Source of the DNA: Niveibacterium sp. SC-1
GTDB taxonomy: Bacteria; Pseudomonadota; Gammaproteobacteria; Burkholderiales; Rhodocyclaceae
Assembly: GCF_038235435.1 (NCBI RefSeq)
Contig: NZ_CP151275.1
Coordinates: 4,774,001-4,838,000, forward strand
Reading direction: 5' to 3'
Length of the DNA stretch: 64,000 nt
Shown: positions 1 to 64,000 of the stretch, piece after piece
Layout of the letters: each line of letters opens with the position of its first letter
Position numbering within the stretch: the first letter of the stretch is position 1
The notes under the pieces: generated by a model
The model's database searches: none
Seen by the model: only the letters and a program-made list of their open reading frames with translations
What the model was told of the DNA's origin: nothing
Position numbers and translations under genes: made by a program

Positions 1-53
1 TCGCCGCGTCGCGTCCTCCTAGACCCGCCGGGGCACGAAGGGCTCTATGCCGC

Positions 54-1067
54 TCAGTCCGGCGTGGACGCAGCGGCGCCCGGCATCAGCAGCGCGCGCA
101 GATCCTCGGGCACGGACAATTCGGGGTTCGCCTTGCGCCAGCGCTCCAGCGCGGTGCGCGCCTCCAGCGTCTTGCCTTGCGCAAGCAGCTCGCGCACATG
201 ACGCAGGGCAGGCTCCTCGCGCTGTGGGCTTTCAGTGCGCGCCTGGCCGGGCACCTCATCGGCCGCGAAGGCACGGGGCGCTGGCGCCGCGGCGGGGGCA
301 GGCGCAGCTGAGATAGAGGGCGTTGGCTCAGCCTCGGCTTTCCTTGTTCGCGCCGCCGCGACGCGGGGCTGTTCTTCCGCACCGGCTCGCGCCTGATTGG
401 CGGCGGCATCCTCACGCGGCACCCCGCTGGAGGCGGCTTGCTCGACGGGCGGCGGCGTACTCGCAACTTGAGGCTCCGACATCGCCTTCATCGCCCGCCG
501 CGCATCCGCTTCGGATTCGCGCAGGCTGTCAGCCGGAGGCGACAACGCCGCTTTTTTCGCCGCCACGTCCGCGCTTACGGCAGACGCAGGCTTCCTGGGC
601 GCGGGCGCTTCGTCCGCGGCTGGCGCGGCCACCTTTGCCCTGTCCGTCGTTTCCGGAGCAGGCGCCGCAGACAGGACTGCCGTCGCGGGCGCCGCCGCGA
701 TCTCCTTTGGCATTTCGGCCGCGGGAGCCGCAGGCGGCAGTTGCTCACTGGCACCGGGCGCCTGCTGCGCGCCGCCTTCAAGAAACCACCACTGGCCCAG
801 GCCCAACGCCACAACCAGGCTCGCGGCCACGGCCAGGGGCGCTGAAGCGCGGCGCCACCAGGGGAAATGAATCAGCTCGGCAGTCGGCTTGCCGCTGTCC
901 CGTCCGTTGCCATCGACGGCCTGACCGAGCTCCGCGGCCACTGCGGCCCGGATACGTGCATCCAGGGCAGCCGAGGGCGCGGCCGCGGGGAGGCGGCCGT
1001 AGGCCGCGCTCACGCGGGCAGCCGCCTCGGCGTCCGTCTCGTCCGGTGTGTTCGGATGCTCGTTCAT
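54..1067 (-). CDS. Probable membrane-spanning anti-sigma factor
   Basis: 337 aa. Residues about 1-74 are a short cytoplasmic region with a helical segment, 75-95 form a single hydrophobic membrane span, and about 96-270 are a very Ala/Pro/Glu-rich low-complexity stretch expected in the periplasm. The last 50 residues look like a helical hairpin. The gene overlaps the 3' end of the ECF sigma factor gene by 4 bases, so the two are almost certainly co-translated. A single-span protein directly downstream of an ECF sigma factor is the usual layout for an anti-sigma factor. I see no ZAS zinc motif (HxxxCxxC), so the function is inferred mostly from position and topology. Confidence 0.6.
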   Translation of the reverse strand: MNEHPNTPDETDAEAAARVSAAYGRLPAAAPSAALDARIRAAVAAELGQAVDGNGRDSGKPTAELIHFPWWRRASAPLAVAASLVVALGLGQWWFLEGGAQQAPGASEQLPPAAPAAEMPKEIAAAPATAVLSAAPAPETTDRAKVAAPAADEAPAPRKPASAVSADVAAKKAALSPPADSLRESEADARRAMKAMSEPQVASTPPPVEQAASSGVPREDAAANQARAGAEEQPRVAAARTRKAEAEPTPSISAAPAPAAAPAPRAFAADEVPGQARTESPQREEPALRHVRELLAQGKTLEARTALERWRKANPELSVPEDLRALLMPGAAASTPD

Positions 1068-1663
1068 TCCCGCCTACCGCCCAGGGCGGCCCTCAGCTTT
1101 TTCACCGCGTAGCGCAAGCGACTCTTGGCCGTCTCGGTGTTGACCCCCGTCGTCTGCGCGATTTCCTCCAGCGACAACTCGCCATGTTCGCGCAAGAGGA
1201 AGGCCTCGCGCTGCTCCGCCGGCAGAGTCGCGAGCGCGGCGCTCAGCCGCGCGCCCTCCTGCTGCCGCGCATAGGCAGCCTCGGGGCCGGGGGTGCGCTC
1301 ATCGGGCAGGCGTTCGAAGGGATCCTCGTCCGCCTCCCCGGCGCCCTCACACACCAGCTCGCTCGCCAGCACCGGATGCTTCTCGCGCACCCAGTCGATC
1401 GTGCGGTTGCGCGCGATCTGGAACAGCCAGGTGCGGAACTGCGCCTGCGGCGCATAAGTTTCCCGTGCGCGCGCCACGCGCAGCCAGACGTCCTGGAACA
1501 AGTCGTCGAGCTGCGCGTCCTGCGCCGGCAAGAGCCGCGCGAGGAAGGCATACAACCCGCGACGGTGGCGTGCATACAGCGCATCGAAGGCCGCCATGTC
1601 CCCGGCGGCGAAGGCCAGCATCAGGGTTTCGTCAGAGTCAGGATCGGCGGGCGCGACGGACAT
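1064..1663 (-). CDS. ECF-family RNA polymerase sigma factor
   Basis: 199 aa from the ATG at 1663; a start further upstream at 1783 would add 40 residues of poor composition reaching into a tandem repeat. Region 2 is clear (FDALYARHRRGLYAFLARLL, then the DLFQDVWLRV helix and the FRTWLFQIARN -10 recognition segment), followed by an acidic linker rich in Glu and Asp. Region 4 is a helix-turn-helix, LSLEEIAQTTGVNTETAKSR. There is no region 1 or 3, as expected for ECF sigmas. It lies downstream of the vWA lipoprotein gene and overlaps the anti-sigma candidate. The target promoters cannot be told from the sequence. Confidence 0.93.
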   Translation of the reverse strand: MSVAPADPDSDETLMLAFAAGDMAAFDALYARHRRGLYAFLARLLPAQDAQLDDLFQDVWLRVARARETYAPQAQFRTWLFQIARNRTIDWVREKHPVLASELVCEGAGEADEDPFERLPDERTPGPEAAYARQQEGARLSAALATLPAEQREAFLLREHGELSLEEIAQTTGVNTETAKSRLRYAVKKLRAALGGRRE

Positions 1664-1751
1664 GGCGGCGGAGTATAAGCCGCCACCCTGCCGCATCGCG
1701 TCCGTCGCGCATCCCGCCATGGCGCTCATGAGCGTGCCGTCACGCCTCCCG

Positions 1752-1784
1752 CGCGGGCCACCCGCGGGCCACCCGCGGGCCACC
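1752..1784. repeat. Three perfect tandem copies of an 11-bp GC-rich unit
   Basis: The unit CGCGGGCCACC is repeated three times without change between the vWA gene stop (1796) and the sigma factor start (1663). Each junction creates the self-complementary 8-mer CCCGCGGG, so the transcript can form alternative small hairpins. It lies in the leader of the sigma/anti-sigma pair if transcription comes from the vWA gene. Confidence 0.85.
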
Positions 1785-1795
1785 GTTTCCCACGC

Positions 1796-3604
1796 TCATT
1801 CGGTGACTCGCAGGGCCGCTTGCGGCGCGGGCGTCGTCAGCGATTGCGCGAGTCGCAGCAGTCGCAGGAATTCGCCGCGATAGCCGAAGGCGTCCTCGCC
1901 CCTTGCGCCGCGCGCGAGGGCTTCGATGCGCGTCCAGTCGAAGTCGCCGAGGTGCTTGCCGCCGCGCAGTTGTTGACCGAAGGCCGCCACCGCCGCGGCA
2001 AAGCGCAGGTCCTCGCTCGCCGCTTCGATGCGCGCCGGGTTCTTCGCGCCGACGGCGAAGGCCTGCTCGAGCGATGCTCCACCGGTCGGCGCCTTGTAGC
2101 GCAGGCGCAGGGTTCCGAGTTCATCGGCAAAGCGCCCGTCGGTGGTGATTTCCGTCCTGGCGTAGCGGCTCTCGCCCAGCAGCCCTTTGTGGCCCTTGAG
2201 ACTCACTTCGTAAAGCGCAGTCACGCTGTGGCCAGCGCCGATCTCGCCGGCATCCACCTTGTCGTTGCGGAAGTCCTCGCGCGCGAGGGTGCGGTTCTCG
2301 TAGCCGATCAGCCGGTATTCGGCGACCACGCCCGGATTGAATTCCATCTGGATCTTCACGTCGCGCGCGACGATGGAATAGGTAGACGCTGCTTCATCGA
2401 CGAGCACCTTCCGCGCCTCGTTGAGCGTGTCGATGTAGCTGTAGTTGCCGTCGCCCGCATCGGCCAGCTGCTCCATCAGGTCTTCGCGATAGTTGCCGGT
2501 GCCAAAGCCCAGGGTCGAGAGCGACACGCCGCTGCGACGCTTCTCCTCCACCATGCTCTTGAGCTGGCCGAAATCACTGATGCCGACGTTGAAGTCGCCA
2601 TCCGTGGCCAGCAGGATGCGGTTGATGCCGCCGGGGCGATAGCCCTGCTGCGCCATCTGGTAGGCGAGCTGGATGCCCGCCTCGCCGGCCGTCGATCCCC
2701 CCGCGCGCAGCTGCCCGATCGCCGCGAGGATTCTCGCTTTCTCTCGCGCGGGCGTGGGCGGCAGGACGACCTGCGTGCCGTCGGCGTAGGTGACGAGCGA
2801 GACCGAATCCGTCGGCGGCAACTTGTCGACCGCCAGCCGCAAGGCATTCTTGAGCAGCGGCAGCTTGTCGGGCGCATTCATCGAACCCGAGACGTCGACC
2901 AGGAAGACGAGGTTCGCGGGCGGCAGGCTTGTGCGCGCCTGTTCGAAAGCCTTCACGCCTACGCGCAGCAAAAGGCTGTCCGCATTCCAGGGCGTGACCG
3001 CGAGTTCGGTGGTGACGCCGAAGGGCGCACGCGGACCTTGCGCGCTGCGCGGCGGCTCGGCGTAGCGGTAGGGGAAATAGTTGATCAGCTCCTCCACCCG
3101 TACCGCGTCCTGCGGCGGCAGACGCCCGCCATTGAGGAAGCGGCGCACGTTGGCATAGCTGCCCGTGTCGACGTCGATGGAGAAGGTGGAGAAGGGCTGC
3201 TCGGCGGCGAGCACGATGCCGTTGTCCTTGACACCCTGGTAGCGCTCGCGCGACTCCAGGGGCTGCGACAACGCGTCCACGGCCGGCGCGGCGGCGACAA
3301 ACGTCTGCAGCGGGGACGTCGCCATCTTGCCCGCCGCGCGGGCATCCTCCCGCCCGCGCCGCGCTGCGGGCTTCACGGCCACAGCTTCGTGGGCGACTTC
3401 GTTGGCGGATGCGGCGACGGGTTCGGGCAACGTGGCCCGCGCCTCGATCGACTTTTCGGCCAGCTGTTCGACCTTCGCCTGCGGCGCCTCGACGGTGCCA
3501 CCCGAAGGAGCGCTGGTATTGCAGGCACTCAAGGCGCCCGCGAGCAGGCAAAGCGCGAGGCGCGGGGAGGCATGGATGGCACGTGGGGAAACAACGGATG
3601 ACAT
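1796..3604 (-). CDS. von Willebrand factor A domain lipoprotein (YfbK-like)
   Basis: 602 aa. An N-terminal signal ends in a lipobox (LSAC, Cys28), so the protein is probably a lipoprotein facing the periplasm. After an Ala/Glu-rich linker comes the conserved vWF_A N-terminal segment (FSTFSIDVDTGSY, residues about 138-150). The vWA domain follows with an intact metal-binding MIDAS motif DVSGS at 237-241, then GGSTAG and the ATDGDFN strand. The C-terminal third matches the DUF3520 region that accompanies YfbK-type proteins. Function in the cell is not established for the family. It is upstream of an ECF sigma/anti-sigma pair on the same strand, an arrangement that suggests a shared envelope-related role (inference). 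Confidence 0.85.
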   Translation of the reverse strand: MSSVVSPRAIHASPRLALCLLAGALSACNTSAPSGGTVEAPQAKVEQLAEKSIEARATLPEPVAASANEVAHEAVAVKPAARRGREDARAAGKMATSPLQTFVAAAPAVDALSQPLESRERYQGVKDNGIVLAAEQPFSTFSIDVDTGSYANVRRFLNGGRLPPQDAVRVEELINYFPYRYAEPPRSAQGPRAPFGVTTELAVTPWNADSLLLRVGVKAFEQARTSLPPANLVFLVDVSGSMNAPDKLPLLKNALRLAVDKLPPTDSVSLVTYADGTQVVLPPTPAREKARILAAIGQLRAGGSTAGEAGIQLAYQMAQQGYRPGGINRILLATDGDFNVGISDFGQLKSMVEEKRRSGVSLSTLGFGTGNYREDLMEQLADAGDGNYSYIDTLNEARKVLVDEAASTYSIVARDVKIQMEFNPGVVAEYRLIGYENRTLAREDFRNDKVDAGEIGAGHSVTALYEVSLKGHKGLLGESRYARTEITTDGRFADELGTLRLRYKAPTGGASLEQAFAVGAKNPARIEAASEDLRFAAAVAAFGQQLRGGKHLGDFDWTRIEALARGARGEDAFGYRGEFLRLLRLAQSLTTPAPQAALRVTE

Positions 3605-3719
3605 GTTCGGGCTCCTGGTCGGTCGCCCGCGAAAAGCGGGCCGTCCCCAACTGAAACGGAGCCCGGTGCGAAACGGGGTTAAGCGGAACCCGGAAAAATC
3701 CGCCGCCCCGTTCCAACCC

Positions 3720-6545
<2,826 letters not shown>

Positions 6546-6651
6546 GAGTCCCCGAGGTCCCCGACACGCAAGGCAAGCGCGCCGCAGGCGAAGAAAGGCA
6601 ACCTGCTAATATACGCAACTGACTGATCCAACGCGACTTTCCCCTCCCCGG

Positions 6652-8019
6652 ATGGCCTCTCCCTTCACTGACAGCATGAGCCCGGCCGAACGCCGCGCGG
6701 GCGTGACGCTGGCTGCGATCTTCGCGCTGCGCATGCTGGGGCTGTTTCTGATCCTTCCGGTCTTCTCGGTCTTCGCCAAAACCCTGCCCGGCGGCCAGAA
6801 CCTGGCTTGGGCGGGACTGGCCCTGGGGGCGTTCGGGATGGTGCAGGCCCTGTTCCAGCTGCCCTTCGGCGTGGCCTCGGACCGTTTTGGTCGCAAACCC
6901 GTCATCGTGTTCGGCCTGCTGATGTTCGCCGCCGGCTGCGCGCTCGCGGCCTGGGCACCCAATATCTACTGGATGATCGGCGCGCGGGCCCTGCAGGGTG
7001 CCGGCGCCATCTCGGCCGCCGTCTCCGCGCTGGCCGCCGACCTCACCCGCGAACAGCACCGCACCAAGGTGATGGCAATGATCGGCTCGACCATCGGCCT
7101 GGTCTTTGCCGTCTCGCTGGTCGCCGCGCCCGCGCTCTACGCCGTGATCGGCATGCACGGCATGTTTCTCCTGACCGGGGCGCTCTCGCTGATCGCAATC
7201 CCCGTCCTGCTGCGCCTGGTGCCGGCACCCGAGCGCTTCGAACAAGCGGCACCGCGGGTGCCGCTATGGAGCGTGCTGCGCGACGGCCAGCTCGCGCGCC
7301 TGCATTTCGGCGTATTCGCGATCCACATGGTGCAGATGGGCATGTTCCTGATCGTGCCGCGGATCCTGGTGGAGTCCGAGCATCTTCCGCTGGAGGCTCA
7401 CTGGAAGATCTACCTGCCGGTCGTGCTGGCCAGCTTCGCACTGATGGTGCCGGCCATCATCTACGCGGAGAAAAAGCGCCAGATGCGCCGCGTGCTGCTG
7501 GTCGCCATCGGCATGCTGGCCGCGACGCAACTTGGCTTCCTGCTGGTGCGCGATGCCTTCTGGCCGATCGTGCTGCTGCTCTTCCTGTTCTTTGTCGCCT
7601 TCAACATCGCCGAGGCCTCGCTCCCCTCGTTGGTCTCGCGGATCGCACCGCCCCAGGCCAAGGGCGCGGCGCTGGGCGTCTACAACACCTCGCAATCGAT
7701 TGGCGCAGCCATGGGTGGCGCCGTCGGCGGCGTGCTGGCGGCGCATCTGGGCGCCCAGGCGGTGTTCGCCGCGACGACCCTGTTGGCCGTGATCTGGTGG
7801 CTGTGGGCACGCAGCATGCACAATCCGCCGCTCTTGCTGGAGCGCGAACTGGCGATCGATCCGCACTTCGAGATCGCCAGTTTCCGACGCCAGCTGCTGG
7901 CGCTGCCAGGCGTGCGCGAGGCCATCGTGGTGCCCGAGCGCGGGATGGCATACTTGCGGGTCAACGCCGACGGCTGGGACGAATCCCGGCTGCGGTCCCT
8001 GATGAGAGGAAACGTCTAA
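6652..8019 (+). CDS. yajR: MFS transporter, YajR type with C-terminal YAM-like domain
   Basis: 455 aa, close to the length of E. coli YajR. The first about 390 residues contain twelve hydrophobic segments of a major facilitator, with the loop 2-3 motif [13 protein letters not shown] that marks MFS drug/proton antiporters. The last about 65 residues (from PHFEIASF) are soluble and have the length and hydrophobic pattern of the ferredoxin-like YAM domain of YajR. The substrate is unknown. Its stop codon overlaps the ssb start (TAATG), so the two genes are translationally coupled. The start is an ATG at 6652, about 105 bases from the divergent uvrA start. Confidence 0.85.
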
Positions 8020-8531
8020 TGGCTTCAGTTAACAAGGTGATCCTCGTCGGCAACCTCGGCGCCGACCCGGAAACCCGCTACGCCCCCAGCGGCGACGCGA
8101 TCTGCAACATCCGGATCGCCACGACCGACACCTGGCGCGACAAGGCCTCGGGCGATCGCAAGGAAGCCACCGAATGGCACCGCGTGGTGTTCTTCGGCAA
8201 GCTCGCCGAAATCGCTGGCCAGTATCTGCGCAAGGGTTCGCAGGTCTACGTGGAAGGCAGCCTGCGCACCCGCAAGTGGCAGGACAAGGATGGGCGTGAC
8301 CAATACACGACCGAGATCCGTGCCGACGAAATGAAGATGCTCGGCTCCCGCCAGGGCGGCGGTGACGCACCCTCGCGCGGCGGCTACGACCAGGGTGGCG
8401 ACGACTTCGCCCCGGCTCCCGCACCGCGCAGCGGCGGCGGCGGTGCCGGCGGCAGCCGTCCGCAGTCGCGCCCCGCACCGGCGCCGGCTCCCAGCGGCAT
8501 GAACGACTTCGACGACGACATCCCCTTCTAA
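8019..8531 (+). CDS. ssb: Single-stranded DNA-binding protein
   Basis: 170 aa. Residues 1 to about 110 form the OB fold ([18 protein letters not shown], then [14 protein letters not shown] and [16 protein letters not shown]). A Gly/Pro/Ala-rich flexible linker follows, and the acidic tip ends in DDDIPF, the peptide that binds partner proteins such as exonuclease I, RecO and PriA. It binds single-stranded DNA as a tetramer in replication, repair and recombination. The ATG overlaps the yajR stop. A strong terminator hairpin lies about 115 bases downstream. Confidence 0.98.
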
Positions 8532-8646
8532 AAAGCACCTCTCAGCGATGTGGCAAAGGGCCGCCGCTTCGCGACGGTCCGCTCCCATCGGGGCAGGGAC
8601 GTTCGCGGAGTTCCTTCTGTGTCCTGAAGGGTGTCGGCGGGAACGC

Positions 8647-8678
8647 AAAAGGCCCGTCCAGTGGCGACGGGCCTTTTT
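8647..8678 (+). terminator. Rho-independent terminator downstream of ssb
   Basis: A perfect stem GGCCCGTC/GACGGGCC with a 7-base loop is preceded by four A and followed by five T. It closes the yajR-ssb transcript. The 115 bases between the ssb stop and this hairpin hold no recognisable gene. Confidence 0.9.
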
Positions 8679-8758
8679 GTTGAGACCGGGGCCTCTGAAG
8701 CGCTGGCTGTGCGCAGGCCATGGCGCCCCGGTCGCCACAGCGCGAGCGCGGCCAAACG

Positions 8759-8788
8759 AAAAAGCGCCTTCCCGAGGGAGGCGCTTTT
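8759..8788 (-). terminator. Bidirectional terminator hairpin
   Basis: The stem AAAGCGCCT/AGGCGCTTT around a 9-base loop has A-runs on the left and T-runs on the right, so it can work on both strands. On the minus strand it lies about 100 bases after the small gene ending at 8892. The rest of the stretch 8532-8891 has no gene that I can support. Confidence 0.8.
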
Positions 8789-8891
8789 CTAGTTCCGGAA
8801 GGCCGCAGGTCGCCGGCTGCCGAGCCGAAGCGGCAGACAGCAGGGACACGCGGGCGCTTTGCGCCCGGCGTCTTCGATCGCGGTCTTCAGC

Positions 8892-9116
8892 TCATTCCTG
8901 GTTCAGGTAAATACGGTCCAGGAAATCCTCGGCATAGGCGCTCGCGCTCATGTCGCACTGAACCGGCGCGGAACGTTCCGCGTGCACGGTCTGCAGGCCC
9001 AGCTGTGCAACGAGCTCATGCGGGATCACCCCCGCGTTGAGGACTTCCTCGTCGTAGCGCTCTTGCCCAGCTCCTTCGATTGTCTTGCCAGTCGCCATTT
9101 CCATGATCGTCACCAT
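8892..9116 (-). CDS. Small acidic protein of unknown function
   Basis: 74 aa. I do not recognise the family. I chose the second of two adjacent ATG codons (9119 and 9116) because GAGG lies 6 bases upstream of it; the open frame extends further 5' but its composition there is poor. The protein is hydrophilic, with a Glu/Asp-rich middle and end (QERYDEEVLNAGVIPHELV and AYAEDFLDRIYLNQE) and no signal peptide or membrane segment. It stands alone between convergent terminator hairpins and the hydrolase gene. Its reality rests on the Shine-Dalgarno sequence and a downstream terminator, so confidence is moderate. Confidence 0.5.
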   Translation of the reverse strand: MVTIMEMATGKTIEGAGQERYDEEVLNAGVIPHELVAQLGLQTVHAERSAPVQCDMSASAYAEDFLDRIYLNQE

Positions 9117-9398
9117 CATCGTCCTCGCATGGGTAAGCCTCGAGGGCATTTCCCAGGGCGCTAGGCCGTCGTGACTACCTGGCGCCGAGGGAGGTGCCCC
9201 GCACCCCCTCCGGGTTCCCTTGGAAGGGAACTCTCTTGAGCTTGTGAACGTCCAGGCCGGCGAAAAGTTGAATCGGGTCGAATCAAACTGTTGTATCGCC
9301 GCCAGTGCGCGCACGCTTACGATAATCGTGACGTGCAGGGCCCTTCGCAAGGGAACAACGCACAATACGGTCCAGAATGTTGTGCCGATCCAACAGAC

Positions 9399-10199
9399 TC
9401 AGGCGAAGTTCTCCAGCAGCCAGTCACGCAGCGGAGCGGCGGCGGCCTGCCAGTTCGTTTCGAGCATGACCCCGTGGCCAATGCCAGGCACCAGACGAGG
9501 AGTGACGCCCCAGGCAAAAGCCGTGTGACGCACGGCAACGGCCGGGATCAGGGCGTCTTCCTCGGCGCCCATCACCAGGACCTGCGGGCAGTGGTCGCGG
9601 CGCACCCGCGGCAGGCTGAAGCCCATCATGTCCCAGATCGCCCGTTGGGATTCGGGCTGCATCTGTTCGAAAAAGCGGCGCAGGTCCGCCTCGGGCAGTG
9701 CGCGGTAGAACATCGCATCCACCAGCGATTCCGTTCCGATCTGGCCCCCTCCGGCGAGCTTGCCGAGATCCATGATGAGCCCCGGCCGGCGCAGCGCCAG
9801 CCCCACCGCCGGCGCCATCATCCCCAGCGGAGGCACGGAACACAGCAGGACCGCGCCAGGCAGGGTCGCGGCTTCGAGGTATTTCTGCAGGACAAAGCCA
9901 CCCATGGAGTGGCCGATCACCACCGGCGGCGTCGGCAGCGCGGCCGCCGCCTCGCGCAGATCCCGCACGTAGTCATCAATGGAAAGCGCGTCCAGATAGG
10001 TACGGCCGGGGCTCCCGCCGTGGCCGGAGAGCGACACGGCGTAGGCGGCATAGCCGGCCTCGGCAAAATAGGACAGGAAATGCTCCTGCCAGCACCATGC
10101 GCCGGCATGCGCGCCATGCACGAAAAGCAGGGGCGTCGCGCGGGGTGACTCCGGCAGCGCAGACAGGATCTCGAGCGAATGGGGCGCACGGGCATTCAT
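9399..10199 (-). CDS. Alpha/beta hydrolase
   Basis: 266 aa from the ATG at 10199. The fold is shown by the oxyanion-hole HGAHAG (29-34 region), the nucleophile elbow GHSMGG (Ser98) and a C-terminal GIGHGVMLE segment with the likely catalytic His. The substrate is not predictable; the family includes esterases, lipases and haloperoxidase-like enzymes. No signal peptide is present from this start, so it is cytoplasmic. An alternative start at 10262 would add 21 residues and overlap the divergent DUF2905 gene region. It has no obvious operon partners. Confidence 0.85.
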   Translation of the reverse strand: MNARAPHSLEILSALPESPRATPLLFVHGAHAGAWCWQEHFLSYFAEAGYAAYAVSLSGHGGSPGRTYLDALSIDDYVRDLREAAAALPTPPVVIGHSMGGFVLQKYLEAATLPGAVLLCSVPPLGMMAPAVGLALRRPGLIMDLGKLAGGGQIGTESLVDAMFYRALPEADLRRFFEQMQPESQRAIWDMMGFSLPRVRRDHCPQVLVMGAEEDALIPAVAVRHTAFAWGVTPRLVPGIGHGVMLETNWQAAAAPLRDWLLENFA

Positions 10200-10267
10200 G
10201 GGTCGATCTCGCTTCCTCTGAATCAAGGCGGCCACCGCGCTTGCCAAGGAGGCCAGCGTCACCGACC

Positions 10268-10471
10268 ATGCCGGGCATGATCAAGTGGCTCATCGTGGTG
10301 GTCCTGCTGGCCATTGTCGCAGGCTTTCTCGACCCCATGCTCCGCCAACGCCTCGGAGGCCGGCTGCCGGGCGACGTGGACCTGCGCCTCGGTCGCCGCA
10401 AGCTGCGCATCGCGCTGGGCATGACTGTGCTGCTTTCGGTTCTCGCAGGCCTGATCCTGCGCAGGCTGTAG
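10268..10471 (+). CDS. DUF2905 family small membrane protein
   Basis: 67 aa. Two hydrophobic segments (about residues 5-20 and 47-64) flank a short positively charged loop containing GRLPGDVDLRLGRRKLRI, the conserved core of DUF2905 proteins. The function is unknown. AAGGAGG lies 15 bases upstream of the ATG at 10268; an ATG three codons later is also possible. It is followed within 12 bases by a secreted-protein gene on the same strand and diverges from the hydrolase gene. Confidence 0.75.
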   Translation: MPGMIKWLIVVVLLAIVAGFLDPMLRQRLGGRLPGDVDLRLGRRKLRIALGMTVLLSVLAGLILRRL

Positions 10472-10483
10472 GAACCCCGCTCA

Positions 10484-10900
10484 ATGCGTCGGCGGATCGC
10501 CTCGGCCCTGCTGTTCGTCGTCGGCCAGGCACTCGCAGCCGAACTCCCCTGCCCGGCCCAGATCGGCACGGTCCAGCACCTGCCCAAGCCCGAAAGCGGC
10601 TGGGAGCTCAGCACGCTCCCATGGCCGCAGCGCCTCAACGGCATTGCGCTCTTCGATGGCCCGCCGGGTGAAGGTGCCGAGCTCAAACCCGAGCTTTTTG
10701 GCGGCAAGGAGCCCCTGCGCGCAAGCTGGGACCTGGACCGCGCGAATCCGCGGGGCTACTGGCTGCAGTGCCGCTACGACGGGACCCGGCTGGTGCTGTC
10801 GCGCCGGATCGAGCCCGCACCGACGCGCTGCGAAGCCTATTTCAATCCCTCGGTGCGCATCGGCGGCGGCACGGAAATACGGCGTTTCGGCTGCCGCTGA
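10484..10900 (+). CDS. Exported STY0301-like protein
   Basis: 138 aa with an N-terminal signal peptide (MRRRIASALLFVVGQALAA, probable cleavage after residue 19). The mature part has four Cys in the spacing CP...C(Y)...C...GCR and the pattern GW...L...P..GAELKP...W......GYWLQCRYDGT, which I associate with STY0301-type periplasmic proteins. The role is unknown. It follows the DUF2905 gene closely and precedes hemE by about 93 bases. Confidence 0.6.
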   Translation: MRRRIASALLFVVGQALAAELPCPAQIGTVQHLPKPESGWELSTLPWPQRLNGIALFDGPPGEGAELKPELFGGKEPLRASWDLDRANPRGYWLQCRYDGTRLVLSRRIEPAPTRCEAYFNPSVRIGGGTEIRRFGCR

Positions 10901-10993
10901 TCCCGGCATTTCGGGGGCCAGACCGGAGCGCGGTCAAAACAGGGCCTTGCGTCGCAGGCTAGAATTCCGCCTTTGCTTCGAGGGATCCGGCGC

Positions 10994-12058
10994 ATGACCC
11001 GCCCGCATAACGACACTTTCCTGCGTGCGCTGCTGCGCCAACCCACGGACTACACGCCGCTGTGGCTGATGCGCCAGGCCGGGCGCTACCTGCCCGAATA
11101 CTGCGCCACGCGCAAACGCGCCGGCAGCTTCCTGCAGCTGTGCACCAACCCGACGCTGGCCACCGAAGTCACGCTGCAGCCTCTGGAGCGCTTTCCGCTC
11201 GATGCGGCGATCCTTTTCTCCGACATCCTCACCGTGCCGGATGCGATGGGGCTGGGCCTGTACTTCGCCGAGGGCGAGGGTCCGCGCTTCGAGCGGCCGC
11301 TGCGCGACGAGACCGCAATCCGCGCGCTCGCCGTGCCCGATCCGCACGATCGCCTGCGCTACGTGATCGACGCGGTCAGCGAGATCCGCCGCGCGCTGGA
11401 TAACCGCGTGCCGCTGATCGGCTTCTCCGGCAGCCCCTTCACGCTCGCCTGCTACATGGTCGAGGGGGGCGGCTCCAGCGATTTCCGCCATCTCAAGCAT
11501 CTGCTCTACGCGCGACCCGAGCTGCTGCACCACATCCTCGACGTTACCGCCGAGGCGGTGACGCAATACCTCAATGCGCAAATCGCCGCCGGCGCCCAGG
11601 CCGTGCAGATCTTCGACACCTGGGGCGGCACCCTGACGCCGCACGCCTACAAGGAGTTCTCGCTCGCCTACATGCAGCGGATCATCGCCGGGCTCACCCG
11701 CGAGAACGAGGGCGAACGCGTTCCGGTGATCGTCTTCACCAAGGGCGGCGGGCAATGGCTGGAAGAGATCGCCGCCTGCGGTTGCGACGCGGTGGGCCTG
11801 GACTGGAGCACCGACATCGGCGCGGCACGTGCGCGCATCGGCGATCGCGTCGCGCTGCAGGGCAACCTCGATCCCTCGGCGCTCTTCGGCACGCCCGAAT
11901 CGGTCGCGGCCGAGGCACGTCGGGTGCTCGATGGCTTCGGCAATCACCCCGGCCATGTCTTCAACCTGGGCCACGGCATCTCGCAATTCACGCCGCCCGA
12001 GAATGTCGCGGCCCTGGTCGAAGCGGTGCACTCGCACAGCCGTCGCATGCGCGCCTGA
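10994..12058 (+). CDS. hemE: Uroporphyrinogen decarboxylase
   Basis: 354 aa, the usual length. HemE removes four carboxyl groups from uroporphyrinogen III to give coproporphyrinogen III in haem synthesis, in the cytoplasm. The family signature [15 protein letters not shown] is at the N-terminus, with the second signature ([18 protein letters not shown]) and C-terminal FNLGHGI. The ATG at 10994 matches the normal N-terminus ([19 protein letters not shown]). It is followed 20 bases downstream by a terminator and appears to be a single-gene unit. Confidence 0.98.
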
Positions 12059-12078
12059 TAGCTCTGGCTGCAGAAACG

Positions 12079-12104
12079 AAAAAGGCCGCGAATGCGGCCT
12101 TTTC
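12079..12104. terminator. Bidirectional terminator between hemE and the FHA gene
   Basis: The stem GGCCGC/GCGGCC with loop GAAT sits between five A and four T, so it can end both hemE (plus) and the FHA gene (minus, stop at 12128). Confidence 0.88.
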
Positions 12105-12127
12105 TACATGCGCGAGGCGAACAGCAA

Positions 12128-13033
12128 TCAGGCCTGGCGGACCTCAAAGCTCACCGCCTCGCCGTGCGAGTCTTCCTCGATCGAGAAACCGCAGCCGATC
12201 TTGCCCTGGCCCGGCAGCGGGCACTCTTCGCGCTTGAGGCAGAGCTCCACGTCGGTGTCGGGCGCCATGAAGGTGCCGTTGGTACTCTGGTCAATCAGGA
12301 AGAACTCGCCCCGACGCCATTCGATGCGCGCGTGATGACGCGAGGCGCGACGGTCGAGCACGACGATGTCATTGCCTTCCTCGCGCCCCATCAGAAGGAT
12401 GGGACGAGCCTCGGTCACGATGTGGGCAACACCGCGATGCCGCAGCACCAGGCGCATGCGCGCTTCGCTGCCGTCCTGTGCGTCGTCCACCACGATGGGG
12501 GCGGCGGCTTCGGGGCCGTCCTGCGAGAAGAGCTCGAACAGCGGCACTTCATTGCCGTCATGGCGGAAGCTGCGGTCCAGCACGGCGGAGGCCAGCGGGC
12601 GCACGCCGTCGGTCAGGTGCAGGGCCAGCTCACCGGTGAGGAGCGCCTGGCCAGGCTGGGCCACATCGGCCAGACGGCCGGCCAGATCGACGGCCGAGCC
12701 GCCGGGCTCGCCTTGCCCGGTGCGCAGCTCGCCGCAGTGCATGCCGATCTTCAGACCGAGGTTGATGCCCGAAACCGGGGGCAGACGCCGCACCTTGTCG
12801 TGCATGTCGGCCGCGGCCTGGATGGCGTCGTCCGCGCGCTTGAAGACCGCGATCAGCCGATGCGCGCGATCGAGCAGGGCACGGCCGTGGTGGGAATCCA
12901 CGGTCCGCATGATGCGGTTACGGGCCCGGTCCAGCGCGCGTTGGGCTTCGGCCTGGCCGAGCTTGTCGGCCAGCCTTTGGTTGCCGAGGATCTCGGCGAA
13001 CAGCACGCAGTTGAGTTCGGGCAGGTTCGACAT
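12128..13033 (-). CDS. Degenerate class III cyclase-like domain fused to FHA domain
   Basis: 301 aa. Residues 1 to about 168 align with the adenylate/guanylate cyclase homology domain (CVLFAEILGNQRLADKLG, later SAVDLAGRLADVAQPGQALLT). The first metal-binding Asp of the FADIxG motif is Glu (FAEILG), and the second, in the GDxxxAxF motif, is absent (DRAHRLIAVF), so catalysis is unlikely. Residues about 190-290 are a typical FHA domain with GRE 216-218, SRHHA 231-235 and NGT 252-254, which binds phosphothreonine. It may be a signalling scaffold or target of a Ser/Thr kinase (inference). It lies 48 bases downstream of ttcA on the same strand. Confidence 0.85.
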   Translation of the reverse strand: MSNLPELNCVLFAEILGNQRLADKLGQAEAQRALDRARNRIMRTVDSHHGRALLDRAHRLIAVFKRADDAIQAAADMHDKVRRLPPVSGINLGLKIGMHCGELRTGQGEPGGSAVDLAGRLADVAQPGQALLTGELALHLTDGVRPLASAVLDRSFRHDGNEVPLFELFSQDGPEAAAPIVVDDAQDGSEARMRLVLRHRGVAHIVTEARPILLMGREEGNDIVVLDRRASRHHARIEWRRGEFFLIDQSTNGTFMAPDTDVELCLKREECPLPGQGKIGCGFSIEEDSHGEAVSFEVRQA

Positions 13034-13081
13034 CTACACGGGCTCCGCCGAAGTCGGATGTATTTGTTATGTGTCGGGACT

Positions 13082-14059
13082 TTACAGAATAACCGGCGAA
13101 CCCGCCGCTTCCGTATTGAAATCTTCACGTCCGTCGCGGCGGCCCACGGCCGCCAGCGGAATCACGCTGGACGTCATACCCAGTTCGGGTGCATCGAAGG
13201 CAATGTCGCCTTCCTCGGGCGTCGCGGGCCGCGCCAGCCCCTTGAAGTCGAACAGGCCCGCATCCTGCAGGTGCGAAGGCACGACGTTCGCCAGAGAAGT
13301 CGCCAGCGATTCGATCCGGCCGGGGAAGCGCTGCTCCCAGTCGGCCAGCATGGCCTTGACCTGCTTGCGCTGGGCGTTCTCCTGCGAGCCGCACAGATTG
13401 CAGGGGATGATTGGGTATTCCATGGCGCGGGCAAAGCGCGCCGCGTCGCGCTCGCTCACGTAGGCGAGCGGGCGGATCACGATGTGCTGGCCATCGTCGC
13501 TCGCCAGCTTGGGCGGCATGGACTTGATGCGGCCGCCGAAGAACATGTTGAGGAACAGCGTCTCCAGCATGTCGTCGCGGTGGTGGCCCAGCGCAATCTT
13601 GGTCGCGCCGATCTCGCGCGCCACGCGATAGATGATTCCGCGGCGCAGGCGCGAGCACAGCGAACAGGTCGTCTTGCCCTCGGGGATCTTGGACTTGACG
13701 ATGGAATAGGTGTCCTCGGTGACGATGCGGTACTCGACGCCCAGCTTCTCGAAGTAGGCCGGCAGGATGTGCGCCGGGAAGCCCGGCTGCTTCTGGTCGA
13801 GGTTCATCGCCACGATGCGGAAGTCGATGGGCGCGCGTTCGCGCAGGGCCAACAGCACCGAGAGGAGCGTGTAGGAATCCTTGCCGCCGGAGCAGCAGAC
13901 CATCACGACGTCGCCGTCCTCGATCATGTTGAAGTCGCCAATGGCGCGGCCGACCTGCCGCTCCACGAACTTGCGCAGGCGCAGGAAGGTGTTGGAGAAG
14001 TTCGGATCGGCCGGATCGAGAGGGTCGTTCTTGAGGTCCACAGCGGGAAGAATTACCAA
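13082..14059 (-). CDS. ttcA: tRNA 2-thiocytidine synthetase TtcA
   Basis: 325 aa if the TTG at 14059 is used. TtcA thiolates cytidine 32 of certain tRNAs, using ATP and an Fe-S cluster. The PP-loop SGGKDS is at 57-62 and the cluster-binding pairs are TCSLC (Cys132, Cys135) and PCNLC (Cys220, Cys223). A perfect TATAAT at 14072-14077 on this strand would put the transcript start only about 6 bases before the TTG, so the in-frame GTG at 14041 (319 residues) may be the real start. Neither has a clear Shine-Dalgarno sequence. Confidence 0.95.
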
Positions 14060-14071
14060 GGAAAACAGCGA

Positions 14072-14077
14072 ATTATA
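14072..14077 (-). promoter_or_regulatory. Candidate -10 box of the ttcA promoter
   Basis: A perfect TATAAT hexamer on the minus strand, 12 bases from the annotated ttcA TTG. No good -35 is visible 16-18 bases upstream, so the assignment depends on the -10 alone. Confidence 0.4.
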
Positions 14078-14128
14078 GCCTTGAGCTAGGCTCGCTTCGC
14101 AGCTTTTTGCAGCAAGATCCGCGCCGAC

Positions 14129-14869
14129 TCAGAGATGGATGCTGCGGCCGCCATCCACCGCCAGGATCTGGCCGGTCACGTAGGGCGCGTCGAGCAGCAG
14201 GAAAGCCACCGCACCGGCGATGTCCGAAGCCGCGCCGACCCGCCCGAGCAGGGTCTGGCGGACGATCCGGGCCCGTTCCTCGGTATCGAACTGGCCGTCC
14301 TCCGGCCATTCGATCGCACCCGGCGCCACGCCATTGACCCGCACCGCCGGCGCCAGCTCCACCGCCAGGACGCGGGTCAGGCCCTGCAGGCCGGTCTTGG
14401 CCAGCGAATAGACCGGGTAGCCGGGCATCGGCCGTTCGGCATGGATATCCACGATGTTGACGATCGCCCCGCGCTGCGCGGCCAGGAGCGGCGCGGCGCG
14501 CTGGGACACGAAGAGCGGAGCCTTGAGGTTGGAGCCGACCAGATCCTGCCAGGCCGCTTCATCCACCTCGGCAAACGGGGTGGGAAAGAAACTGGAGGCG
14601 TTGTTGACCAGGCCATCGAGCCGTCCGAAACGCGCGCCCACCGCATCCACCATGGCCTGAGCGGCCGCGATGTCCAGGAGGTCCGCCCCGAAAACGGCGG
14701 CGGAACCCGGTCGCTGGTCGTTGAAGGCGGTCATCAGGGTCTCGGCCGCGTCGCGCTGGCCGCGGTAGTGCAGGGCGATATCGCAGCCGCGCGCATGCAA
14801 CTGCCGCGCGATCGCCGCCCCCACCCGCCTTGCCGCCCCCGTCACCAATACGACTGGTCTTTCGTTCAT
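14129..14869 (-). CDS. folM: Pteridine reductase / FolM-like short-chain dehydrogenase
   Basis: 246 aa. The nucleotide-binding motif is TGAARRVG (11-18) rather than the common TGxxxGIG; the Arg-rich form is characteristic of pteridine reductases (PTR1, FolM) that use NADPH. Catalytic YSLAK and the NNAS strand (NNASSFFPT) are present, and the C-terminus (GQILAVDGGRSI) is typical of the family. The likely role is reduction of dihydropterins/dihydrofolate in the cytoplasm. It lies upstream of ttcA on the same strand with a 69-base gap. Confidence 0.85.
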   Translation of the reverse strand: MNERPVVLVTGAARRVGAAIARQLHARGCDIALHYRGQRDAAETLMTAFNDQRPGSAAVFGADLLDIAAAQAMVDAVGARFGRLDGLVNNASSFFPTPFAEVDEAAWQDLVGSNLKAPLFVSQRAAPLLAAQRGAIVNIVDIHAERPMPGYPVYSLAKTGLQGLTRVLAVELAPAVRVNGVAPGAIEWPEDGQFDTEERARIVRQTLLGRVGAASDIAGAVAFLLLDAPYVTGQILAVDGGRSIHL

Positions 14870-14983
14870 GTGCCGTCCGGAAACTGTTCTGCAGCCGCAA
14901 TGTTAACCGCGGCGCAACGGTGTTCCGGGTCTTGAGGCCCCGGCCGCCGTCCGGCTTTTGCCGCCGCAGCAGGAGAAATTCCC

Positions 14984-15748
14984 GTGGTGACGATCTATAA
15001 AGCGCTTCACAATCCGCCCGCCATGGATGCGATGGATCCCCGGAAAAGCCTCTTCCCGCCCAGCCGGCCGGCCGATGCCCAGGCGGTCGCCGTCCTGCTG
15101 CAAGACAGTCCTTGGATGCGGGCCCTGGACGTCGCGGAGCGCAAGCGCGTGGCCGCCGCGCTGGAAATCCGCGGCGTGCGTCCCGGCACGCCGCTTACCC
15201 GCCGGGGCGCCAGCCTGCCGCACTGGATCGGCGTCGCCGACGGCCTGGTCAAGCTGAACGCCTGCGCCGACGGCGGCCGCGCCACCAGCTTCGCGGGGAT
15301 GCCTGCGGGCAACTGGTTCGGCGAGGATGCCCTGCTGCAGGACAAGCCTTGCCGCTACGACGCCACCGCCCTGCGCGAGGGCGTGATCGCGCTGCTGCCG
15401 CGTGCGGTTTTCGTCGAACTGCTGGAAGGCAATCTCGCCTTCAACCGCTTCCTGCTCGCCCAGTTCGACGAGAAGCTGGGCCAGTTCTTCGCGATGCTGG
15501 AACAGCAAAGACTGCTGCCGCCTGAAGGCCGGGTCGCACGTGGCATCGCTGCGCTCTTCCCGCCCACGGCGGACACCTGCAACGCAGGGCGCCTGGAGAT
15601 CTCGCAGGAGGAGATCGGGTATCTCGTCGGCATTTCGCGCCAGCGGGTCAACCAGGCACTCAAGGCCCTGGAGCGCCGGGGCCTGATCCAGGTCGGCTAC
15701 GGCAAGCTGCAGGTACGCGATCTCGAAGCCCTGCGCGGCTTCTGCTGA
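14984..15748 (+). CDS. Crp/Fnr family transcriptional regulator
   Basis: 254 aa from a GTG at 14984, preceded by AGGAGA at 7 bases. The middle is a cyclic-nucleotide-binding-like beta barrel (from about residue 38 to 150, including GNWFGEDALLQDKPCRYDA). The C-terminus is a Crp-type winged helix with ISQEEIGYLVGISRQRVNQA. No Fnr-type N-terminal cysteine cluster is present, and the arginine/serine cAMP pocket of true Crp is not obvious, so the effector is unknown. It is on the same strand as the trehalose genes that begin about 220 bases later, but whether it regulates them is not shown. Confidence 0.88.
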   Translation: MVTIYKALHNPPAMDAMDPRKSLFPPSRPADAQAVAVLLQDSPWMRALDVAERKRVAAALEIRGVRPGTPLTRRGASLPHWIGVADGLVKLNACADGGRATSFAGMPAGNWFGEDALLQDKPCRYDATALREGVIALLPRAVFVELLEGNLAFNRFLLAQFDEKLGQFFAMLEQQRLLPPEGRVARGIAALFPPTADTCNAGRLEISQEEIGYLVGISRQRVNQALKALERRGLIQVGYGKLQVRDLEALRGFC

Positions 15749-15970
15749 GTGCCCGACAGCGCCCACCCAAGCGGCAATCGCGGCACGCGCGGAACTTATC
15801 GCCGCCGCCACGCGTCCCCTCATGCACGGCAGCGCATGCTTCGCGCGCTGTCGGGGAATGGCCGCTGCCGCCACTCCCCACGCGCATCCCTACGGGATTC
15901 CATGGCCTGTGTGCCATTCAGGGCGTCGTCACCTGCAGAGCGGGGCGATCCCTTTCCACAGGGAGACTCC

Positions 15971-18169
15971 GTGAACCTCTCAGCCCGGTTCATCCTGCCG
16001 CTCTTCGCCGTACTGGCGCTGGTGGCCTATCTCGCGGTGCCGGTCGTCGACCGGCTGGCGCTTTCCTGGTCTCGCCACGATCTGGATGTGCGCGCGAGCC
16101 TGGTGGCGCGCACGCTCAACGAGCGCTTCTCGCATCAGGAGGACTTCGACGCGCCGCAACTGCGCCGCCAACTCGAAAGCATCACCGAGGACGAGCGCCT
16201 GCGTGCCATCGCCTTCTGCCCGGATGACGGGGGCAAGGCGATCGCCACGCACAGCTTCAACGAGACGCTCAGCTGCGAGCGCGTCGCCCATCAGGCGGAG
16301 GGGCGCGGTTCGACCATCGAGGGCGAAGGCGGCCTGCTCCATGTGGCGGTCTTCACCCTGCACGACGGACCGCGCAGCGGCCGCCTGGTGCTGATCCATG
16401 ACATGAGCTTCGCGGAGCGGCGCACCAGCGAGACGCGCAAGTACCTCTTCCTCTCGCTCCTTGGCCTGGGCGCGGTGATCGCGCTGGTGACCGTGGTGGT
16501 CGCGCATCTATCGCTGCGCGGCTGGCTGCGCGGCCTGCGCGAGCTGCTGCGCGAACCGCAGAAGCCGGTGTCACCGGAACTGCGTCCGCTCGCCCGCGAC
16601 CTGCACGCCGCGGTGCGCGAGATCCTGCGCGAACAGCAGACCGGCAACGACGCGCAGACGCAATGGACCGCGGCTTCGCTGCGCGAAATCCTGCGACGCG
16701 ACCTGCGCGGCGACGAGGTGATCGTCGTCTCCAACCGCGAGCCCTATGTGCACGAATACGAAGGGGACCAGATCGTGGTGCGCCGCCCGGCCGGGGGCCT
16801 GGTGACCGCGCTGGAACCGATCATGCGCGCCTGCTCCGGCACCTGGATCGCCCATGGCAGCGGCGACGCCGACAAGGCGGCGGTCGATTCGCGCGACCGC
16901 GTGGCCGTGCCACCGAACAAGCCCAGCTACGCGATCCGCCGCATCTGGCTGTCGGCCGAGGAAGAACGCGGCTACTACAACGGGCTCTCCAACGAGGGCC
17001 TCTGGCCGCTCTGCCACATCGCCCATGCGCGCCCCACCTTCCGCTCGCAGGACTGGGAGCTCTACAAGGCGGTGAACGCGCGCTTCGCCGACGCGGTGGT
17101 GCAGGAAGCGCAGCGCGACGATCCCATCGTCATGGTGCAGGACTACCACTTCGCGCTCCTGCCACGGATGATCCGCGAGCGCCTGCCCAAGGCGACCATC
17201 GTCACCTTCTGGCACATTCCCTGGCCCAATCCCGAGACCTTCTCGATCTGCCCCTGGCGGGCGGAGATCATCGACGGCCTCCTGGGCAGCAGCATCCTGG
17301 GCTTTCACACCCAGTTCCACTGCAACAACTTCCTCGATGCGGTGGACAGCTTCCTCGAAGCCCGGGTCGACCGCGAGACCGGCACGGTCTTCCACCAGGG
17401 CCACCAGGCCGACGTGAAGCGCTACCCGATCTCGATCGCCTGGCCGCCGGAGTACGAAGCCCCGCCTGCGCCCGAGTCGCGCGCGGGCGTGCGCCAGGAA
17501 CTCGGGCTGCCGCCGGAGCAGCGCGTCGGCGTGGGCGTGGATCGGCTCGACTACACCAAGGGGATCATCGAACGCTTCCTCGCGATCGAGCGGCTCTTCG
17601 AGCTGCATCCCGAATGGGCCGGACGTTTTTCCTTCGTGCAGATCGCCGCGCCCACCCGTTCGGCCATCCCGCAGTACAAGGCCTTCCGCGACGACGTGGA
17701 GGAGCTGGCCGCGCGCATCAACGGGCGCTTCACCCGCGAAGGCCCGCCGGCCATCATCCTGCGCACCAAGCACCACGACGGCGACGAGATCGCCCGCTTC
17801 TACCGGGCCGCCGACCTGTGCATGGTCACCAGCCTGCACGACGGCATGAACCTGGTCGCCAAGGAGTTCGTCGCCGCACGCGACGACGGCATGGGTGTGC
17901 TGATCCTGAGCCAGTTCACCGGCGCCTCGCGTGAGCTGTCCGAAGCGCTGATCGTCAATCCGTACCACATCGACCAGTGCGCCGATGCGCTCGCCGCCGC
18001 GCTGACGATGCCGGACGCAGAACAGCGTGACCGTATGCGCCTGATGCGCGAACTGGTGGCGCAATTCAACGTCTATCGCTGGGCCGGACGCATGCTGCTC
18101 GACGCCTCGGCCATGCGCCTGCGCGACCGCATCGCCGAACGCGTGGAGTTCCGCCGTGACGCCTACTGA
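15971..18169 (+). CDS. otsA: Membrane-anchored alpha,alpha-trehalose-phosphate synthase
   Basis: 732 aa from a GTG at 15971 with GGGAG just upstream; a longer frame back to 15749 has no supporting composition. OtsA (GT20) makes trehalose-6-phosphate from UDP-glucose and glucose-6-phosphate. The enzyme domain starts near residue 250 ([14 protein letters not shown]) and contains [12 protein letters not shown] and DYHFALLP. Unlike E. coli OtsA it carries about 245 extra N-terminal residues: a membrane span (about 7-27), a periplasmic part of about 125 residues, a second span (about 157-180) and a HAMP-like linker, the layout of a sensor. It begins the otsA-otsB-GH15 operon. Confidence 0.93.
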
Positions 18170-18183
18170 GATGCCCGTGCCTC

Positions 18184-18930
18184 ATGCCGATTGACCAGAC
18201 CGTACCGCCGCCGCTGCGCCTCGAAGGTTCCGCGCTCTTCCTCGACGTGGATGGCACCCTGCTCGCGCTCGCGGAAACCCCCGATGCGGTGAAAGCCGAC
18301 GGCTCGCTGCGCGCCCTCGTGCATGCGCTCTCCGCCCGGCTCGACGGAGCGCTGGCGCTGGTCAGCGGCCGCAGCCTCACCGACCTGGACCGCATCTTCG
18401 CGCCGCTGCGCCTGCCTGCCGCCGGCCAGCACGGGCTGGAGCGTCGCAGCCACGACGAGCGCGTCTGGCGGGTGCAGCCCGTTACCGCCTACGTGAGTCT
18501 GCTCGAAGAGGTCGCGCAGGCATGCGAAGCCATGCCCGGCGTGCTGGTCGAGCGCAAGGGCATCACCATGGCCCTGCACTACCGCCAGGCTCCTGAATGG
18601 CGCGACGCGCTGACGCAATTGCTGGGACGGCTGATCACGCCGCGCCCGCAGCTGGCCTGGGTGATGGCCGGCAAGATGGTCTTCGAAATCAAGCCACCGG
18701 GCGGCGACAAGGGCGCGGCGATCTCTGCCTTCATGGGCGAGACGCCGTGGGCCGGACGCATGCCGGTCTTCCTGGGCGACGATCTGACCGACGAGGCCGG
18801 CTTCGCTCTGGTAGAACGTCGCGAAGGCCTCACGGTCAAGGTCGGAGCGGGCCCCTCCGTCGCCCACTATCGCCTCGCCGACGTCGAGGCGGCCCGAGCC
18901 TGGCTCGCAGCCAGTCTCGCCGCCGGCTGA
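18184..18930 (+). CDS. otsB: Trehalose-6-phosphate phosphatase
   Basis: 248 aa. It dephosphorylates trehalose-6-phosphate to trehalose, following OtsA. HAD-superfamily motifs are visible: the nucleophile motif FLDVDGTLL, the Ser motif in ALVSGRSL, the lysine in KPPGGDKGAA, and the acidic motif FLGDDLTDEAG. It starts 14 bases after otsA and is followed 31 bases later by the GH15 gene, so the three are one operon. Length is normal for bacterial OtsB. Confidence 0.96.
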   Translation: MPIDQTVPPPLRLEGSALFLDVDGTLLALAETPDAVKADGSLRALVHALSARLDGALALVSGRSLTDLDRIFAPLRLPAAGQHGLERRSHDERVWRVQPVTAYVSLLEEVAQACEAMPGVLVERKGITMALHYRQAPEWRDALTQLLGRLITPRPQLAWVMAGKMVFEIKPPGGDKGAAISAFMGETPWAGRMPVFLGDDLTDEAGFALVERREGLTVKVGAGPSVAHYRLADVEAARAWLAASLAAG

Positions 18931-18961
18931 ACCACACCTCCCACGCGAAAAGGAAGCCCGC

Positions 18962-20749
18962 ATGCACAACATGGAACTCGGCCTGGTCGGCAACGGCACC
19001 GTCGGCGCGCTCATCGACGAACGCGCCGAGGTCGTGTGGTACTGCCTGCCCCGCTTCGATGGCGATCCGGTCTTCTGCTCCCTGCTGCGCGAGGCGGGCG
19101 GTACGCAGGACTTCGGCTACTTCCGCGTGGAGCTGACCGATGCCGAGCACTCCGAGCAGCACTACATCGAGAACACGGCGGTGCTCGTCACCACCCTGGT
19201 CGACAAGCACGGCGGCGCGGTGGAGATCACCGACTTCGCGCCGCGCTTCGAGATGCATGAGCGCCTGTTCAATCCGATGATGCTGATGCGCCGCGTGCGG
19301 CGCCTCTCCGGCAATCCGCGCATCACGGTCAAACTGCGGCCCGCCTGGGAATACGGCGCGCAGGAATCGCAGACCACGCGCGGCAGCCACCATGTGCGCT
19401 ACGTCGGCCCGACCCAGACCTTGCGACTCACCACCGACGCCTCGATCACCGCGGTCCAGAGCGAGGCCACCTTCTTCCTCGAAGGCGAATGCACGTTCAT
19501 CCTCGGCCCGGACGAGACCATCCAGGGCTCGGTGCACGAGCACGGCCGCCAGTTCCTCGAACGCACGATCGCCTACTGGCGCAGCTGGGTGCGCTCGCTC
19601 AACATCCCCTTCGAATGGCAGGAGGCGGTGATCCGTGCGGCGATCACGCTCAAGCTCAACGCCTTCGAGGACACCGGCGCGATCATCGCGGCGATGACCA
19701 CTTCGCTGCCCGAGGCCGCCGGCGAGGCGCGCAACTGGGACTACCGCGCCTGCTGGCTGCGCGACGCCTACTTCGTGGTGAACGCACTCAACCGCCTGGG
19801 CACGACTGCCACCATGGAGCGTTACCTGCGCTGGATCGCCAATGTCGCCGCCGGTGGTGACGGCCAGTCGCTCAAGCCGGTGTACGCGATCGACGGCAAG
19901 AGCCCGCTCGACGAACGCATCGTGCCCGACCTGCCCGGCTACCGCGGCTTTGGCCCGGTACGGGTAGGCAACCAGGCGGGAGAGCAGATCCAGCACGACG
20001 TCTATGGCTCGGTGGTCCTCGCCGCCGCGCATGTCTTCTTTGACCATCGCCTGGACCATCGTGGCGACGAGGCCATGTTCCGCCGTCTCGAACAGGTGGG
20101 CGAACTCGCCATTCACTACTTCGACAAACCCGACGCGGGCATCTGGGAACTGCGCGGCAGCATGCGGGTGCACACCTTCTCCAGCGTCATGTGCTGGGCC
20201 GCCTGCGACCGGCTCGCGCGCATCGGTGCGCATCTGGCGTTGTCCGAGCGCGCCGAGTACTGGCGCACCGCTGCCGACCGGATCCACGCACGCATCTGTA
20301 CCGAAGGCTGGAACGAGGCGCTCGGCGCCTTCACGGCTTCGTGGGGCGGCGACACCCTGGACGCAAGCCTGCTGCTCATCAACGAGGTGGACTTCCTGCC
20401 CGCCGACGACCCGCGCTTTGCCAGCACCGTGGCTGCGATCGAGCGCGGGCTCAAGCGCGGCGACTTCGTCTTCCGCTATGTCGAGCGCGACGACTTCGGG
20501 ACGCCGGAAAACGCCTTCCTCGTGTGCACCTTCTGGTACCTCTATGCGCTGGTGGCGCTCAACCGCCAGGACGAGGCGCGCACGATCTTCGAGCGACTGC
20601 TCGCCTGCCGCACCCGCAACGGACTATTCGCCGAGCATATCGACGTGAAGACCCACGAACAGTGGGGCAACTTCGTGCAGACCTATTCGATGGTGGGTGT
20701 GATCAACAGCGCGATCCGGCTCTCCAGGCGCTGGGACCAGGCCTTCTGA
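18962..20749 (+). CDS. Glycoside hydrolase family 15 protein (trehalase or glucoamylase type)
   Basis: 595 aa. GH15 proteins are (alpha/alpha)6-barrel glucan or trehalose hydrolases. The N-terminus (LGLVGNGTVGALIDERAEVVWYCLPRFDG) is typical, the barrel holds the conserved RNWDYRACWLRDA segment with a catalytic Glu candidate nearby, and LFAEHIDVKTHEQWGNFVQT near the end matches the second acid region. No signal peptide is present, so it acts in the cytoplasm. Its place directly after otsB suggests a role in trehalose turnover, but the substrate cannot be set from sequence alone. AAAAGGAAG precedes the ATG. Confidence 0.9.
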   Translation: MHNMELGLVGNGTVGALIDERAEVVWYCLPRFDGDPVFCSLLREAGGTQDFGYFRVELTDAEHSEQHYIENTAVLVTTLVDKHGGAVEITDFAPRFEMHERLFNPMMLMRRVRRLSGNPRITVKLRPAWEYGAQESQTTRGSHHVRYVGPTQTLRLTTDASITAVQSEATFFLEGECTFILGPDETIQGSVHEHGRQFLERTIAYWRSWVRSLNIPFEWQEAVIRAAITLKLNAFEDTGAIIAAMTTSLPEAAGEARNWDYRACWLRDAYFVVNALNRLGTTATMERYLRWIANVAAGGDGQSLKPVYAIDGKSPLDERIVPDLPGYRGFGPVRVGNQAGEQIQHDVYGSVVLAAAHVFFDHRLDHRGDEAMFRRLEQVGELAIHYFDKPDAGIWELRGSMRVHTFSSVMCWAACDRLARIGAHLALSERAEYWRTAADRIHARICTEGWNEALGAFTASWGGDTLDASLLLINEVDFLPADDPRFASTVAAIERGLKRGDFVFRYVERDDFGTPENAFLVCTFWYLYALVALNRQDEARTIFERLLACRTRNGLFAEHIDVKTHEQWGNFVQTYSMVGVINSAIRLSRRWDQAF

Positions 20750-20862
20750 CAGCCCGTCGGTCCTGGCTTGCGCTGGGCCGCGACGGGTTTCGACAAGTCC
20801 CGGACCCAGCGCCTAAGATGGCGTACCTGAGCGCCGCACAACGGCGCATCCGTTGGGGCGAC

Positions 20863-21996
<1,134 letters not shown>

Positions 21997-22197
21997 GTCT
22001 GGGTGCGTCGGGGTCTGCGCGCTTCACGCGTGCTCAGGCCAGCGTGTTCGGACCTGAGCGTTCAGGCCTCGCCCCAAGGATGCCAGCACGCGCTCCAGCG
22101 CGACCTCCGGGGGCGGGCTCAGACAGCCGGTCCCCGCATCGGCTGCCGGAGGCCCCCGCCATCCGTTAAAATCCTCGGCTTCTGGAGGAAATTTCCG

Positions 22198-22386
22198 ATG
22201 GCACAGTACGAATCCGCACACACCCAGTTCATGCGCCAGTACATGGCCGAACACCCCGAGCAGGTCGAAGAACAGAAGAAGGGCCGCGCGCTCTGGTGGG
22301 ACAAGCCGCAGGATCTGCAGACCACCGAGGCCAACGCCGAATCCACGGTCGCGCAAAAGTCCTACTACTACCAGACTGAAGTCTGA
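22198..22386 (+). CDS. DUF3460 family small protein
   Basis: 62 aa, hydrophilic, no signal or membrane segment. The pattern SAHTQFMRQYMAEHPEQVEEQ followed by GRALWWDKP is that of DUF3460, a small family common in betaproteobacteria and of unknown function. GGAGGAAA lies 6 bases before the ATG, which fixes the start. It stands alone between the GGDEF gene and the exonuclease gene. Confidence 0.85.
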   Translation: MAQYESAHTQFMRQYMAEHPEQVEEQKKGRALWWDKPQDLQTTEANAESTVAQKSYYYQTEV

Positions 22387-22530
22387 GAAGGCGTGATTGA
22401 AGCAGCGGCGCGGCCGGACCTGCTGCCGGCAGTGCGCGTCGCAAGTCGCTGCGACCGGCATCGTCCGGGCCGCATCCAAGCTTCATGAGCCGTTTGGCGC
22501 GCCGGCAGGGGCGCCGCGTCGGATCCCGCA

Positions 22531-23943
22531 TTGAGTAGTCTCTTCAAACACCCGCTGGCGATCGTCGACCTCGAGACGACGGGCGCCGACCCGCATCGCG
22601 ACCGGATCACCGAGATCGCGATCCTGCGCGTCGAGCAAGGTCGCCTGGTCGACGCCTGGTCTTCGCTGGTGGATCCGGAAATCCCGATCCCGCCGCGCAT
22701 CCAGGCCTTCACCGGGATCACCGACGAGATGGTCTCCGGCGCGCCGAACTTCCGCGCCCTCGCCGAAGACGTGGCCCGCCGCCTGGAGGGCGCGGTCTTC
22801 GTGGCGCACAACGCGCGCTTCGATTTCAACTTCCTCAAGGCTGCCTTCCTCGCGCGCGGCCTGCCCTTCGACCCGCCGGTGATGTGCAGCGTGAAGTTCT
22901 CGCGCGCGCTCAACCCGGAACACGCACGCCACGGCCTCGACGCAATCATCGCCCGCCAGGGTTACGTGGTGACCGACCGCCATCGCGCCATGACCGACGC
23001 AGACCTGGTCTGGCGCTTCCTGCAGGACAGCCTCGTCGCCCATGATGACGTGCGCATCACCGAGGCGATGAAGCGCGCCGGCAGCACTGCGGCAGCGGTG
23101 CCGCAGCTGCCCGAGGGTGATCTGGAAGCGCTGCCCGAAGTACCGGGCGTCTTCGTCTTCCTCAACGGCGCCGACGGCGTGCTGCAGATGGGTCACACCC
23201 AGCATCTGCGCTCCAAGGTGCTGGGCAGCTTCACCAGTACCAAGGACGTTCGCGCGGCGCGTATCGCGGCGCAGACAAAGCGGGTGGAGACCGTGCCGGC
23301 CGCGGGCGAGCTCGACGCGCAGCTGATCGAGCAGCAGCTCTCGCGCCGCTACCAGCCGGAGAAACACCCGCAGACCGTGCTCGCCTGGCAGCTTATCGCC
23401 AACCGGCGCAAGCCGCCGGTGCTGGAACTGACGGAGCTGTACGGCAGCGACCCCGCCGACTGGTCCGATGTCTTCGGGCTCTTCCGCGGTCCGCGCGAGG
23501 CCGAGAACGCGCTGCGCGAACTCGCCCTGCTGCATCGCCTGTGCCCGCAGCGCCTGGGCCTGGAGCGCAGCAGCGGTGCCTGTCAGGCGCACGGCCTGCG
23601 GCGTTGCGAGGGCGTCTGCGTGGATCGCGAAAGCCCCGAGTCACATGACGCGCGTCTGGCCCGCGCGCTGGCCCCGCTGCGCATCAAGCCCTGGCCCTGG
23701 AGCGGGCCGGTCACGGTGAGCGAACAGGTGGAGGGCAGCGAGCATGCGGCCGTGCATGTCTTCGACCGTTGGTGCTGGCTGGGCAGCGCGCATGAGGACA
23801 GCGCGGTGCACACCCTGGTCGAATCGCCGCCCGCGCGCTGCTTCGACCTGGAGTACTGCCGCCTCTTCATGCGCTGGCTGAGCCAGCCCGGGCGCCCGAA
23901 CGCGGTGCGTCCGCTGCCCACCGCGCGGTCGGACCAGGACTGA
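22531..23943 (+). CDS. DnaQ-like 3'-5' exonuclease with degenerate GIY-YIG-like domain
   Basis: 470 aa from a TTG at 22531. Residues about 9-175 are a DEDDh exonuclease: DLETTG (Asp13, Glu15), AHNARFDFNFL and the final HRAMTDAD motif. Residues about 200-290 resemble the GIY-YIG nuclease of Cho and UvrC, but GIY is GVF and YIG is QMG, so both key tyrosines are lost. A Cys-rich C-terminal part (CQAHGLRRCEGVC) also resembles the Cho family. It looks like a DNA-repair or proofreading-type exonuclease in which the second nuclease domain has become non-catalytic (inference). The gene converges on hslR with a repeat element between them. Confidence 0.88.
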   Translation: MSSLFKHPLAIVDLETTGADPHRDRITEIAILRVEQGRLVDAWSSLVDPEIPIPPRIQAFTGITDEMVSGAPNFRALAEDVARRLEGAVFVAHNARFDFNFLKAAFLARGLPFDPPVMCSVKFSRALNPEHARHGLDAIIARQGYVVTDRHRAMTDADLVWRFLQDSLVAHDDVRITEAMKRAGSTAAAVPQLPEGDLEALPEVPGVFVFLNGADGVLQMGHTQHLRSKVLGSFTSTKDVRAARIAAQTKRVETVPAAGELDAQLIEQQLSRRYQPEKHPQTVLAWQLIANRRKPPVLELTELYGSDPADWSDVFGLFRGPREAENALRELALLHRLCPQRLGLERSSGACQAHGLRRCEGVCVDRESPESHDARLARALAPLRIKPWPWSGPVTVSEQVEGSEHAAVHVFDRWCWLGSAHEDSAVHTLVESPPARCFDLEYCRLFMRWLSQPGRPNAVRPLPTARSDQD

Positions 23944-23968
23944 AGCCCCCGCCCCGCGGGCGCTCCGG

Positions 23969-24100
23969 GTCTGTGAAGAAATCGTCGTGAGCGGTGCAAG
24001 GTTGAAATGAGCAGCGGAGCGGAGGAGCGGAGAAGTCCTTGAGGACTTTGAGCACCGCAGTTTCGAGATTTCGCCGCGCAGTAGATTTCTTCGCGGACTC
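23969..24100. repeat. Dispersed hairpin-forming repeat, copy 1
   Basis: About 132 bp, closely similar to 30660-30781. Ends form an imperfect inverted repeat (GTCTGTGAAGAAATC at the left and its near-complement GATTTCTTCGCGGACTC at the right). A perfect internal hairpin AAGTCC-TTGA-GGACTT lies in the middle. This copy has about 13 extra bases in an AGCGG-rich tract. It fills the space between the convergent exonuclease and hslR genes and ends exactly at the hslR stop codon. Confidence 0.88.
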
Positions 24101-24499
24101 TCAGTTGCTCCAGCGGTCGTAGTCACGCCGCGCGCGCTTGGTCGGACGCCCCTGGCGCTCTGCCGCCGGCTCGGTCCCAAGCTTGCGCTGCTCCGCGGCG
24201 GCCTCGCGCGCCGCGATGCTCTCGGCGCTCTCCTCGTAGAGCTGCTGGGCCTCGCTGGCCGGCCCGCGCCGCTCGGACAGGCCGCGCACCGTGAGCGAAC
24301 GCCGGTCGTGCCCGAGGGTGAGCTCCAGGCGGTCGCCCACCTTCACGCCGTGCGCGGGCTTGACCCGTGTGCCGTTCAGATGCACCCGGCCACCCTCGAC
24401 GGCCTCGGTCGCGAGGCCGCGGTTCTTGAAAAAGCGTGCCGCCCAGAGCCATTTGTCCAGGCGCACCCGTGCGCTTTCATTGCGATCGTTCTCGTTCAT
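24101..24499 (-). CDS. hslR: Ribosome-associated heat shock protein Hsp15 (S4 domain)
   Basis: 132 aa. The S4 RNA-binding domain is at about 14-75 (VRLDKWLWAARFFKNRGLA, then GGRVHLNGTRVKPAHGVKVGD). The C-terminus is a charged Arg/Lys/Glu-rich tail. Hsp15 binds 50S subunits carrying stalled nascent chains and helps recycle them. The start at 24499 agrees with E. coli Hsp15 length; the open frame continues upstream but overlaps the region before the divergent copper-chaperone gene. The stop codon directly abuts the dispersed repeat. Confidence 0.93.
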   Translation of the reverse strand: MNENDRNESARVRLDKWLWAARFFKNRGLATEAVEGGRVHLNGTRVKPAHGVKVGDRLELTLGHDRRSLTVRGLSERRGPASEAQQLYEESAESIAAREAAAEQRKLGTEPAAERQGRPTKRARRDYDRWSN

Positions 24500-24581
24500 C
24501 AATTGCATCCACTTGCTGAGAACGCAGCATAGCTGCGGATACAATCTGACGCTTGGCTGCCCCCGCAGTACCGGAGTTCCG

Positions 24582-25052
24582 ATGCGTCCGCGTTTGCTGT
24601 TGTCCGCCTTGCTGCTGCTTTGCCTCCAGGCCCAGGCCGCCGAGCCGGCCGGGGCCGCCCCCACGGTGACCCAGGCTTGGGTCCGCGGCACCGTCCCCGC
24701 GCAGAAAGTCACCGGCGCCTTCTTCACCCTCGCCAGCCCGGTCGACGCCACCCTCACGGGTGTGAGCGCGCCCTTTGCCGAACGCGCCGAGCTGCACGAG
24801 ATGAAGATGGAGGGCGACACCATGCAGATGCGCATGATCGCCCGTCTGCCGCTGCCGGCCGGCAAGCCGGTGGCCCTCACCCCCGGGGGCTACCATGTGA
24901 TGTTGTTCGGCCTGCGCCAGCGCCTGGCGCCGGGCGAGAACGTACCCCTCACGCTCACGCTGGAGAGCGGCGGGCACACACAAGAGCTGCAGATCCAGGC
25001 GCGCGTCATGCCCCTGGACGCCAAGGCCTTCGACGACCATGCCAAGCACTGA
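24582..25052 (+). CDS. Periplasmic copper chaperone PCu(A)C
   Basis: 156 aa with a signal peptide (about residues 1-20, ending QAQAA). The mature protein is a PCu(A)C cupredoxin-like fold with the copper-binding pattern HEM at 72-74, a Met cluster at 81-85, and HVM at 105-107. These proteins hold Cu(I) in the periplasm and pass it to the CuA centre of cytochrome oxidase. It diverges from hslR. Its 3' end overlaps the next gene (GGDEF) by 14 bases, suggesting co-translation. Confidence 0.92.
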   Translation: MRPRLLLSALLLLCLQAQAAEPAGAAPTVTQAWVRGTVPAQKVTGAFFTLASPVDATLTGVSAPFAERAELHEMKMEGDTMQMRMIARLPLPAGKPVALTPGGYHVMLFGLRQRLAPGENVPLTLTLESGGHTQELQIQARVMPLDAKAFDDHAKH

Positions 25053-25884
25053 TCCCGTCACCCTGTCGCGCGGCGACGGCTTCCCGCCGCGCCGCAACGC
25101 CATGTTCCTCGGTCACAGCCTGCGCCGCTTCGGGCTCGGGCCGGTGGTGCTGCTGATCACGCTTGCCGCAATCGGCCTGTCGCTGATCGTGGCCCTCTCG
25201 GTGCACTACGTCGTGCTCGGTATCACCATGCCGCCGCTCGCCTGGGGCGTGAGCATCGCCTGCCCCCTGGTGATCGCGCCGCTGATGAGCTGGCTGCTGC
25301 TCCGCCTGGCGCAGCAGCTCGATCTCGCGCGCGAGCAGCTGCATGTACTGAGCCTCAGCGACCAGCTCACCGAGACCTACAACCGTCGCCACTTCATGGA
25401 CCGCGTGCGCGAAGAGATGCAGCGCGCGGCACGCAGCGGCCAGAGCTTCTCGCTCGCCTTCATCGACATCGACGACTTCAAGCTGATCAACGACTCCTAC
25501 GGCCACCTGTCGGGCGACGATGTATTGCGCGGCCTCGCCCTGGCCTGCAAGCAGAACATCCGCCAGTGCGATGTGTTCGCGCGTATCGGCGGCGAGGAAT
25601 TCGCCGTGCTGCTGCCGATGACCGAGCCCGAGGAGGCCTGTCTGCAGTTGGAGCGGCTGCGCGCCGCGGTCGAGGCGCTGGAAGTGCCGCTGGCCGACCG
25701 GGTCTTGCGGGTGACCGTGAGCATCGGCGTCAGCAGTCCGCGTGGCCGCCAGCGCGAACTCAACAGCCTCTTGCGCGAGGCCGACGAGGCCTTGTACGCG
25801 GCCAAGCGGCGCGGCAAGAACTGCGTGGTCTTCGAGCCGCCGGCGGTCGAATCGGCCCAAGCGGGCGGCGCCCTGTCGGCTTGA
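25039..25884 (+). CDS. Membrane diguanylate cyclase (GGDEF)
   Basis: 281 aa. Two hydrophobic segments (about 34-55 and 65-90) are followed by a short coiled coil and a GGDEF domain with GGEEF and an intact inhibitory site, RQCD, five residues before it. It should make cyclic di-GMP and be subject to product inhibition (family knowledge). There is almost no periplasmic sensor region. The start overlaps the copper-chaperone gene by 14 bases. Confidence 0.92.
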   Translation: MPSTDPVTLSRGDGFPPRRNAMFLGHSLRRFGLGPVVLLITLAAIGLSLIVALSVHYVVLGITMPPLAWGVSIACPLVIAPLMSWLLLRLAQQLDLAREQLHVLSLSDQLTETYNRRHFMDRVREEMQRAARSGQSFSLAFIDIDDFKLINDSYGHLSGDDVLRGLALACKQNIRQCDVFARIGGEEFAVLLPMTEPEEACLQLERLRAAVEALEVPLADRVLRVTVSIGVSSPRGRQRELNSLLREADEALYAAKRRGKNCVVFEPPAVESAQAGGALSA

Positions 25885-25969
25885 CCCGCCGCGCGGGCTT
25901 CTGCGAGAGTCGATTCCGGATCCAATCCTTATCGCGCCGAGGCCGGCGCGCATCGCCACAGGGAATTTC

Positions 25970-26737
25970 ATGGCCCGCAAGGGAAGCGGCGCGGCCGTCA
26001 CGGTCGACGCGATCTATGCCCGTTTGCTGCCAGATGCGCAGGACAGCACGCCGCTCTACCTGCAGCTGCACCGCGCGCTCGCGGCCGCGATCCGCGACGG
26101 CGTCTTCCAGCCTTCCGAGGCACTGCCTTCCGAACGCGTGCTGGCCGAGCGCGTGGGCGTCTCGCGCGTAACTGCGCGCAAGGCGGTGGACGCGCTGGCC
26201 GATGACGGCCTCATCGTGCGGCGTCATGGCTCGGGCAACTACATTTCGCCGCGACTGGAGCAACCGCTGCTCAAGCTCACCGGTTTCACCGAGGAGCTCC
26301 GTCAGCGCGGTTTCGTGCCGAGCTCGCGCTGGCTGCGCCGGATCATGGGCGCAGCACTTCCCGAAGAAGCGCTTGCGCTGGGCCTGTCGCCCGCGACGCG
26401 GGTCGCGCGACTGGAACGTGTGCGCCTGGCCGATGACGTGCCGATGGCCTACGAAGTCAGCGCGCTACCGGCCGAGGTGCTGGCGCGGCCCCAGGATGTC
26501 GAGGATTCGCTCTACCGCCATCTCGAAGGCCTGGGCTGCGCGCCGGTGCGCGCGCTGCAGCACATCCGCGCGATCAATGCCTCGCCGCGCCACGCCGAGC
26601 TGCTCGACATTCCCAATGGCCAGGCCCTGCTCTACATCACGCGCGTGGCCTACGGCGCCGACGAGCGCGCGATCGAGTACACCCAGACCTTCTGCCGCAG
26701 CGACTACTACGACCTGATCGCCGAGTTGCGTCGCTGA
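25970..26737 (+). CDS. GntR/HutC-family regulator, probable N-acetylglucosamine repressor
   Basis: 255 aa. The winged helix is at about 28-95 (LYLQLHRALAAAIRDGVF, then LPSERVLAERVGVSRVTARK), followed by a UTRA effector domain (about 110-250, LLKLTGFTEELRQRG ... ALLYITRVAYG). UTRA domains of this kind often bind sugar phosphates such as GlcNAc-6-P or GlcN-6-P. It faces the nagB-nagA operon and is the obvious candidate to bind the TGGTA-type operators at 28957-28967 and 29105-29115 (inference). The ATG at 25970 matches the family; upstream frame is non-coding. Confidence 0.9.
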   Translation: MARKGSGAAVTVDAIYARLLPDAQDSTPLYLQLHRALAAAIRDGVFQPSEALPSERVLAERVGVSRVTARKAVDALADDGLIVRRHGSGNYISPRLEQPLLKLTGFTEELRQRGFVPSSRWLRRIMGAALPEEALALGLSPATRVARLERVRLADDVPMAYEVSALPAEVLARPQDVEDSLYRHLEGLGCAPVRALQHIRAINASPRHAELLDIPNGQALLYITRVAYGADERAIEYTQTFCRSDYYDLIAELRR

Positions 26738-26793
26738 GGTTTCGCTGAACGCGCCGCTGCCGCAGTCCGGTCGCGGCACCGCGGCACGATGGC

Positions 26794-27816
26794 TTACAGG
26801 GTCTTGGTCACCTTGTTGAGGTGCGGCGGACGATCCGGGTCATGCCCGCGTGCTCGCGCCAGCGACTCGACCATCAGGTAGAAGCTCTGCACCGCGACCA
26901 GCGGATCGAGATCCTCCAGCGCGGTGGTCGCGAGCGTGAGGGTGCGCTGCGGCACATCGGCCGGGGCGGCGAGTAGCACCCGGGCGCCGCGGCCGCGCAT
27001 TTCCTCGGCGAGCGCGATCAAGCCCGCCTGGGCCGGTCCGCGCGGCGCGAAGATCAGCATCGGATAGCCCTCGTGCACCAGGGCCATGGGCCCGTGTTTC
27101 ACCTCGGCACCGCTGAAGGCTTCGGCCTGGATCGAACAGGTCTCCTTGAACTTGAGCGCGGCTTCCTGCGCGATCGCGAGACCCATGCCGCGACCGATCA
27201 CCATGATCCGTTCGGCCCCGACCAGGGCTTCCTGGGCGGCCGACCAGTCGAGCGCGCAGGCTTCCTCCAGCGCGTCCGGCAGGGAAGCGAGGCCCCGCTC
27301 CAGCCACTCGTCCTCATACCAGCTCGCGACAAAGCGCGCGCCGGCCGAGAGGGCACAGATGTAGCTCTTGGTCGCGGCGACGCTGCGCTCGGCTCCCGCA
27401 TGCAGGGGCAGCACGTGCTCCACGACGCCGGCCAGGGGCGATTCGATGTCGTTCACCAGGGCCACGGTCCGCGCGCCACCGGCGCGGAAACTGCCCATCG
27501 GTTCGATCAGGTCCGGACTGCGGCCGGACTGCGAGAGCGCGATCGCCAGCAGGCCTTCGGCGGCGATCGGCGCGCGATGCAGGGTCACCAGCGACATCGG
27601 CAGCGAGGTCACGAGGCGGCCGTGGCGGGCCATCAGCAGGTAGGCCAGGTAGCTTGCCGCATGGTCCGAGCTGCCGCGTGCAATGGTCACGACGGCGCCG
27701 GGCGACTGGGCACGCAGCGCAGCGGCCAGGGCGGCATAGCGATCAACATCCGCGGCCAGTTGCTCGCGCACCCGCGCGGGTGCCGAGCGGGCTTCTTCAT
27801 GCATGAGCGAGTTCAA
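26794..27816 (-). CDS. Glucosamine-6-phosphate deaminase, SIS-domain type (NagB-II)
   Basis: 340 aa from a TTG at 27816 with AAGGAG 7 bases upstream, which favours it over the ATG four codons on. Two SIS (sugar isomerase) domains are visible: TIARGSSDHAA near residue 45 and IGRGMGLAIAQEAALKFKETC near 215. NagB-II converts GlcN-6-P to fructose-6-phosphate and ammonia, replacing the unrelated classical NagB. It overlaps the 3' end of nagA by 20 bases, so translation is coupled and the assignment as the GlcNAc pathway deaminase rests partly on that context. Confidence 0.9.
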   Translation of the reverse strand: MNSLMHEEARSAPARVREQLAADVDRYAALAAALRAQSPGAVVTIARGSSDHAASYLAYLLMARHGRLVTSLPMSLVTLHRAPIAAEGLLAIALSQSGRSPDLIEPMGSFRAGGARTVALVNDIESPLAGVVEHVLPLHAGAERSVAATKSYICALSAGARFVASWYEDEWLERGLASLPDALEEACALDWSAAQEALVGAERIMVIGRGMGLAIAQEAALKFKETCSIQAEAFSGAEVKHGPMALVHEGYPMLIFAPRGPAQAGLIALAEEMRGRGARVLLAAPADVPQRTLTLATTALEDLDPLVAVQSFYLMVESLARARGHDPDRPPHLNKVTKTL

Positions 27817-28933
27817 TGGATTCTCCTTCGATGAACACCGCCTTGAGTTTGTAGTCGGGACTCATGACCACGAGGTCGGCCCAGCAGTCGGGCGCGATGC
27901 GGCCGCGATCCTCAAGCCCCAGGTAGTCGGCGGGATAGGTGGACAGACGACGTGCCGCATCGGCCGGATCCAGGCCGATCGACACCAGGTTGCGGAAGGC
28001 CTTGTCGGTGGTGAGCGTGCTGCCGGCCAGGGTGCCGTCGGGCAGCCGCACACCGCCCAGGCACTTGGTGACCGTGTGCGAGCCGAGGTGGTATTCGCCG
28101 TCGGGCATGCCGGCCGCGGCAGTGGAATCGGTGACGCAATACAGCCGCGGGATCGCGCGCATCGCGGCGCGGATCGCACCCGGGTGTACATGCAGCAGGT
28201 CCGGGATCAGTTCGGCGTAGTGCGCATGCGCCAGGGCCGCGCCCACCATGCCGGGACGCCGATGGTGCAGCTCGCTCATGGCATTGAAGAGGTGGGTGAA
28301 GCCCGCCGCGCCGGCTTCGAGCGCAGCCACACCCTCTTCATAGGAGCCGCTGCTGTGGCCGATCTGCGGCAGGATGCCGGCGATCTTCAGGGCGCGCACA
28401 AAATCGAGATGACCCGCGACTTCCGGCGCCAGCGTCAACACCCGGATGGGCGCGAGTTCGTTGAAGACCGAAAGCTCCTCGATGGTGCCCACGCGCGCGT
28501 TGGCGGGCTGGGCACCGAGCCGGCTGGGGCTGATGTACGGGCCTTCAAGATGGGTGCCGAGCACGCGGGCCCCGCCGGGCGTACGTGTGCGGATGGCCCG
28601 GCCCACGTCGCGCAGGGCGTGCTCGATGGAATCGCGCGGCGCCGTCATGGTGGTGGCGAGCAGGCTGGTGGTACCGAAGCCGGCGTGGACACGCGCGACG
28701 ATGTCGATCGCCCCGTCGCCATCCATGATGTCCGCGCCCCCGCCGCCGTGCACATGCAGGTCGATGAAGCCCGGCAGGATCAGGTCCTCGCCCGGTCGCG
28801 GTGCATGCAGTGCATCACCCGAAATCTCGCCGATGCGCGCGCCGAAGCGCACGGTCCCGCTCAGCCAGCCGTCCGCGCCCAGGACGCTGCCACGCAGCGT
28901 GCCAGGCGGCATCGGGGATCCGGAAAACGAAGG
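27797..28933 (-). CDS. nagA: N-acetylglucosamine-6-phosphate deacetylase
   Basis: 378 aa from the ATG at 28933; a further ATG lies seven codons downstream and an unsupported frame reaches 29017. NagA removes acetate from GlcNAc-6-P. The amidohydrolase fold shows LPGFIDLHVHGGGG near residue 65, the metal-site HLEGPYI, GHSSGSYE, the FTHLFNAMSELHHR segment with a metal His, and VTDSTAAAGM. It heads the nagA-nagB operon. A sigma70-type promoter overlapped by an operator lies 24-60 bases upstream. nagE diverges from it. Confidence 0.95.
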   Translation of the reverse strand, partial: PSFSGSPMPPGTLRGSVLGADGWLSGTVRFGARIGEISGDALHAPRPGEDLILPGFIDLHVHGGGGADIMDGDGAIDIVARVHAGFGTTSLLATTMTAPRDSIEHALRDVGRAIRTRTPGGARVLGTHLEGPYISPSRLGAQPANARVGTIEELSVFNELAPIRVLTLAPEVAGHLDFVRALKIAGILPQIGHSSGSYEEGVAALEAGAAGFTHLFNAMSELHHRRPGMVGAALAHAHYAELIPDLLHVHPGAIRAAMRAIPRLYCVTDSTAAAGMPDGEYHLGSHTVTKCLGGVRLPDGTLAGSTLTTDKAFRNLVSIGLDPADAARRLSTYPADYLGLEDRGRIAPDCWADLVVMSPDYKLKAVFIEGESIELAHA

Positions 28934-28956
28934 CATGGAAGGGTCCAGTCGGTTTT

Positions 28957-28967
28957 TGGTAATACCA
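28957..28967. promoter_or_regulatory. Candidate GntR operator at the nagA promoter
   Basis: TGGTAATACCA, an 11-bp palindrome with a single central base. It lies at the predicted transcription start of nagA and immediately follows its -10 box, which is a repressing position. Related half-sites occur at 29046-29053 (ATTACCAC) and 29077-29083 (CATACCA). Confidence 0.7.
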
Positions 28968-28995
28968 CTATGGATCCAGATATCAGAGAGGTCAA
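28967..28995 (-). promoter_or_regulatory. Predicted sigma70 promoter of nagA-nagB
   Basis: On the minus strand TTGACC (28990-28995) is followed by a 17-base spacer and CATAGT (28967-28972). Transcription would start near 28960, inside the TGGTAATACCA operator, and run into nagA. Confidence 0.65.
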
Positions 28996-29088
28996 GGCGC
29001 CAGAACGGTGCCTGCACCGGCGCAGAGCATCACTTGATCAGGATCATTACCACCCGGAATGGCGCCGGCGAAGTGCCATACCAATTCC

Positions 29089-29116
29089 TTGACATGCAGA
29101 CGTCTGGTATTACACT
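29089..29116 (+). promoter_or_regulatory. Predicted sigma70 promoter of nagE with overlapping operator
   Basis: TTGACA (29089-29094), 16-base spacer, TACACT (29111-29116). TGGTATTACAC (29105-29115), related to the nagA operator, covers the -10 box, and a further ATACCA half-site follows at 29124-29129. Transcription would start near 29123, about 60 bases before nagE. Confidence 0.7.
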
Positions 29117-29185
29117 GGATCACATACCATAACCGTGCGCAGTCGCCTGGAAACCGGCTGACGTCACACCAGCCTGGAGGAGACT

Positions 29186-30589
29186 ATGTCCGGCAATCGC
29201 TTCGCCCTTCTGCAACAACTGGGTCGGACCCTGATGTTGCCCATCGCCGTTCTGCCCATCGCCGGCCTGCTCCTGCGGCTCGGTCAGCCGGACCTACTCA
29301 ACATAGCCTTCATCGCCGCAGCCGGCGATGCGGTTTTCGCCAATCTGGCGATCATCTTCGCGGTCGGTGTGGCGGTCGGCTTGGCGCGTGACAACCACGG
29401 TGCCGCGGGCCTCGCGGGTGCGGTCGGTTACTTCGTCCTCACGGCGGCGATGAAGACGGTCGACGACAAGATCAACATGGGCGTGCTCGCCGGCATCATC
29501 GTCGGCCTGGTAGCGGGCGCGATGTACAACCGCTTCAAGGACATCAAGCTACCCGACTGGCTGGCCTTCTTCGGCGGACGCCGCTTCGTGCCCATCGCGA
29601 CCGGTCTTGCGAGCCTCGCGCTGGCGTTCGTCTTCGGCTTCGCCTGGCCGCCGATCCAGCACGGCATCGACTTCATCGGCCACTGGACCATCGCCTCGGG
29701 CGAGGTCGGTCTTTTCATCTACGGCGCGCTCAACCGCCTGCTGCTGATCACCGGCCTGCACCACATCCTCAACAACCTGGTGTGGTTCGTCATGGGCGAC
29801 TTCCAGTCCGCCGCCCAAGGCCTGGTGCACGGCGACCTCAAGCGCTTCTTCGCCGGCGACCCGACCGCCGGGGCCTTCATGGCCGGCTTCTTCCCGGTGA
29901 TGATGTTTGGCCTTCCGGCCGCCTGCCTGGCGATGTACCGCAGCGCGCTGCCGGAAAACCGCAAGCGCGTGGGCGGCATGCTGCTGTCGATGGCGCTCAC
30001 CAGCTTCCTCACCGGCATTACCGAGCCGATCGAGTTCGCCTTCATCTTCCTCGCGCCGGTGCTCTACGGCCTGCACGTGGTACTGACCGGGCTTTCGATG
30101 GCCATCATGAGCGTGCTAGGCGTGAAGCTGGGCTTCACCTTCTCGGCCGGCGCCTTCGACTACGTGCTGTCCTATGGCATCGCCACCAAGCCGTTGTTGA
30201 TGCTGCCGGTGGGCCTGGCCTACTTCGCTGTCTACTACGGTGCCTTCAGCTTCGCCATCAAGCGCCTGAACCTCGCCACGCCGGGACGCGAACTCCTGCC
30301 CGCCGCTGCGGCCACGCCGGCTACCGCTGGCGTCGGTGCCGGCGCGGCCACCAGCCGCGGCGAACGCTTCGTCGCGGCCTTGGGCGGTAGCGCCAACATC
30401 AAGAGCGTGGATGCCTGCGCCACCCGCCTGCGCCTGGAACTGGCCGACGACACCCGCATCGAGGAAGCCAGCCTGCGCGCCCTTGGTGCCAAGGGCATGG
30501 TGCGCCCTGGCAAGGGCAACCTGCAGGTGATCCTCGGGCCGATCGCCGACGCAGTCGCCGACGAGGTCCGGGTCGCAATGGCCGGCTGA
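29186..30589 (+). CDS. nagE: PTS N-acetylglucosamine transporter, EIIC-EIIB
   Basis: 467 aa. Residues 1 to about 370 form the EIIC membrane channel of the glucose/GlcNAc family (FALLQQLGRTLMLPIAVLPIAG, GLHHILNN, ITEPIEFAF). A short linker leads to an EIIB domain (about 395-465) with the phosphorylated cysteine in VDACATRLRL. There is no EIIA domain, so EIIA, HPr and EI must be supplied elsewhere; none is in this window. GGAGGAG is 6 bases before the ATG. It imports and phosphorylates GlcNAc, giving the substrate of NagA. It is divergent from nagA and probably under the same repressor. Confidence 0.95.
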   Translation: MSGNRFALLQQLGRTLMLPIAVLPIAGLLLRLGQPDLLNIAFIAAAGDAVFANLAIIFAVGVAVGLARDNHGAAGLAGAVGYFVLTAAMKTVDDKINMGVLAGIIVGLVAGAMYNRFKDIKLPDWLAFFGGRRFVPIATGLASLALAFVFGFAWPPIQHGIDFIGHWTIASGEVGLFIYGALNRLLLITGLHHILNNLVWFVMGDFQSAAQGLVHGDLKRFFAGDPTAGAFMAGFFPVMMFGLPAACLAMYRSALPENRKRVGGMLLSMALTSFLTGITEPIEFAFIFLAPVLYGLHVVLTGLSMAIMSVLGVKLGFTFSAGAFDYVLSYGIATKPLLMLPVGLAYFAVYYGAFSFAIKRLNLATPGRELLPAAAATPATAGVGAGAATSRGERFVAALGGSANIKSVDACATRLRLELADDTRIEEASLRALGAKGMVRPGKGNLQVILGPIADAVADEVRVAMAG

Positions 30590-30610
30590 GCGTCGCCAGT
30601 TCCCGAAACG

Positions 30611-30642
30611 ACAAAGGGCGCCCGCGGGCGCCCTTTGTTTTG
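30611..30642 (+). terminator. Terminator of nagE
   Basis: A 13-bp stem (ACAAAGGGCGCCC/GGGCGCCCTTTGT) with a very short loop, followed by TTTTG, 21 bases after the nagE stop. Confidence 0.88.
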
Positions 30643-30659
30643 CCTCTGAACGACCGCTC

Positions 30660-30781
30660 AGAGTTTGTGAAGAAATCGTAGCGAGCGGTGCAAGGTCGAA
30701 ACGAGGAGCGGAGAAGTCCTTGAGGACTTTGAGCACCGGAGTTTCGAGATTGCGCCGCGCAGTAGATTTCTCACAGACTCT
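30660..30781. repeat. Dispersed hairpin-forming repeat, copy 2
   Basis: About 122 bp, closely similar to 23969-24100 over its whole length apart from a 13-base gap. Terminal inverted repeats are clearer here (AGAGTTTGTGAAGAAATC and GATTTCTCACAGACTCT). The internal hairpin AAGTCC-TTGA-GGACTT is unchanged. It lies between convergent nagE and the LOG gene and again abuts the stop codon of the minus-strand gene. Confidence 0.88.
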
Positions 30782-31368
30782 CAGGTCTCGCCCGGGCCCA
30801 TCCACTGCGTGCGGCTGGGCGCGCGCCAGCGGCCCAGCAGATCCAGCATCGCGGCCGGCGTGTCGGCGACCTGCAGCAGGTTGCGGGTCTCGCTGCCGAC
30901 GAAGCCTTCTTCCTGCGTCTGGTCGAGGAAGCCCAGCAGGTCGTTCCAGTAGCCCCGGGTGTTGAGCACGCCCACCGGCTTGTTGTGATAGCCCAGCTGC
31001 AGCCAGGTCCACACCTCGAAGAGTTCCTCCAGGGTGCCGATGCCGCCGGGCAGCGCGACGAAGGCATCCGAGTACTTCGCCATCATGGCCTTGCGGGTGT
31101 GCATGGAATCCACGACATGCAGTTCGGTGAGCCGCTGGTGCGCCACTTCCTTGGCGTCGAGCTTCTGGGGGATCACCCCGATCACCTTGCCACCGGCCTC
31201 CAGGGCCGCATCGGCCACCCGACCCATGAGGCCGACGCTGGCGCCGCCATAGACCAGGGTGATGCCGCGCTGCGCCATCAAGGCACCCAGTTCGGCGGCA
31301 GCAGCCAGGTATTCCGGGCGCTTGCCCGGGCGCGATCCGCAATACACACAGAGGGAAGTCAATGTCAT
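30781..31368 (-). CDS. LOG family protein (cytokinin riboside phosphoribohydrolase type)
   Basis: 195 aa. The Rossmann-like LOG fold shows the N-terminal VYCGSRPG, GGASVGLMG, and the active-site motif PGGIGTLEELFE. Members hydrolyse nucleoside 5'-monophosphates such as AMP or cytokinin ribotides to base and ribose-5-phosphate; the bacterial role is often nucleotide housekeeping. No signal peptide. It is followed on the same transcript direction by the dispersed repeat, and preceded 13 bases upstream by the small lipoprotein gene. Confidence 0.9.
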   Translation of the reverse strand: MTLTSLCVYCGSRPGKRPEYLAAAAELGALMAQRGITLVYGGASVGLMGRVADAALEAGGKVIGVIPQKLDAKEVAHQRLTELHVVDSMHTRKAMMAKYSDAFVALPGGIGTLEELFEVWTWLQLGYHNKPVGVLNTRGYWNDLLGFLDQTQEEGFVGSETRNLLQVADTPAAMLDLLGRWRAPSRTQWMGPGET

Positions 31369-31380
31369 AGGGGGATCCCT

Positions 31381-31638
31381 TTATTCGAGGTTATGGGCGG
31401 AGAAGAGCACGGCCTTTCCGGCGACGAAGCTGACGCGGATGTTGCGCGCCTCGTCACCCCAGACACAGGCGCGCATCGCGAGGGTGTCGCTGCATTGCGT
31501 CGGTGTGCCGAGCATCCCGTACACATCGTCGAAGGATGTCCCGAGGGAGATCCTTTCGTAGTTCGCAGTCGTGAGCTTGCTGCAGGCAGTGAGCATGGCC
31601 ATGACGAGACAGGCGAACAGGAGGGCAGGACGGCGCAT
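31381..31638 (-). CDS. Small lipoprotein, BamE/SmpA-like fold
   Basis: 85 aa from the ATG at 31638; the frame extends 18 residues further but the signal peptide fits this start (MRRPALLFACLVMAMLTACS, lipobox LTAC). The mature part has the pattern YERISLGTSFDDVYGMLGTP typical of short BamE/SmpA-like lipoproteins, plus two Cys (TQCSD, RACVWG) that may pair. The function is unknown. It is 13 bases upstream of the LOG gene and probably in one transcript with it. Confidence 0.75.
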   Translation of the reverse strand: MRRPALLFACLVMAMLTACSKLTTANYERISLGTSFDDVYGMLGTPTQCSDTLAMRACVWGDEARNIRVSFVAGKAVLFSAHNLE

Positions 31639-31844
31639 GCGCGGGACCGGGCGGAAACAAGGGAGTCCCAGCATACACGCGCCGCGTTTCACCGCCGCGT
31701 GGGGCCAGCGCCCGCAGGTCGCGTGCGCCAGATCACGCTTACGAAGTTCTTAAGAGCGGCTTAGTCATGATTTAGCAACCTCCGTGCCGCGCGCTCCCTA
31801 GGCTTGCGCTCCTCAATCGTGAGAACCGAATCAGGAGCGAAACC

Positions 31845-32309
31845 ATGAGTAGTGCACTTCCCCGTCACGGCCTGTCGACCCCGACCGCCACCACTGAGCA
31901 GGCATCCGCGCCGGCCGCCACTGCCAGCGCCGCGAGCGTCTCCGCCGTGGCGCGGCCCTGGATGCTCGCCGCCGTGTTCTACCTGCTGGCCGGCGTGAGC
32001 CTGGGTTTCTACATGGGGATCAGCAACGACCACACCCTGCGCCCGGTCCATGCGCACATCAACCTGCTCGGATGGGCAACGATGGTGCTCACCGGGGTGA
32101 TCTACCAGTTCTTCCCGCGGGCTGGCGCGAGCCGCCTCGCCCGCGTGCATTTCTGGCTCTACCAGATTGCGCTGCCGGTCGACATGTTCTGCCTGGGTCT
32201 GATGTTCAAGGGGCACACCGGCATCATGCCGGTGCTCGGCGTGTCGACCACCTCGGTGGTGCTGGCGGTGGCGCTCTTCGTCATCAACGTGCTGCGGCAT
32301 CGCAGCTAG
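31845..32309 (+). CDS. Small membrane protein related to haem-copper oxidase subunit I
   Basis: 154 aa with an Ala/Thr-rich N-terminus of about 35 residues and four hydrophobic segments. The motif RPVHAHINLLGWATMVLTGV in the second segment is typical of small cytochrome-c-oxidase-like proteins found near nitric-oxide and cbb3 genes. It is far too short to be a catalytic subunit I. AGGAGCG lies 6 bases before the ATG. The gene stands alone; its metal content and function are unknown. Confidence 0.7.
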   Translation: MSSALPRHGLSTPTATTEQASAPAATASAASVSAVARPWMLAAVFYLLAGVSLGFYMGISNDHTLRPVHAHINLLGWATMVLTGVIYQFFPRAGASRLARVHFWLYQIALPVDMFCLGLMFKGHTGIMPVLGVSTTSVVLAVALFVINVLRHRS

Positions 32310-32367
32310 GCGTTGATCCGCTCAGCCGGCCGGTGCACGAAAAATGCGCACGATCCCCGCAATGCGC

Positions 32368-33705
32368 TCAGGCACTCATGTCCTGCAGACGCAGCGGCAC
32401 GCGTACCGCGAGGCGGAACTGGCCGCGGGCGGTCTTCTCGATCGCCAGGGCGGCGGTGCGCTCCTCCAGCCGCCGGCGCAGCAGGATGAGCCGGGCCTCG
32501 AGGTTGTCGCACAGGTCCGGCAGCGGCAGGCGGCTGTCCAGGCGCAGCTCCCGGTTCGAGAAGTCGGTGCGCCCGGCCGAGTGGTAGTCGTTGAGCAGCG
32601 CCCAGAGGATCGCGCCGGCCACGCCTTTGATCAGGTATTCCTCGCCGAGGAAGATGCTGTCATTGGGCGCGTAGCGGCGGACCTGCAAGGGCTCCACGTC
32701 GGACTGCGGCGCCGGCACGGGCGCGGCGAGCGCCTGTGCGGCGGTGTGCTGGAGCATGCGCAGCGAGAGCGCGAGCGAACTGCCCAGGCTCGCCAGCGCA
32801 TCTTCGTCGGCGTGCCAGAAGCGCAGGAACTGCGGGCTCTCCACATAGAGCACGCCCATGAGCTCGCCCGCCGCCACGAGCGGCACCGCGAGCTGGCTGT
32901 AGGAATCCGGCAAGCCCGGGAAGGGTACCGAGGCCCGGGCCACGTCGAGCAGGCCACTCTGTTCGGCCTGCTCGCGGATGGCGCGGCCGTAGCTGTATTC
33001 CGTGCTCTTGAAGCCGATGCGGATCGGCACCCGCTGCTCGGCGGCGACACCGATCACGCCCTCGCCATAGCGGATTTCCGCGCCCACGCCGGAAGTCTCG
33101 TAGCCACGGCTTGCCAGCGTGTAGAGCCGGCGCCCCATCTCGTCGGCCAACAGCAACATCACCTGCGGGATACCGAAACCCTTGACCAAGGCATCCAGGG
33201 TGCCGTCGATCAGGGACTCCAGGTCGGTGGCCTGCGCGATCGCCGCGTTGGCCGCGCGCAGGCCAGCCAGCAAATCCTGGCGCGGCGGCAGGGGTGGCAA
33301 GCCCTCCATCGGCACCGCCTCGATCGCCAGCACGCGATAGACATCCGCGCCGAGCAGCCGGAAGACCCCCTGCATCTGGAAGAAGGAGGCGATGCCCGCG
33401 AGCCGCGCCTTCATCCGCTCGAACAGCGGTCCCTCGTACTCGGTGCGCACGTAAAGCAGGGCGAGCTGGTACTGGCGGGTGGTGACCGGATCGATCACGT
33501 CCACCGTCGCCTGCGGGTTGGCGAGGATGTTGCGGCGGGTCTTGTTGAAGAACTGGTAAGACAGCGCGACGTGCTCGGCGTCCACATATTCGACCTGCGA
33601 GATCGCGGTCACGTTGGGCATGCCGTCCGCACCACAGGTGGCGAGCTCGGACGGCACCATGCCTTCGAGGCAAGCGCGCAGGTCGTCCAGCCGCAAGCCG
33701 CTCAC
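32368..33705 (-). CDS. PNPOx-like plus GAF domain protein
   Basis: 445 aa from a GTG at 33705 that overlaps the stop of the upstream gene (GTGA). Residues about 5-130 resemble the split-barrel pyridoxamine-phosphate-oxidase fold (VPSELATCGADGMPNVTAI ... QFFNKTRRNILANPQATVDV). Residues about 165-330 are a GAF domain (LESLIDGTLDALVKGFGIPQ ... LAVPLVAAGELMGVLYVES). The last 90 residues are a charged domain resembling a winged-helix or effector region. GAF domains sense small ligands or redox state, and the front domain may bind flavin or haem (inference). It forms an operon with the PNPOx-like gene before it. Confidence 0.78.
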   Translation of the reverse strand: MSGLRLDDLRACLEGMVPSELATCGADGMPNVTAISQVEYVDAEHVALSYQFFNKTRRNILANPQATVDVIDPVTTRQYQLALLYVRTEYEGPLFERMKARLAGIASFFQMQGVFRLLGADVYRVLAIEAVPMEGLPPLPPRQDLLAGLRAANAAIAQATDLESLIDGTLDALVKGFGIPQVMLLLADEMGRRLYTLASRGYETSGVGAEIRYGEGVIGVAAEQRVPIRIGFKSTEYSYGRAIREQAEQSGLLDVARASVPFPGLPDSYSQLAVPLVAAGELMGVLYVESPQFLRFWHADEDALASLGSSLALSLRMLQHTAAQALAAPVPAPQSDVEPLQVRRYAPNDSIFLGEEYLIKGVAGAILWALLNDYHSAGRTDFSNRELRLDSRLPLPDLCDNLEARLILLRRRLEERTAALAIEKTARGQFRLAVRVPLRLQDMSA

Positions 33706-34190
33706 GCCGCCTCCCCGGCCCCGGGCCCGGGCGTCTGCAGGAACACGGCCGAGGGCGTGAAGCTCACGGCGCACGCCTCGCTAAGCTCCAGCAGCAGGAT
33801 CTGGCGGACGTACTCCTCGTTCATGGACGACTTCAGAAGATCGTTCGCGAGGTGCTCGCGACTGCGCTGGGCGAGCGCGATATCGCCCTCGGCCAGCGGC
33901 TCGATCCGCGCGTCCGTGCCCTTGATCTGCAGGGTCTCGTGGGTGCTGGGCAGGACGAAGACGGCCGCCACCAGCCCGCTGGCCGCGATGTCGCGCAGCA
34001 GCTCCGTCGAACGCGAAGGCAGCAGCAGGATCCGCACGCGACTGCGCGCCGGATCGACTTCACACACGAAGGAGCGCGCCAGCGACGGCACCAGCCGCGC
34101 GTTGCGCGAGGCCACGGCAATCGCCAGGCCGCGTTGGATGAACTCGGCCTGTGGTGCGGTGAGAAGCGGCGACGCGGCGGACGAAGGCAT
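33702..34190 (-). CDS. PNPOx-like (flavin-binding split barrel) protein
   Basis: 162 aa. The arrangement of an N-terminal helix, LAIAVASRNARLVPSLARSF, RSRVRILLLPSRSTELLRDI and VAAVFVLPSTHETLQIKG matches small pyridoxamine-5'-phosphate-oxidase-related proteins that often bind FMN or haem. No signal peptide. Its stop overlaps the start of the GAF protein gene by 4 bases, so the products probably act together, for example as a sensor and partner (inference). The substrate or ligand is unknown. Confidence 0.65.
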   Translation of the reverse strand: MPSSAASPLLTAPQAEFIQRGLAIAVASRNARLVPSLARSFVCEVDPARSRVRILLLPSRSTELLRDIAASGLVAAVFVLPSTHETLQIKGTDARIEPLAEGDIALAQRSREHLANDLLKSSMNEEYVRQILLLELSEACAVSFTPSAVFLQTPGPGAGEAA

Positions 34191-34311
34191 CCATCGATCC
34201 TAGTGGTTCACATTTCTTTACCCAAGGCACATCCGCACGAAAAGCGCGGCCCCCAATCTGACACACGCCGCCTCCCGGCGTCTGCATTCCCTCTACCCCC
34301 AGGAGCGCACC

Positions 34312-34842
34312 ATGAACCAGCAACCCCGCGAGACCCCCTCCGCCCTGCCCGTCGGCCCGGCCTTCCCTTCCGGCCCGCTGCGCAGACGCTGGTTTTCTAC
34401 GGGCGCCGGGAGCGGCCTTCTTGCCGCCGCGGCCGGCTGGATCGGTGCGCGTCGCGTGCGCCACTACGCCTGGCTCGACGAACTGGCCGCCGAGCGCGCC
34501 GGCGACCAGGCGGCGATGGCCAGCAGCTGGATGCTCTCGCGCATCGAGGCCAGCTCCACGCAAAAGGAAAGGGTCGCCCGCATCGCGCGCGAAGCCGCCC
34601 AGAGCCTTTATCCGCTGCGCGGCCACCAGCACACGGCGCGCGCCCGCGCGGTGCAGATCCTCGCCGCGCCGACGGTAGACCGCAGCGCGCTGGAAGACCT
34701 GCGCAACGAACAGATTGCCCTGGTCGACGAAGCCTCACGTCGCCTCACCCAGGCCATGGCCGATGCCGCCGAGACCCTCGACGCCGGTCAGCGTGCCCAG
34801 CTTGCCGCGAGCCTCTCGCAAGGCCCGCTTTTCCAGATCTAG
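34312..34842 (+). CDS. Periplasmic CpxP/Spy-like heavy-metal sensor-type protein
   Basis: 176 aa. An Arg-rich N-terminus leads to one hydrophobic segment (about residues 30-45), then an all-helical, Arg/Glu/Gln-rich domain with the C-terminal pattern LDAGQRAQLAASLSQ, which resembles the LTxxQ repeats of Spy/CpxP. It may bind the histidine kinase three genes downstream or act as a chaperone in the periplasm (inference). GGAGCGCACC precedes the ATG. It begins a run of four plus-strand genes ending with a two-component system. Confidence 0.65.
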   Translation: MNQQPRETPSALPVGPAFPSGPLRRRWFSTGAGSGLLAAAAGWIGARRVRHYAWLDELAAERAGDQAAMASSWMLSRIEASSTQKERVARIAREAAQSLYPLRGHQHTARARAVQILAAPTVDRSALEDLRNEQIALVDEASRRLTQAMADAAETLDAGQRAQLAASLSQGPLFQI

Positions 34843-34864
34843 ACAAGGACAACGGAGCTCCCCC

Positions 34865-35161
34865 ATGAAGACCTTGACCGTGACCCATGGCGAATGGGTG
34901 CGCTATCGCACCAGCCTCGCGCTTGCCGACACCGTGTACCAACACCTGCAGGACGCTCTCGAAGGCGACGATGCGCAAGCGCGTCGTGCCGCCCAGAAGG
35001 AAGTGCTGCGCCTGGTGGAAGAAGCGCAACGCGTCCGCGGCGGCTGGCTGCTCGACAGCACCGACCAGACCCTCGAAGTCCTCGAGTTCGAGACCGAACT
35101 GCCGCGCGCGCTCTTCCCACGCGAGCGGCCCGACACGGCAGAATGGGCACCTGCCGCCTGA
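34865..35161 (+). CDS. Small protein of unknown function in two-component cluster
   Basis: 98 aa, soluble and mostly helical, with Glu/Arg-rich stretches (EGDDAQARRAAQKEVLRLVE). No signal peptide, no membrane segment and no family that I recognise. GGAG lies 9 bases before the ATG. It starts 23 bases after the CpxP/Spy-like gene and is followed about 95 bases later by the response regulator gene, so it is likely co-transcribed with them. Confidence 0.7.
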   Translation: MKTLTVTHGEWVRYRTSLALADTVYQHLQDALEGDDAQARRAAQKEVLRLVEEAQRVRGGWLLDSTDQTLEVLEFETELPRALFPRERPDTAEWAPAA

Positions 35162-35256
35162 GCGTCCGCGCGACGCCAGACACATCCTGACGCGGCCGGG
35201 GCGCTCACCCGGCCACGTCATCAAGACCGGCTCGGCCGGCCGCAAAAAAGGCCCGT

Positions 35257-35946
35257 ATGCCGCAACACATATTGATGATCGAAGACGACCACCGCCTCGC
35301 ACAGATGGTCGGCGAATACCTCGGCCAGGCCGGCTACCGCTTTGCCCATGCGGGTGACGCGGCCAGCGGACTGGCCGCGGTCTACGATCAGCCGCCGGAC
35401 CTGGTGGTGCTCGACCTGATGCTGCCGGACGGCGACGGGCTCGACGTCTGCCGCCGGATCCGCGAACGCACCGACGTGCCTGTGTTGATGCTCACCGCCC
35501 GCGGCGACCCCACCGACCGCGTGGTCGGCCTGGAAGTCGGCGCGGACGACTACGTGCCCAAGCCTTTCGATCCGCGCGAACTGCTCGCCCGGGTGCGTGC
35601 CGTACTGCGCCGGCGCAGCGCGCCCAGCGCCTCCACCGCGCTGCGCTTCGGCCGCCTGGAAATCGACCGCGACGCACGCGAAGTCCGCGTCGCCGGCCAG
35701 GCCGTGGTGCTCACCAGTCACCAGTACGACCTGCTGCTCACGATGGCCGAACACGCCGGCAAGGTGCTCTCGCGCGACCAGTTGATGGACCTGGTGCGCG
35801 GCACGCCGCTGGAACCCTTCGACCGCTCCATCGATGTGCACATCGCACGCATCCGCGCCGTGATCGAGGACGACCCCAAGCAGCCCCGCCGCATCCTCAC
35901 CGTGCGCGGCGCCGGCTACGTATTCGCCAAACTGCAGGACGCCTGA
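35257..35946 (+). CDS. OmpR-family response regulator
   Basis: 229 aa. The receiver domain (1-120) has the acidic pair EDD (9-11), the phosphorylated Asp53 in VVLDLMLPDGDG and the Lys in VPKPFD. The C-terminal winged helix (about 130-228) has the typical DVHIARIRAVIEDDPKQPRRI and VRGAGYVF. It is the partner of the histidine kinase starting 2 bases after its stop. With the CpxP/Spy-like gene upstream, an envelope-stress or metal-responsive role like CpxR is plausible. Confidence 0.96.
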   Translation: MPQHILMIEDDHRLAQMVGEYLGQAGYRFAHAGDAASGLAAVYDQPPDLVVLDLMLPDGDGLDVCRRIRERTDVPVLMLTARGDPTDRVVGLEVGADDYVPKPFDPRELLARVRAVLRRRSAPSASTALRFGRLEIDRDAREVRVAGQAVVLTSHQYDLLLTMAEHAGKVLSRDQLMDLVRGTPLEPFDRSIDVHIARIRAVIEDDPKQPRRILTVRGAGYVFAKLQDA

Positions 35947-35948
35947 AG

Positions 35949-37328
35949 ATGCACGACGCAAGCCGCCTCGAGGAACACCTGCGGCGCCAGGAGCAGCGCC
36001 GCGCCGAACACGCCACGCGGTGGGAAGCACGCATGGCGCGCCATGAGCAACGCCGGGCCGAGCGACGAGCCGACCTTGAGCAGCGTCTGCAAGCGGGTGA
36101 GCAGCGCCGCAGCGAACGCCGTGCCGACTGGCATGCGCGATGGGTCGAACACCAGGCCCGCTGCGATGAGTTCAGCACCCAGCGCGGCTGGCGTCGCGCC
36201 TGCATCTGGCGCGGCAAGCTCTATCTGCGCATCTGGTGCGCGATGCTGGCTTCGCTGGTACTTGCTGGCGTGCTGACCGCGCTTTCCTGGCGCCTGATCA
36301 GCAGCGACTGGCGCACCAACGAGCTGTCGCTGAGCACGCCGCAGGGCCAGGTCGTCGGCCTCGCGCAACTGCAACCCGATGAGGAAGCCGGCCACGGCGT
36401 CTTCCGCGTGACCATGCCCGACGGCACGCGCTACGTGGCGAGCTGGACCAAGCCTGACAAGCTCACGGAAATGAGCCTGCGCCTGCTCAGCGCAATCGCC
36501 ATGATCATCCTGGCGGTGGGCATCGTCGCCTACCCCATGGCCAAGCGCATGACCTGGCGGATCATCGCGATGCGTCGCTCAATGGATGCCTTCGGCGAGG
36601 GCGACCTGTCGGCGCGAATACCCGTGCGCGGGCACGACGAGATCGCGCATCTGGCCGCCGGTTTCAACTTGGCCGCCGAACGCATCGAAGCGCTCATGCG
36701 TACGCAGAAATCCCTGCTCGCCAACGCCTCGCACGAGCTGCGCTCGCCGCTCGCGCGCATCCGCATGAGCCTGGGGCTCCTGGGGGATGCCTGCGAGGGT
36801 CCGGCGCGGGTGGAGCTCGAACGCAGTGTCGGCGAGCTCGATGCACTTGTCGAAGAGATCCTCATCTCCAGCCGCCTCGACGCCCCCAACGGCCAGGGTG
36901 AAGTCTGTGAAGAGATCGACCTCACCGGTCTCGCCGCGGAGGAGTGCGCGCGGGTGGATGCCGAACTGCATCCGGAACACGTCGTGTTGCAGGGCAGCGC
37001 AAGACTGCTGAGGCGGATGCTGCGCAACCTGCTGGAGAACGCCCGTCGCCACGGCCAGGGTGCGCCGATCTCCGCACAACTGAAACGTGATGGCGAGATG
37101 ATCGAGATCCGCGTCTGCGATCGCGGCCCCGGCGTCCCCGAAGACCAGCGCGAGCGCATCTTCGAGCCCTTCTACCGCACGCCCGGCGCGAGCGAGAAGT
37201 CCGGCGGCGTGGGTCTCGGCCTGGCCCTGGTGCGCTCGATCGCGCGCCACCACGGCGGCGAAGTCCACTGCATCGACCACGAAGGCGGCGGTGCGTGCTT
37301 CGTCGTGCGTCTGCCTGCCAAGGCTTGA
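35949..37328 (+). CDS. Sensor histidine kinase with long Arg/Glu-rich cytoplasmic N-terminus
   Basis: 459 aa. Residues 1-91 precede the first membrane span and are extraordinarily rich in Arg, Glu, Gln and His with a repeated RRAER/RRSERRAD pattern, predicted coiled coil. TM1 is about 92-114, a small periplasmic loop about 115-175, TM2 about 176-196, HAMP about 197-250. The dimerisation helix has His262 in SHELRSPLARIR; the ATPase domain shows NLLENARRH, DRGPGVP and GVGLGLALV. It phosphorylates the response regulator encoded just upstream. The N-terminal extension is not usual for CpxA-type kinases. Confidence 0.95.
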   Translation: MHDASRLEEHLRRQEQRRAEHATRWEARMARHEQRRAERRADLEQRLQAGEQRRSERRADWHARWVEHQARCDEFSTQRGWRRACIWRGKLYLRIWCAMLASLVLAGVLTALSWRLISSDWRTNELSLSTPQGQVVGLAQLQPDEEAGHGVFRVTMPDGTRYVASWTKPDKLTEMSLRLLSAIAMIILAVGIVAYPMAKRMTWRIIAMRRSMDAFGEGDLSARIPVRGHDEIAHLAAGFNLAAERIEALMRTQKSLLANASHELRSPLARIRMSLGLLGDACEGPARVELERSVGELDALVEEILISSRLDAPNGQGEVCEEIDLTGLAAEECARVDAELHPEHVVLQGSARLLRRMLRNLLENARRHGQGAPISAQLKRDGEMIEIRVCDRGPGVPEDQRERIFEPFYRTPGASEKSGGVGLGLALVRSIARHHGGEVHCIDHEGGGACFVVRLPAKA

Positions 37329-37677
37329 AGTCACCTCAGGGCGACAGCCCTGAGTACGCACTCACGTCCTCTCCCCCCGGTCACCCACTGACGTGACGCC
37401 CTGAGGCGACGATTTCCTGCGCGGCGCATCAGTCGCCACGGGCCGCGATCCGCGGCGCGATTGCCCTCCAGCGCCGCGCCCGCGGCAGCCCGGAATTCTC
37501 CTGAAACCCTTGCCAGACGGGGCTCTACGCGCGAAGCATGGGCCGCGTCGCCGGTGCCGCGTGGCGCCTCGATCCGCCGTCGCGAAAGCCTTCAGGCACA
37601 TCGCTTGCAGGGCTGAGGAAATCGCAGCCCGCGGGCTGCGGTGCTTTCACCGCAAGCGCAAGGAAGGAAGAAGCCAC
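37329..37677. other. Gene-free interval between kinase and bactofilin
   Basis: About 350 bases without a supported gene. It contains a perfect 8-bp stem with GACA loop (CTCAGGGC/GCCCTGAG, 37336-37355) just after the kinase stop, lacking a T-run, which may be a factor-assisted terminator. A purine-rich AAGGAAGGAAG at the right end is the bactofilin ribosome-binding region. Confidence 0.6.
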
Positions 37678-38307
37678 ATGTTCTCCAGCAACAAATCGTC
37701 CACGCCCGGCTCACGCCCCGACAGCCTGCTCGACCGCCGGCCCCGCACGCCCGGCTTCGCGCCCGCCGGCGCCGTCCCAGGCCTGCGCAGCGACGCCGTC
37801 GCCAGCGCCAGCACCGAGTCCCAGATCAAGGAGGAAAAGCCCGTGGAAGCCAGGATCAGCGAAACGCGCACGGAGAACACGGCCACCGCCGCGGTTTCGG
37901 CCACGGCCGCGACCGCGACCGCCACCGAAGCGACCAACCGCCTGCTGGTCGGCCCCGAGGTCAAACTCAAGGGCGCCGAGATCCTCGATTGCGACACCCT
38001 GGTCGTGGAAGGCCGGGTCGAAGCGACCATGGACAGCCGCGTCATCCTGATTGCCGAGCGCGGCGCCTTCGCGGGCAAGGTCAGCATCGACGTGGCCGAG
38101 ATCCACGGCAGCTTCGAAGGCGAGCTGACGGTGCGGGACCAACTGATCATCCATGCCACCGGCCGCGTCAAAGGCAAGGTGCGCTACGGCAAGCTGGTGG
38201 TCGAATCGGGCGCCACGCTTTCGGGCGACGTCGAGACCCTCGCGGCCGAAACGAGGAAGGAAGAACCGCGCAAGCTGCAGACGCTGCTGGCGAGCGCCGC
38301 CGGTTGA
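37678..38307 (+). CDS. Bactofilin
   Basis: 209 aa. A disordered N-terminus of about 85 residues (Ala/Thr-rich) leads to the bactofilin core (about 88-190), a right-handed beta helix seen as short hydrophobic repeats: LVGPEVKLKGAEI, VVEGRVEATM, GAFAGKVSIDVAEIHGSFEG, ATGRVKGKVRYGKLVV. Bactofilins polymerise without nucleotide and organise envelope synthesis or polar structures. The N-terminal tail usually mediates membrane or partner binding. AAGGAAGGAAG precedes the ATG. No peptidase M23 gene is adjacent, unlike many bactofilin loci. Confidence 0.92.
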   Translation: MFSSNKSSTPGSRPDSLLDRRPRTPGFAPAGAVPGLRSDAVASASTESQIKEEKPVEARISETRTENTATAAVSATAATATATEATNRLLVGPEVKLKGAEILDCDTLVVEGRVEATMDSRVILIAERGAFAGKVSIDVAEIHGSFEGELTVRDQLIIHATGRVKGKVRYGKLVVESGATLSGDVETLAAETRKEEPRKLQTLLASAAG

Positions 38308-38331
38308 AACAAGGCCGGGGTGTAGCGGGGG

Positions 38332-38356
38332 CTGCCCCCGGCCTCCTTTTTGAGCG
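38332..38356 (+). terminator. Probable terminator after the bactofilin gene
   Basis: GC-rich hairpin (GGGGGC-TGCCCCC type) followed by CCTCCTTTTT, about 25 bases after the bactofilin stop. Confidence 0.55.
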
Positions 38357-38551
38357 GTTTTGTTTCGGGCGTCTGTTCGGGCTCGCGGGGGCCGGTTGAA
38401 TCCTGCCGGCGGGCGAGCGGCGCATCAGCGCCTTGCGAGTAGCTCGCGCAGCGCACGGCTGCGGTGGCCTCGGTGCGCTTGAAGCACCAACCCGGTTTCC
38501 AAGGGAACGGGAGCGGGCGGGACATGGCCGCGCCCGCAGTCCCAGCGGACG

Positions 38552-39292
38552 TCAGCGCAGCGAGAAGCGGCGGTTGTCCATTTCGAGTTCGTGCAGGTAG
38601 GCCTTGTCGCGTTCGAGTTGCTCACGCGCGGCCTCGGCGGCTTCGTATTCCGCCTGGCGGCGTTCGCGGCGCCGCGCCTCTTCGCGCCAGACGGCGGCCC
38701 AGCGGGCCTCGCGGTCTTGGGCGTCGGCCCGGTTGGCGTTCTCGGCCGTGATGCGGTCGACCTGCGAACGCACGTTCTCGAAGGAACGCTCGTTGCGGTT
38801 GGCCACGTCATTGCGCGCCCAGTCATTGACCAGGGGCGAGTTGTTCATCGAGACGTAGCCCAGTTCGGCGCGCCGCTCGGCCTCGGCCACGCGACGCTGC
38901 TGCGCCTCGGCATGCTCCTGCAGTTCAAGCGCCTGGTGGCGCATCTGCTCGCGCACCTGCACCGCGCCCCAGCCGTTCCATACGAGCAGCATCGCCACCG
39001 CCATACCCAGCGCCATGCAGATGCGCGACCCGTTGCCATTCGCCGCGCGGGCGATCTGGCCGGGATGGAAGCGGCGGGCGTTGAGCGCGCTGTCGTAGCC
39101 GGCGCGCTCCTGCGGATTGCCGAGGATGGCGTAGGCCTCACGCACGGCGATCAGGCAGGCTTCGCGCGCGGGATCCGGCCCGCCGTCGCGATCTGCGTGG
39201 CGCGACGACTCGACCAGGAAGGCTTCGCGGATCGCCGCGTCGCTGGCGTCTTCCGCAACACCGAGGATGTCGTAGAGCGATTGGCCGTGCAT
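38552..39292 (-). CDS. Membrane protein with J-like domain lacking HPD (copy 2)
   Basis: 246 aa from the ATG at 39292 with GAGGC 4 bases upstream. Residues 1-70 match a DnaJ domain (SLYDILGVAEDASDAAIREAF, later AVREAYAILGNPQERAGYD), but the essential HPD is HAD (His32-Ala33-Asp34). One membrane span follows (about 91-110). The rest is a Glu/Arg/Ala-rich coiled coil ending in QLERDKAYLHELEMDNRR. It is a paralogue of the next gene upstream on the same strand. Loss of the HPD proline suggests that it no longer stimulates Hsp70 normally (inference). Confidence 0.85.
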   Translation of the reverse strand: MHGQSLYDILGVAEDASDAAIREAFLVESSRHADRDGGPDPAREACLIAVREAYAILGNPQERAGYDSALNARRFHPGQIARAANGNGSRICMALGMAVAMLLVWNGWGAVQVREQMRHQALELQEHAEAQQRRVAEAERRAELGYVSMNNSPLVNDWARNDVANRNERSFENVRSQVDRITAENANRADAQDREARWAAVWREEARRRERRQAEYEAAEAAREQLERDKAYLHELEMDNRRFSLR

Positions 39293-39366
39293 GGGTGCCT
39301 CGCGTATTCGTGTTGTTCGAGGTGCTGCCGTCCGGGCGCCGACCACAGGCCGGCACCCTTGATCCA

Positions 39367-40143
39367 TCATTCGCTGGCGTTGAGATCGCCCGAAGAGCCG
39401 CTGCGGCGTCGGCTGTTGCTGGCTTCGAGTTCGCGCAGATACGCCTTGTCATGCTCCAGCTGGCGCCGTGCATCTTCCTGGCGCTGCCGCTCGAGCCGGG
39501 CCTGCTCGTACTCTTCGGCGCGCTGGGCGCGGCGGGCATCCGCCTCGTCGCGTTCCTGCTGCCGGTTCTGCGCCTCGACGGCGTAGCCGGTACGCCGGCG
39601 CGCCTCTTCGAATTCGCGCTGGTTCTGCTCCTCGACGCGGCGGGCGGCTTCGGCCTCGCGGTCGCGCTGGCGGTTGCCGTCGGCCTCGCTCATGCGGCGT
39701 TCGCGTTCGGCCAGATCGCCCGACTGCGCGCGCTCCTGCAACTCCACGGCCCGCCGCATCGCAGCGGCCTGGTTCTCGACCCGAGCCGAACGCCAGGTGG
39801 ACAGCCCGATCAGCGCAAAGATGGCAATCGCCACGCCGAACCAGACCTGGGGCCGGTGCCAGAGCGGGGTTTCCTCATGCAGGGGCAGCTCGCCGGCTAG
39901 CATCATGTTGGCCGTCACGGCGGCGCGCTGGCGCGCGTCATAGGCATTGCGCTGCTGTTCGTTGCCGAGGATCGAATAGGCTTCCTTGACGGCAACGAGC
40001 TGGATCTCGCGATCCGGAATCTGTGCGGCCCCGGCCTTCGCGGGGTCCAGGCGCGCGAGTTCGCGTTCATACGCCTGGCGGATCTGCTCCGCGCTGGCGT
40101 CGGCGCGTATCTGGAGCAGGTCATAGAGCGATTTGCGGGTCAT
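39367..40143 (-). CDS. Membrane protein with J-like domain lacking HPD (copy 1)
   Basis: 258 aa. The J-like domain is at 1-72 (SLYDLLQIRADASAEQIRQAY ... AVKEAYSILGNEQQRNAYD); the HPD position reads RLDP (31-34), so the motif is missing. A span at about 99-117 is followed by a long Glu/Arg/Gln-rich coiled coil that ends in QLEHDKAYLRELEASNSRR, nearly the same as the end of its neighbour. It is 74 bases upstream of copy 2, and the pair looks like a tandem duplication. A TATGAT sequence at 40182-40187 on this strand may be the -10 of their promoter. Confidence 0.85.
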   Translation of the reverse strand: MTRKSLYDLLQIRADASAEQIRQAYERELARLDPAKAGAAQIPDREIQLVAVKEAYSILGNEQQRNAYDARQRAAVTANMMLAGELPLHEETPLWHRPQVWFGVAIAIFALIGLSTWRSARVENQAAAMRRAVELQERAQSGDLAERERRMSEADGNRQRDREAEAARRVEEQNQREFEEARRRTGYAVEAQNRQQERDEADARRAQRAEEYEQARLERQRQEDARRQLEHDKAYLRELEASNSRRRSGSSGDLNASE

Positions 40144-40458
40144 CGCAGGATCTTGTCGTTTGCGGGGTTTCTGGCGAAAGAATCATATCCGCCGGTCATC
40201 AATACAAGAGCAGCCTTCCATCACGCGCGAGCTTAAGCGACCGGCGGCGCGGAGCGGCCAAAAGTCACAGCAATTGACAATCTTCCGCGGGTCGATGCTA
40301 AGAGTTTCCTAACACCCGCGTAATGCACGCGGCGCCCTGCCGGGGCGGCGATACGCTGCGCGCCGATCAAGACAGACCGCGACCGCCGCGCGCCTCCGGT
40401 ACCCGGCCCAGCCTGTCCTGCGAACCCCCGCCGCTCTACCCAGCCAGGAAGCCCCGAG
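40144..40458. other. Divergent intergenic region between J-like and DUF3617 genes
   Basis: 315 bases with no gene. Candidate promoters are TATGAT (40182-40187, minus strand) for the J-like pair, and TTGACA (40275-40280) with CTAAGA 18 bases on (40299-40304) for the DUF3617 gene. Neither is certain. Confidence 0.45.
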
Positions 40459-41406
40459 ATGAAAGCCTTTGCAGCCGCGTTTTGCCTTGCCTCCCTCAGC
40501 CTTGCCAGCGCCCCCGTGCTGGCCGTCGAAGGCGAACTCTGGGAGATCACCACCAGCCAGAAGATGGCCGGCATGGAAATCCCCGCCCAGACCCGCCAGT
40601 CCTGCGCCCCCAAGGGCGCGCAGGAAAAGGCCTTCCAACCCGATCAAGGCAACTGCACGATGCAGAACGTCAAGCGCAGTGGCAGCCGCACCAGCTTTTC
40701 CGTGAGCTGCGACGGCGGCAAGCTCACCGGCGCCGGCGAGATCGAATCCACCGGCCCGAACGCGAACAAGGGTTCGCTGCGCATGAAGGGCGTCATGGAA
40801 GGGCAACCCATCGACATGACCCAGACCTGGAGCAGCAAGAAGCTCGGCAGCTGCGACGCGATGGACGTGGCCGCCGTCACCGCCTCCGCGCAGAAGCAGG
40901 CCGCCGACGCGACCTCTCAAAGCTGCAAGGCCATGGGCGCCGCCTACTACGTGCAGGCCTTCGACAAGGGCGGCCCCTGCGAGAACGAGCGCAAGGCCTT
41001 CTGCGCCAGCATGGACGCGACTGCCAAGCGCTTGAGCACGGCCGCGGGCTACGAAAAGGAACAACAGAACATCGCCGCCATCGACGGCGGCATGAGCTTC
41101 TGCGGCAAGGGCTCCAGCGCGGCCGCGCTGCAGCAGGCCTGCAAGGATGGCGTCGGCACTCAAAACTGGGACTTCGTGGGGAACTTCTGTCCAGACGAAT
41201 CCAAGCGCCTTGCCGCCACCAACTGCGAAGGCCGCAGCTACACCACCGTCATGCGCGGCCCCTACGGCACCATCTGTCGCAAGTACGCGGCCGACCGCTG
41301 GAACAAGGGCGGCGGCGCCACCGCCTCGGCCGGCAACCAGCCGCCTTCCGGCGATGCCCTGATCAAGGAAGGCGCCAACGCGCTCAAGGGCCTGCTCGGC
41401 TTCTGA
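40459..41406 (+). CDS. Exported DUF3617-domain protein
   Basis: 315 aa with a signal peptide (about 1-22, ending PVLAV). The N-terminal half fits DUF3617 (GELWEITTSQKMAGMEIPAQTRQSC ... RTSFSVSCDGGKLTGAGEIE), a beta-rich periplasmic domain of unknown function. The C-terminal half adds many Cys (about ten in the mature protein) and may form several disulphides. Its stop overlaps the start of the D,D-carboxypeptidase gene (TGATG), so the two are co-translated. Confidence 0.8.
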   Translation: MKAFAAAFCLASLSLASAPVLAVEGELWEITTSQKMAGMEIPAQTRQSCAPKGAQEKAFQPDQGNCTMQNVKRSGSRTSFSVSCDGGKLTGAGEIESTGPNANKGSLRMKGVMEGQPIDMTQTWSSKKLGSCDAMDVAAVTASAQKQAADATSQSCKAMGAAYYVQAFDKGGPCENERKAFCASMDATAKRLSTAAGYEKEQQNIAAIDGGMSFCGKGSSAAALQQACKDGVGTQNWDFVGNFCPDESKRLAATNCEGRSYTTVMRGPYGTICRKYAADRWNKGGGATASAGNQPPSGDALIKEGANALKGLLGF

Positions 41407-42269
41407 TGCGGCGCCCACTCCGACGCGGCCTGGTCCTGCTGGGCTGCGTCGCCGCACTTCTGTCTGCGACGGCACGGGCCCAGACCCTGGCCCAGACACT
41501 GCCGATGCCGGCCGTGCTCCCGCGGGTCGCCGATGCGGTACAGGTGGACCTCGACGGGCAGCCGCTCTGGAGCGCAACCGCGCATGCAGCGCTGCGCCCG
41601 GCGAGCCTCACCAAGATCCTCACCGCGCTACTCGTGATCGAGCGCGGTGAGCTCGACGCCAGGACGATCATCAGCCCACGTGCCGCAAAGATCGCCGGCA
41701 CCCGCATCGGCCTGCGCGCGGGCGAACGCGTGCGGGTCGACGCCTTGCTGACCGCCGCGCTGGTGCGCTCGGCCAACGACGCCTGCCTCGCCTTGGCCGA
41801 ATGGCATAGCGGCAGCGAAGCGCGCTTCGTGGCGACGATGAACGCACGTGCAAGAGAACTCGGCCTGCACGACTCGCACTTCGACAACGCCTGCGGGCTC
41901 GACGCCCCCACGCATCGCGCGAGTGCGGCCGACCTCGCGCGCCTCGCACAGCTCGCCATGACGCGCCCCGCCTTCGCCGAGCGCGTGCGCCTGCGCGAAG
42001 GCCTGCTCGTCACCGAAGGCGGCCGCCGCCTGCCCTACACCAGCACCAACGCGATGCTGGAGTTCTATCCGGGCCTGCTCGGCGTGAAGACCGGCCACAC
42101 GCAGAAAGCGGGCGACTGCCTCATCGTGCTCGCCGAACGCGACGGCCATCGCGTGCTCGCAGTGCTGCTCAACGCACGCAACCGCTGGTGGGACGCCACC
42201 TCGCTGCTCGACTACACCTTCGCGCAACTCCAGGCGCCCGCCGGCGATGCCCGTGCCGCCGCCCGCTGA
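41406..42269 (+). CDS. D-alanyl-D-alanine carboxypeptidase (low-molecular-weight PBP)
   Basis: 287 aa with a signal peptide of about 25 residues. The three penicillin-binding motifs are present: SLTK (67-70, catalytic Ser67), SAN (122-124) and KTG (228-230). Such enzymes trim the terminal D-Ala of peptidoglycan in the periplasm. At 287 residues it is shorter than DacA/DacC (about 390) and lacks their C-terminal beta domain and amphipathic anchor, so it resembles the soluble PBP7/DacB-like group. It overlaps the DUF3617 gene and the next membrane-protein gene at both ends. Confidence 0.93.
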   Translation: MRRPLRRGLVLLGCVAALLSATARAQTLAQTLPMPAVLPRVADAVQVDLDGQPLWSATAHAALRPASLTKILTALLVIERGELDARTIISPRAAKIAGTRIGLRAGERVRVDALLTAALVRSANDACLALAEWHSGSEARFVATMNARARELGLHDSHFDNACGLDAPTHRASAADLARLAQLAMTRPAFAERVRLREGLLVTEGGRRLPYTSTNAMLEFYPGLLGVKTGHTQKAGDCLIVLAERDGHRVLAVLLNARNRWWDATSLLDYTFAQLQAPAGDARAAAR

Positions 42270-43632
42270 GCGCATCGGCCTGCGAGGTGCGCAGGCCGCG
42301 CTCGCGCTGCTCTGCCTGCTGGTCTATGCCAATGCGCTGCACACACCTTTCCAGTTCGACGACTTCATCGCCTTCGCGGACTACGCCGGCGCGCAGGGCC
42401 TCGCCGGCTGGTGGGCCGCGATGCCCGGCATCCGGCCGCTGCTCAAGCTCAGCTATGCGCTCAACGCGAGCCTCTCCGCCGCGCCGCCGGGCTACCACCT
42501 CGTCAATCTCGCGCTGCACCTCGGCAACAGCCTGATGGTCTTCGCGCTTCTGCAACGCTGGCCCGGCACGCCGCTCAGCCTGACCGCTACCTTTGCCGGC
42601 GCCGCCGTCTTCGCCCTGCATCCGGCGCAGACCGAGGCCGTCACCTATCTCGCCGGCCGCTCGGTGAGCCTGATGGCGAGCTTCTACCTCGCCGCCCTGC
42701 TCGTCTGGAGCGCGGGCGAATCGCGCGGCCGCACGCCGGCGGTCATCGCGCTCTTCCTGCTCGCGCTGGCCAGCAAGGAAACGGCTGCCACCCTGCCCGC
42801 GGCGCTCCTGTTGTGGGAGATGGCGCGGCCGCGTGCGGCGGACGACACGGCCACGCACGGCGCGCGTCTGCGCCGTGCACTGCGCGCCACCGCGCCGCTG
42901 TGGCTGGCGCTATGCCTCGCGCTGCTCGCACTCGCCGCGCTGCCGCGCTATCGCAGCCTGTTCGCGCTGAGCCTGTCCCTGCGTTCGCCACTGGAGAACC
43001 TGGTCGCGCAGCTGGATGGCGTGGCCTACCTGCTCACGCATCCGCTGCTCACGCTGCGCACGAACATCGACCCGGATATCGCGGTATCGACTGTGTTCAC
43101 GGCGAGCACGCTTCTCCTCGCGATCGCGCTGCTCGGCCTCATCGCCACCGCGCTCGCGCAGCTGCGCAGTCGCCCCGGCCTCGCGCTCGCGCTGCTCTGG
43201 TTCTTCCTGCATCTGGCGCCGACCAACTCGCTGCTGCCGCGGCTCGATCTCGCCAACGACCGCCAGCTCTATCTCGCCCTCATCGGCCCGGCATGGTTCC
43301 TCGCGGCCAGCTTGCAGAAGCTGGCGTTGGCCCACCGCGGCGCAGCGCACGGGGCGGCGCTGGCGCTGATCCTACTGCTCGGCGCGGCCACTATCGCCCG
43401 CAACCGCGACTACCGCAGCGAAGTCGCGCTGTGGAGCGCCACCGTGCGCCAGTCGCCGCACAAGGCGCGCGCCTGGACCAACCTCGGTCTCGCCCTGCGC
43501 CGCGCCGGCGAGGACGCAATGGCCGCGGCGGCCTGCCAGCGCGCGCTGGCGATCGACCCGGGCTTCGAACAGGCGCAGATCAACCTGGGTGCGCTGCTCC
43601 TGCAGCGCGAAGCCGCGCGCGACACGCCCTGA
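42247..43632 (+). CDS. Polytopic membrane protein with C-terminal TPR (TMTC/GT-C like)
   Basis: 461 aa with about ten hydrophobic segments over residues 13-390, followed by TPR repeats (about 395-455, SPHKARAWTNLGLALRRAGEDA and a partner helix). The early luminal loop carries FQFDDF, and HPAQTEAVTYLAGRSVSLMA follows, features of the GT-C type O-mannosyltransferase/TMTC-like family. The substrate is unknown. The gene starts 23 bases inside the end of the carboxypeptidase gene, which suggests co-translation. Confidence 0.75.
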   Translation: MPVPPPAERIGLRGAQAALALLCLLVYANALHTPFQFDDFIAFADYAGAQGLAGWWAAMPGIRPLLKLSYALNASLSAAPPGYHLVNLALHLGNSLMVFALLQRWPGTPLSLTATFAGAAVFALHPAQTEAVTYLAGRSVSLMASFYLAALLVWSAGESRGRTPAVIALFLLALASKETAATLPAALLLWEMARPRAADDTATHGARLRRALRATAPLWLALCLALLALAALPRYRSLFALSLSLRSPLENLVAQLDGVAYLLTHPLLTLRTNIDPDIAVSTVFTASTLLLAIALLGLIATALAQLRSRPGLALALLWFFLHLAPTNSLLPRLDLANDRQLYLALIGPAWFLAASLQKLALAHRGAAHGAALALILLLGAATIARNRDYRSEVALWSATVRQSPHKARAWTNLGLALRRAGEDAMAAAACQRALAIDPGFEQAQINLGALLLQREAARDTP

Positions 43633-43723
43633 GCCGCTGCCGCATGCAGGCCGGCGGCCCCCCGGCCGCGCGACTCCGGTAAGCTCTCGCCGTTTCCCTA
43701 CCCAATTCAGCGAGACCCCCGCC

Positions 43724-45388
<1,665 letters not shown>

Positions 45389-45408
45389 TCGCACCTCGCC
45401 GCATGACG

Positions 45409-45436
45409 AAAGCCCGCCACTCGGCGGGCTTTTTTA
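45409..45436 (+). terminator. Terminator of ettA
   Basis: Stem AAAGCCCGCC/GGCGGGCTTT with ACTC loop and TTTTTT, 21 bases after the ettA stop. Confidence 0.92.
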
Positions 45437-45582
45437 TTGTTTCAACGGAATCGCAACTCGGTTTCCCCTTTCCAGGGCGGTCGACTTGGAAAGCCGTATT
45501 TGCAGGCCTATCCGGCCACGAAGTGCTTGCATTCCCGGGCGCATCACCTGAAAGTATCGTTTCACATATTGTTTCATGCGCC

Positions 45583-46938
45583 ATGGCAGAGCTCAGCGAT
45601 CTCTTCGTCGTTCTCCGTTCCGGACCGCTGCCAGCCGCAGCCCTTTGCGAGCGGCTGGGCGTCAGCCGTCCGACGCTGTCGCGTCTGGTGGCCGCCGCTG
45701 GCGAGCGCGTGCTGCGCTACGGACGCGCCCGCGCCACGAGCTACGCCTTGCCGCGGACGGTCGCCTCGCAGACGCGGTTTCCGATCTTCCGGATTGAAGC
45801 CGATGCCCGCGTGCGGGAGATCGGCCGGCTAGAGCCCGTTGCGCCACACGGCTACCTCGTATCCCTGACCGAGCATGACGCAGCGGAGTACTTCGAGGGG
45901 CTGCCCTGGTGGCTGCAGGACATGCGGCCACAGGGCTTCCTCGGCCGGGCCTTCGCCCTGCGCGAGGCCGGGGCGCTTCGCCTGCCTGCAGACCTGCGCG
46001 AGTGGAGCGACGACGACGTACTGACTGCCCTCGCCACCACCGGCGACGACTGGATCGGCAACCTCATCGTGGGCGATGCGGCGCTCGCCCGGTACCTCAA
46101 TGGGCCACAAGCTGAACCCCTGCAGGCCGAAGATCGTCCGCAAGGTTTCCCGATACTCGCGGCGGCAGCCCTGGCGGGCGAGCTACCCGGCTCATCCGCG
46201 GGCGGCGAGCACCCCAAGTTCGCAACGCAGATCGAAGAGGACGGACTGATCCGTCCGGTGCTGGTGAAGTTCAGCAGCGCGGCGGACAACCCCGTTGCAC
46301 GCCGCTGGGCCAGCCTGCTCGTGGCCGAACACCTCGCGCTCCAGACCCTCGCCGCAGCCGGTCTTCCGGCCAGCCGCAGTACCTTGTTCGAATTCGGCGG
46401 ACAGGTATTCCTGCAGGTGGAGCGCTTCGACCGCGTACCCGCTGCTGCGAGCGCGACAAATCGGCCTGGCCGCGCTGGCGTCGTCTCGCTGGGCGCACTC
46501 GACTCCGCCTTTGTCGGCCAGGCCAACCGCCCCTGGCCGATCATCACCGCGGCCCTTCTTGCGCAAGGCCACATTACGGCTGACGCGCACCGCCGGACAG
46601 AGCGGCTCTGGGCATTCGGCCGCCTGATCGGCAACAGTGATATGCACGGCGGCAACCTGGCCTTCCTGCACACCGGCAGCGCCGTACTGGAGCTGGCCCC
46701 CGCCTACGACATGCTCCCCATGACTCTCGCCCCCCGCGTCTCCGGCGAAGTGCCCAACGTCGAGCCCGAAGTCGCGATTGCTGCCCCCGCGCCGCTGGAC
46801 GCCTGGCGAGAAGTCCTGACCTTGGCGAGGGACTACTGGCCGCGGGTTGCAGAGGACTCGCGAATAGAGGTCTCGGTCCGCGCCATCGCCGACAGGATGT
46901 CTCAACGGATGGCCGCGCTCGCAGCACAGCTGGGCTGA
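45583..46938 (+). CDS. yjjJ: HipA-family kinase of YjjJ type with N-terminal helix-turn-helix
   Basis: 451 aa from the ATG at 45583. Residues 1-60 form a winged helix ([21 protein letters not shown]), which replaces the separate HipB antitoxin; E. coli YjjJ is built in the same way. The HipA kinase part has the Gly-rich loop [10 protein letters not shown] (204-213), the lysine K229 in VLVKFS, the catalytic NSDMHGGN (351-358) and the metal Asp376 in APAYDM, so it appears active. HipA kinases phosphorylate tRNA synthetases or other translation factors and stop growth; the target here is unknown. Two GTTTCA direct repeats lie before the start. The gene is bracketed by ettA 3'-end copies. Confidence 0.9.
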
Positions 46939-46975
46939 ACGCAAGGCCGGACTGGGCTCCGACTCGCGCGTTACC

Positions 46976-47236
<261 letters not shown>

Positions 47237-47246
47237 GTACTACGCA

Positions 47247-47279
47247 AGAGAAATGCCCGCAACGAGCGGGCATTTCTCT
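47247..47279. terminator. Hairpin terminator after the ettA fragment
   Basis: A 14-bp stem AGAGAAATGCCCGC/GCGGGCATTTCTCT with AACGA loop. It sits between the ettA fragment and the convergent HIRAN gene (stop at 47314) and lacks a long T-run. Confidence 0.75.
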
Positions 47280-47313
47280 ATATATGGATCTCTCTATATG
47301 ACGATGTGGAGCG

Positions 47314-48045
47314 CTATTCGATGTCCAAGAATTCTGCACTAGACATGGGCACATAGCCCTTCGGTACGGCACCAGATAGCTCTACCAAAACTCGCCGACT
47401 AATTGGCGCGTCGCCATTGTTGCGAATGACACTCGCTCTAAAGTTGTCGCAGCTGTCTCCAGCCTCAATAAGATCTTTGGCCAAGTATCGTGGCGACCAG
47501 CCTACGGTCAAGTAGTCATTCGAAAGTACCAATAGAGCTTTCCCTGCAACGGGGTTCCCGTATTCGCATGCCACCCTCAACTCTTCTCCATCTCTTAACG
47601 CAAACGCTCGCTCTTGCGCAGCGAGAGTCAAGTGCCGAAGCCCGTGAATAAAGAAACGAGAAGAGAATCTTCCCGATGCATCTACTTCTAGTTTTGGAAA
47701 GATCTCGAAATCATCCGTCTGCCGCTCTCCTCCAGAAACTGCGAGGATCTGGATCGGATCAGCATCATCACCGAGACCAAGCGAACGAAGGTAGTCTGAG
47801 AAACTACGCCGACTAGAATCCACTACGCGATTTTGGAATAGGGGGAAAAGCTCAGCGGACTTGTAGCGAGTTCTTAAATCTGGAAAAGATGAAATCGGAT
47901 GAAATCCATCCGCTCGGCTCGCAAATAGGGCGCCACGCGTATATCGAAATTCGTATGTAGCATTCGCGACATCGGCGTCCAGCCGCCCAATCGGATACCA
48001 CGCTCGCGTTGTTGGTGCTTGCCAAGCAAGAAACAAAGTCTTCAT
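47314..48045 (-). CDS. HipA N-terminal-like domain fused to HIRAN domain
   Basis: 243 aa. Residues about 1-95 look like the HipA N-terminal subdomain ([18 protein letters not shown], then [11 protein letters not shown], and [14 protein letters not shown]). Residues about 131-235 fit a HIRAN domain ([43 protein letters not shown]), a fold that binds DNA ends in eukaryotic helicases. The start overlaps the kinase stop by 4 bases (ATGA), so the two are one unit. In HipBST systems a separate HipA N-domain protein (HipS) is the antitoxin; a comparable role here is inference. Base composition is visibly AT-richer than the surroundings. Confidence 0.7.
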
Positions 48046-49106
48046 CTGGCTAGCCTCGCCAATTCTTCGTAGGTGAACCCGAGCAACGCACGGGCAAAAT
48101 CTCTGCCGAGATTCGTGATGCGGCTGCTGGGAACAGGATCGATTACTTCCTTGATGCTGTCTAGCGGAGTGTCAGCGAGTCGGCTCAACGATGGTCGGAA
48201 GTACTCCGGAAACCTTCTGGATGCGACATCGACGAGCCGAAGGGGGTTCGCGGCATGTTTGTCCGTTGATCGAAGGTAGATGCCTCCGCGACCTCTCGCC
48301 ACATAGCTTTCAAGTCTTCCGTCTCGGAGAATTCTCGCCCGCCTTTCGTCAAGCAGTTCGCGACCGAGCGAGGATGCGTGATCAAATGATGGTGCAACTG
48401 AATACGCGTAAGCCAATTGAGGGCGTTCCCAATCCTCCTCGGTTTCGTCGCGTAGCTGGGCTTGCCACAAAAGCCCCCAATTTTCGTGATGACGGTCAAC
48501 ATTGCAAATGAGGGCATCCAGAACCAAGTACCCAGCAAGGATCCTTAACACTTGGTTTGCAAGTTCCTCCGTTCGGAACATTTTTTCGATGGCTAGGACT
48601 ATATTGTCAATTGTGTGGGCGCTTTGACGGTGGCGTCTGGTCCCGTCATAGCCTAATACCCGTCCTGCAAGAATTTCGTTTCCGTGCTCTAGATGTTGTC
48701 CATGTGGAGCCAGGAAGCTTAGCGTCGCACTACCGCGGCGCCCTTCAAATTCTGCGAGTTCGACGGTAGCCGCTCGAACATTGATTTGCCTTGCAACTTC
48801 TGCCGCAACCTTTTCGGCCCAGTCTTCGCCGGTGACAACCTCGCCAGTCGCTGTTTTTATCGTGCGGGAGAACTTGAAGAGCCAGCGGTCTTCCTGATTA
48901 CGCCCCAGTCCGAACCAATATTTGTCCTTGGTTCCAAGAGGCTCGTCCGAAAGTTGGTTTGCGGCCTGAAGCTTTAGAATTGGGTATGGCAATTTGACTT
49001 TCGGTCGTGATTGCTTCGAACCGTTGATGGCGTAGGGCGACACTCTATCCCGGATTTCACTGCGCGGGTCCGGACCTCTCAGTCCGTGTTGGCGAATACC
49101 GATCAA
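48042..49106 (-). CDS. HipA-like Ser/Thr kinase without its N-terminal subdomain
   Basis: 354 aa from a TTG at 49106, chosen because AGGAGG lies 5 bases upstream; ATGs at 49142 and 49145 lack a comparable site. Kinase features: a Gly-rich loop equivalent LGTKDKYW (57-64), Lys78 in WLFKFS, the catalytic loop NVDRHHEN (202-209) and Asp242 in APSFDHASSLG, so it should be active. The HipA N-terminal subdomain is absent and instead resembles the front of the next gene. Together they look like a split HipA toxin module. No HipB-type regulator is adjacent. Composition suggests horizontal transfer. Confidence 0.75.
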   Translation of the reverse strand: MIGIRQHGLRGPDPRSEIRDRVSPYAINGSKQSRPKVKLPYPILKLQAANQLSDEPLGTKDKYWFGLGRNQEDRWLFKFSRTIKTATGEVVTGEDWAEKVAAEVARQINVRAATVELAEFEGRRGSATLSFLAPHGQHLEHGNEILAGRVLGYDGTRRHRQSAHTIDNIVLAIEKMFRTEELANQVLRILAGYLVLDALICNVDRHHENWGLLWQAQLRDETEEDWERPQLAYAYSVAPSFDHASSLGRELLDERRARILRDGRLESYVARGRGGIYLRSTDKHAANPLRLVDVASRRFPEYFRPSLSRLADTPLDSIKEVIDPVPSSRITNLGRDFARALLGFTYEELARLAR

Positions 49107-49204
49107 CCTAGCCTCCTGCGGCACATGTCTCCACCACCACATCATGAGGATGCCCCGAGAGGGGCTCACAAAGTGAGCCACCGATCCGCCATATGCGTTA
49201 GCGA

Positions 49205-49239
49205 GTAGCCCGGATGCAGGCGCAAGCCGGAATCCGGGG
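49205..49239 (+). repeat. REP element A
   Basis: Begins GTAGCCCGGATGCAGG and ends GGAATCCGGGG; the arms can pair as a hairpin. This is the common GTAG-type REP family of beta- and gammaproteobacteria. Confidence 0.85.
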
Positions 49240-49259
49240 CTTTCCCCTCGACGCGACCA

Positions 49260-49288
49260 CCCCCGGCTTCCATTACGCTCCATCCCGG
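49260..49288 (-). repeat. REP element A', inverted partner
   Basis: CCCCGGCTTCCATTACGC followed by TCCATCCCGG, the reverse orientation of element A, separated from it by about 20 bases. A and A' make a head-to-head REP pair on the left of the RAYT remnant. Confidence 0.7.
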
Positions 49289-49300
49289 TCACGACGGACT

Positions 49301-49766
49301 CGACTCGTGGTTCTGTATCGGCGGAAATGCGTCGCAGGCGGGGCCTACTTCTTCACCGCGACCTTGCAGGGTCGGACCTGCTGGTGCTGCACGTCAATCT
49401 TCTCCGTGAATGCGCCGCGGAACTCAGACGGGCGCGTCCCTTCGACATCGACGCGATAGTGGTATTGCCGGACACCTGCATGCGATCTGGACCTTGCTGC
49501 CGGACGACCACGACTACTCAGGACGCTGGCGCGCGATCAAGTAGGGCTGTGTGCGCCGGCTGACGAAATCCGGAGCGGCGCAATGCGCGCGGCGAAGCCG
49601 ACGTGTAGTAGCGACGCTTCTGGGAGCACGCGATCCGCGACGAGCCGGATTTGAATCGGCACCTGGACTAAATCCTACAGCCTGGTCAAGCACGGCCCCG
49701 CCGGGCGCCCCTCCGACTGGCCGCACGCCAGGACTTCGGGCAACGCGGGTTCGGCGAGCGACCGGC
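49301..49766 (+). pseudogene. REP-associated tyrosine transposase (RAYT), decayed
   Basis: Translation in successive frames gives RAYT signatures in order: YRRKCVAGGAYFFTATL, LLVLHVNLLRECAAELRRA with RPFDIDAIVVLPD, HLHAIWTLLPDDHDYSGRW (the HUH motif, HLH), RRFWEHAIRDEPDLNRHLD, then VKHGPAGRPSDWPHA. At least two frameshifts split the first 240 bases, stops occur at about 49542 and 49671, and there is no usable start. Intact RAYTs are Y1 single-strand transposases that spread REP sequences. This copy is dead, although its two flanking REP pairs remain. Confidence 0.85.
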
Positions 49767-49800
49767 GTAGCCTGGACGGAGGCGGGGCCGGGATCCGGGA
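49767..49800 (+). repeat. REP element B
   Basis: GTAGCCTGGACGGAGGC followed by GGGATCCGGGA, a diverged member of the same REP family directly after the RAYT remnant. Confidence 0.7.
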
Positions 49801-49823
49801 GCTTTCTTCGCGGGCCGGCCAGT

Positions 49824-49854
49824 CCCAGATTCCGCTGCGCTGCATCCGGGCTAC
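49824..49854 (-). repeat. REP element B', inverted partner
   Basis: CCCAGATTCCGCTGCGC followed by TGCATCCGGGCTAC, the reverse complement of the GTAGCCCGGATGCAG type. With element B it forms the right-hand REP pair. Confidence 0.85.
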
Positions 49855-49888
49855 GCTCTCAGGCGTGACGTACACCGAGGAGCAAATG

Positions 49889-50710
49889 ATGGCCCGAAGC
49901 ATGGCCCACCTTAAGTTGGAACCGAACACTCCGCCACGGACAGCCACCCGAACGCTGACCGCATCACTCGCCGCCCTGGTCGCACTCGCGAGTGTGGTCG
50001 CGATCGTTCTCTCTCTGCTCGGCTATGGATTCGCCCTAGCCGTAGAGTCCGAACTCAACATTCCCCACGCCCAGCTTCTGGGAACGTCGTCAGATCTATT
50101 GAGCCTTTCGACTTACGCGATCATGGAAGCTCTCACCGCCCCTTTTTGGGATATCTGGAGGGCGCAGCAGGGACAGATGCTCGGGGCTGCCATCGTGACC
50201 GCCATTGCGTCCATGGTGGTTGTTGCATTCATCTCGCGCAAAGACATCTGGCCGGGTTTGAAGTGGCAACGGAAGAAACGGCGAACGCCTGAACAGCGGA
50301 GGCGTTTCTTGATCCGGCTCATCCCGATCTTTGGCGTGTTCAGCGGGCTGACGATCTATGCCCTGTACGCGCTCACGATTGCCGCGGTCTACGTCGTAAT
50401 CGCCCTCCTCGCGACGACACCCGCGATCGGCTTCGCTAGTGGTCAGCGATTCGTCGAGAAGCATGTGGTTCAGCCCGAGATATGCGCGCCCTTGCGACCT
50501 AGAGGTGCACGCCTGTCGGCCAGAGAATCCGCCAAGACGCCACCCGCCGCGACCTGCCTGCAGGTCAGCGCCGACAACAAGGTGATTGCGAAGGGCCGAC
50601 TTGTCGCCGCGACAACCGGGAGCATCGTTCTATTCGATCCGACGTCCGGCGCGGCGCGGCGGGTGCCAACGCAGGGGGTTGTCGTCCAGCCCATCTCCTC
50701 GTTGGACTAG
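49889..50710 (+). CDS. Membrane protein of unknown function
   Basis: 273 aa. GAGGAG lies 6 bases before the ATG at 49889 (another ATG is directly before it). Hydrophobic segments at about 25-50, 95-115 and 145-185 indicate three or four membrane spans; a basic loop (KWQRKKRRTPEQRRR) lies between the second and third, probably in the cytoplasm. The C-terminal 80 residues are soluble, with two Cys and a beta-rich pattern (VIAKGRLVAATTGSIVLFD). I do not recognise the family. It lies just right of the REP/RAYT region and may belong to the same accessory block. Confidence 0.75.
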   Translation: MARSMAHLKLEPNTPPRTATRTLTASLAALVALASVVAIVLSLLGYGFALAVESELNIPHAQLLGTSSDLLSLSTYAIMEALTAPFWDIWRAQQGQMLGAAIVTAIASMVVVAFISRKDIWPGLKWQRKKRRTPEQRRRFLIRLIPIFGVFSGLTIYALYALTIAAVYVVIALLATTPAIGFASGQRFVEKHVVQPEICAPLRPRGARLSARESAKTPPAATCLQVSADNKVIAKGRLVAATTGSIVLFDPTSGAARRVPTQGVVVQPISSLD

Positions 50711-50941
50711 ATTCTGGGCACCGGCTCCTCTGCGCTGATCACCTCACCGTGCTCACAGTTGGAGTTCGGCGAGTGGCGCCTGATCCAGGACAGTGGCGGC
50801 GACGTTCGGCGTCTTCCCGGAGGCCACGGCCGTGCTACCGTGCTTCTCCCTCTCCCCGTTTTTTGCTCTCCGCAAAATGCCCCGCTGAATGTCCCGAGCG
50901 CCCCGCCTGCCGTGCAGGTGCGGTTCAGAGCACATCCCCCG

Positions 50942-51619
50942 ATGCACTCGCGCTCAGGAAATCATGTGCCAGGCTATCTGACGAAGTTCGAACGCGTCCC
51001 CATTGCGGGTGACGCGGATATGCAGATCCGTTCGCTGCTGGACCGCAACCAGTACAGCGACCCTCTGGGCGAGGCGGCTGCGGCCGGTATTTCGCCCGCC
51101 ACCTGGCCCCTCTTCGGCATTCTCTGGCCCTCGGCGCAGAAGCTGGCCGACCTCATGCAGGGCTGGGACATCGATGGCCTGCGCGTGCTTGAGATCGGCT
51201 GCGGGCTGGGGCTGTCGAGTCTGGTGCTGCAGCGCCGGCTCGGCGACATTACGGCGAGCGATTGCCATCCCCTCGCCGAGGCCTTTCTGCAGGCCAACCT
51301 GCTGCTCAATGACCTGCCCGCCATCAAGTACGTCGTGGGCAATTGGGGGCGGGTGAATCCGGGGCTGGGGGAGTTCGATCTGCTCATCGGCAGCGACCTG
51401 CTCTACGAGCCCGATCACCCGGCGCAACTCGCGGGCTTCATCGCGCTGCATGCCGCGCCGCGGGCCGATGTGCTGATCGTCGACCCCAATCGCGGCAATC
51501 GCAGTGCCTTTCATCGCGAGATGGCGCTTGCGGGCTTCGCGCTGACGGAGACGCTGATCAACGCGCCGCTGTCGGATGGGCAGCCCTACAGCGGACGCTT
51601 GTTGCACTACCGCCGGTAA
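50942..51619 (+). CDS. Class I SAM-dependent methyltransferase (Methyltransf_16-like)
   Basis: 225 aa from the ATG at 50942. The SAM site is VLEIGCGLGLSSLVLQRRL, followed by the acidic strand DCHPLAEAFLQANLLLND, and the motif FDLLIGSDLLYEPDHP is typical of lysine-methyltransferase-like Methyltransf_16 proteins. The N-terminal HPATWPLF-type region (SPATWPLFGILWPSA) agrees. The substrate is unknown, perhaps a protein lysine. It converges on the DUF502 gene with 10 bases between the stops. Upstream, 50711-50941 holds nothing that I can identify. Confidence 0.85.
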   Translation: MHSRSGNHVPGYLTKFERVPIAGDADMQIRSLLDRNQYSDPLGEAAAAGISPATWPLFGILWPSAQKLADLMQGWDIDGLRVLEIGCGLGLSSLVLQRRLGDITASDCHPLAEAFLQANLLLNDLPAIKYVVGNWGRVNPGLGEFDLLIGSDLLYEPDHPAQLAGFIALHAAPRADVLIVDPNRGNRSAFHREMALAGFALTETLINAPLSDGQPYSGRLLHYRR

Positions 51620-51629
51620 GGCAGGCGCG

Positions 51630-52223
51630 CTATCGCCGCTCGATGCCTTTCGCCAGCTCCACCGAGCCCACGCCAAGCCGCTTGAGGCTCTTGAGGACGG
51701 TTTGCGGCGGCGCCTCGATGGCCTGAACCCGGTCGGGCGAGAAGTAGAAGACGCCGCCCGAGAAGGGGCTGGGCGCGCCGGGGAGGAAGACGACGCAGGT
51801 GCCGTCTTGCAGGTGCTCCATGAGGAAGCCGATCTGGCTGCAGTCGTCGAAGTGCACCAGTACGGCCTGGCTGCCGGCCTTGTCCACGCCGAGGATGCTT
51901 TCTCCCAGGCCTTTGAAGAACTCGTAGCCGGGGATGTTGGAGAGCAGCCCATGCTCGATGGCTTCCACGACTCTCTTTGCCAATGCCGTGCGCGCGATCA
52001 GGCCCGCGATGAAGCAGACGAGCACGAGGATGCCGACCGCCAGCAGGTCGGACACCGCGATGAAGCCGAGGATCTTGGGCGGGAAGTGGTGGACGATGGG
52101 CGCCACGAACTTGCCCGCGAGATGCCAGGCCTTTTCGAGGACGAAGAGCGTCACCACTAGCGGCGCGAGAAAGAGGACGCCGCCGACCACGGTCGTGCGG
52201 ATGAAACTCACCTTCTGCTTCAT
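51630..52223 (-). CDS. DUF502 family membrane protein
   Basis: 197 aa from the ATG at 52223 with GGAGG 8 bases upstream. Two membrane spans (about 8-30 and 55-80) flank a short loop with PPKILGFIAVSDLLAVG, followed by a soluble domain (NIPGYEFFKGLGESILGVD ... GTCVVFLPGAPSPFSGGVFYF) that is the DUF502 hallmark. Its function is not established. The gene stands alone and diverges from the FUSC gene. Confidence 0.88.
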   Translation of the reverse strand: MKQKVSFIRTTVVGGVLFLAPLVVTLFVLEKAWHLAGKFVAPIVHHFPPKILGFIAVSDLLAVGILVLVCFIAGLIARTALAKRVVEAIEHGLLSNIPGYEFFKGLGESILGVDKAGSQAVLVHFDDCSQIGFLMEHLQDGTCVVFLPGAPSPFSGGVFYFSPDRVQAIEAPPQTVLKSLKRLGVGSVELAKGIERR

Positions 52224-52551
52224 GGCATGGCCTCCATGGCTGCAAGCGAGTGGCGCGGACGGGGTGCTCGTATGAGCGCGCCATCTCCGCCCGGGTCGCA
52301 CGCTATGGAGAGGTCTTCCTTCGGCAGGTTCCGTACGGCGGTGTTCGGTTCGTAGCGCTCGCGGTGCTCGGCCCGAATGACGGCGCGGACAGGGACGCAA
52401 CGGGGGAGCCGTTGCAGACATGGCCGGCGGGCAGTGTCGCCGCGTTAGCGCTCACCCGCATTGCGCATACGTTGCCCCAGCGCGACGCACCCCTGGCGGG
52501 CGGGTGCTAGCCTCGCAGGCAGTCATCCACATTGCGGCAACCCTTTCGCGA
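52224..52551. other. Divergent intergenic region between DUF502 and FUSC genes
   Basis: 328 bases. I see no gene, no convincing promoter and no repeat in it. Confidence 0.5.
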
Positions 52552-53694
52552 ATGACTCTGCCTCCCCTGCTCTCCGATCTCGCCCCACTCGCCCGCGGCG
52601 TGCTGCGCGATCTGCGCGCCTGGCCCGAGCGCGGGCCGCGGCTCGTCGACGAGCTGGAATGCGTGGTCTCGGTTTTGCTGGCGATTGCCTTCGCCCATGC
52701 GCTGGAGGTGCGTCATGTCGGCTGGGCGGCGTTCAGCGCCTACATGGTGATGCGCTCGCATGTGTGGCAGAGCTTCAAGCGCGGCGGGCTGCGGGTGATC
52801 GGCACCGCGGCGGGCGCGGCAGCGGCCTGGGCCCTGGCGCCGCTGGTGCTGCACTCGCTTTGGCTGACCGGTTTCGCGCTCTTCCTGATAGGCCTCGCGA
52901 CCTTCTATCTGATGATGGTGAGTCCGCGCGGCTATGCCTGGCTGTTTACCGGGCTGACGTTCGCGATGGTGCTGGTCGATGGACTACGCCATCCCGAGGA
53001 GATCGCAGCCTTCGCGCAGACGCGCTTCGTGGAGGTGACGGCCGGGACGGCCGCCTGCCTGGTAGTGAGCGCGCTCTCCACGCTGCTGGTGCGGCGCCAC
53101 CTGCGCAGCGGGTTTCACCCGGGGTACGACTGGTGGGTGGATCGGCTGATCCCCTGGCATGCGGTGGCCTTCGTGCATGCCCTGCAGGGTGCCGTCGCCC
53201 TCGCGCTGGTGCCGCTGGCCTGGCACTTCCTCGGGCTCGAAGCGCTGGGCCAGGCGGCGATCACGATCGCGGTGGTGATGGCGGTGCCGCTGCACACGCT
53301 GGCGCAGAACCGCACGCGGGCGAAGCTGGTGCATCGCTTCGTCGGCTGTGCGCTTGGCGCATCAGTCGCCACGGCCGTGCTGCTGCTCGCACAGGGATCG
53401 GTGCCGGTCATCCTGCTGGCGGTCAGCCTTGCGGTGGTGATCGGCCGGCATGTGGAAAACGGCAAGCACGGCATCGACTACGTGGGCACGCAGTTCGTAC
53501 TGGCCATGCTGGTGGTGCTGGTGCCGGACAACTTCCTCGCCCCGCACCTGGAGGTCGGGCTGCAACGCGTGGCCGGCGTGCTTCTAGGCATTGCGTTGCT
53601 CGAACCGGTGCGCTGGGCGATCCGGCTGCCCGCTACGGCCCCCGCGTCCACGACAAGCACAAACGAACCGGGACGCGACGGCGGCGGCGACTGA
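52552..53694 (+). CDS. FUSC family transporter (aromatic-acid exporter-like)
   Basis: 380 aa from the ATG at 52552. Two blocks of membrane spans are separated by a short cytosolic loop: about 40-175 (VLLAIAFAHALEVRHVGWAA at the start) and about 210-360. The pattern GWAAFSAYMVMRSHVWQSF and the second-half equivalent ITIAVVMAVPLHTLAQNRT are those of FUSC proteins, which export organic acids such as p-hydroxybenzoate. It is shorter than AaeB and lacks the large cytosolic domain. A Thr/Pro-rich tail ends the protein. Confidence 0.85.
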   Translation: MTLPPLLSDLAPLARGVLRDLRAWPERGPRLVDELECVVSVLLAIAFAHALEVRHVGWAAFSAYMVMRSHVWQSFKRGGLRVIGTAAGAAAAWALAPLVLHSLWLTGFALFLIGLATFYLMMVSPRGYAWLFTGLTFAMVLVDGLRHPEEIAAFAQTRFVEVTAGTAACLVVSALSTLLVRRHLRSGFHPGYDWWVDRLIPWHAVAFVHALQGAVALALVPLAWHFLGLEALGQAAITIAVVMAVPLHTLAQNRTRAKLVHRFVGCALGASVATAVLLLAQGSVPVILLAVSLAVVIGRHVENGKHGIDYVGTQFVLAMLVVLVPDNFLAPHLEVGLQRVAGVLLGIALLEPVRWAIRLPATAPASTTSTNEPGRDGGGD

Positions 53695-53969
53695 GCACGC
53701 GAACGCAACACCCGCCGCAGCCCGCGCACCGGCCTTCATGGCCCGGTCACGTGATTCACGGTAAATGCCGGCGGGACGCGCGGGCGAGCCGCGGAATGGG
53801 TGGCGCCTGTGCCACCCAGGTGACTCGCATGGTGCTTGCTTGCAGCCTACGCAGCGCCCCTTGCTGATCGCCATGCAAGGCGGGCGTCCCATGCGATTCC
53901 AGGAGTGCGTCTCTCGCTCCTGCCCGAAACCCATCGGCCCCACCGGGGCCATTCACGAATGACAGGTAC

Positions 53970-54674
53970 ATGAGCTCACTGAACTTCATCGGCGGGGAAA
54001 AAGGCGGCGTCGGCAAATCGGTTGCCGCCCGCGTGCTGGCGCAGTACTTCATCGACCGCAACCAGCCCTTCACCGGATTCGACACCGACCGCTCGCACGC
54101 CTCGTTCGCGCGCTTCTACGGGGACTTTGCGTCACCGGTGGTCGTGGAGCGCTACGAAGCGATGGACAAGATCGCCGAGGTCTTCGACGCGCCGACGGAA
54201 GACGGCCAGCAGCAGAGCGCGATCGTCGACCTCGCCGCCCAGACCGCGGCGCCGCTGGCGCGCTGGATCAAGGAATCGGACGTGCTGCCGCTCTTCGCCG
54301 ACCTGGGGGTGGCGGTCAATTTCTGGCATGTGGCCGACGGCGGCAAGGATTCCGCCGATCTGCTGGAACGCCTGATCGACACCTACGGCGAGGGGCCGAA
54401 TTACTTCGTGGTGCGGAACCTCGGGCGCAGCTCGGACTTCTCTTTGCTAGAGCAGTCGGCAGGGCTCGCGCGCGTGCTCAAGGCGGGTGGCCGCCTCATC
54501 ACGCTGCCGCCGTTGCACGAAGCCAGCATGAACAAGATCGACCGTCAGAACGCGAGCTTCTGGGGCGCGACCAATAATCGCGACTCGCCGGACGCCCTCG
54601 GCCTGCTCGAACGCCAGCGCGTGAAGGCCTGGCTGCGCGCGATCTACGCGACGCTCGACGAACTCCCGCTCTGA
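53970..54674 (+). CDS. Orphan ParA/MinD-type P-loop ATPase
   Basis: 234 aa. The deviant Walker A KGGVGKS (11-17) sits at the N-terminus in FIGGEKGGVGKS, followed by FDTDRSHASFARF, where Asp-Thr-Asp resembles the FDTD switch of mobilisation-type ParA homologues. IVDLAAQTAA is the second acidic strand. No ParB gene or parS-like repeats are adjacent, so chromosome or plasmid partitioning is unsupported. Function unknown; related proteins occur on both chromosomes and integrative elements. It is followed by a strong terminator. Confidence 0.8.
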   Translation: MSSLNFIGGEKGGVGKSVAARVLAQYFIDRNQPFTGFDTDRSHASFARFYGDFASPVVVERYEAMDKIAEVFDAPTEDGQQQSAIVDLAAQTAAPLARWIKESDVLPLFADLGVAVNFWHVADGGKDSADLLERLIDTYGEGPNYFVVRNLGRSSDFSLLEQSAGLARVLKAGGRLITLPPLHEASMNKIDRQNASFWGATNNRDSPDALGLLERQRVKAWLRAIYATLDELPL

Positions 54675-54681
54675 GGTGGGA

Positions 54682-54712
54682 GGGAAAACGCGGGGCTCGC
54701 CCGCGTTTTCCC
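54682..54712 (+). terminator. Terminator after the ParA-like gene
   Basis: A 13-bp perfect stem GGGAAAACGCGGG/CCCGCGTTTTCCC with a 5-base loop, 8 bases after the stop. It has a GC-rich end rather than a T-run. Confidence 0.8.
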
Positions 54713-54823
54713 CCGCAAGCCGCTCAGGGTCTGCCGCGGGCCGGTGCGGGCTAGCCGGACCGGTTCGATCCTGGCCCGATCGCCCGGTGCCCATGCGGGC
54801 ACTGATCGATGAGCGTGCGCGGA

Positions 54824-55156
54824 TCAGCGCCCCATGCGCCGATCGTAGGCTTGCGAGAAACGCTCGGCCAGTGCGGCATCCTTGGAGTCGAAACGCACCT
54901 CCACGCCACCGCCCGCCTGGCGCGTCACCGACACGTTGGCCGGCACGCCGTTCTTGTTGCCCCGGATCGTGCCCGCGGCCGGATCGACCTGGGTTATGGC
55001 GATCCCCGCGTCCTGCGCGCCTGCCAGCGCAGCGTTCCAGGCCCGGTCGTACTTGGACGGCTGCGGCGCGGGTGGCGGGGTGTCATAGACCACACAGCCG
55101 GCCAGCAACAGACCGGCGGCAAGCGAAGCGAGACGACTGCGCAGCGGGAACGGCAT
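54824..55156 (-). CDS. Small lipoprotein
   Basis: 110 aa with a signal peptide and lipobox LAGC (Cys21). The mature part begins with a Pro-rich linker (TPPPAPQPSK), followed by a compact domain (YDRAWNAALAGAQDAGIAIT and VDPAAGTIRGNKNGV) and a C-terminal FSQAYDRRMGR. The pattern resembles small uncharacterised envelope lipoproteins; no function is known. It is on its own transcript, divergent from the phasin-like gene. Confidence 0.75.
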   Translation of the reverse strand: MPFPLRSRLASLAAGLLLAGCVVYDTPPPAPQPSKYDRAWNAALAGAQDAGIAITQVDPAAGTIRGNKNGVPANVSVTRQAGGGVEVRFDSKDAALAERFSQAYDRRMGR

Positions 55157-55537
55157 GGGATCTCCTCGGAGAAAGCGGGGCGGTCACTCGGATTACGCCC
55201 GGCACAGCGGCGTCGGGCCTGCTCTCATGATGGCGCCGCGAACGGCTTGATGCCAGCGTCGTGAACGACGTGCGTGGCTTCTCGGCCACCGCACCGTGGC
55301 GCGCCGATGGGCCAGGGTCACGGGCGAACAACTGCCGGGGCGGTATCTGGCGGTCGGCCAGACCGCGAGAAGGGCCGGGAGCGACCACCCGTGTTGTGCG
55401 CCGCAAAGGCTTACGTCGCCTGCCGGCCGCGTCTGACGCCTGTATCAGACGATTCGGCACTTCTCGCGAGAACCGATCACGCGTCACGGCACTCCCAGTC
55501 CATGCGCGCATTCGCGCAGCCCCCGAGGAGTTCAGCC
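55157..55537. other. Divergent intergenic region with one perfect palindrome
   Basis: 381 bases without a supported gene. A perfect 12-bp palindrome TTCTCGCGAGAA (55461-55472) lies 66 bases upstream of the phasin-like gene and could be an operator, but no regulator is linked to it. Confidence 0.4.
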
Positions 55538-55945
55538 ATGCCCTATCGCCGCGCGAATGCCAGCGCCCAGAACCTTGCCCAGCGGGCCTTCGAGACTTAT
55601 TGGGCGGCGCCGCAGGTGGTCACCCACAGGCTCTTGCGCATGGCCGCGGCCGGCGACTCACCCACCGCGCGCGACAAACGCGAGTACGCACTCATGAGCA
55701 ACGAGAAGATCGCCGCCTTCCATGAATCCTGGAGCGCGATGGGGCTGGCCTTCTGGCGCGCGCAACAACGCATTGCCATGTCCATGTTCATGGCCTTCTG
55801 GGCACCCTGGCTGGGCGGCCGCGGTTTCGACCCGCACCGCCTCAACGCGCAATGGCAGAACGCCATGCTGGGTGTGCTGAATCAGGGCCTGAAGCCGGTG
55901 CACCGAAGGGCGGTGGCCAACGCCCGTCGCCTGCGGCGCTCCTGA
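55538..55945 (+). CDS. Phasin-like polyhydroxyalkanoate granule-associated protein
   Basis: 135 aa from the ATG at 55538 with GAGGAG 7 bases upstream. It is largely helical: WAAPQVVTHRLLRMAAAGD, REYALMSNEKIAAFHESWSAM, then an amphipathic stretch AMSMFMAFWAPWLGG. This pattern matches short phasin-type proteins of betaproteobacteria that coat polyhydroxyalkanoate granules. No PHA synthesis genes are in the window, so the role is by resemblance only. Confidence 0.55.
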   Translation: MPYRRANASAQNLAQRAFETYWAAPQVVTHRLLRMAAAGDSPTARDKREYALMSNEKIAAFHESWSAMGLAFWRAQQRIAMSMFMAFWAPWLGGRGFDPHRLNAQWQNAMLGVLNQGLKPVHRRAVANARRLRRS

Positions 55946-56111
55946 AGGCCTGGGCGGCGCTTCGTACGCCGATCGCGCCGTCTTCGGCTCAGGCCGGTGG
56001 TAACGGCCCCGGCCTGGCGGCAAGGCGCTCCCGCAAGAGGAGCGATGCGGGCTGGCCGGGTTAGCGCGGTCGCGCCGCCCGTGTGCCGCCGCCGTGGCGC
56101 CACCGAGGGCC

Positions 56112-57548
56112 TCAGGCCAGCGCGGCCAACTCCTCGCGCAGCCGCTCCACGGCGAGCGGTTCGCCTTTCACGCGGAAGTGGGCGCCGGCTTCGTCGGCGC
56201 GCTCTTCCAGCACCTGGCAGTTGGCGTAGACGTCCTTGCGGAACTGCTGGGCCGACCAGGGCAGGAAGAGCTCCGCCTCGACCAGGTCCTTCTGGAAGAA
56301 GCTGACGATGATCTGGTGCAGATGCGCCACATCCTCCGGCCGGCGCGCGCTCATCACCACGCAGTCGGGATACTCCTCCAGGAGGCGCAGGGTGAGCTCG
56401 GCCTGCTCGGCCGCGGCGGTCTCGCCACTGCCGACGTGGTCGATCTTGTTGAAGACCCGCAGGCGCGGCACCTGGTCGGCATCGATCTCGGCGAGCACCT
56501 TGTCAGTAACTTCACGCTGGCGCTCGAAGCCGGGATCGCTGGCGTCGATTACGTGCAGCAGCAGCTCGGCGTCCAGCGCCTCGTCCAGTGTCGATTTGAA
56601 GGAGGCGACCAGGCCGTGCGGCAGGTTCTTGATGAAGCCGACGGTGTCGCTCACCAACACGCGCGGCACGGTTTCCGGATGCAGCGCGCGCACCGTGGTG
56701 TCCAGCGTGGCGAAGAGCTTGTTGGCGACCAGCACCTCGCTCCCAGTAAGGGCTCGCATCAGCGTCGACTTGCCGGCGTTGGTGTAGCCGACCAGCGCAA
56801 CGCCCGCGAGGCCGCCCTGGCGCTCCTGCCGGCGCGCACGCTGGGTGTCGCGCGTGGCGTTCATCGCGACGATTTCTTCCTGCAGCTCGGCCATGCGGTC
56901 GCGGATCTTGCGGCGATCGAGCTCCGTGTGCGATTCACCGGCACCGCGGCCGCCCATGCCGCTGCGCTGGCGCCCCTGCGGACCCGCGAGCTTGGCCGCC
57001 TCGCGCAGGCGCGGCGCCATGTAGCCCAGGCGTGCGATCTCCACCTGCGCCTTGGCGGCGGGCGAACGCGCGTTGCGATGGAAGATCTCGAGGATGACCA
57101 TGGTGCGGTCCATCACCTCGCAGCCGCCTTCGAGTTCGAGGTTGCGCAGCTGCGAAGGCGAGATCTCGTGATCGACCAAGATCACCTCGATGTCGCCGCC
57201 CGGATCGCCGGCAATGTCGCCCCGCGCACGGCCCAGCACCGCCGCGGCGGAACGTTCCTCAGCCGCCTCTTCGCCCGGCCCCGTGGGCAATTCCTCCAGC
57301 GGAACCGCCGCGCCCAGCTCGCCATTCACGAAGGCGTGGATCTCCTGCCGCTTGCCCACACCCAGGTAACCCGTGCGGTCAAAGCCGGAGCGCCTCTGCG
57401 TGAAAGTGCGCACCACCTTGAAGCCCAACGTCTTCGCCAGCTCGCGCAACTCGGCCAGCGAGGCCTCGAACTCGGCGTCGCCGACATTCGGCAACTGCAC
57501 GGCGGCCATTACGGCGCGCAGGGGTTTTTCTTCGACTTCTTTATGCAT
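56112..57548 (-). CDS. hflX: GTPase HflX
   Basis: 478 aa from the ATG at 57548; an internal ATG at 57509 would give the more usual N-terminus. HflX is a ribosome-associated GTPase that rescues stalled 70S ribosomes. The N-terminal domain has GFKVVRTFTQRRSGFDRTG and VDHEISPSQLRNLE; a coiled coil leads to the G domain with GYTNAGKST, DTVGFI (FIKNLPHGLVASFKSTLDE), and NKID (VFNKIDHV). Here the usual hfq-hflX pairing is not seen. Confidence 0.96.
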   Translation of the reverse strand: MHKEVEEKPLRAVMAAVQLPNVGDAEFEASLAELRELAKTLGFKVVRTFTQRRSGFDRTGYLGVGKRQEIHAFVNGELGAAVPLEELPTGPGEEAAEERSAAAVLGRARGDIAGDPGGDIEVILVDHEISPSQLRNLELEGGCEVMDRTMVILEIFHRNARSPAAKAQVEIARLGYMAPRLREAAKLAGPQGRQRSGMGGRGAGESHTELDRRKIRDRMAELQEEIVAMNATRDTQRARRQERQGGLAGVALVGYTNAGKSTLMRALTGSEVLVANKLFATLDTTVRALHPETVPRVLVSDTVGFIKNLPHGLVASFKSTLDEALDAELLLHVIDASDPGFERQREVTDKVLAEIDADQVPRLRVFNKIDHVGSGETAAAEQAELTLRLLEEYPDCVVMSARRPEDVAHLHQIIVSFFQKDLVEAELFLPWSAQQFRKDVYANCQVLEERADEAGAHFRVKGEPLAVERLREELAALA

Positions 57549-57652
57549 CAGGGACTTCGGTGAACAGGCAAGGGTGGGATGGTAACCGGCGAACCGTGTC
57601 TCGTGCTCCAAAAAGCGGCAGTGCCACCCACCGTCGCAGCGGCCATCTGGAA

Positions 57653-57679
57653 GAAAAACGCCCGCTCGAGGCGGGCGTT
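57653..57679 (-). terminator. Terminator of the LprI-like gene
   Basis: Stem AACGCCCGC/GCGGGCGTT around CTCGAG, with a T-run on the minus strand, 22 bases after the stop at 57701. It separates the gene from hflX. Confidence 0.85.
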
Positions 57680-57700
57680 CGTCTGCGAGAACAGCGTGGC

Positions 57701-58090
57701 TCACTGCCCCAGCTTGTCCGTCGCGCAACCCGTGCTGTTGCACTCGCGCTCGCGTTCCTTGAGGAAGGAAAGCCGGCTCTCGGTCATCTGGATCGCGCAG
57801 TCGAGGTTCACGTAGTAGCCGTTGCTCTCTTCCTTGCTGCACTCGCCGTCGCGCTTGGCGATCCAGGCGAGCTGGCCTTTCTTGAGGGCGTCTTTCTGGC
57901 CCGCGTCCAGCTTGCCGCGCAGGCTGCTGTAGGCCGTGTTCAGGTCCTTGTCCGTCTGCGAGAAGAGGTTGCCCGCGCAGTACACCTGGTCGAAGGCGTT
58001 GCGCGGTTTGCCGCAGCCGGCCGCGAAAGCGGCGGACGAGGCGAGGCTCAGTGCAAGGGATAGGCAGAACAGCGGGGCGATGCGTTTCAT
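57701..58090 (-). CDS. LprI-like periplasmic protein (DUF1311)
   Basis: 129 aa with a signal peptide (about 1-23, ending AFAA). The mature protein has DUF1311 features: KPRNAFDQVYCAGNLFSQTDKDLNTAYSSL, and KKGQLAWIAKRDGEC, with six Cys likely paired. LprI of Mycobacterium inhibits lysozyme, and similar proteins are widespread in proteobacteria. Its specific target is unknown. It is downstream of the amidase gene on the same strand, with a 43-base gap. Confidence 0.85.
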   Translation of the reverse strand: MKRIAPLFCLSLALSLASSAAFAAGCGKPRNAFDQVYCAGNLFSQTDKDLNTAYSSLRGKLDAGQKDALKKGQLAWIAKRDGECSKEESNGYYVNLDCAIQMTESRLSFLKERERECNSTGCATDKLGQ

Positions 58091-58133
58091 TCGTGTCTCC
58101 GTTGGGTGAGCCGCGTGCTTATGGGCGGTTGGC

Positions 58134-58889
58134 TCAGGGTTTCAGGCAATCGTGGATACCTTGCGCGATGGCCTCGGCAAGGCGTTCCTGCGTTTCCGGG
58201 CGGGCGAGGCGTACTTCCTCGTCCGGGTTGGCGATGACGCCCGCCTCGACCAGCACGGCCGGCATCGTCGCGGTCTTGAGTACGACCAGGTCGTCGAAGC
58301 GATGGATGCCAAGCGCCGCGTCGATCAAGGGCCGGTTCTCGCCCGCGATCGGCGTCGCGTGATACAGGGAAGGATGTTCGCCCGCGGCCTGCATTCTCGC
58401 GCCGATGGCTTTCGCGCAGCGCAGGCTTCTGTCATAGGCGGGGTTCTTCTCCGACACGAAAAGCGAGTAGCCGCTGAACTCCTTGCGGCGCCCTGCATCG
58501 ATCCACGCCTGCTGGATCGAGTCGTGGTGGATGGAGACGAAGAGCTCCGCCTGCGGTGCCACCTGCGTGCGCTGTCGCAGCTCGATCTCTTCGCCTTCCG
58601 CGGCGGTACGAACGACCGGCACGCCCTGCTTCTGCAGATGCTGTGCCAGTGCGTCGCTCAGGTCCCTGTTGAAGCGGTACTCGATGCGCCCGCCCGGAGA
58701 GACCGCACCCGGCCGCAAGGGAGTGTGTCCTGCGTCCAGTGCCACCGGCGGTTCCGCCCCGGCGCGTGAAGGCTGCATCGCGGCGGCCAGGCAGAGGACA
58801 GCCATCATCCCGAGCGCACAGGCACGGCACGAAAGACGCGTCTGAACGCGAGAAAAGGAAGCGTCGCAGGACAGGAGCACACCGCTCAC
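58134..58889 (-). CDS. N-acetylmuramoyl-L-alanine amidase (Amidase_3)
   Basis: 251 aa from a GTG at 58889 that overlaps the upstream stop codon (GTGA). The N-terminal 45 residues contain a signal-like segment (LGMMAVLCLAAAMQPSRAGA), so a start at Met28 is also possible. The zinc ligands are His55 (DAGHT), Glu70 (GRIEYRFN) and His121 (SIHHDS), with catalytic Glu215 (VLVEAGVI). The enzyme cleaves the bond between muramic acid and the stem peptide in the periplasm. No AMIN or LysM domain is present. It is co-translated with the exported protein before it. Confidence 0.92.
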   Translation of the reverse strand: MSGVLLSCDASFSRVQTRLSCRACALGMMAVLCLAAAMQPSRAGAEPPVALDAGHTPLRPGAVSPGGRIEYRFNRDLSDALAQHLQKQGVPVVRTAAEGEEIELRQRTQVAPQAELFVSIHHDSIQQAWIDAGRRKEFSGYSLFVSEKNPAYDRSLRCAKAIGARMQAAGEHPSLYHATPIAGENRPLIDAALGIHRFDDLVVLKTATMPAVLVEAGVIANPDEEVRLARPETQERLAEAIAQGIHDCLKP

Positions 58890-59806
58890 GGCTTGTCCGC
58901 AAACCAGGGTTCGCCCCCCATTGCGCCCGGCGCGAGGAAGAAGCTGCGCAGCGGTTTCAGCAGCTCCTTGTCATGTCCCCAGGCGTCATCGTCACCCTCG
59001 CCGGAGGTTTGTGCCGCCGCGCTCTTTGCGCGCGTCGATGCCGCGGCGAGTGCGGGTTCGATGCAGCGCCCGCGCGCCACCTTTATCTCGTCGGCCTCCA
59101 ACGCCTCGCGCGGGCCGAAGCGCTCGCCATTCACGAAAAGGACGTCTCCCGTCAGGCTAGCCTGCAGATCGAGCAAGGGCTCAGCCTGTTCGTCGTCGAA
59201 GGCCAGGCGCACGCGATTGCCCCGTGGCAGGCGGTACTGCGTCACGCGCAGGCGGGTCGCCCACCCCTGCGCGTCGACTTCCATGTCGCCGACGTAGAAG
59301 TAGCGCAGCCCGGCGCGCGGCATCGGCGGCAAGGCGTAGGCGTCAGCCCAGCTGGGTTTGTCGGGCGCGAAGAGCGGTCGGAAGTTCGTCGGTCGCGCCT
59401 CATTCGCCGCCACGGCGAAGACCGGCGTCCTGGCCTCCGCAAAGCTCCCGCCGTGGAACTCGAAGGCGACTTCGCCGGCGGTGCCCTGCGCGGCGCTCTG
59501 ACCCCAGGCCGGGAACAGCGGCGACTGCGCACGCACCTGCTGCAGGCGAACACTGCGGCCACTGGAAGAGCGCTTCCAGCGACCCGCAATCAGGCGATCA
59601 ACCGCCCCGCCCACGAACGCGTAGCAGAAGCTGTGGTCGTCGAGCAGGAGAAGCTGGGTGACCGTATCGACCGTGTTGTGGCTGTAGCCGCCGACGAAAG
59701 CGCCGTCGTCCGCAGGAGCCGCATGTGCCGAACCGGCTAGCACGCAGGACGCGACCAGGGCGGCGGGACGGCGGGCGGCAGCCAGAAGGGAGCTGAGTCT
59801 TGTCAT
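58886..59806 (-). CDS. Exported protein of unknown function
   Basis: 306 aa from the ATG at 59806, with a signal peptide of about 30 residues (SCVLAGSAHAA). The mature protein is beta-rich and hydrophilic, with no membrane span and no family that I recognise. A conserved-looking middle region (YFYVGDMEVDAQGWATRLRV) suggests a calycin- or lipoprotein-like sheet. It overlaps the amidase gene by 4 bases, and the two products probably meet in the periplasm. Confidence 0.75.
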   Translation of the reverse strand: MTRLSSLLAAARRPAALVASCVLAGSAHAAPADDGAFVGGYSHNTVDTVTQLLLLDDHSFCYAFVGGAVDRLIAGRWKRSSSGRSVRLQQVRAQSPLFPAWGQSAAQGTAGEVAFEFHGGSFAEARTPVFAVAANEARPTNFRPLFAPDKPSWADAYALPPMPRAGLRYFYVGDMEVDAQGWATRLRVTQYRLPRGNRVRLAFDDEQAEPLLDLQASLTGDVLFVNGERFGPREALEADEIKVARGRCIEPALAAASTRAKSAAAQTSGEGDDDAWGHDKELLKPLRSFFLAPGAMGGEPWFADKP

Positions 59807-59922
59807 AGCAGGAAGCAAGCTGAAGGCGTGCGGAGTATGCCTTCATCCTTTTCGCAAATCGTCCGGCGCTTGGGTCCGGGGCGTGAAGCTCTCTGCCCCA
59901 CGGACCTCTCCGGCCTGTATCC

Positions 59923-60654
59923 CTACCGAGGTGCGAACTCGAAGCGCCGTCCGCGGTAGCTCAGGATCGCACTGCGCGGCCGGATCTCTTCGACCCGCAC
60001 ATCGGTGGTGAAGGCCTCGCCCTCGCGCAACAGCTGGCCGTTGATCAGCACCAGGCGACTGGCGGGTACTTCGGAGTAGATGGTGCCGTCGAAACGCATC
60101 GGCGGAAGGGCGCGGCGGATTTCGTCGGGCAGTGCTGCCAAGCTGGACACCGGCACTTGTGCGTCCGCCACAGCGGCGTTTGGCGGTGCCGGTGCGGTCG
60201 CACTGGAGGAAGTTACGTTTGGAGCAGCCATGTCGGGACTGGTCGCGCCGTTGTTCCGCTCACCTTTTCCCGGAGTCCGGGCGCGATGAGTGTCACCCGT
60301 GCTCGGCCTCGAGTCAGCTGACGGCGTGGCGGTACCGACCGGCGTTTCGGCCACTGCGGGCGTAGTCGCGCTCACCATGGGCGTGGAGGTGGGCGTCGGC
60401 GGAGTGGATGCCTCTGCCGCGCGTGCCGCGCCGGGGTCCGCGGCGCCGCCCTGCATCTGCCAGGCATAGGCGCCCACGACGCCGGCGATCGCCACGCAGA
60501 CCGCAGCCACGATCCAGGGACCCCAGGCCGCGGGGAGGCTTGCGCCATCCGCCGTGGCGGCAGGGGCTACGACCTGGTCGTGCAACTCGGTCGCGGCTTC
60601 CTGCTCGCGCCGCTCTTCGTCCGCCCGGCGCAGGGCGTCAAGAATGTAGGACAT
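59923..60654 (-). CDS. gspB: General secretion pathway protein GspB
   Basis: 243 aa. MSYILDALRRADEERR is the diagnostic N-terminus of GspB. A membrane span is at 46-65, then a long Thr/Ser/Pro/Ala-rich periplasmic linker and the compact GspB C-terminal domain (about 185-243, LPPMRFDGTIYSEVPASRL, INGQLLREGEAF). GspB works with GspA in inserting the secretin GspD of the type II secretion system through peptidoglycan. It starts one base after gspA ends. The core gsp genes are not in this window. Confidence 0.92.
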   Translation of the reverse strand: MSYILDALRRADEERREQEAATELHDQVVAPAATADGASLPAAWGPWIVAAVCVAIAGVVGAYAWQMQGGAADPGAARAAEASTPPTPTSTPMVSATTPAVAETPVGTATPSADSRPSTGDTHRARTPGKGERNNGATSPDMAAPNVTSSSATAPAPPNAAVADAQVPVSSLAALPDEIRRALPPMRFDGTIYSEVPASRLVLINGQLLREGEAFTTDVRVEEIRPRSAILSYRGRRFEFAPR

Positions 60655-60655
60655 A

Positions 60656-62389
60656 TCAGTCGACCTTCCCCAGCCGGGGTTCGTCGATGCCGGTGATGTG
60701 ATTCAGATGCATGAGGGTGAGCGGGCCGGGCTTGCCGTCGGGCCGGAGGCCATGCGCGAGCTGGAACGCCGCGACGGCGTTGTGCAGGCTGCTGTCCAGC
60801 GGTTGTCCGGCTTCCGAGGGGGATTCGCGGGCGAGATTGGCGAGGCGCGTGGAAAGGGCCGCGGAGAAGGCCTCGCTGCTCGCGGCCGGGCCGGCGCCGA
60901 CGTAGCCTTCGGGCGTGCGCCACAAGGTGATGAATTCGCCGCGCCAGAGCGGCGCGAGGGACGCCAGCGCGACGCGCCGCTCGCCGCCATCGCGGTCCTG
61001 CAGGATCGCAGCGTGGACGCCGAGTCCACGCAACAGCGCGTAGCTGCGCGCGCCCTTGTCGTCATAGAGGATCAGGATGCCGGGCCGGCCGAGTCGGCGG
61101 ATGAGCTCTGCGTTCGCGTTCGTGTCGCGGTAGCAAAGCACCGATTCGCTCACCGCGGCGCGGCAGGGATCGCCCTGCCCGAGGCTCAGGTCCCAGAGGC
61201 GACCCAGGGCGGCCAGCGCGGCGCCTTCCGAGGATTCGAAACGCCCGCCCAGATCGGCCGCCGCCAGCCACTCCGGCGGGGCGAGGGGCGCTGAAGGAGC
61301 GACAACCTGCGGGGCTGCAACAGGCTTGCTGGCGACCGGCTGGGTGGCTGGGGGCGAAGCCGGTGTCGACTGTCGCACGAGCGGCGCGGCAATGTGCGCC
61401 TTGCCATGCGTGCCGTGGACCCATGCGAACAGAGCGGCCGCGAGGGTCAGCACGACCGCACTCGCGGCCACGGCCCACGCCACGCGCCTGCCATTGGACC
61501 GCGCCGGCGCGAGGTCGAAAGTCTCGACCGCGGCCTTGTCGACGATGCGCGCGCTCACCATGGCCTTGCCTTCGGCATAGGCGCCGAGCAGGGCGCGGTC
61601 GCAGAGCAGGTTGATGCGTCGCGCGACGCCGCGCGAGTGGAGGACGATGCGCTTGTAGGCATCGCGCTCGAAGGGTACCGGGCCACGCAAGCCGGCGACA
61701 CGCAGGCGATGCCGCACATACTGGCGGGTGTCGGCGGCCGAGAGCGCCTTGAGGTGATAGCGCGCAATCACGCGCTGCGCGAGCTGCTCCATGCCCGGCA
61801 CGGCCAGCAAAGTGCGCAGCTCCGGCTGTCCCACCAGCACGATCTGCAGCAGCTTGCGCTCGCTGGTCTCCAGGTTGGTGAGCAGGCGCAACTGGTCCAG
61901 CACCTCGGCCGAGAGCTGCTGGGCCTCGTCGATGATCAGCACATTGGTCTGGCCCACCGCATGCGAGCGCAGCAGGTAGAGGTTGAGCGCATCGACATGC
62001 GTCTTGACCGTGGCGCCCACGTCGGCGCGCGGGATGCCGAACTCGTCGCAGACGGTTTCCAGCAGCTCCTCGACCGAGAGCCGCGGGTTGAAGATGTAGG
62101 CGACATTGCAGCGCTCGGGTACCTGCTCGAGCATGCTGCGGCAAAGCGTGGTCTTGCCCGCGCCGATCTCGCCGGTGAGCAGGACGAAGCCGCCGCCGCC
62201 CTTGAGGCCGTAGAGCAGATGCGCCAGGGCCTCGCGATGGCGCTCGCTCATGTAGAGGTAGCGCGGGTCGGGGGCGATCGAAAAGGGTGCGCGCTTGAGC
62301 CCGAAGAAGCGTGCGTAGAGCGGCTTGCCGGTATCGCGGCGCGCTTCGGCGTTATCCGGGTGGAGCGGCGTGACCTCGGCTTCGTTCAC
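60656..62389 (-). CDS. gspA: GspA/ExeA AAA+ ATPase for secretin assembly
   Basis: 577 aa from a GTG at 62389; the frame extends to 62524 without coding character. The N-terminal AAA+ domain has Walker A GEIGAGKTT (73-81) and Walker B VLIIDEAQQL. A membrane span lies at about 312-332, followed by a Pro-rich periplasmic linker. The periplasmic end contains a C39-like segment (about 420-510) and a peptidoglycan-binding domain near the C-terminus (FQLAHGLRPDGKPGPLT). ExeA binds peptidoglycan and helps the type II secretin reach the outer membrane. It is one operon with gspB. Confidence 0.93.
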   Translation of the reverse strand: MNEAEVTPLHPDNAEARRDTGKPLYARFFGLKRAPFSIAPDPRYLYMSERHREALAHLLYGLKGGGGFVLLTGEIGAGKTTLCRSMLEQVPERCNVAYIFNPRLSVEELLETVCDEFGIPRADVGATVKTHVDALNLYLLRSHAVGQTNVLIIDEAQQLSAEVLDQLRLLTNLETSERKLLQIVLVGQPELRTLLAVPGMEQLAQRVIARYHLKALSAADTRQYVRHRLRVAGLRGPVPFERDAYKRIVLHSRGVARRINLLCDRALLGAYAEGKAMVSARIVDKAAVETFDLAPARSNGRRVAWAVAASAVVLTLAAALFAWVHGTHGKAHIAAPLVRQSTPASPPATQPVASKPVAAPQVVAPSAPLAPPEWLAAADLGGRFESSEGAALAALGRLWDLSLGQGDPCRAAVSESVLCYRDTNANAELIRRLGRPGILILYDDKGARSYALLRGLGVHAAILQDRDGGERRVALASLAPLWRGEFITLWRTPEGYVGAGPAASSEAFSAALSTRLANLARESPSEAGQPLDSSLHNAVAAFQLAHGLRPDGKPGPLTLMHLNHITGIDEPRLGKVD

Positions 62390-62675
62390 GGGCACGCCCG
62401 GCCGGGTCGGGCGCAGCCGGGCGCCGGCGCGAGGCGGCACGCGTGCGCGTCGCTTGTCCGCGCGCCCTCCGCCCCAGCTTTGAAACCCCTGACTGCCACG
62501 ATCGGTCCGCTCCCACGCCGGCAAGCGCCGGCATCTCCCTGGTTGTTCTGTGCGCCGCGCGCAGCGGCTGGGGGAGTGTAGCGCGGGACACGCGCGGCGA
62601 AGCGCGCGCCGACGCCGGACGCCAAGGCGCGGGCCTCGCGTCGGCGAGCGGCAGTCGGATGCTGCAGGCGCGGCC

Positions 62676-63212
62676 TCAGGCCGCCTGCGTCAGTTGCTCG
62701 GCCAGCAGTCCGTCCAGGCGGTTGTAGCTCACGCTCACGCCCTGCTCCATGCCGGAGCGCAGCACGGCTTGCAGGGCTTCGGCCGACTCGTAGGTGACGG
62801 TGCCCGTGTAGTAGGTGCGGCCTTCGAGCTCGACAAATTCGTGTTGCACCACGGCCTCGCCCGGATACCAGGACTGGTCGAAGCATTCGGTGGCGACAAA
62901 GCCGCCCGGCCGGTCGACGCTGCGGAATTCGCCGCGCATGCCCATGTCGATCGGCTGCTCGGCGCAGTCGCTGCCGGTCGGTTCGCAGACCGGGCCCTCC
63001 CAATGCCAGACATAGCGGTAAGCGCCACCGACGCGCAGGTCGACTTCGCACACTGTGAAGGTCCATCCGTCAGGACCGGAGAGCCAGCGGCGCAGGAGTT
63101 CAGGCTCGGTCCAGCAGCGGAAGACCAGCGCGCGGGGCGCGTCGAAACTGCGGGTCATGACCAGGGTACGGTCGTCGAGGGGTTTCATGACGAGTTGGGC
63201 GTGGGGGCGCAT
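62676..63212 (-). CDS. SRPBCC (AHSA1-like) protein
   Basis: 178 aa from the ATG at 63212, which overlaps the stop of the ArsR gene (TGATG). The START-like fold of the AHSA1 group is shown by MTRSFDAPRALVFRCWTEPELLRRW, WTFTVCEVDLRVGGAYRYVW and the C-terminal long helix. These proteins bind small hydrophobic ligands. It is the usual partner of an ArsR-type repressor. Confidence 0.92.
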   Translation of the reverse strand: MRPHAQLVMKPLDDRTLVMTRSFDAPRALVFRCWTEPELLRRWLSGPDGWTFTVCEVDLRVGGAYRYVWHWEGPVCEPTGSDCAEQPIDMGMRGEFRSVDRPGGFVATECFDQSWYPGEAVVQHEFVELEGRTYYTGTVTYESAEALQAVLRSGMEQGVSVSYNRLDGLLAEQLTQAA

Positions 63213-63571
63213 CAGGCATCTCCTTGCGAAGGGACGCCCGGGGCTTCCTGCTTGAGCACTTCCAGCAGGGCGTCGAGGCGCTGGAAGTTGGCTTCCCACA
63301 GCTGGCGGTAGCGCTCCAGCCATTCATTCGCGTCCGCCAGCGGTCGCGCCTCGATCCGGCAGGGCCGGCGCTGGCCATCCTTGCCGCGGCTGATCAGCCC
63401 GGCGCGTTCGAGCACCTTGAGATGCTTGGAGATCGCCGGTTGGCTCATCGCGAAGGGTTCGTTCAGCTCCATCACCGAGGCCTCGCCGCTCGCCAGGCGC
63501 GCGAGGATCGCGCGGCGGGTGGGATCGGCGAGGGCGGCGAAGGTGGCATCCAGGGATTGCGTGGCGGACAT
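63212..63571 (-). CDS. ArsR-family transcriptional regulator
   Basis: 119 aa from the ATG at 63571; an upstream frame to 63790 overlaps the VOC gene. The winged helix is LADPTRRAILARLASGEASV, ELNEPFAMSQPAISKHLKVL and GLISRGKDGQRRPCRIEA. The metal-binding Cys box (CxC in alpha 3) is absent, so it probably does not sense metals; related ArsR-SRPBCC pairs respond to unknown organic ligands. It is operon-linked to the SRPBCC gene. Confidence 0.95.
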   Translation of the reverse strand: MSATQSLDATFAALADPTRRAILARLASGEASVMELNEPFAMSQPAISKHLKVLERAGLISRGKDGQRRPCRIEARPLADANEWLERYRQLWEANFQRLDALLEVLKQEAPGVPSQGDA

Positions 63572-63629
63572 GGTCAACAGGGTTCGAGGTGAGAGATGGC
63601 GGATCGCCGGGCGGACGTTCAGGGAACGC

Positions 63630-64000
63630 TCAGGCGGCGGCTTCCGCGTCGCCCGCGGGCTCGATGAGGCAGAAGCCGTGACCAAAGGGATCACTGCAGA
63701 AGGCCGCGGAGCCGTGCTCCGGATCTTCGAAGAGCTGTTCCCGCCGGGCACCCAGCGCCTCGACCCGCGCAAGCGCTGAGCGCAGGTCATCGACCTCGAT
63801 GTCCAGATGAACGGGGGTCCAGTGGCGCTGGTAGCTTCGCCGGTCGGCTGTCTTGGGCGACGGCCTGGAGCCAGCCGACTTCTCCAGCAGGCAGAGGCTC
63901 ACGTTGAGGCCGCCGAGGACCGCAACGCCGGGCGCGGGGCGCGAGTCCTCCGCGAAGCCGAAGGCAGCGCAATAGAAGGCGACGCCCTGATCGAGATCCG
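63630..64000 (-). CDS. VOC-superfamily (glyoxalase-like) protein, 5'-truncated by the window edge
   Basis: At least 123 residues are visible; the start lies beyond base 64000. The visible part contains DQGVAFYCAAFGFAEDSRPA, a first betaalphabetabetabeta unit, and VHLDIEVDDLRSALARVEALG with FCSDPFGHGFCLIEP, the second unit, as in PhnB/glyoxalase-like proteins. It precedes the ArsR and SRPBCC genes on the same strand with a gap of about 58 bases. The three probably form one module; the substrate is unknown. Confidence 0.9.
   Translation of the reverse strand, partial: DLDQGVAFYCAAFGFAEDSRPAPGVAVLGGLNVSLCLLEKSAGSRPSPKTADRRSYQRHWTPVHLDIEVDDLRSALARVEALGARREQLFEDPEHGSAAFCSDPFGHGFCLIEPAGDAEAAA

What the first reader, a model, noticed from the sequence alone, without database searches (positions are those of the whole stretch)
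47314..49106. Split HipA-like kinase with a HipS-like/HIRAN partner: a possible new toxin-antitoxin or defence module
The two genes overlap by ATGA. The second (48042-49106) is a HipA-like kinase that keeps LGTKDKYW, NVDRHHEN and the activation Asp but has no HipA N-terminal subdomain. The other (47314-48045) carries a HipA N-terminal-like domain joined to a HIRAN domain. HipBST systems are known to separate the HipA N-subdomain (HipS, the antitoxin) from the kinase (HipT). Here there is no HipB, and a HIRAN DNA-end-binding domain takes the remaining space. That suggests a kinase held by a DNA-sensing partner, which would suit a defence or DNA-damage-triggered system. The pair has visibly lower GC content than its surroundings, consistent with transfer.
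Basis: partly seen in the sequence, partly recalled or inferred. Interest (0 to 1): 0.9.

Follow-up and report, generated by a model that had tools for sequence, protein, structure and literature searches.

The report
hipIN kinase and HIRAN partner pair

Summary
47314-48045(-) encodes a 243-aa protein whose confident model (pLDDT 92) is a HipS-like domain (residues 1-119) joined to a HIRAN domain (122-239). They overlap by ATGA, and GC is about 53% against 62-72% around.

It is not new. Gerdes et al. 2021 (PMC8262856) named this organisation hipIN and proposed the same idea: HIRAN senses phage DNA ends, the kinase is released, infection aborts. PADLOC lists the pair as PDC-M03 (E 2e-86, 9e-79). 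The window holds a new, apparently intact member.

What I add is context. Of 80 relatives in genomes, 71 have the kinase directly upstream, and 27 have type I restriction genes on the same strand (21 of 71 with the kinase, 6 of 9 without). The pair also sits in phage and viral contigs (both genes in 52 of 53 loci examined). In one related restriction operon the kinase is replaced by another gene pair exactly at the hipN start codon. These favour defence. DNA triggering and the kinase target remain untested.

The parts
48042..48992 (-). hipI: short HipA-like Ser/Thr kinase, 316 aa, start TTG 48992 (GTG 49043 or TTG 49106 possible upstream)
   Evidence: Pfam HipA_C E 4.9e-8; PADLOC PDC-M03A E 1.8e-86; alignment of 42 kinases; start from relatives
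47314..48045 (-). hipN: putative antitoxin/sensor, 243 aa, HipS-like domain (residues 1-119) + HIRAN domain (122-239)
48042..48045 (-). ATGA overlap of hipI stop and hipN start (translational coupling likely)
   Evidence: sequence; a 4-nt overlap also in 28 of 71 genome loci with both genes (my count from the list)

Best explanation
The pair is a hipIN module (PADLOC candidate PDC-M03). HipI is a HipA-family Ser/Thr kinase; HipN binds it through a HipS-like domain and holds it inactive, as HipS does for HipT. HipN's HIRAN domain binds nucleic-acid ends, most likely those made during phage infection or by restriction, which loosens the hold; HipI then phosphorylates a host translation component and growth stops, aborting infection. 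Shown here: domains, HipN fold, intact catalytic motifs, gene overlap, patchy distribution, restriction-gene and phage contexts of relatives. Inferred: inhibition (by homology), the DNA-end trigger (HIRAN fold only), the target, and defence activity of this copy.
Against: No experiment on any hipIN was found (searches; mostly listings seen). The window copy has no type I restriction genes near it: the genome's two HSDR_N matches lie millions of bases away, and 53 of 80 relatives show none on the same strand in the stretch held (many contigs are short). HipN genes without HipI are more often beside restriction genes (6 of 9) than those with it (21 of 71; my count), so part of the restriction link may belong to HipN, not to the pair. 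The docking of HipN on the kinase was not settled (pTM 0.59). An integrase-like hit near hipN was found in only 3 of 53 viral loci, with two probe integrases. PADLOC's label is a prediction.
Confidence: 0.6

Rival explanations
1. Plain toxin-antitoxin module: HipN is the antitoxin and its HIRAN domain only binds nucleic acid for autoregulation or localisation, with no phage trigger; the module persists by addiction.
For: HipS-like fold; gene overlap and mobile contexts: matches in 8 plasmid and 5 phage records; patchy, 4 of 199 family genomes including the window's own.
Against: Tested HIRAN domains bind DNA ends (PMC8262856) and are predicted to act independently of sequence (PMC11706625 passage), which suits sensing better than promoter binding; repeated neighbourhood of restriction genes is not expected of a simple addiction module.
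Confidence: 0.2
2. Restriction guard: like PrrC beside EcoprrI (recalled), hipIN watches a type I restriction enzyme and fires when it is inhibited or when its breaks persist.
For: 27 of 80 relatives have same-strand type I genes, 9 of 46 testable loci on both sides.
Against: The window copy and 53 of 80 relatives show no such neighbour in the stretch held; so it can hardly be the general rule.
Confidence: 0.12
3. Non-defence regulatory kinase pair, for example a DNA-damage-responsive growth brake for the host's own use.
For: HLTF, whose HIRAN domain binds DNA ends, is implicated in fork remodelling (PMC8262856); the neighbours scanned are ordinary chromosomal genes (ABC-F, methyltransferase, DUF502, FUSC).
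Against: Absent from the 5 other same-genus genomes and rare in the family; low GC; phage and restriction contexts of relatives.
Confidence: 0.08

Closest known systems
hipIN modules (Gerdes, Baerentsen and Brodersen 2021, PMC8262856)
   Same: Gene order kinase then partner, short kinase without N-subdomain-1 (279-321 aa quoted for the four short families together), HipN = HipS-like + HIRAN; same functional hypothesis
   Different: No difference found; place in the published Hip Tree not tested here
PADLOC PDC-M03 (PDC-M03A kinase + PDC-M03B HIRAN protein)
   Same: The two adjacent proteins match at E 1.8e-86 and 9.1e-79
   Different: PADLOC label is a candidate; no test seen
HipBST (E. coli O127, Legionella)
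   Same: Kinase separated from its N-subdomain; HipS fold in the partner
   Different: No HipB found; partner is downstream, not upstream; HIRAN added
hipL (kinase-HipS-HIRAN in one chain, PMC8262856)
   Same: Same three domains in the same order
   Different: Two genes here; the 552-aa fusion I met (P0241) looks by eye like a frameshift read-through, not a true HipL

Membership tests
hipIN (Gerdes 2021) | Short HipA-like kinase lacking N-subdomain-1 | tested here: met
   316 aa from the family start, HipA_C only, Gly-rich loop near the N terminus
hipIN (Gerdes 2021) | Core Hip kinase motifs conserved | tested here: met
   G20, K22, K24, K40, D166, N171, D204 invariant in 42 kinases; assignment to HipA motifs is recalled; activation loop not examined apart
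hipIN (Gerdes 2021) | Downstream HipN with N-terminal HipS-like domain | tested here: met
hipIN (Gerdes 2021) | HipN C-terminal HIRAN domain | tested here: met
[quoted passage not shown]
   No tree against the published set was built
hipIN (Gerdes 2021) | HipN neutralises HipI | not testable with these tools
   Needs expression; putative in the paper too
PADLOC PDC-M03 | Adjacent PDC-M03A and PDC-M03B matches | tested here: met
HipBST | HipB HTH gene in the operon | tested here: not met
   Of the minus-strand ORFs of 60 aa or more within about 1.7 kb upstream of the kinase, five were scanned and none matches an HTH family at E up to 1 (ORFs)
HipBST | HipS encoded upstream of HipT | tested here: not met
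   HipN lies downstream
Anti-phage system | Protects against phage | not testable with these tools
   Only contextual support

The most novel reading that the evidence does not exclude
HipN is a stable DNA-end sensor lodged in type I restriction operons whose effector slot is swappable: HipI in most, PIN or Fic proteins directly upstream in some. HipN would couple restriction-made or phage DNA ends to different growth-stopping effectors. The sharpest sign is L050 against L045: HsdM (83%) and hipN (94% from base 2 of its start codon) match in DNA, but HipI is replaced by a DUF+PIN pair.
Probability: 0.12. Interest if true: 0.65.

Novelty: new member of a known kind. Interest (0 to 1): 0.35.

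Why it matters
hipIN is a published but, as far as my searches show, untested family with a clear hypothesis: a kinase toxin held by an inhibitor that carries a DNA-end-binding fold. If true, it would be a protein-kinase abortive-infection switch triggered by DNA ends. The restriction-gene and phage placements counted here give concrete reasons to test it as defence, and the gene exchange at the hipN start codon gives a specific prediction about partner swapping. This particular locus adds one more member rather than a new kind.

Tried and rejected
A true HipL fusion was sought to see how HipN docks on the kinase. A joined query gave P0241 (552 aa), P0242 and P0243; by eye their kinase parts are out of frame or deleted against relatives, so I read them as broken copies. 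P0241 was folded as deposited with an unpaired alignment; the domains are mostly good (mean pLDDT 86.3) but pTM 0.59 leaves the docking undecided, and coordinates are not given for measuring it. A HIRAN scan of 398 genomes of the phylum (matches in 32) listed no frame of HipL size: the only one over 450 aa is 714 aa (G019), not followed up.

No HIRAN or HipS chain was found in the PDB by sequence; only the fold comparison showed them. NCBIfam has no family for either protein at E up to 1. Papers: PDC-M03 by name 0 papers; HipN with HipI 1 paper; HIRAN domain with phage and defense 11 papers, listings seen, two of them opened; 'phage defence candidate' with PADLOC and 'embedded' 0; HipA with type I restriction, embedded and defence 1, unrelated by its title; two of three PDC terms 73 papers, 25 listed, one opened for passages; HIRAN with toxin-antitoxin, phage and kinase from 2021 on 5 papers, two of which I had opened before. 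The preprint behind the PDC list is not held and I did not read it, so I cannot say whether it reports the restriction neighbourhood of PDC-M03. PMC12988326 does not name PDC-M03 (one search found no paper that does). HLTF DNA-contact residues could not be checked in print, so I make no claim on whether this HIRAN keeps them. The idea that 49214-49563 is a transposase remnant got no Pfam support.

The genus comparison did not give a clean empty site: downstream of ettA the genus differs. The gene at 49865-50710 has no Pfam family and no match in the 6 other same-genus genomes.

Full report
What is there. On the minus strand, 48042-49106 and 47314-48045 are open and overlap by ATGA. The 119 other listed kinase relatives are 280-345 aa and their shared N terminus corresponds to TTG 48992 in the window, so the likely product is 316 aa; GTG 49043, behind a GGGA stretch, is an alternative. 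The partner is 243 aa; most listed relatives are of about that length. GC is 0.53 across the pair against 0.62-0.72 in the 1-kb windows that do not touch it.

What is already known. Gerdes, Baerentsen and Brodersen 2021 (PMC8262856; [quoted passage not shown] They already suggest that HIRAN recognises DNA ends of invading phages or replication intermediates, activating the kinase and aborting infection. PADLOC-DB 2.0.0 names both proteins: PDC-M03A (E 1.8e-86) and PDC-M03B (E 9.1e-79). Passages of PMC12988326 say that PDCs came from a guilt-by-embedding approach and that most of the common ones await validation; PDC-M03 is not named there. Passages of PMC11706625 report deoxydinucleotide nuclease genes next to HipA and HIRAN genes. 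In the library searched I found no experiment on a hipIN; most subscription papers and bioRxiv preprints are not held there.

Relatives in genomes. A scan of genome contigs gave 80 kept loci of 106 confirmed, from many phyla. In 71 of 80 a HipI-profile ORF lies upstream on the same strand, nearly always within about 25 bases of hipN or overlapping it (exceptions L076 and L101, where the kinase is truncated); 28 of those 71 have a 4-nt overlap (my count). Nine of 80 have none: L050, L055, L075, L077, L100, L106, L108, L116, L122; in L122 hipN is at the contig edge. Some adjacent kinases are in two frames or cut short (for example L061, L067, L076, L086).

Context. I clustered 965 neighbouring ORFs of the 80 loci. 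Apart from hipN and hipI, two clusters stand far above the rest: 44 ORFs in 28 loci and 22 ORFs in 22 loci, against 5 loci for the next. By Pfam, of these 66 proteins 26 match Methylase_S, 20 N6_Mtase and 22 HSDR_N: type I restriction-modification. Members on the strand of hipN occur in 27 of 80 loci: 21 of the 71 with HipI and 6 of the 9 without (split counted by me). HsdR begins within about 1.6 kb downstream of hipN in 16 of the 64 loci with at least 1.5 kb of sequence there, HsdM/S lie within 6 kb upstream in 17 of the 58 with 3.5 kb, both in 9 of 46. This fits PADLOC's embedding logic. The other 53 of 80 show no such gene on that strand in the stretch held, and the window's genome has only two HSDR_N matches, millions of bases from the window. 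PMC8262856 does not mention restriction operons in the sections that I read.

Viruses and plasmids. HipN relatives occur in 5 phage records and 8 plasmid records of the collections searched and in 50 IMG/VR loci. Of 53 viral loci examined (those 50 plus three of the five phage records), 52 have HipI directly upstream; the other, L212, is cut at its edge. The 53 fall into 25 types at 95% DNA identity. In two fetched Vibrio cyclitrophicus records with a PM2-like capsid gene and in Clostridioides phage phiCDKH02 the pair lies next to the integrase. An integrase-like hit near hipN was seen in only 3 of 53 loci, but the probes were just two of those phages' integrases, so this says little.

Partner exchange. 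L050 (HsdM-HsdS-DUF-PIN-HipN) and L045 (HsdM-HsdS-HipI-HipN) share 83% DNA identity in HsdM, patches in HsdS, and 94% in hipN, beginning at the second base of the hipN start codon; between HsdS and hipN there is no DNA match. The DUF+PIN pair recurs right after hipIN in L076 (38% and 42% protein identity; its DUF also in L071), where the HipI is truncated. Upstream of other kinase-less HipN genes stand Fic (L075, L116), PIN (L106) and DUF7002 (L100) proteins, and in L055 a protein without a Pfam family; L077 has HsdR upstream, and the upstream gene of L108 was not scanned. A tree of 81 HipN proteins places the kinase-less ones in several separate branches. I read this as a variable slot in restriction operons; whether HipN works with these other proteins is unknown, and L050 could be an assembly chimera.

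The window's own locus. The pair lies convergent to a YjjJ/HipH-type kinase gene (45583-46938, NCBIfam E 2e-157). HipN was found in 4 of 199 genomes of the family, own genome included, and in none of the 5 other same-genus genomes listed in that search. The contig lengths of the three other family hits (36019, 25900, 35286) equal those of records titled Rhodocyclaceae, Betaproteobacteria and Azoarcus, so the window's family is probably Rhodocyclaceae. Low GC plus patchiness support acquisition by transfer.

Verdict. The reading of the anatomy is right and now structurally supported; the claim of novelty is not. My own estimates: identity as hipIN about 0.97; inhibition of HipI by HipN perhaps 0.7; a DNA-end trigger perhaps 0.45. 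Interest is moderate.

Noticed in passing
window 46976-47236 against 45124-45388: The last about 264 bases of the ABC-F (ettA-like) gene are repeated at 90-93% identity about 1.85 kb downstream, bracketing the YjjJ-type kinase gene. Same-genus G072 has ettA then yjjJ and a weaker (71%) ettA-tail copy about 9 kb on; G184 has a yjjJ end followed by an ettA tail. Possibly an insertion hotspot.
   Followed up: partly
window 45583-46938: A second Hip-family kinase, YjjJ/HipH type with N-terminal HTH, sits convergent to hipIN.
   Followed up: partly
G000:C1:2574455-2574928 (L002): A HipA_C match with an internal TAG, a probable broken hipA homologue elsewhere in the genome.
   Followed up: no
window 49195-49219 and 49840-49864: 25-nt inverted repeat, 84% complementary, 620 nt apart, just upstream of hipI; looks to me like repetitive extragenic palindromes. 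Two ORFs of the interval gave no Pfam hit.
   Followed up: partly
L050 1-4816 against L045 6298-10791: HipI replaced by a DUF+PIN pair exactly at the hipN start codon within a related type I restriction operon.
   Followed up: partly
L159, L160 (PQ189359.1, PQ189286.1): Vibrio phage records with a PM2-like capsid gene carry hipIN beside the integrase.
   Followed up: yes
L061, L067, L076, L086: HipI genes split between frames or truncated while hipN stays open; decay of the kinase or sequencing errors.
   Followed up: no
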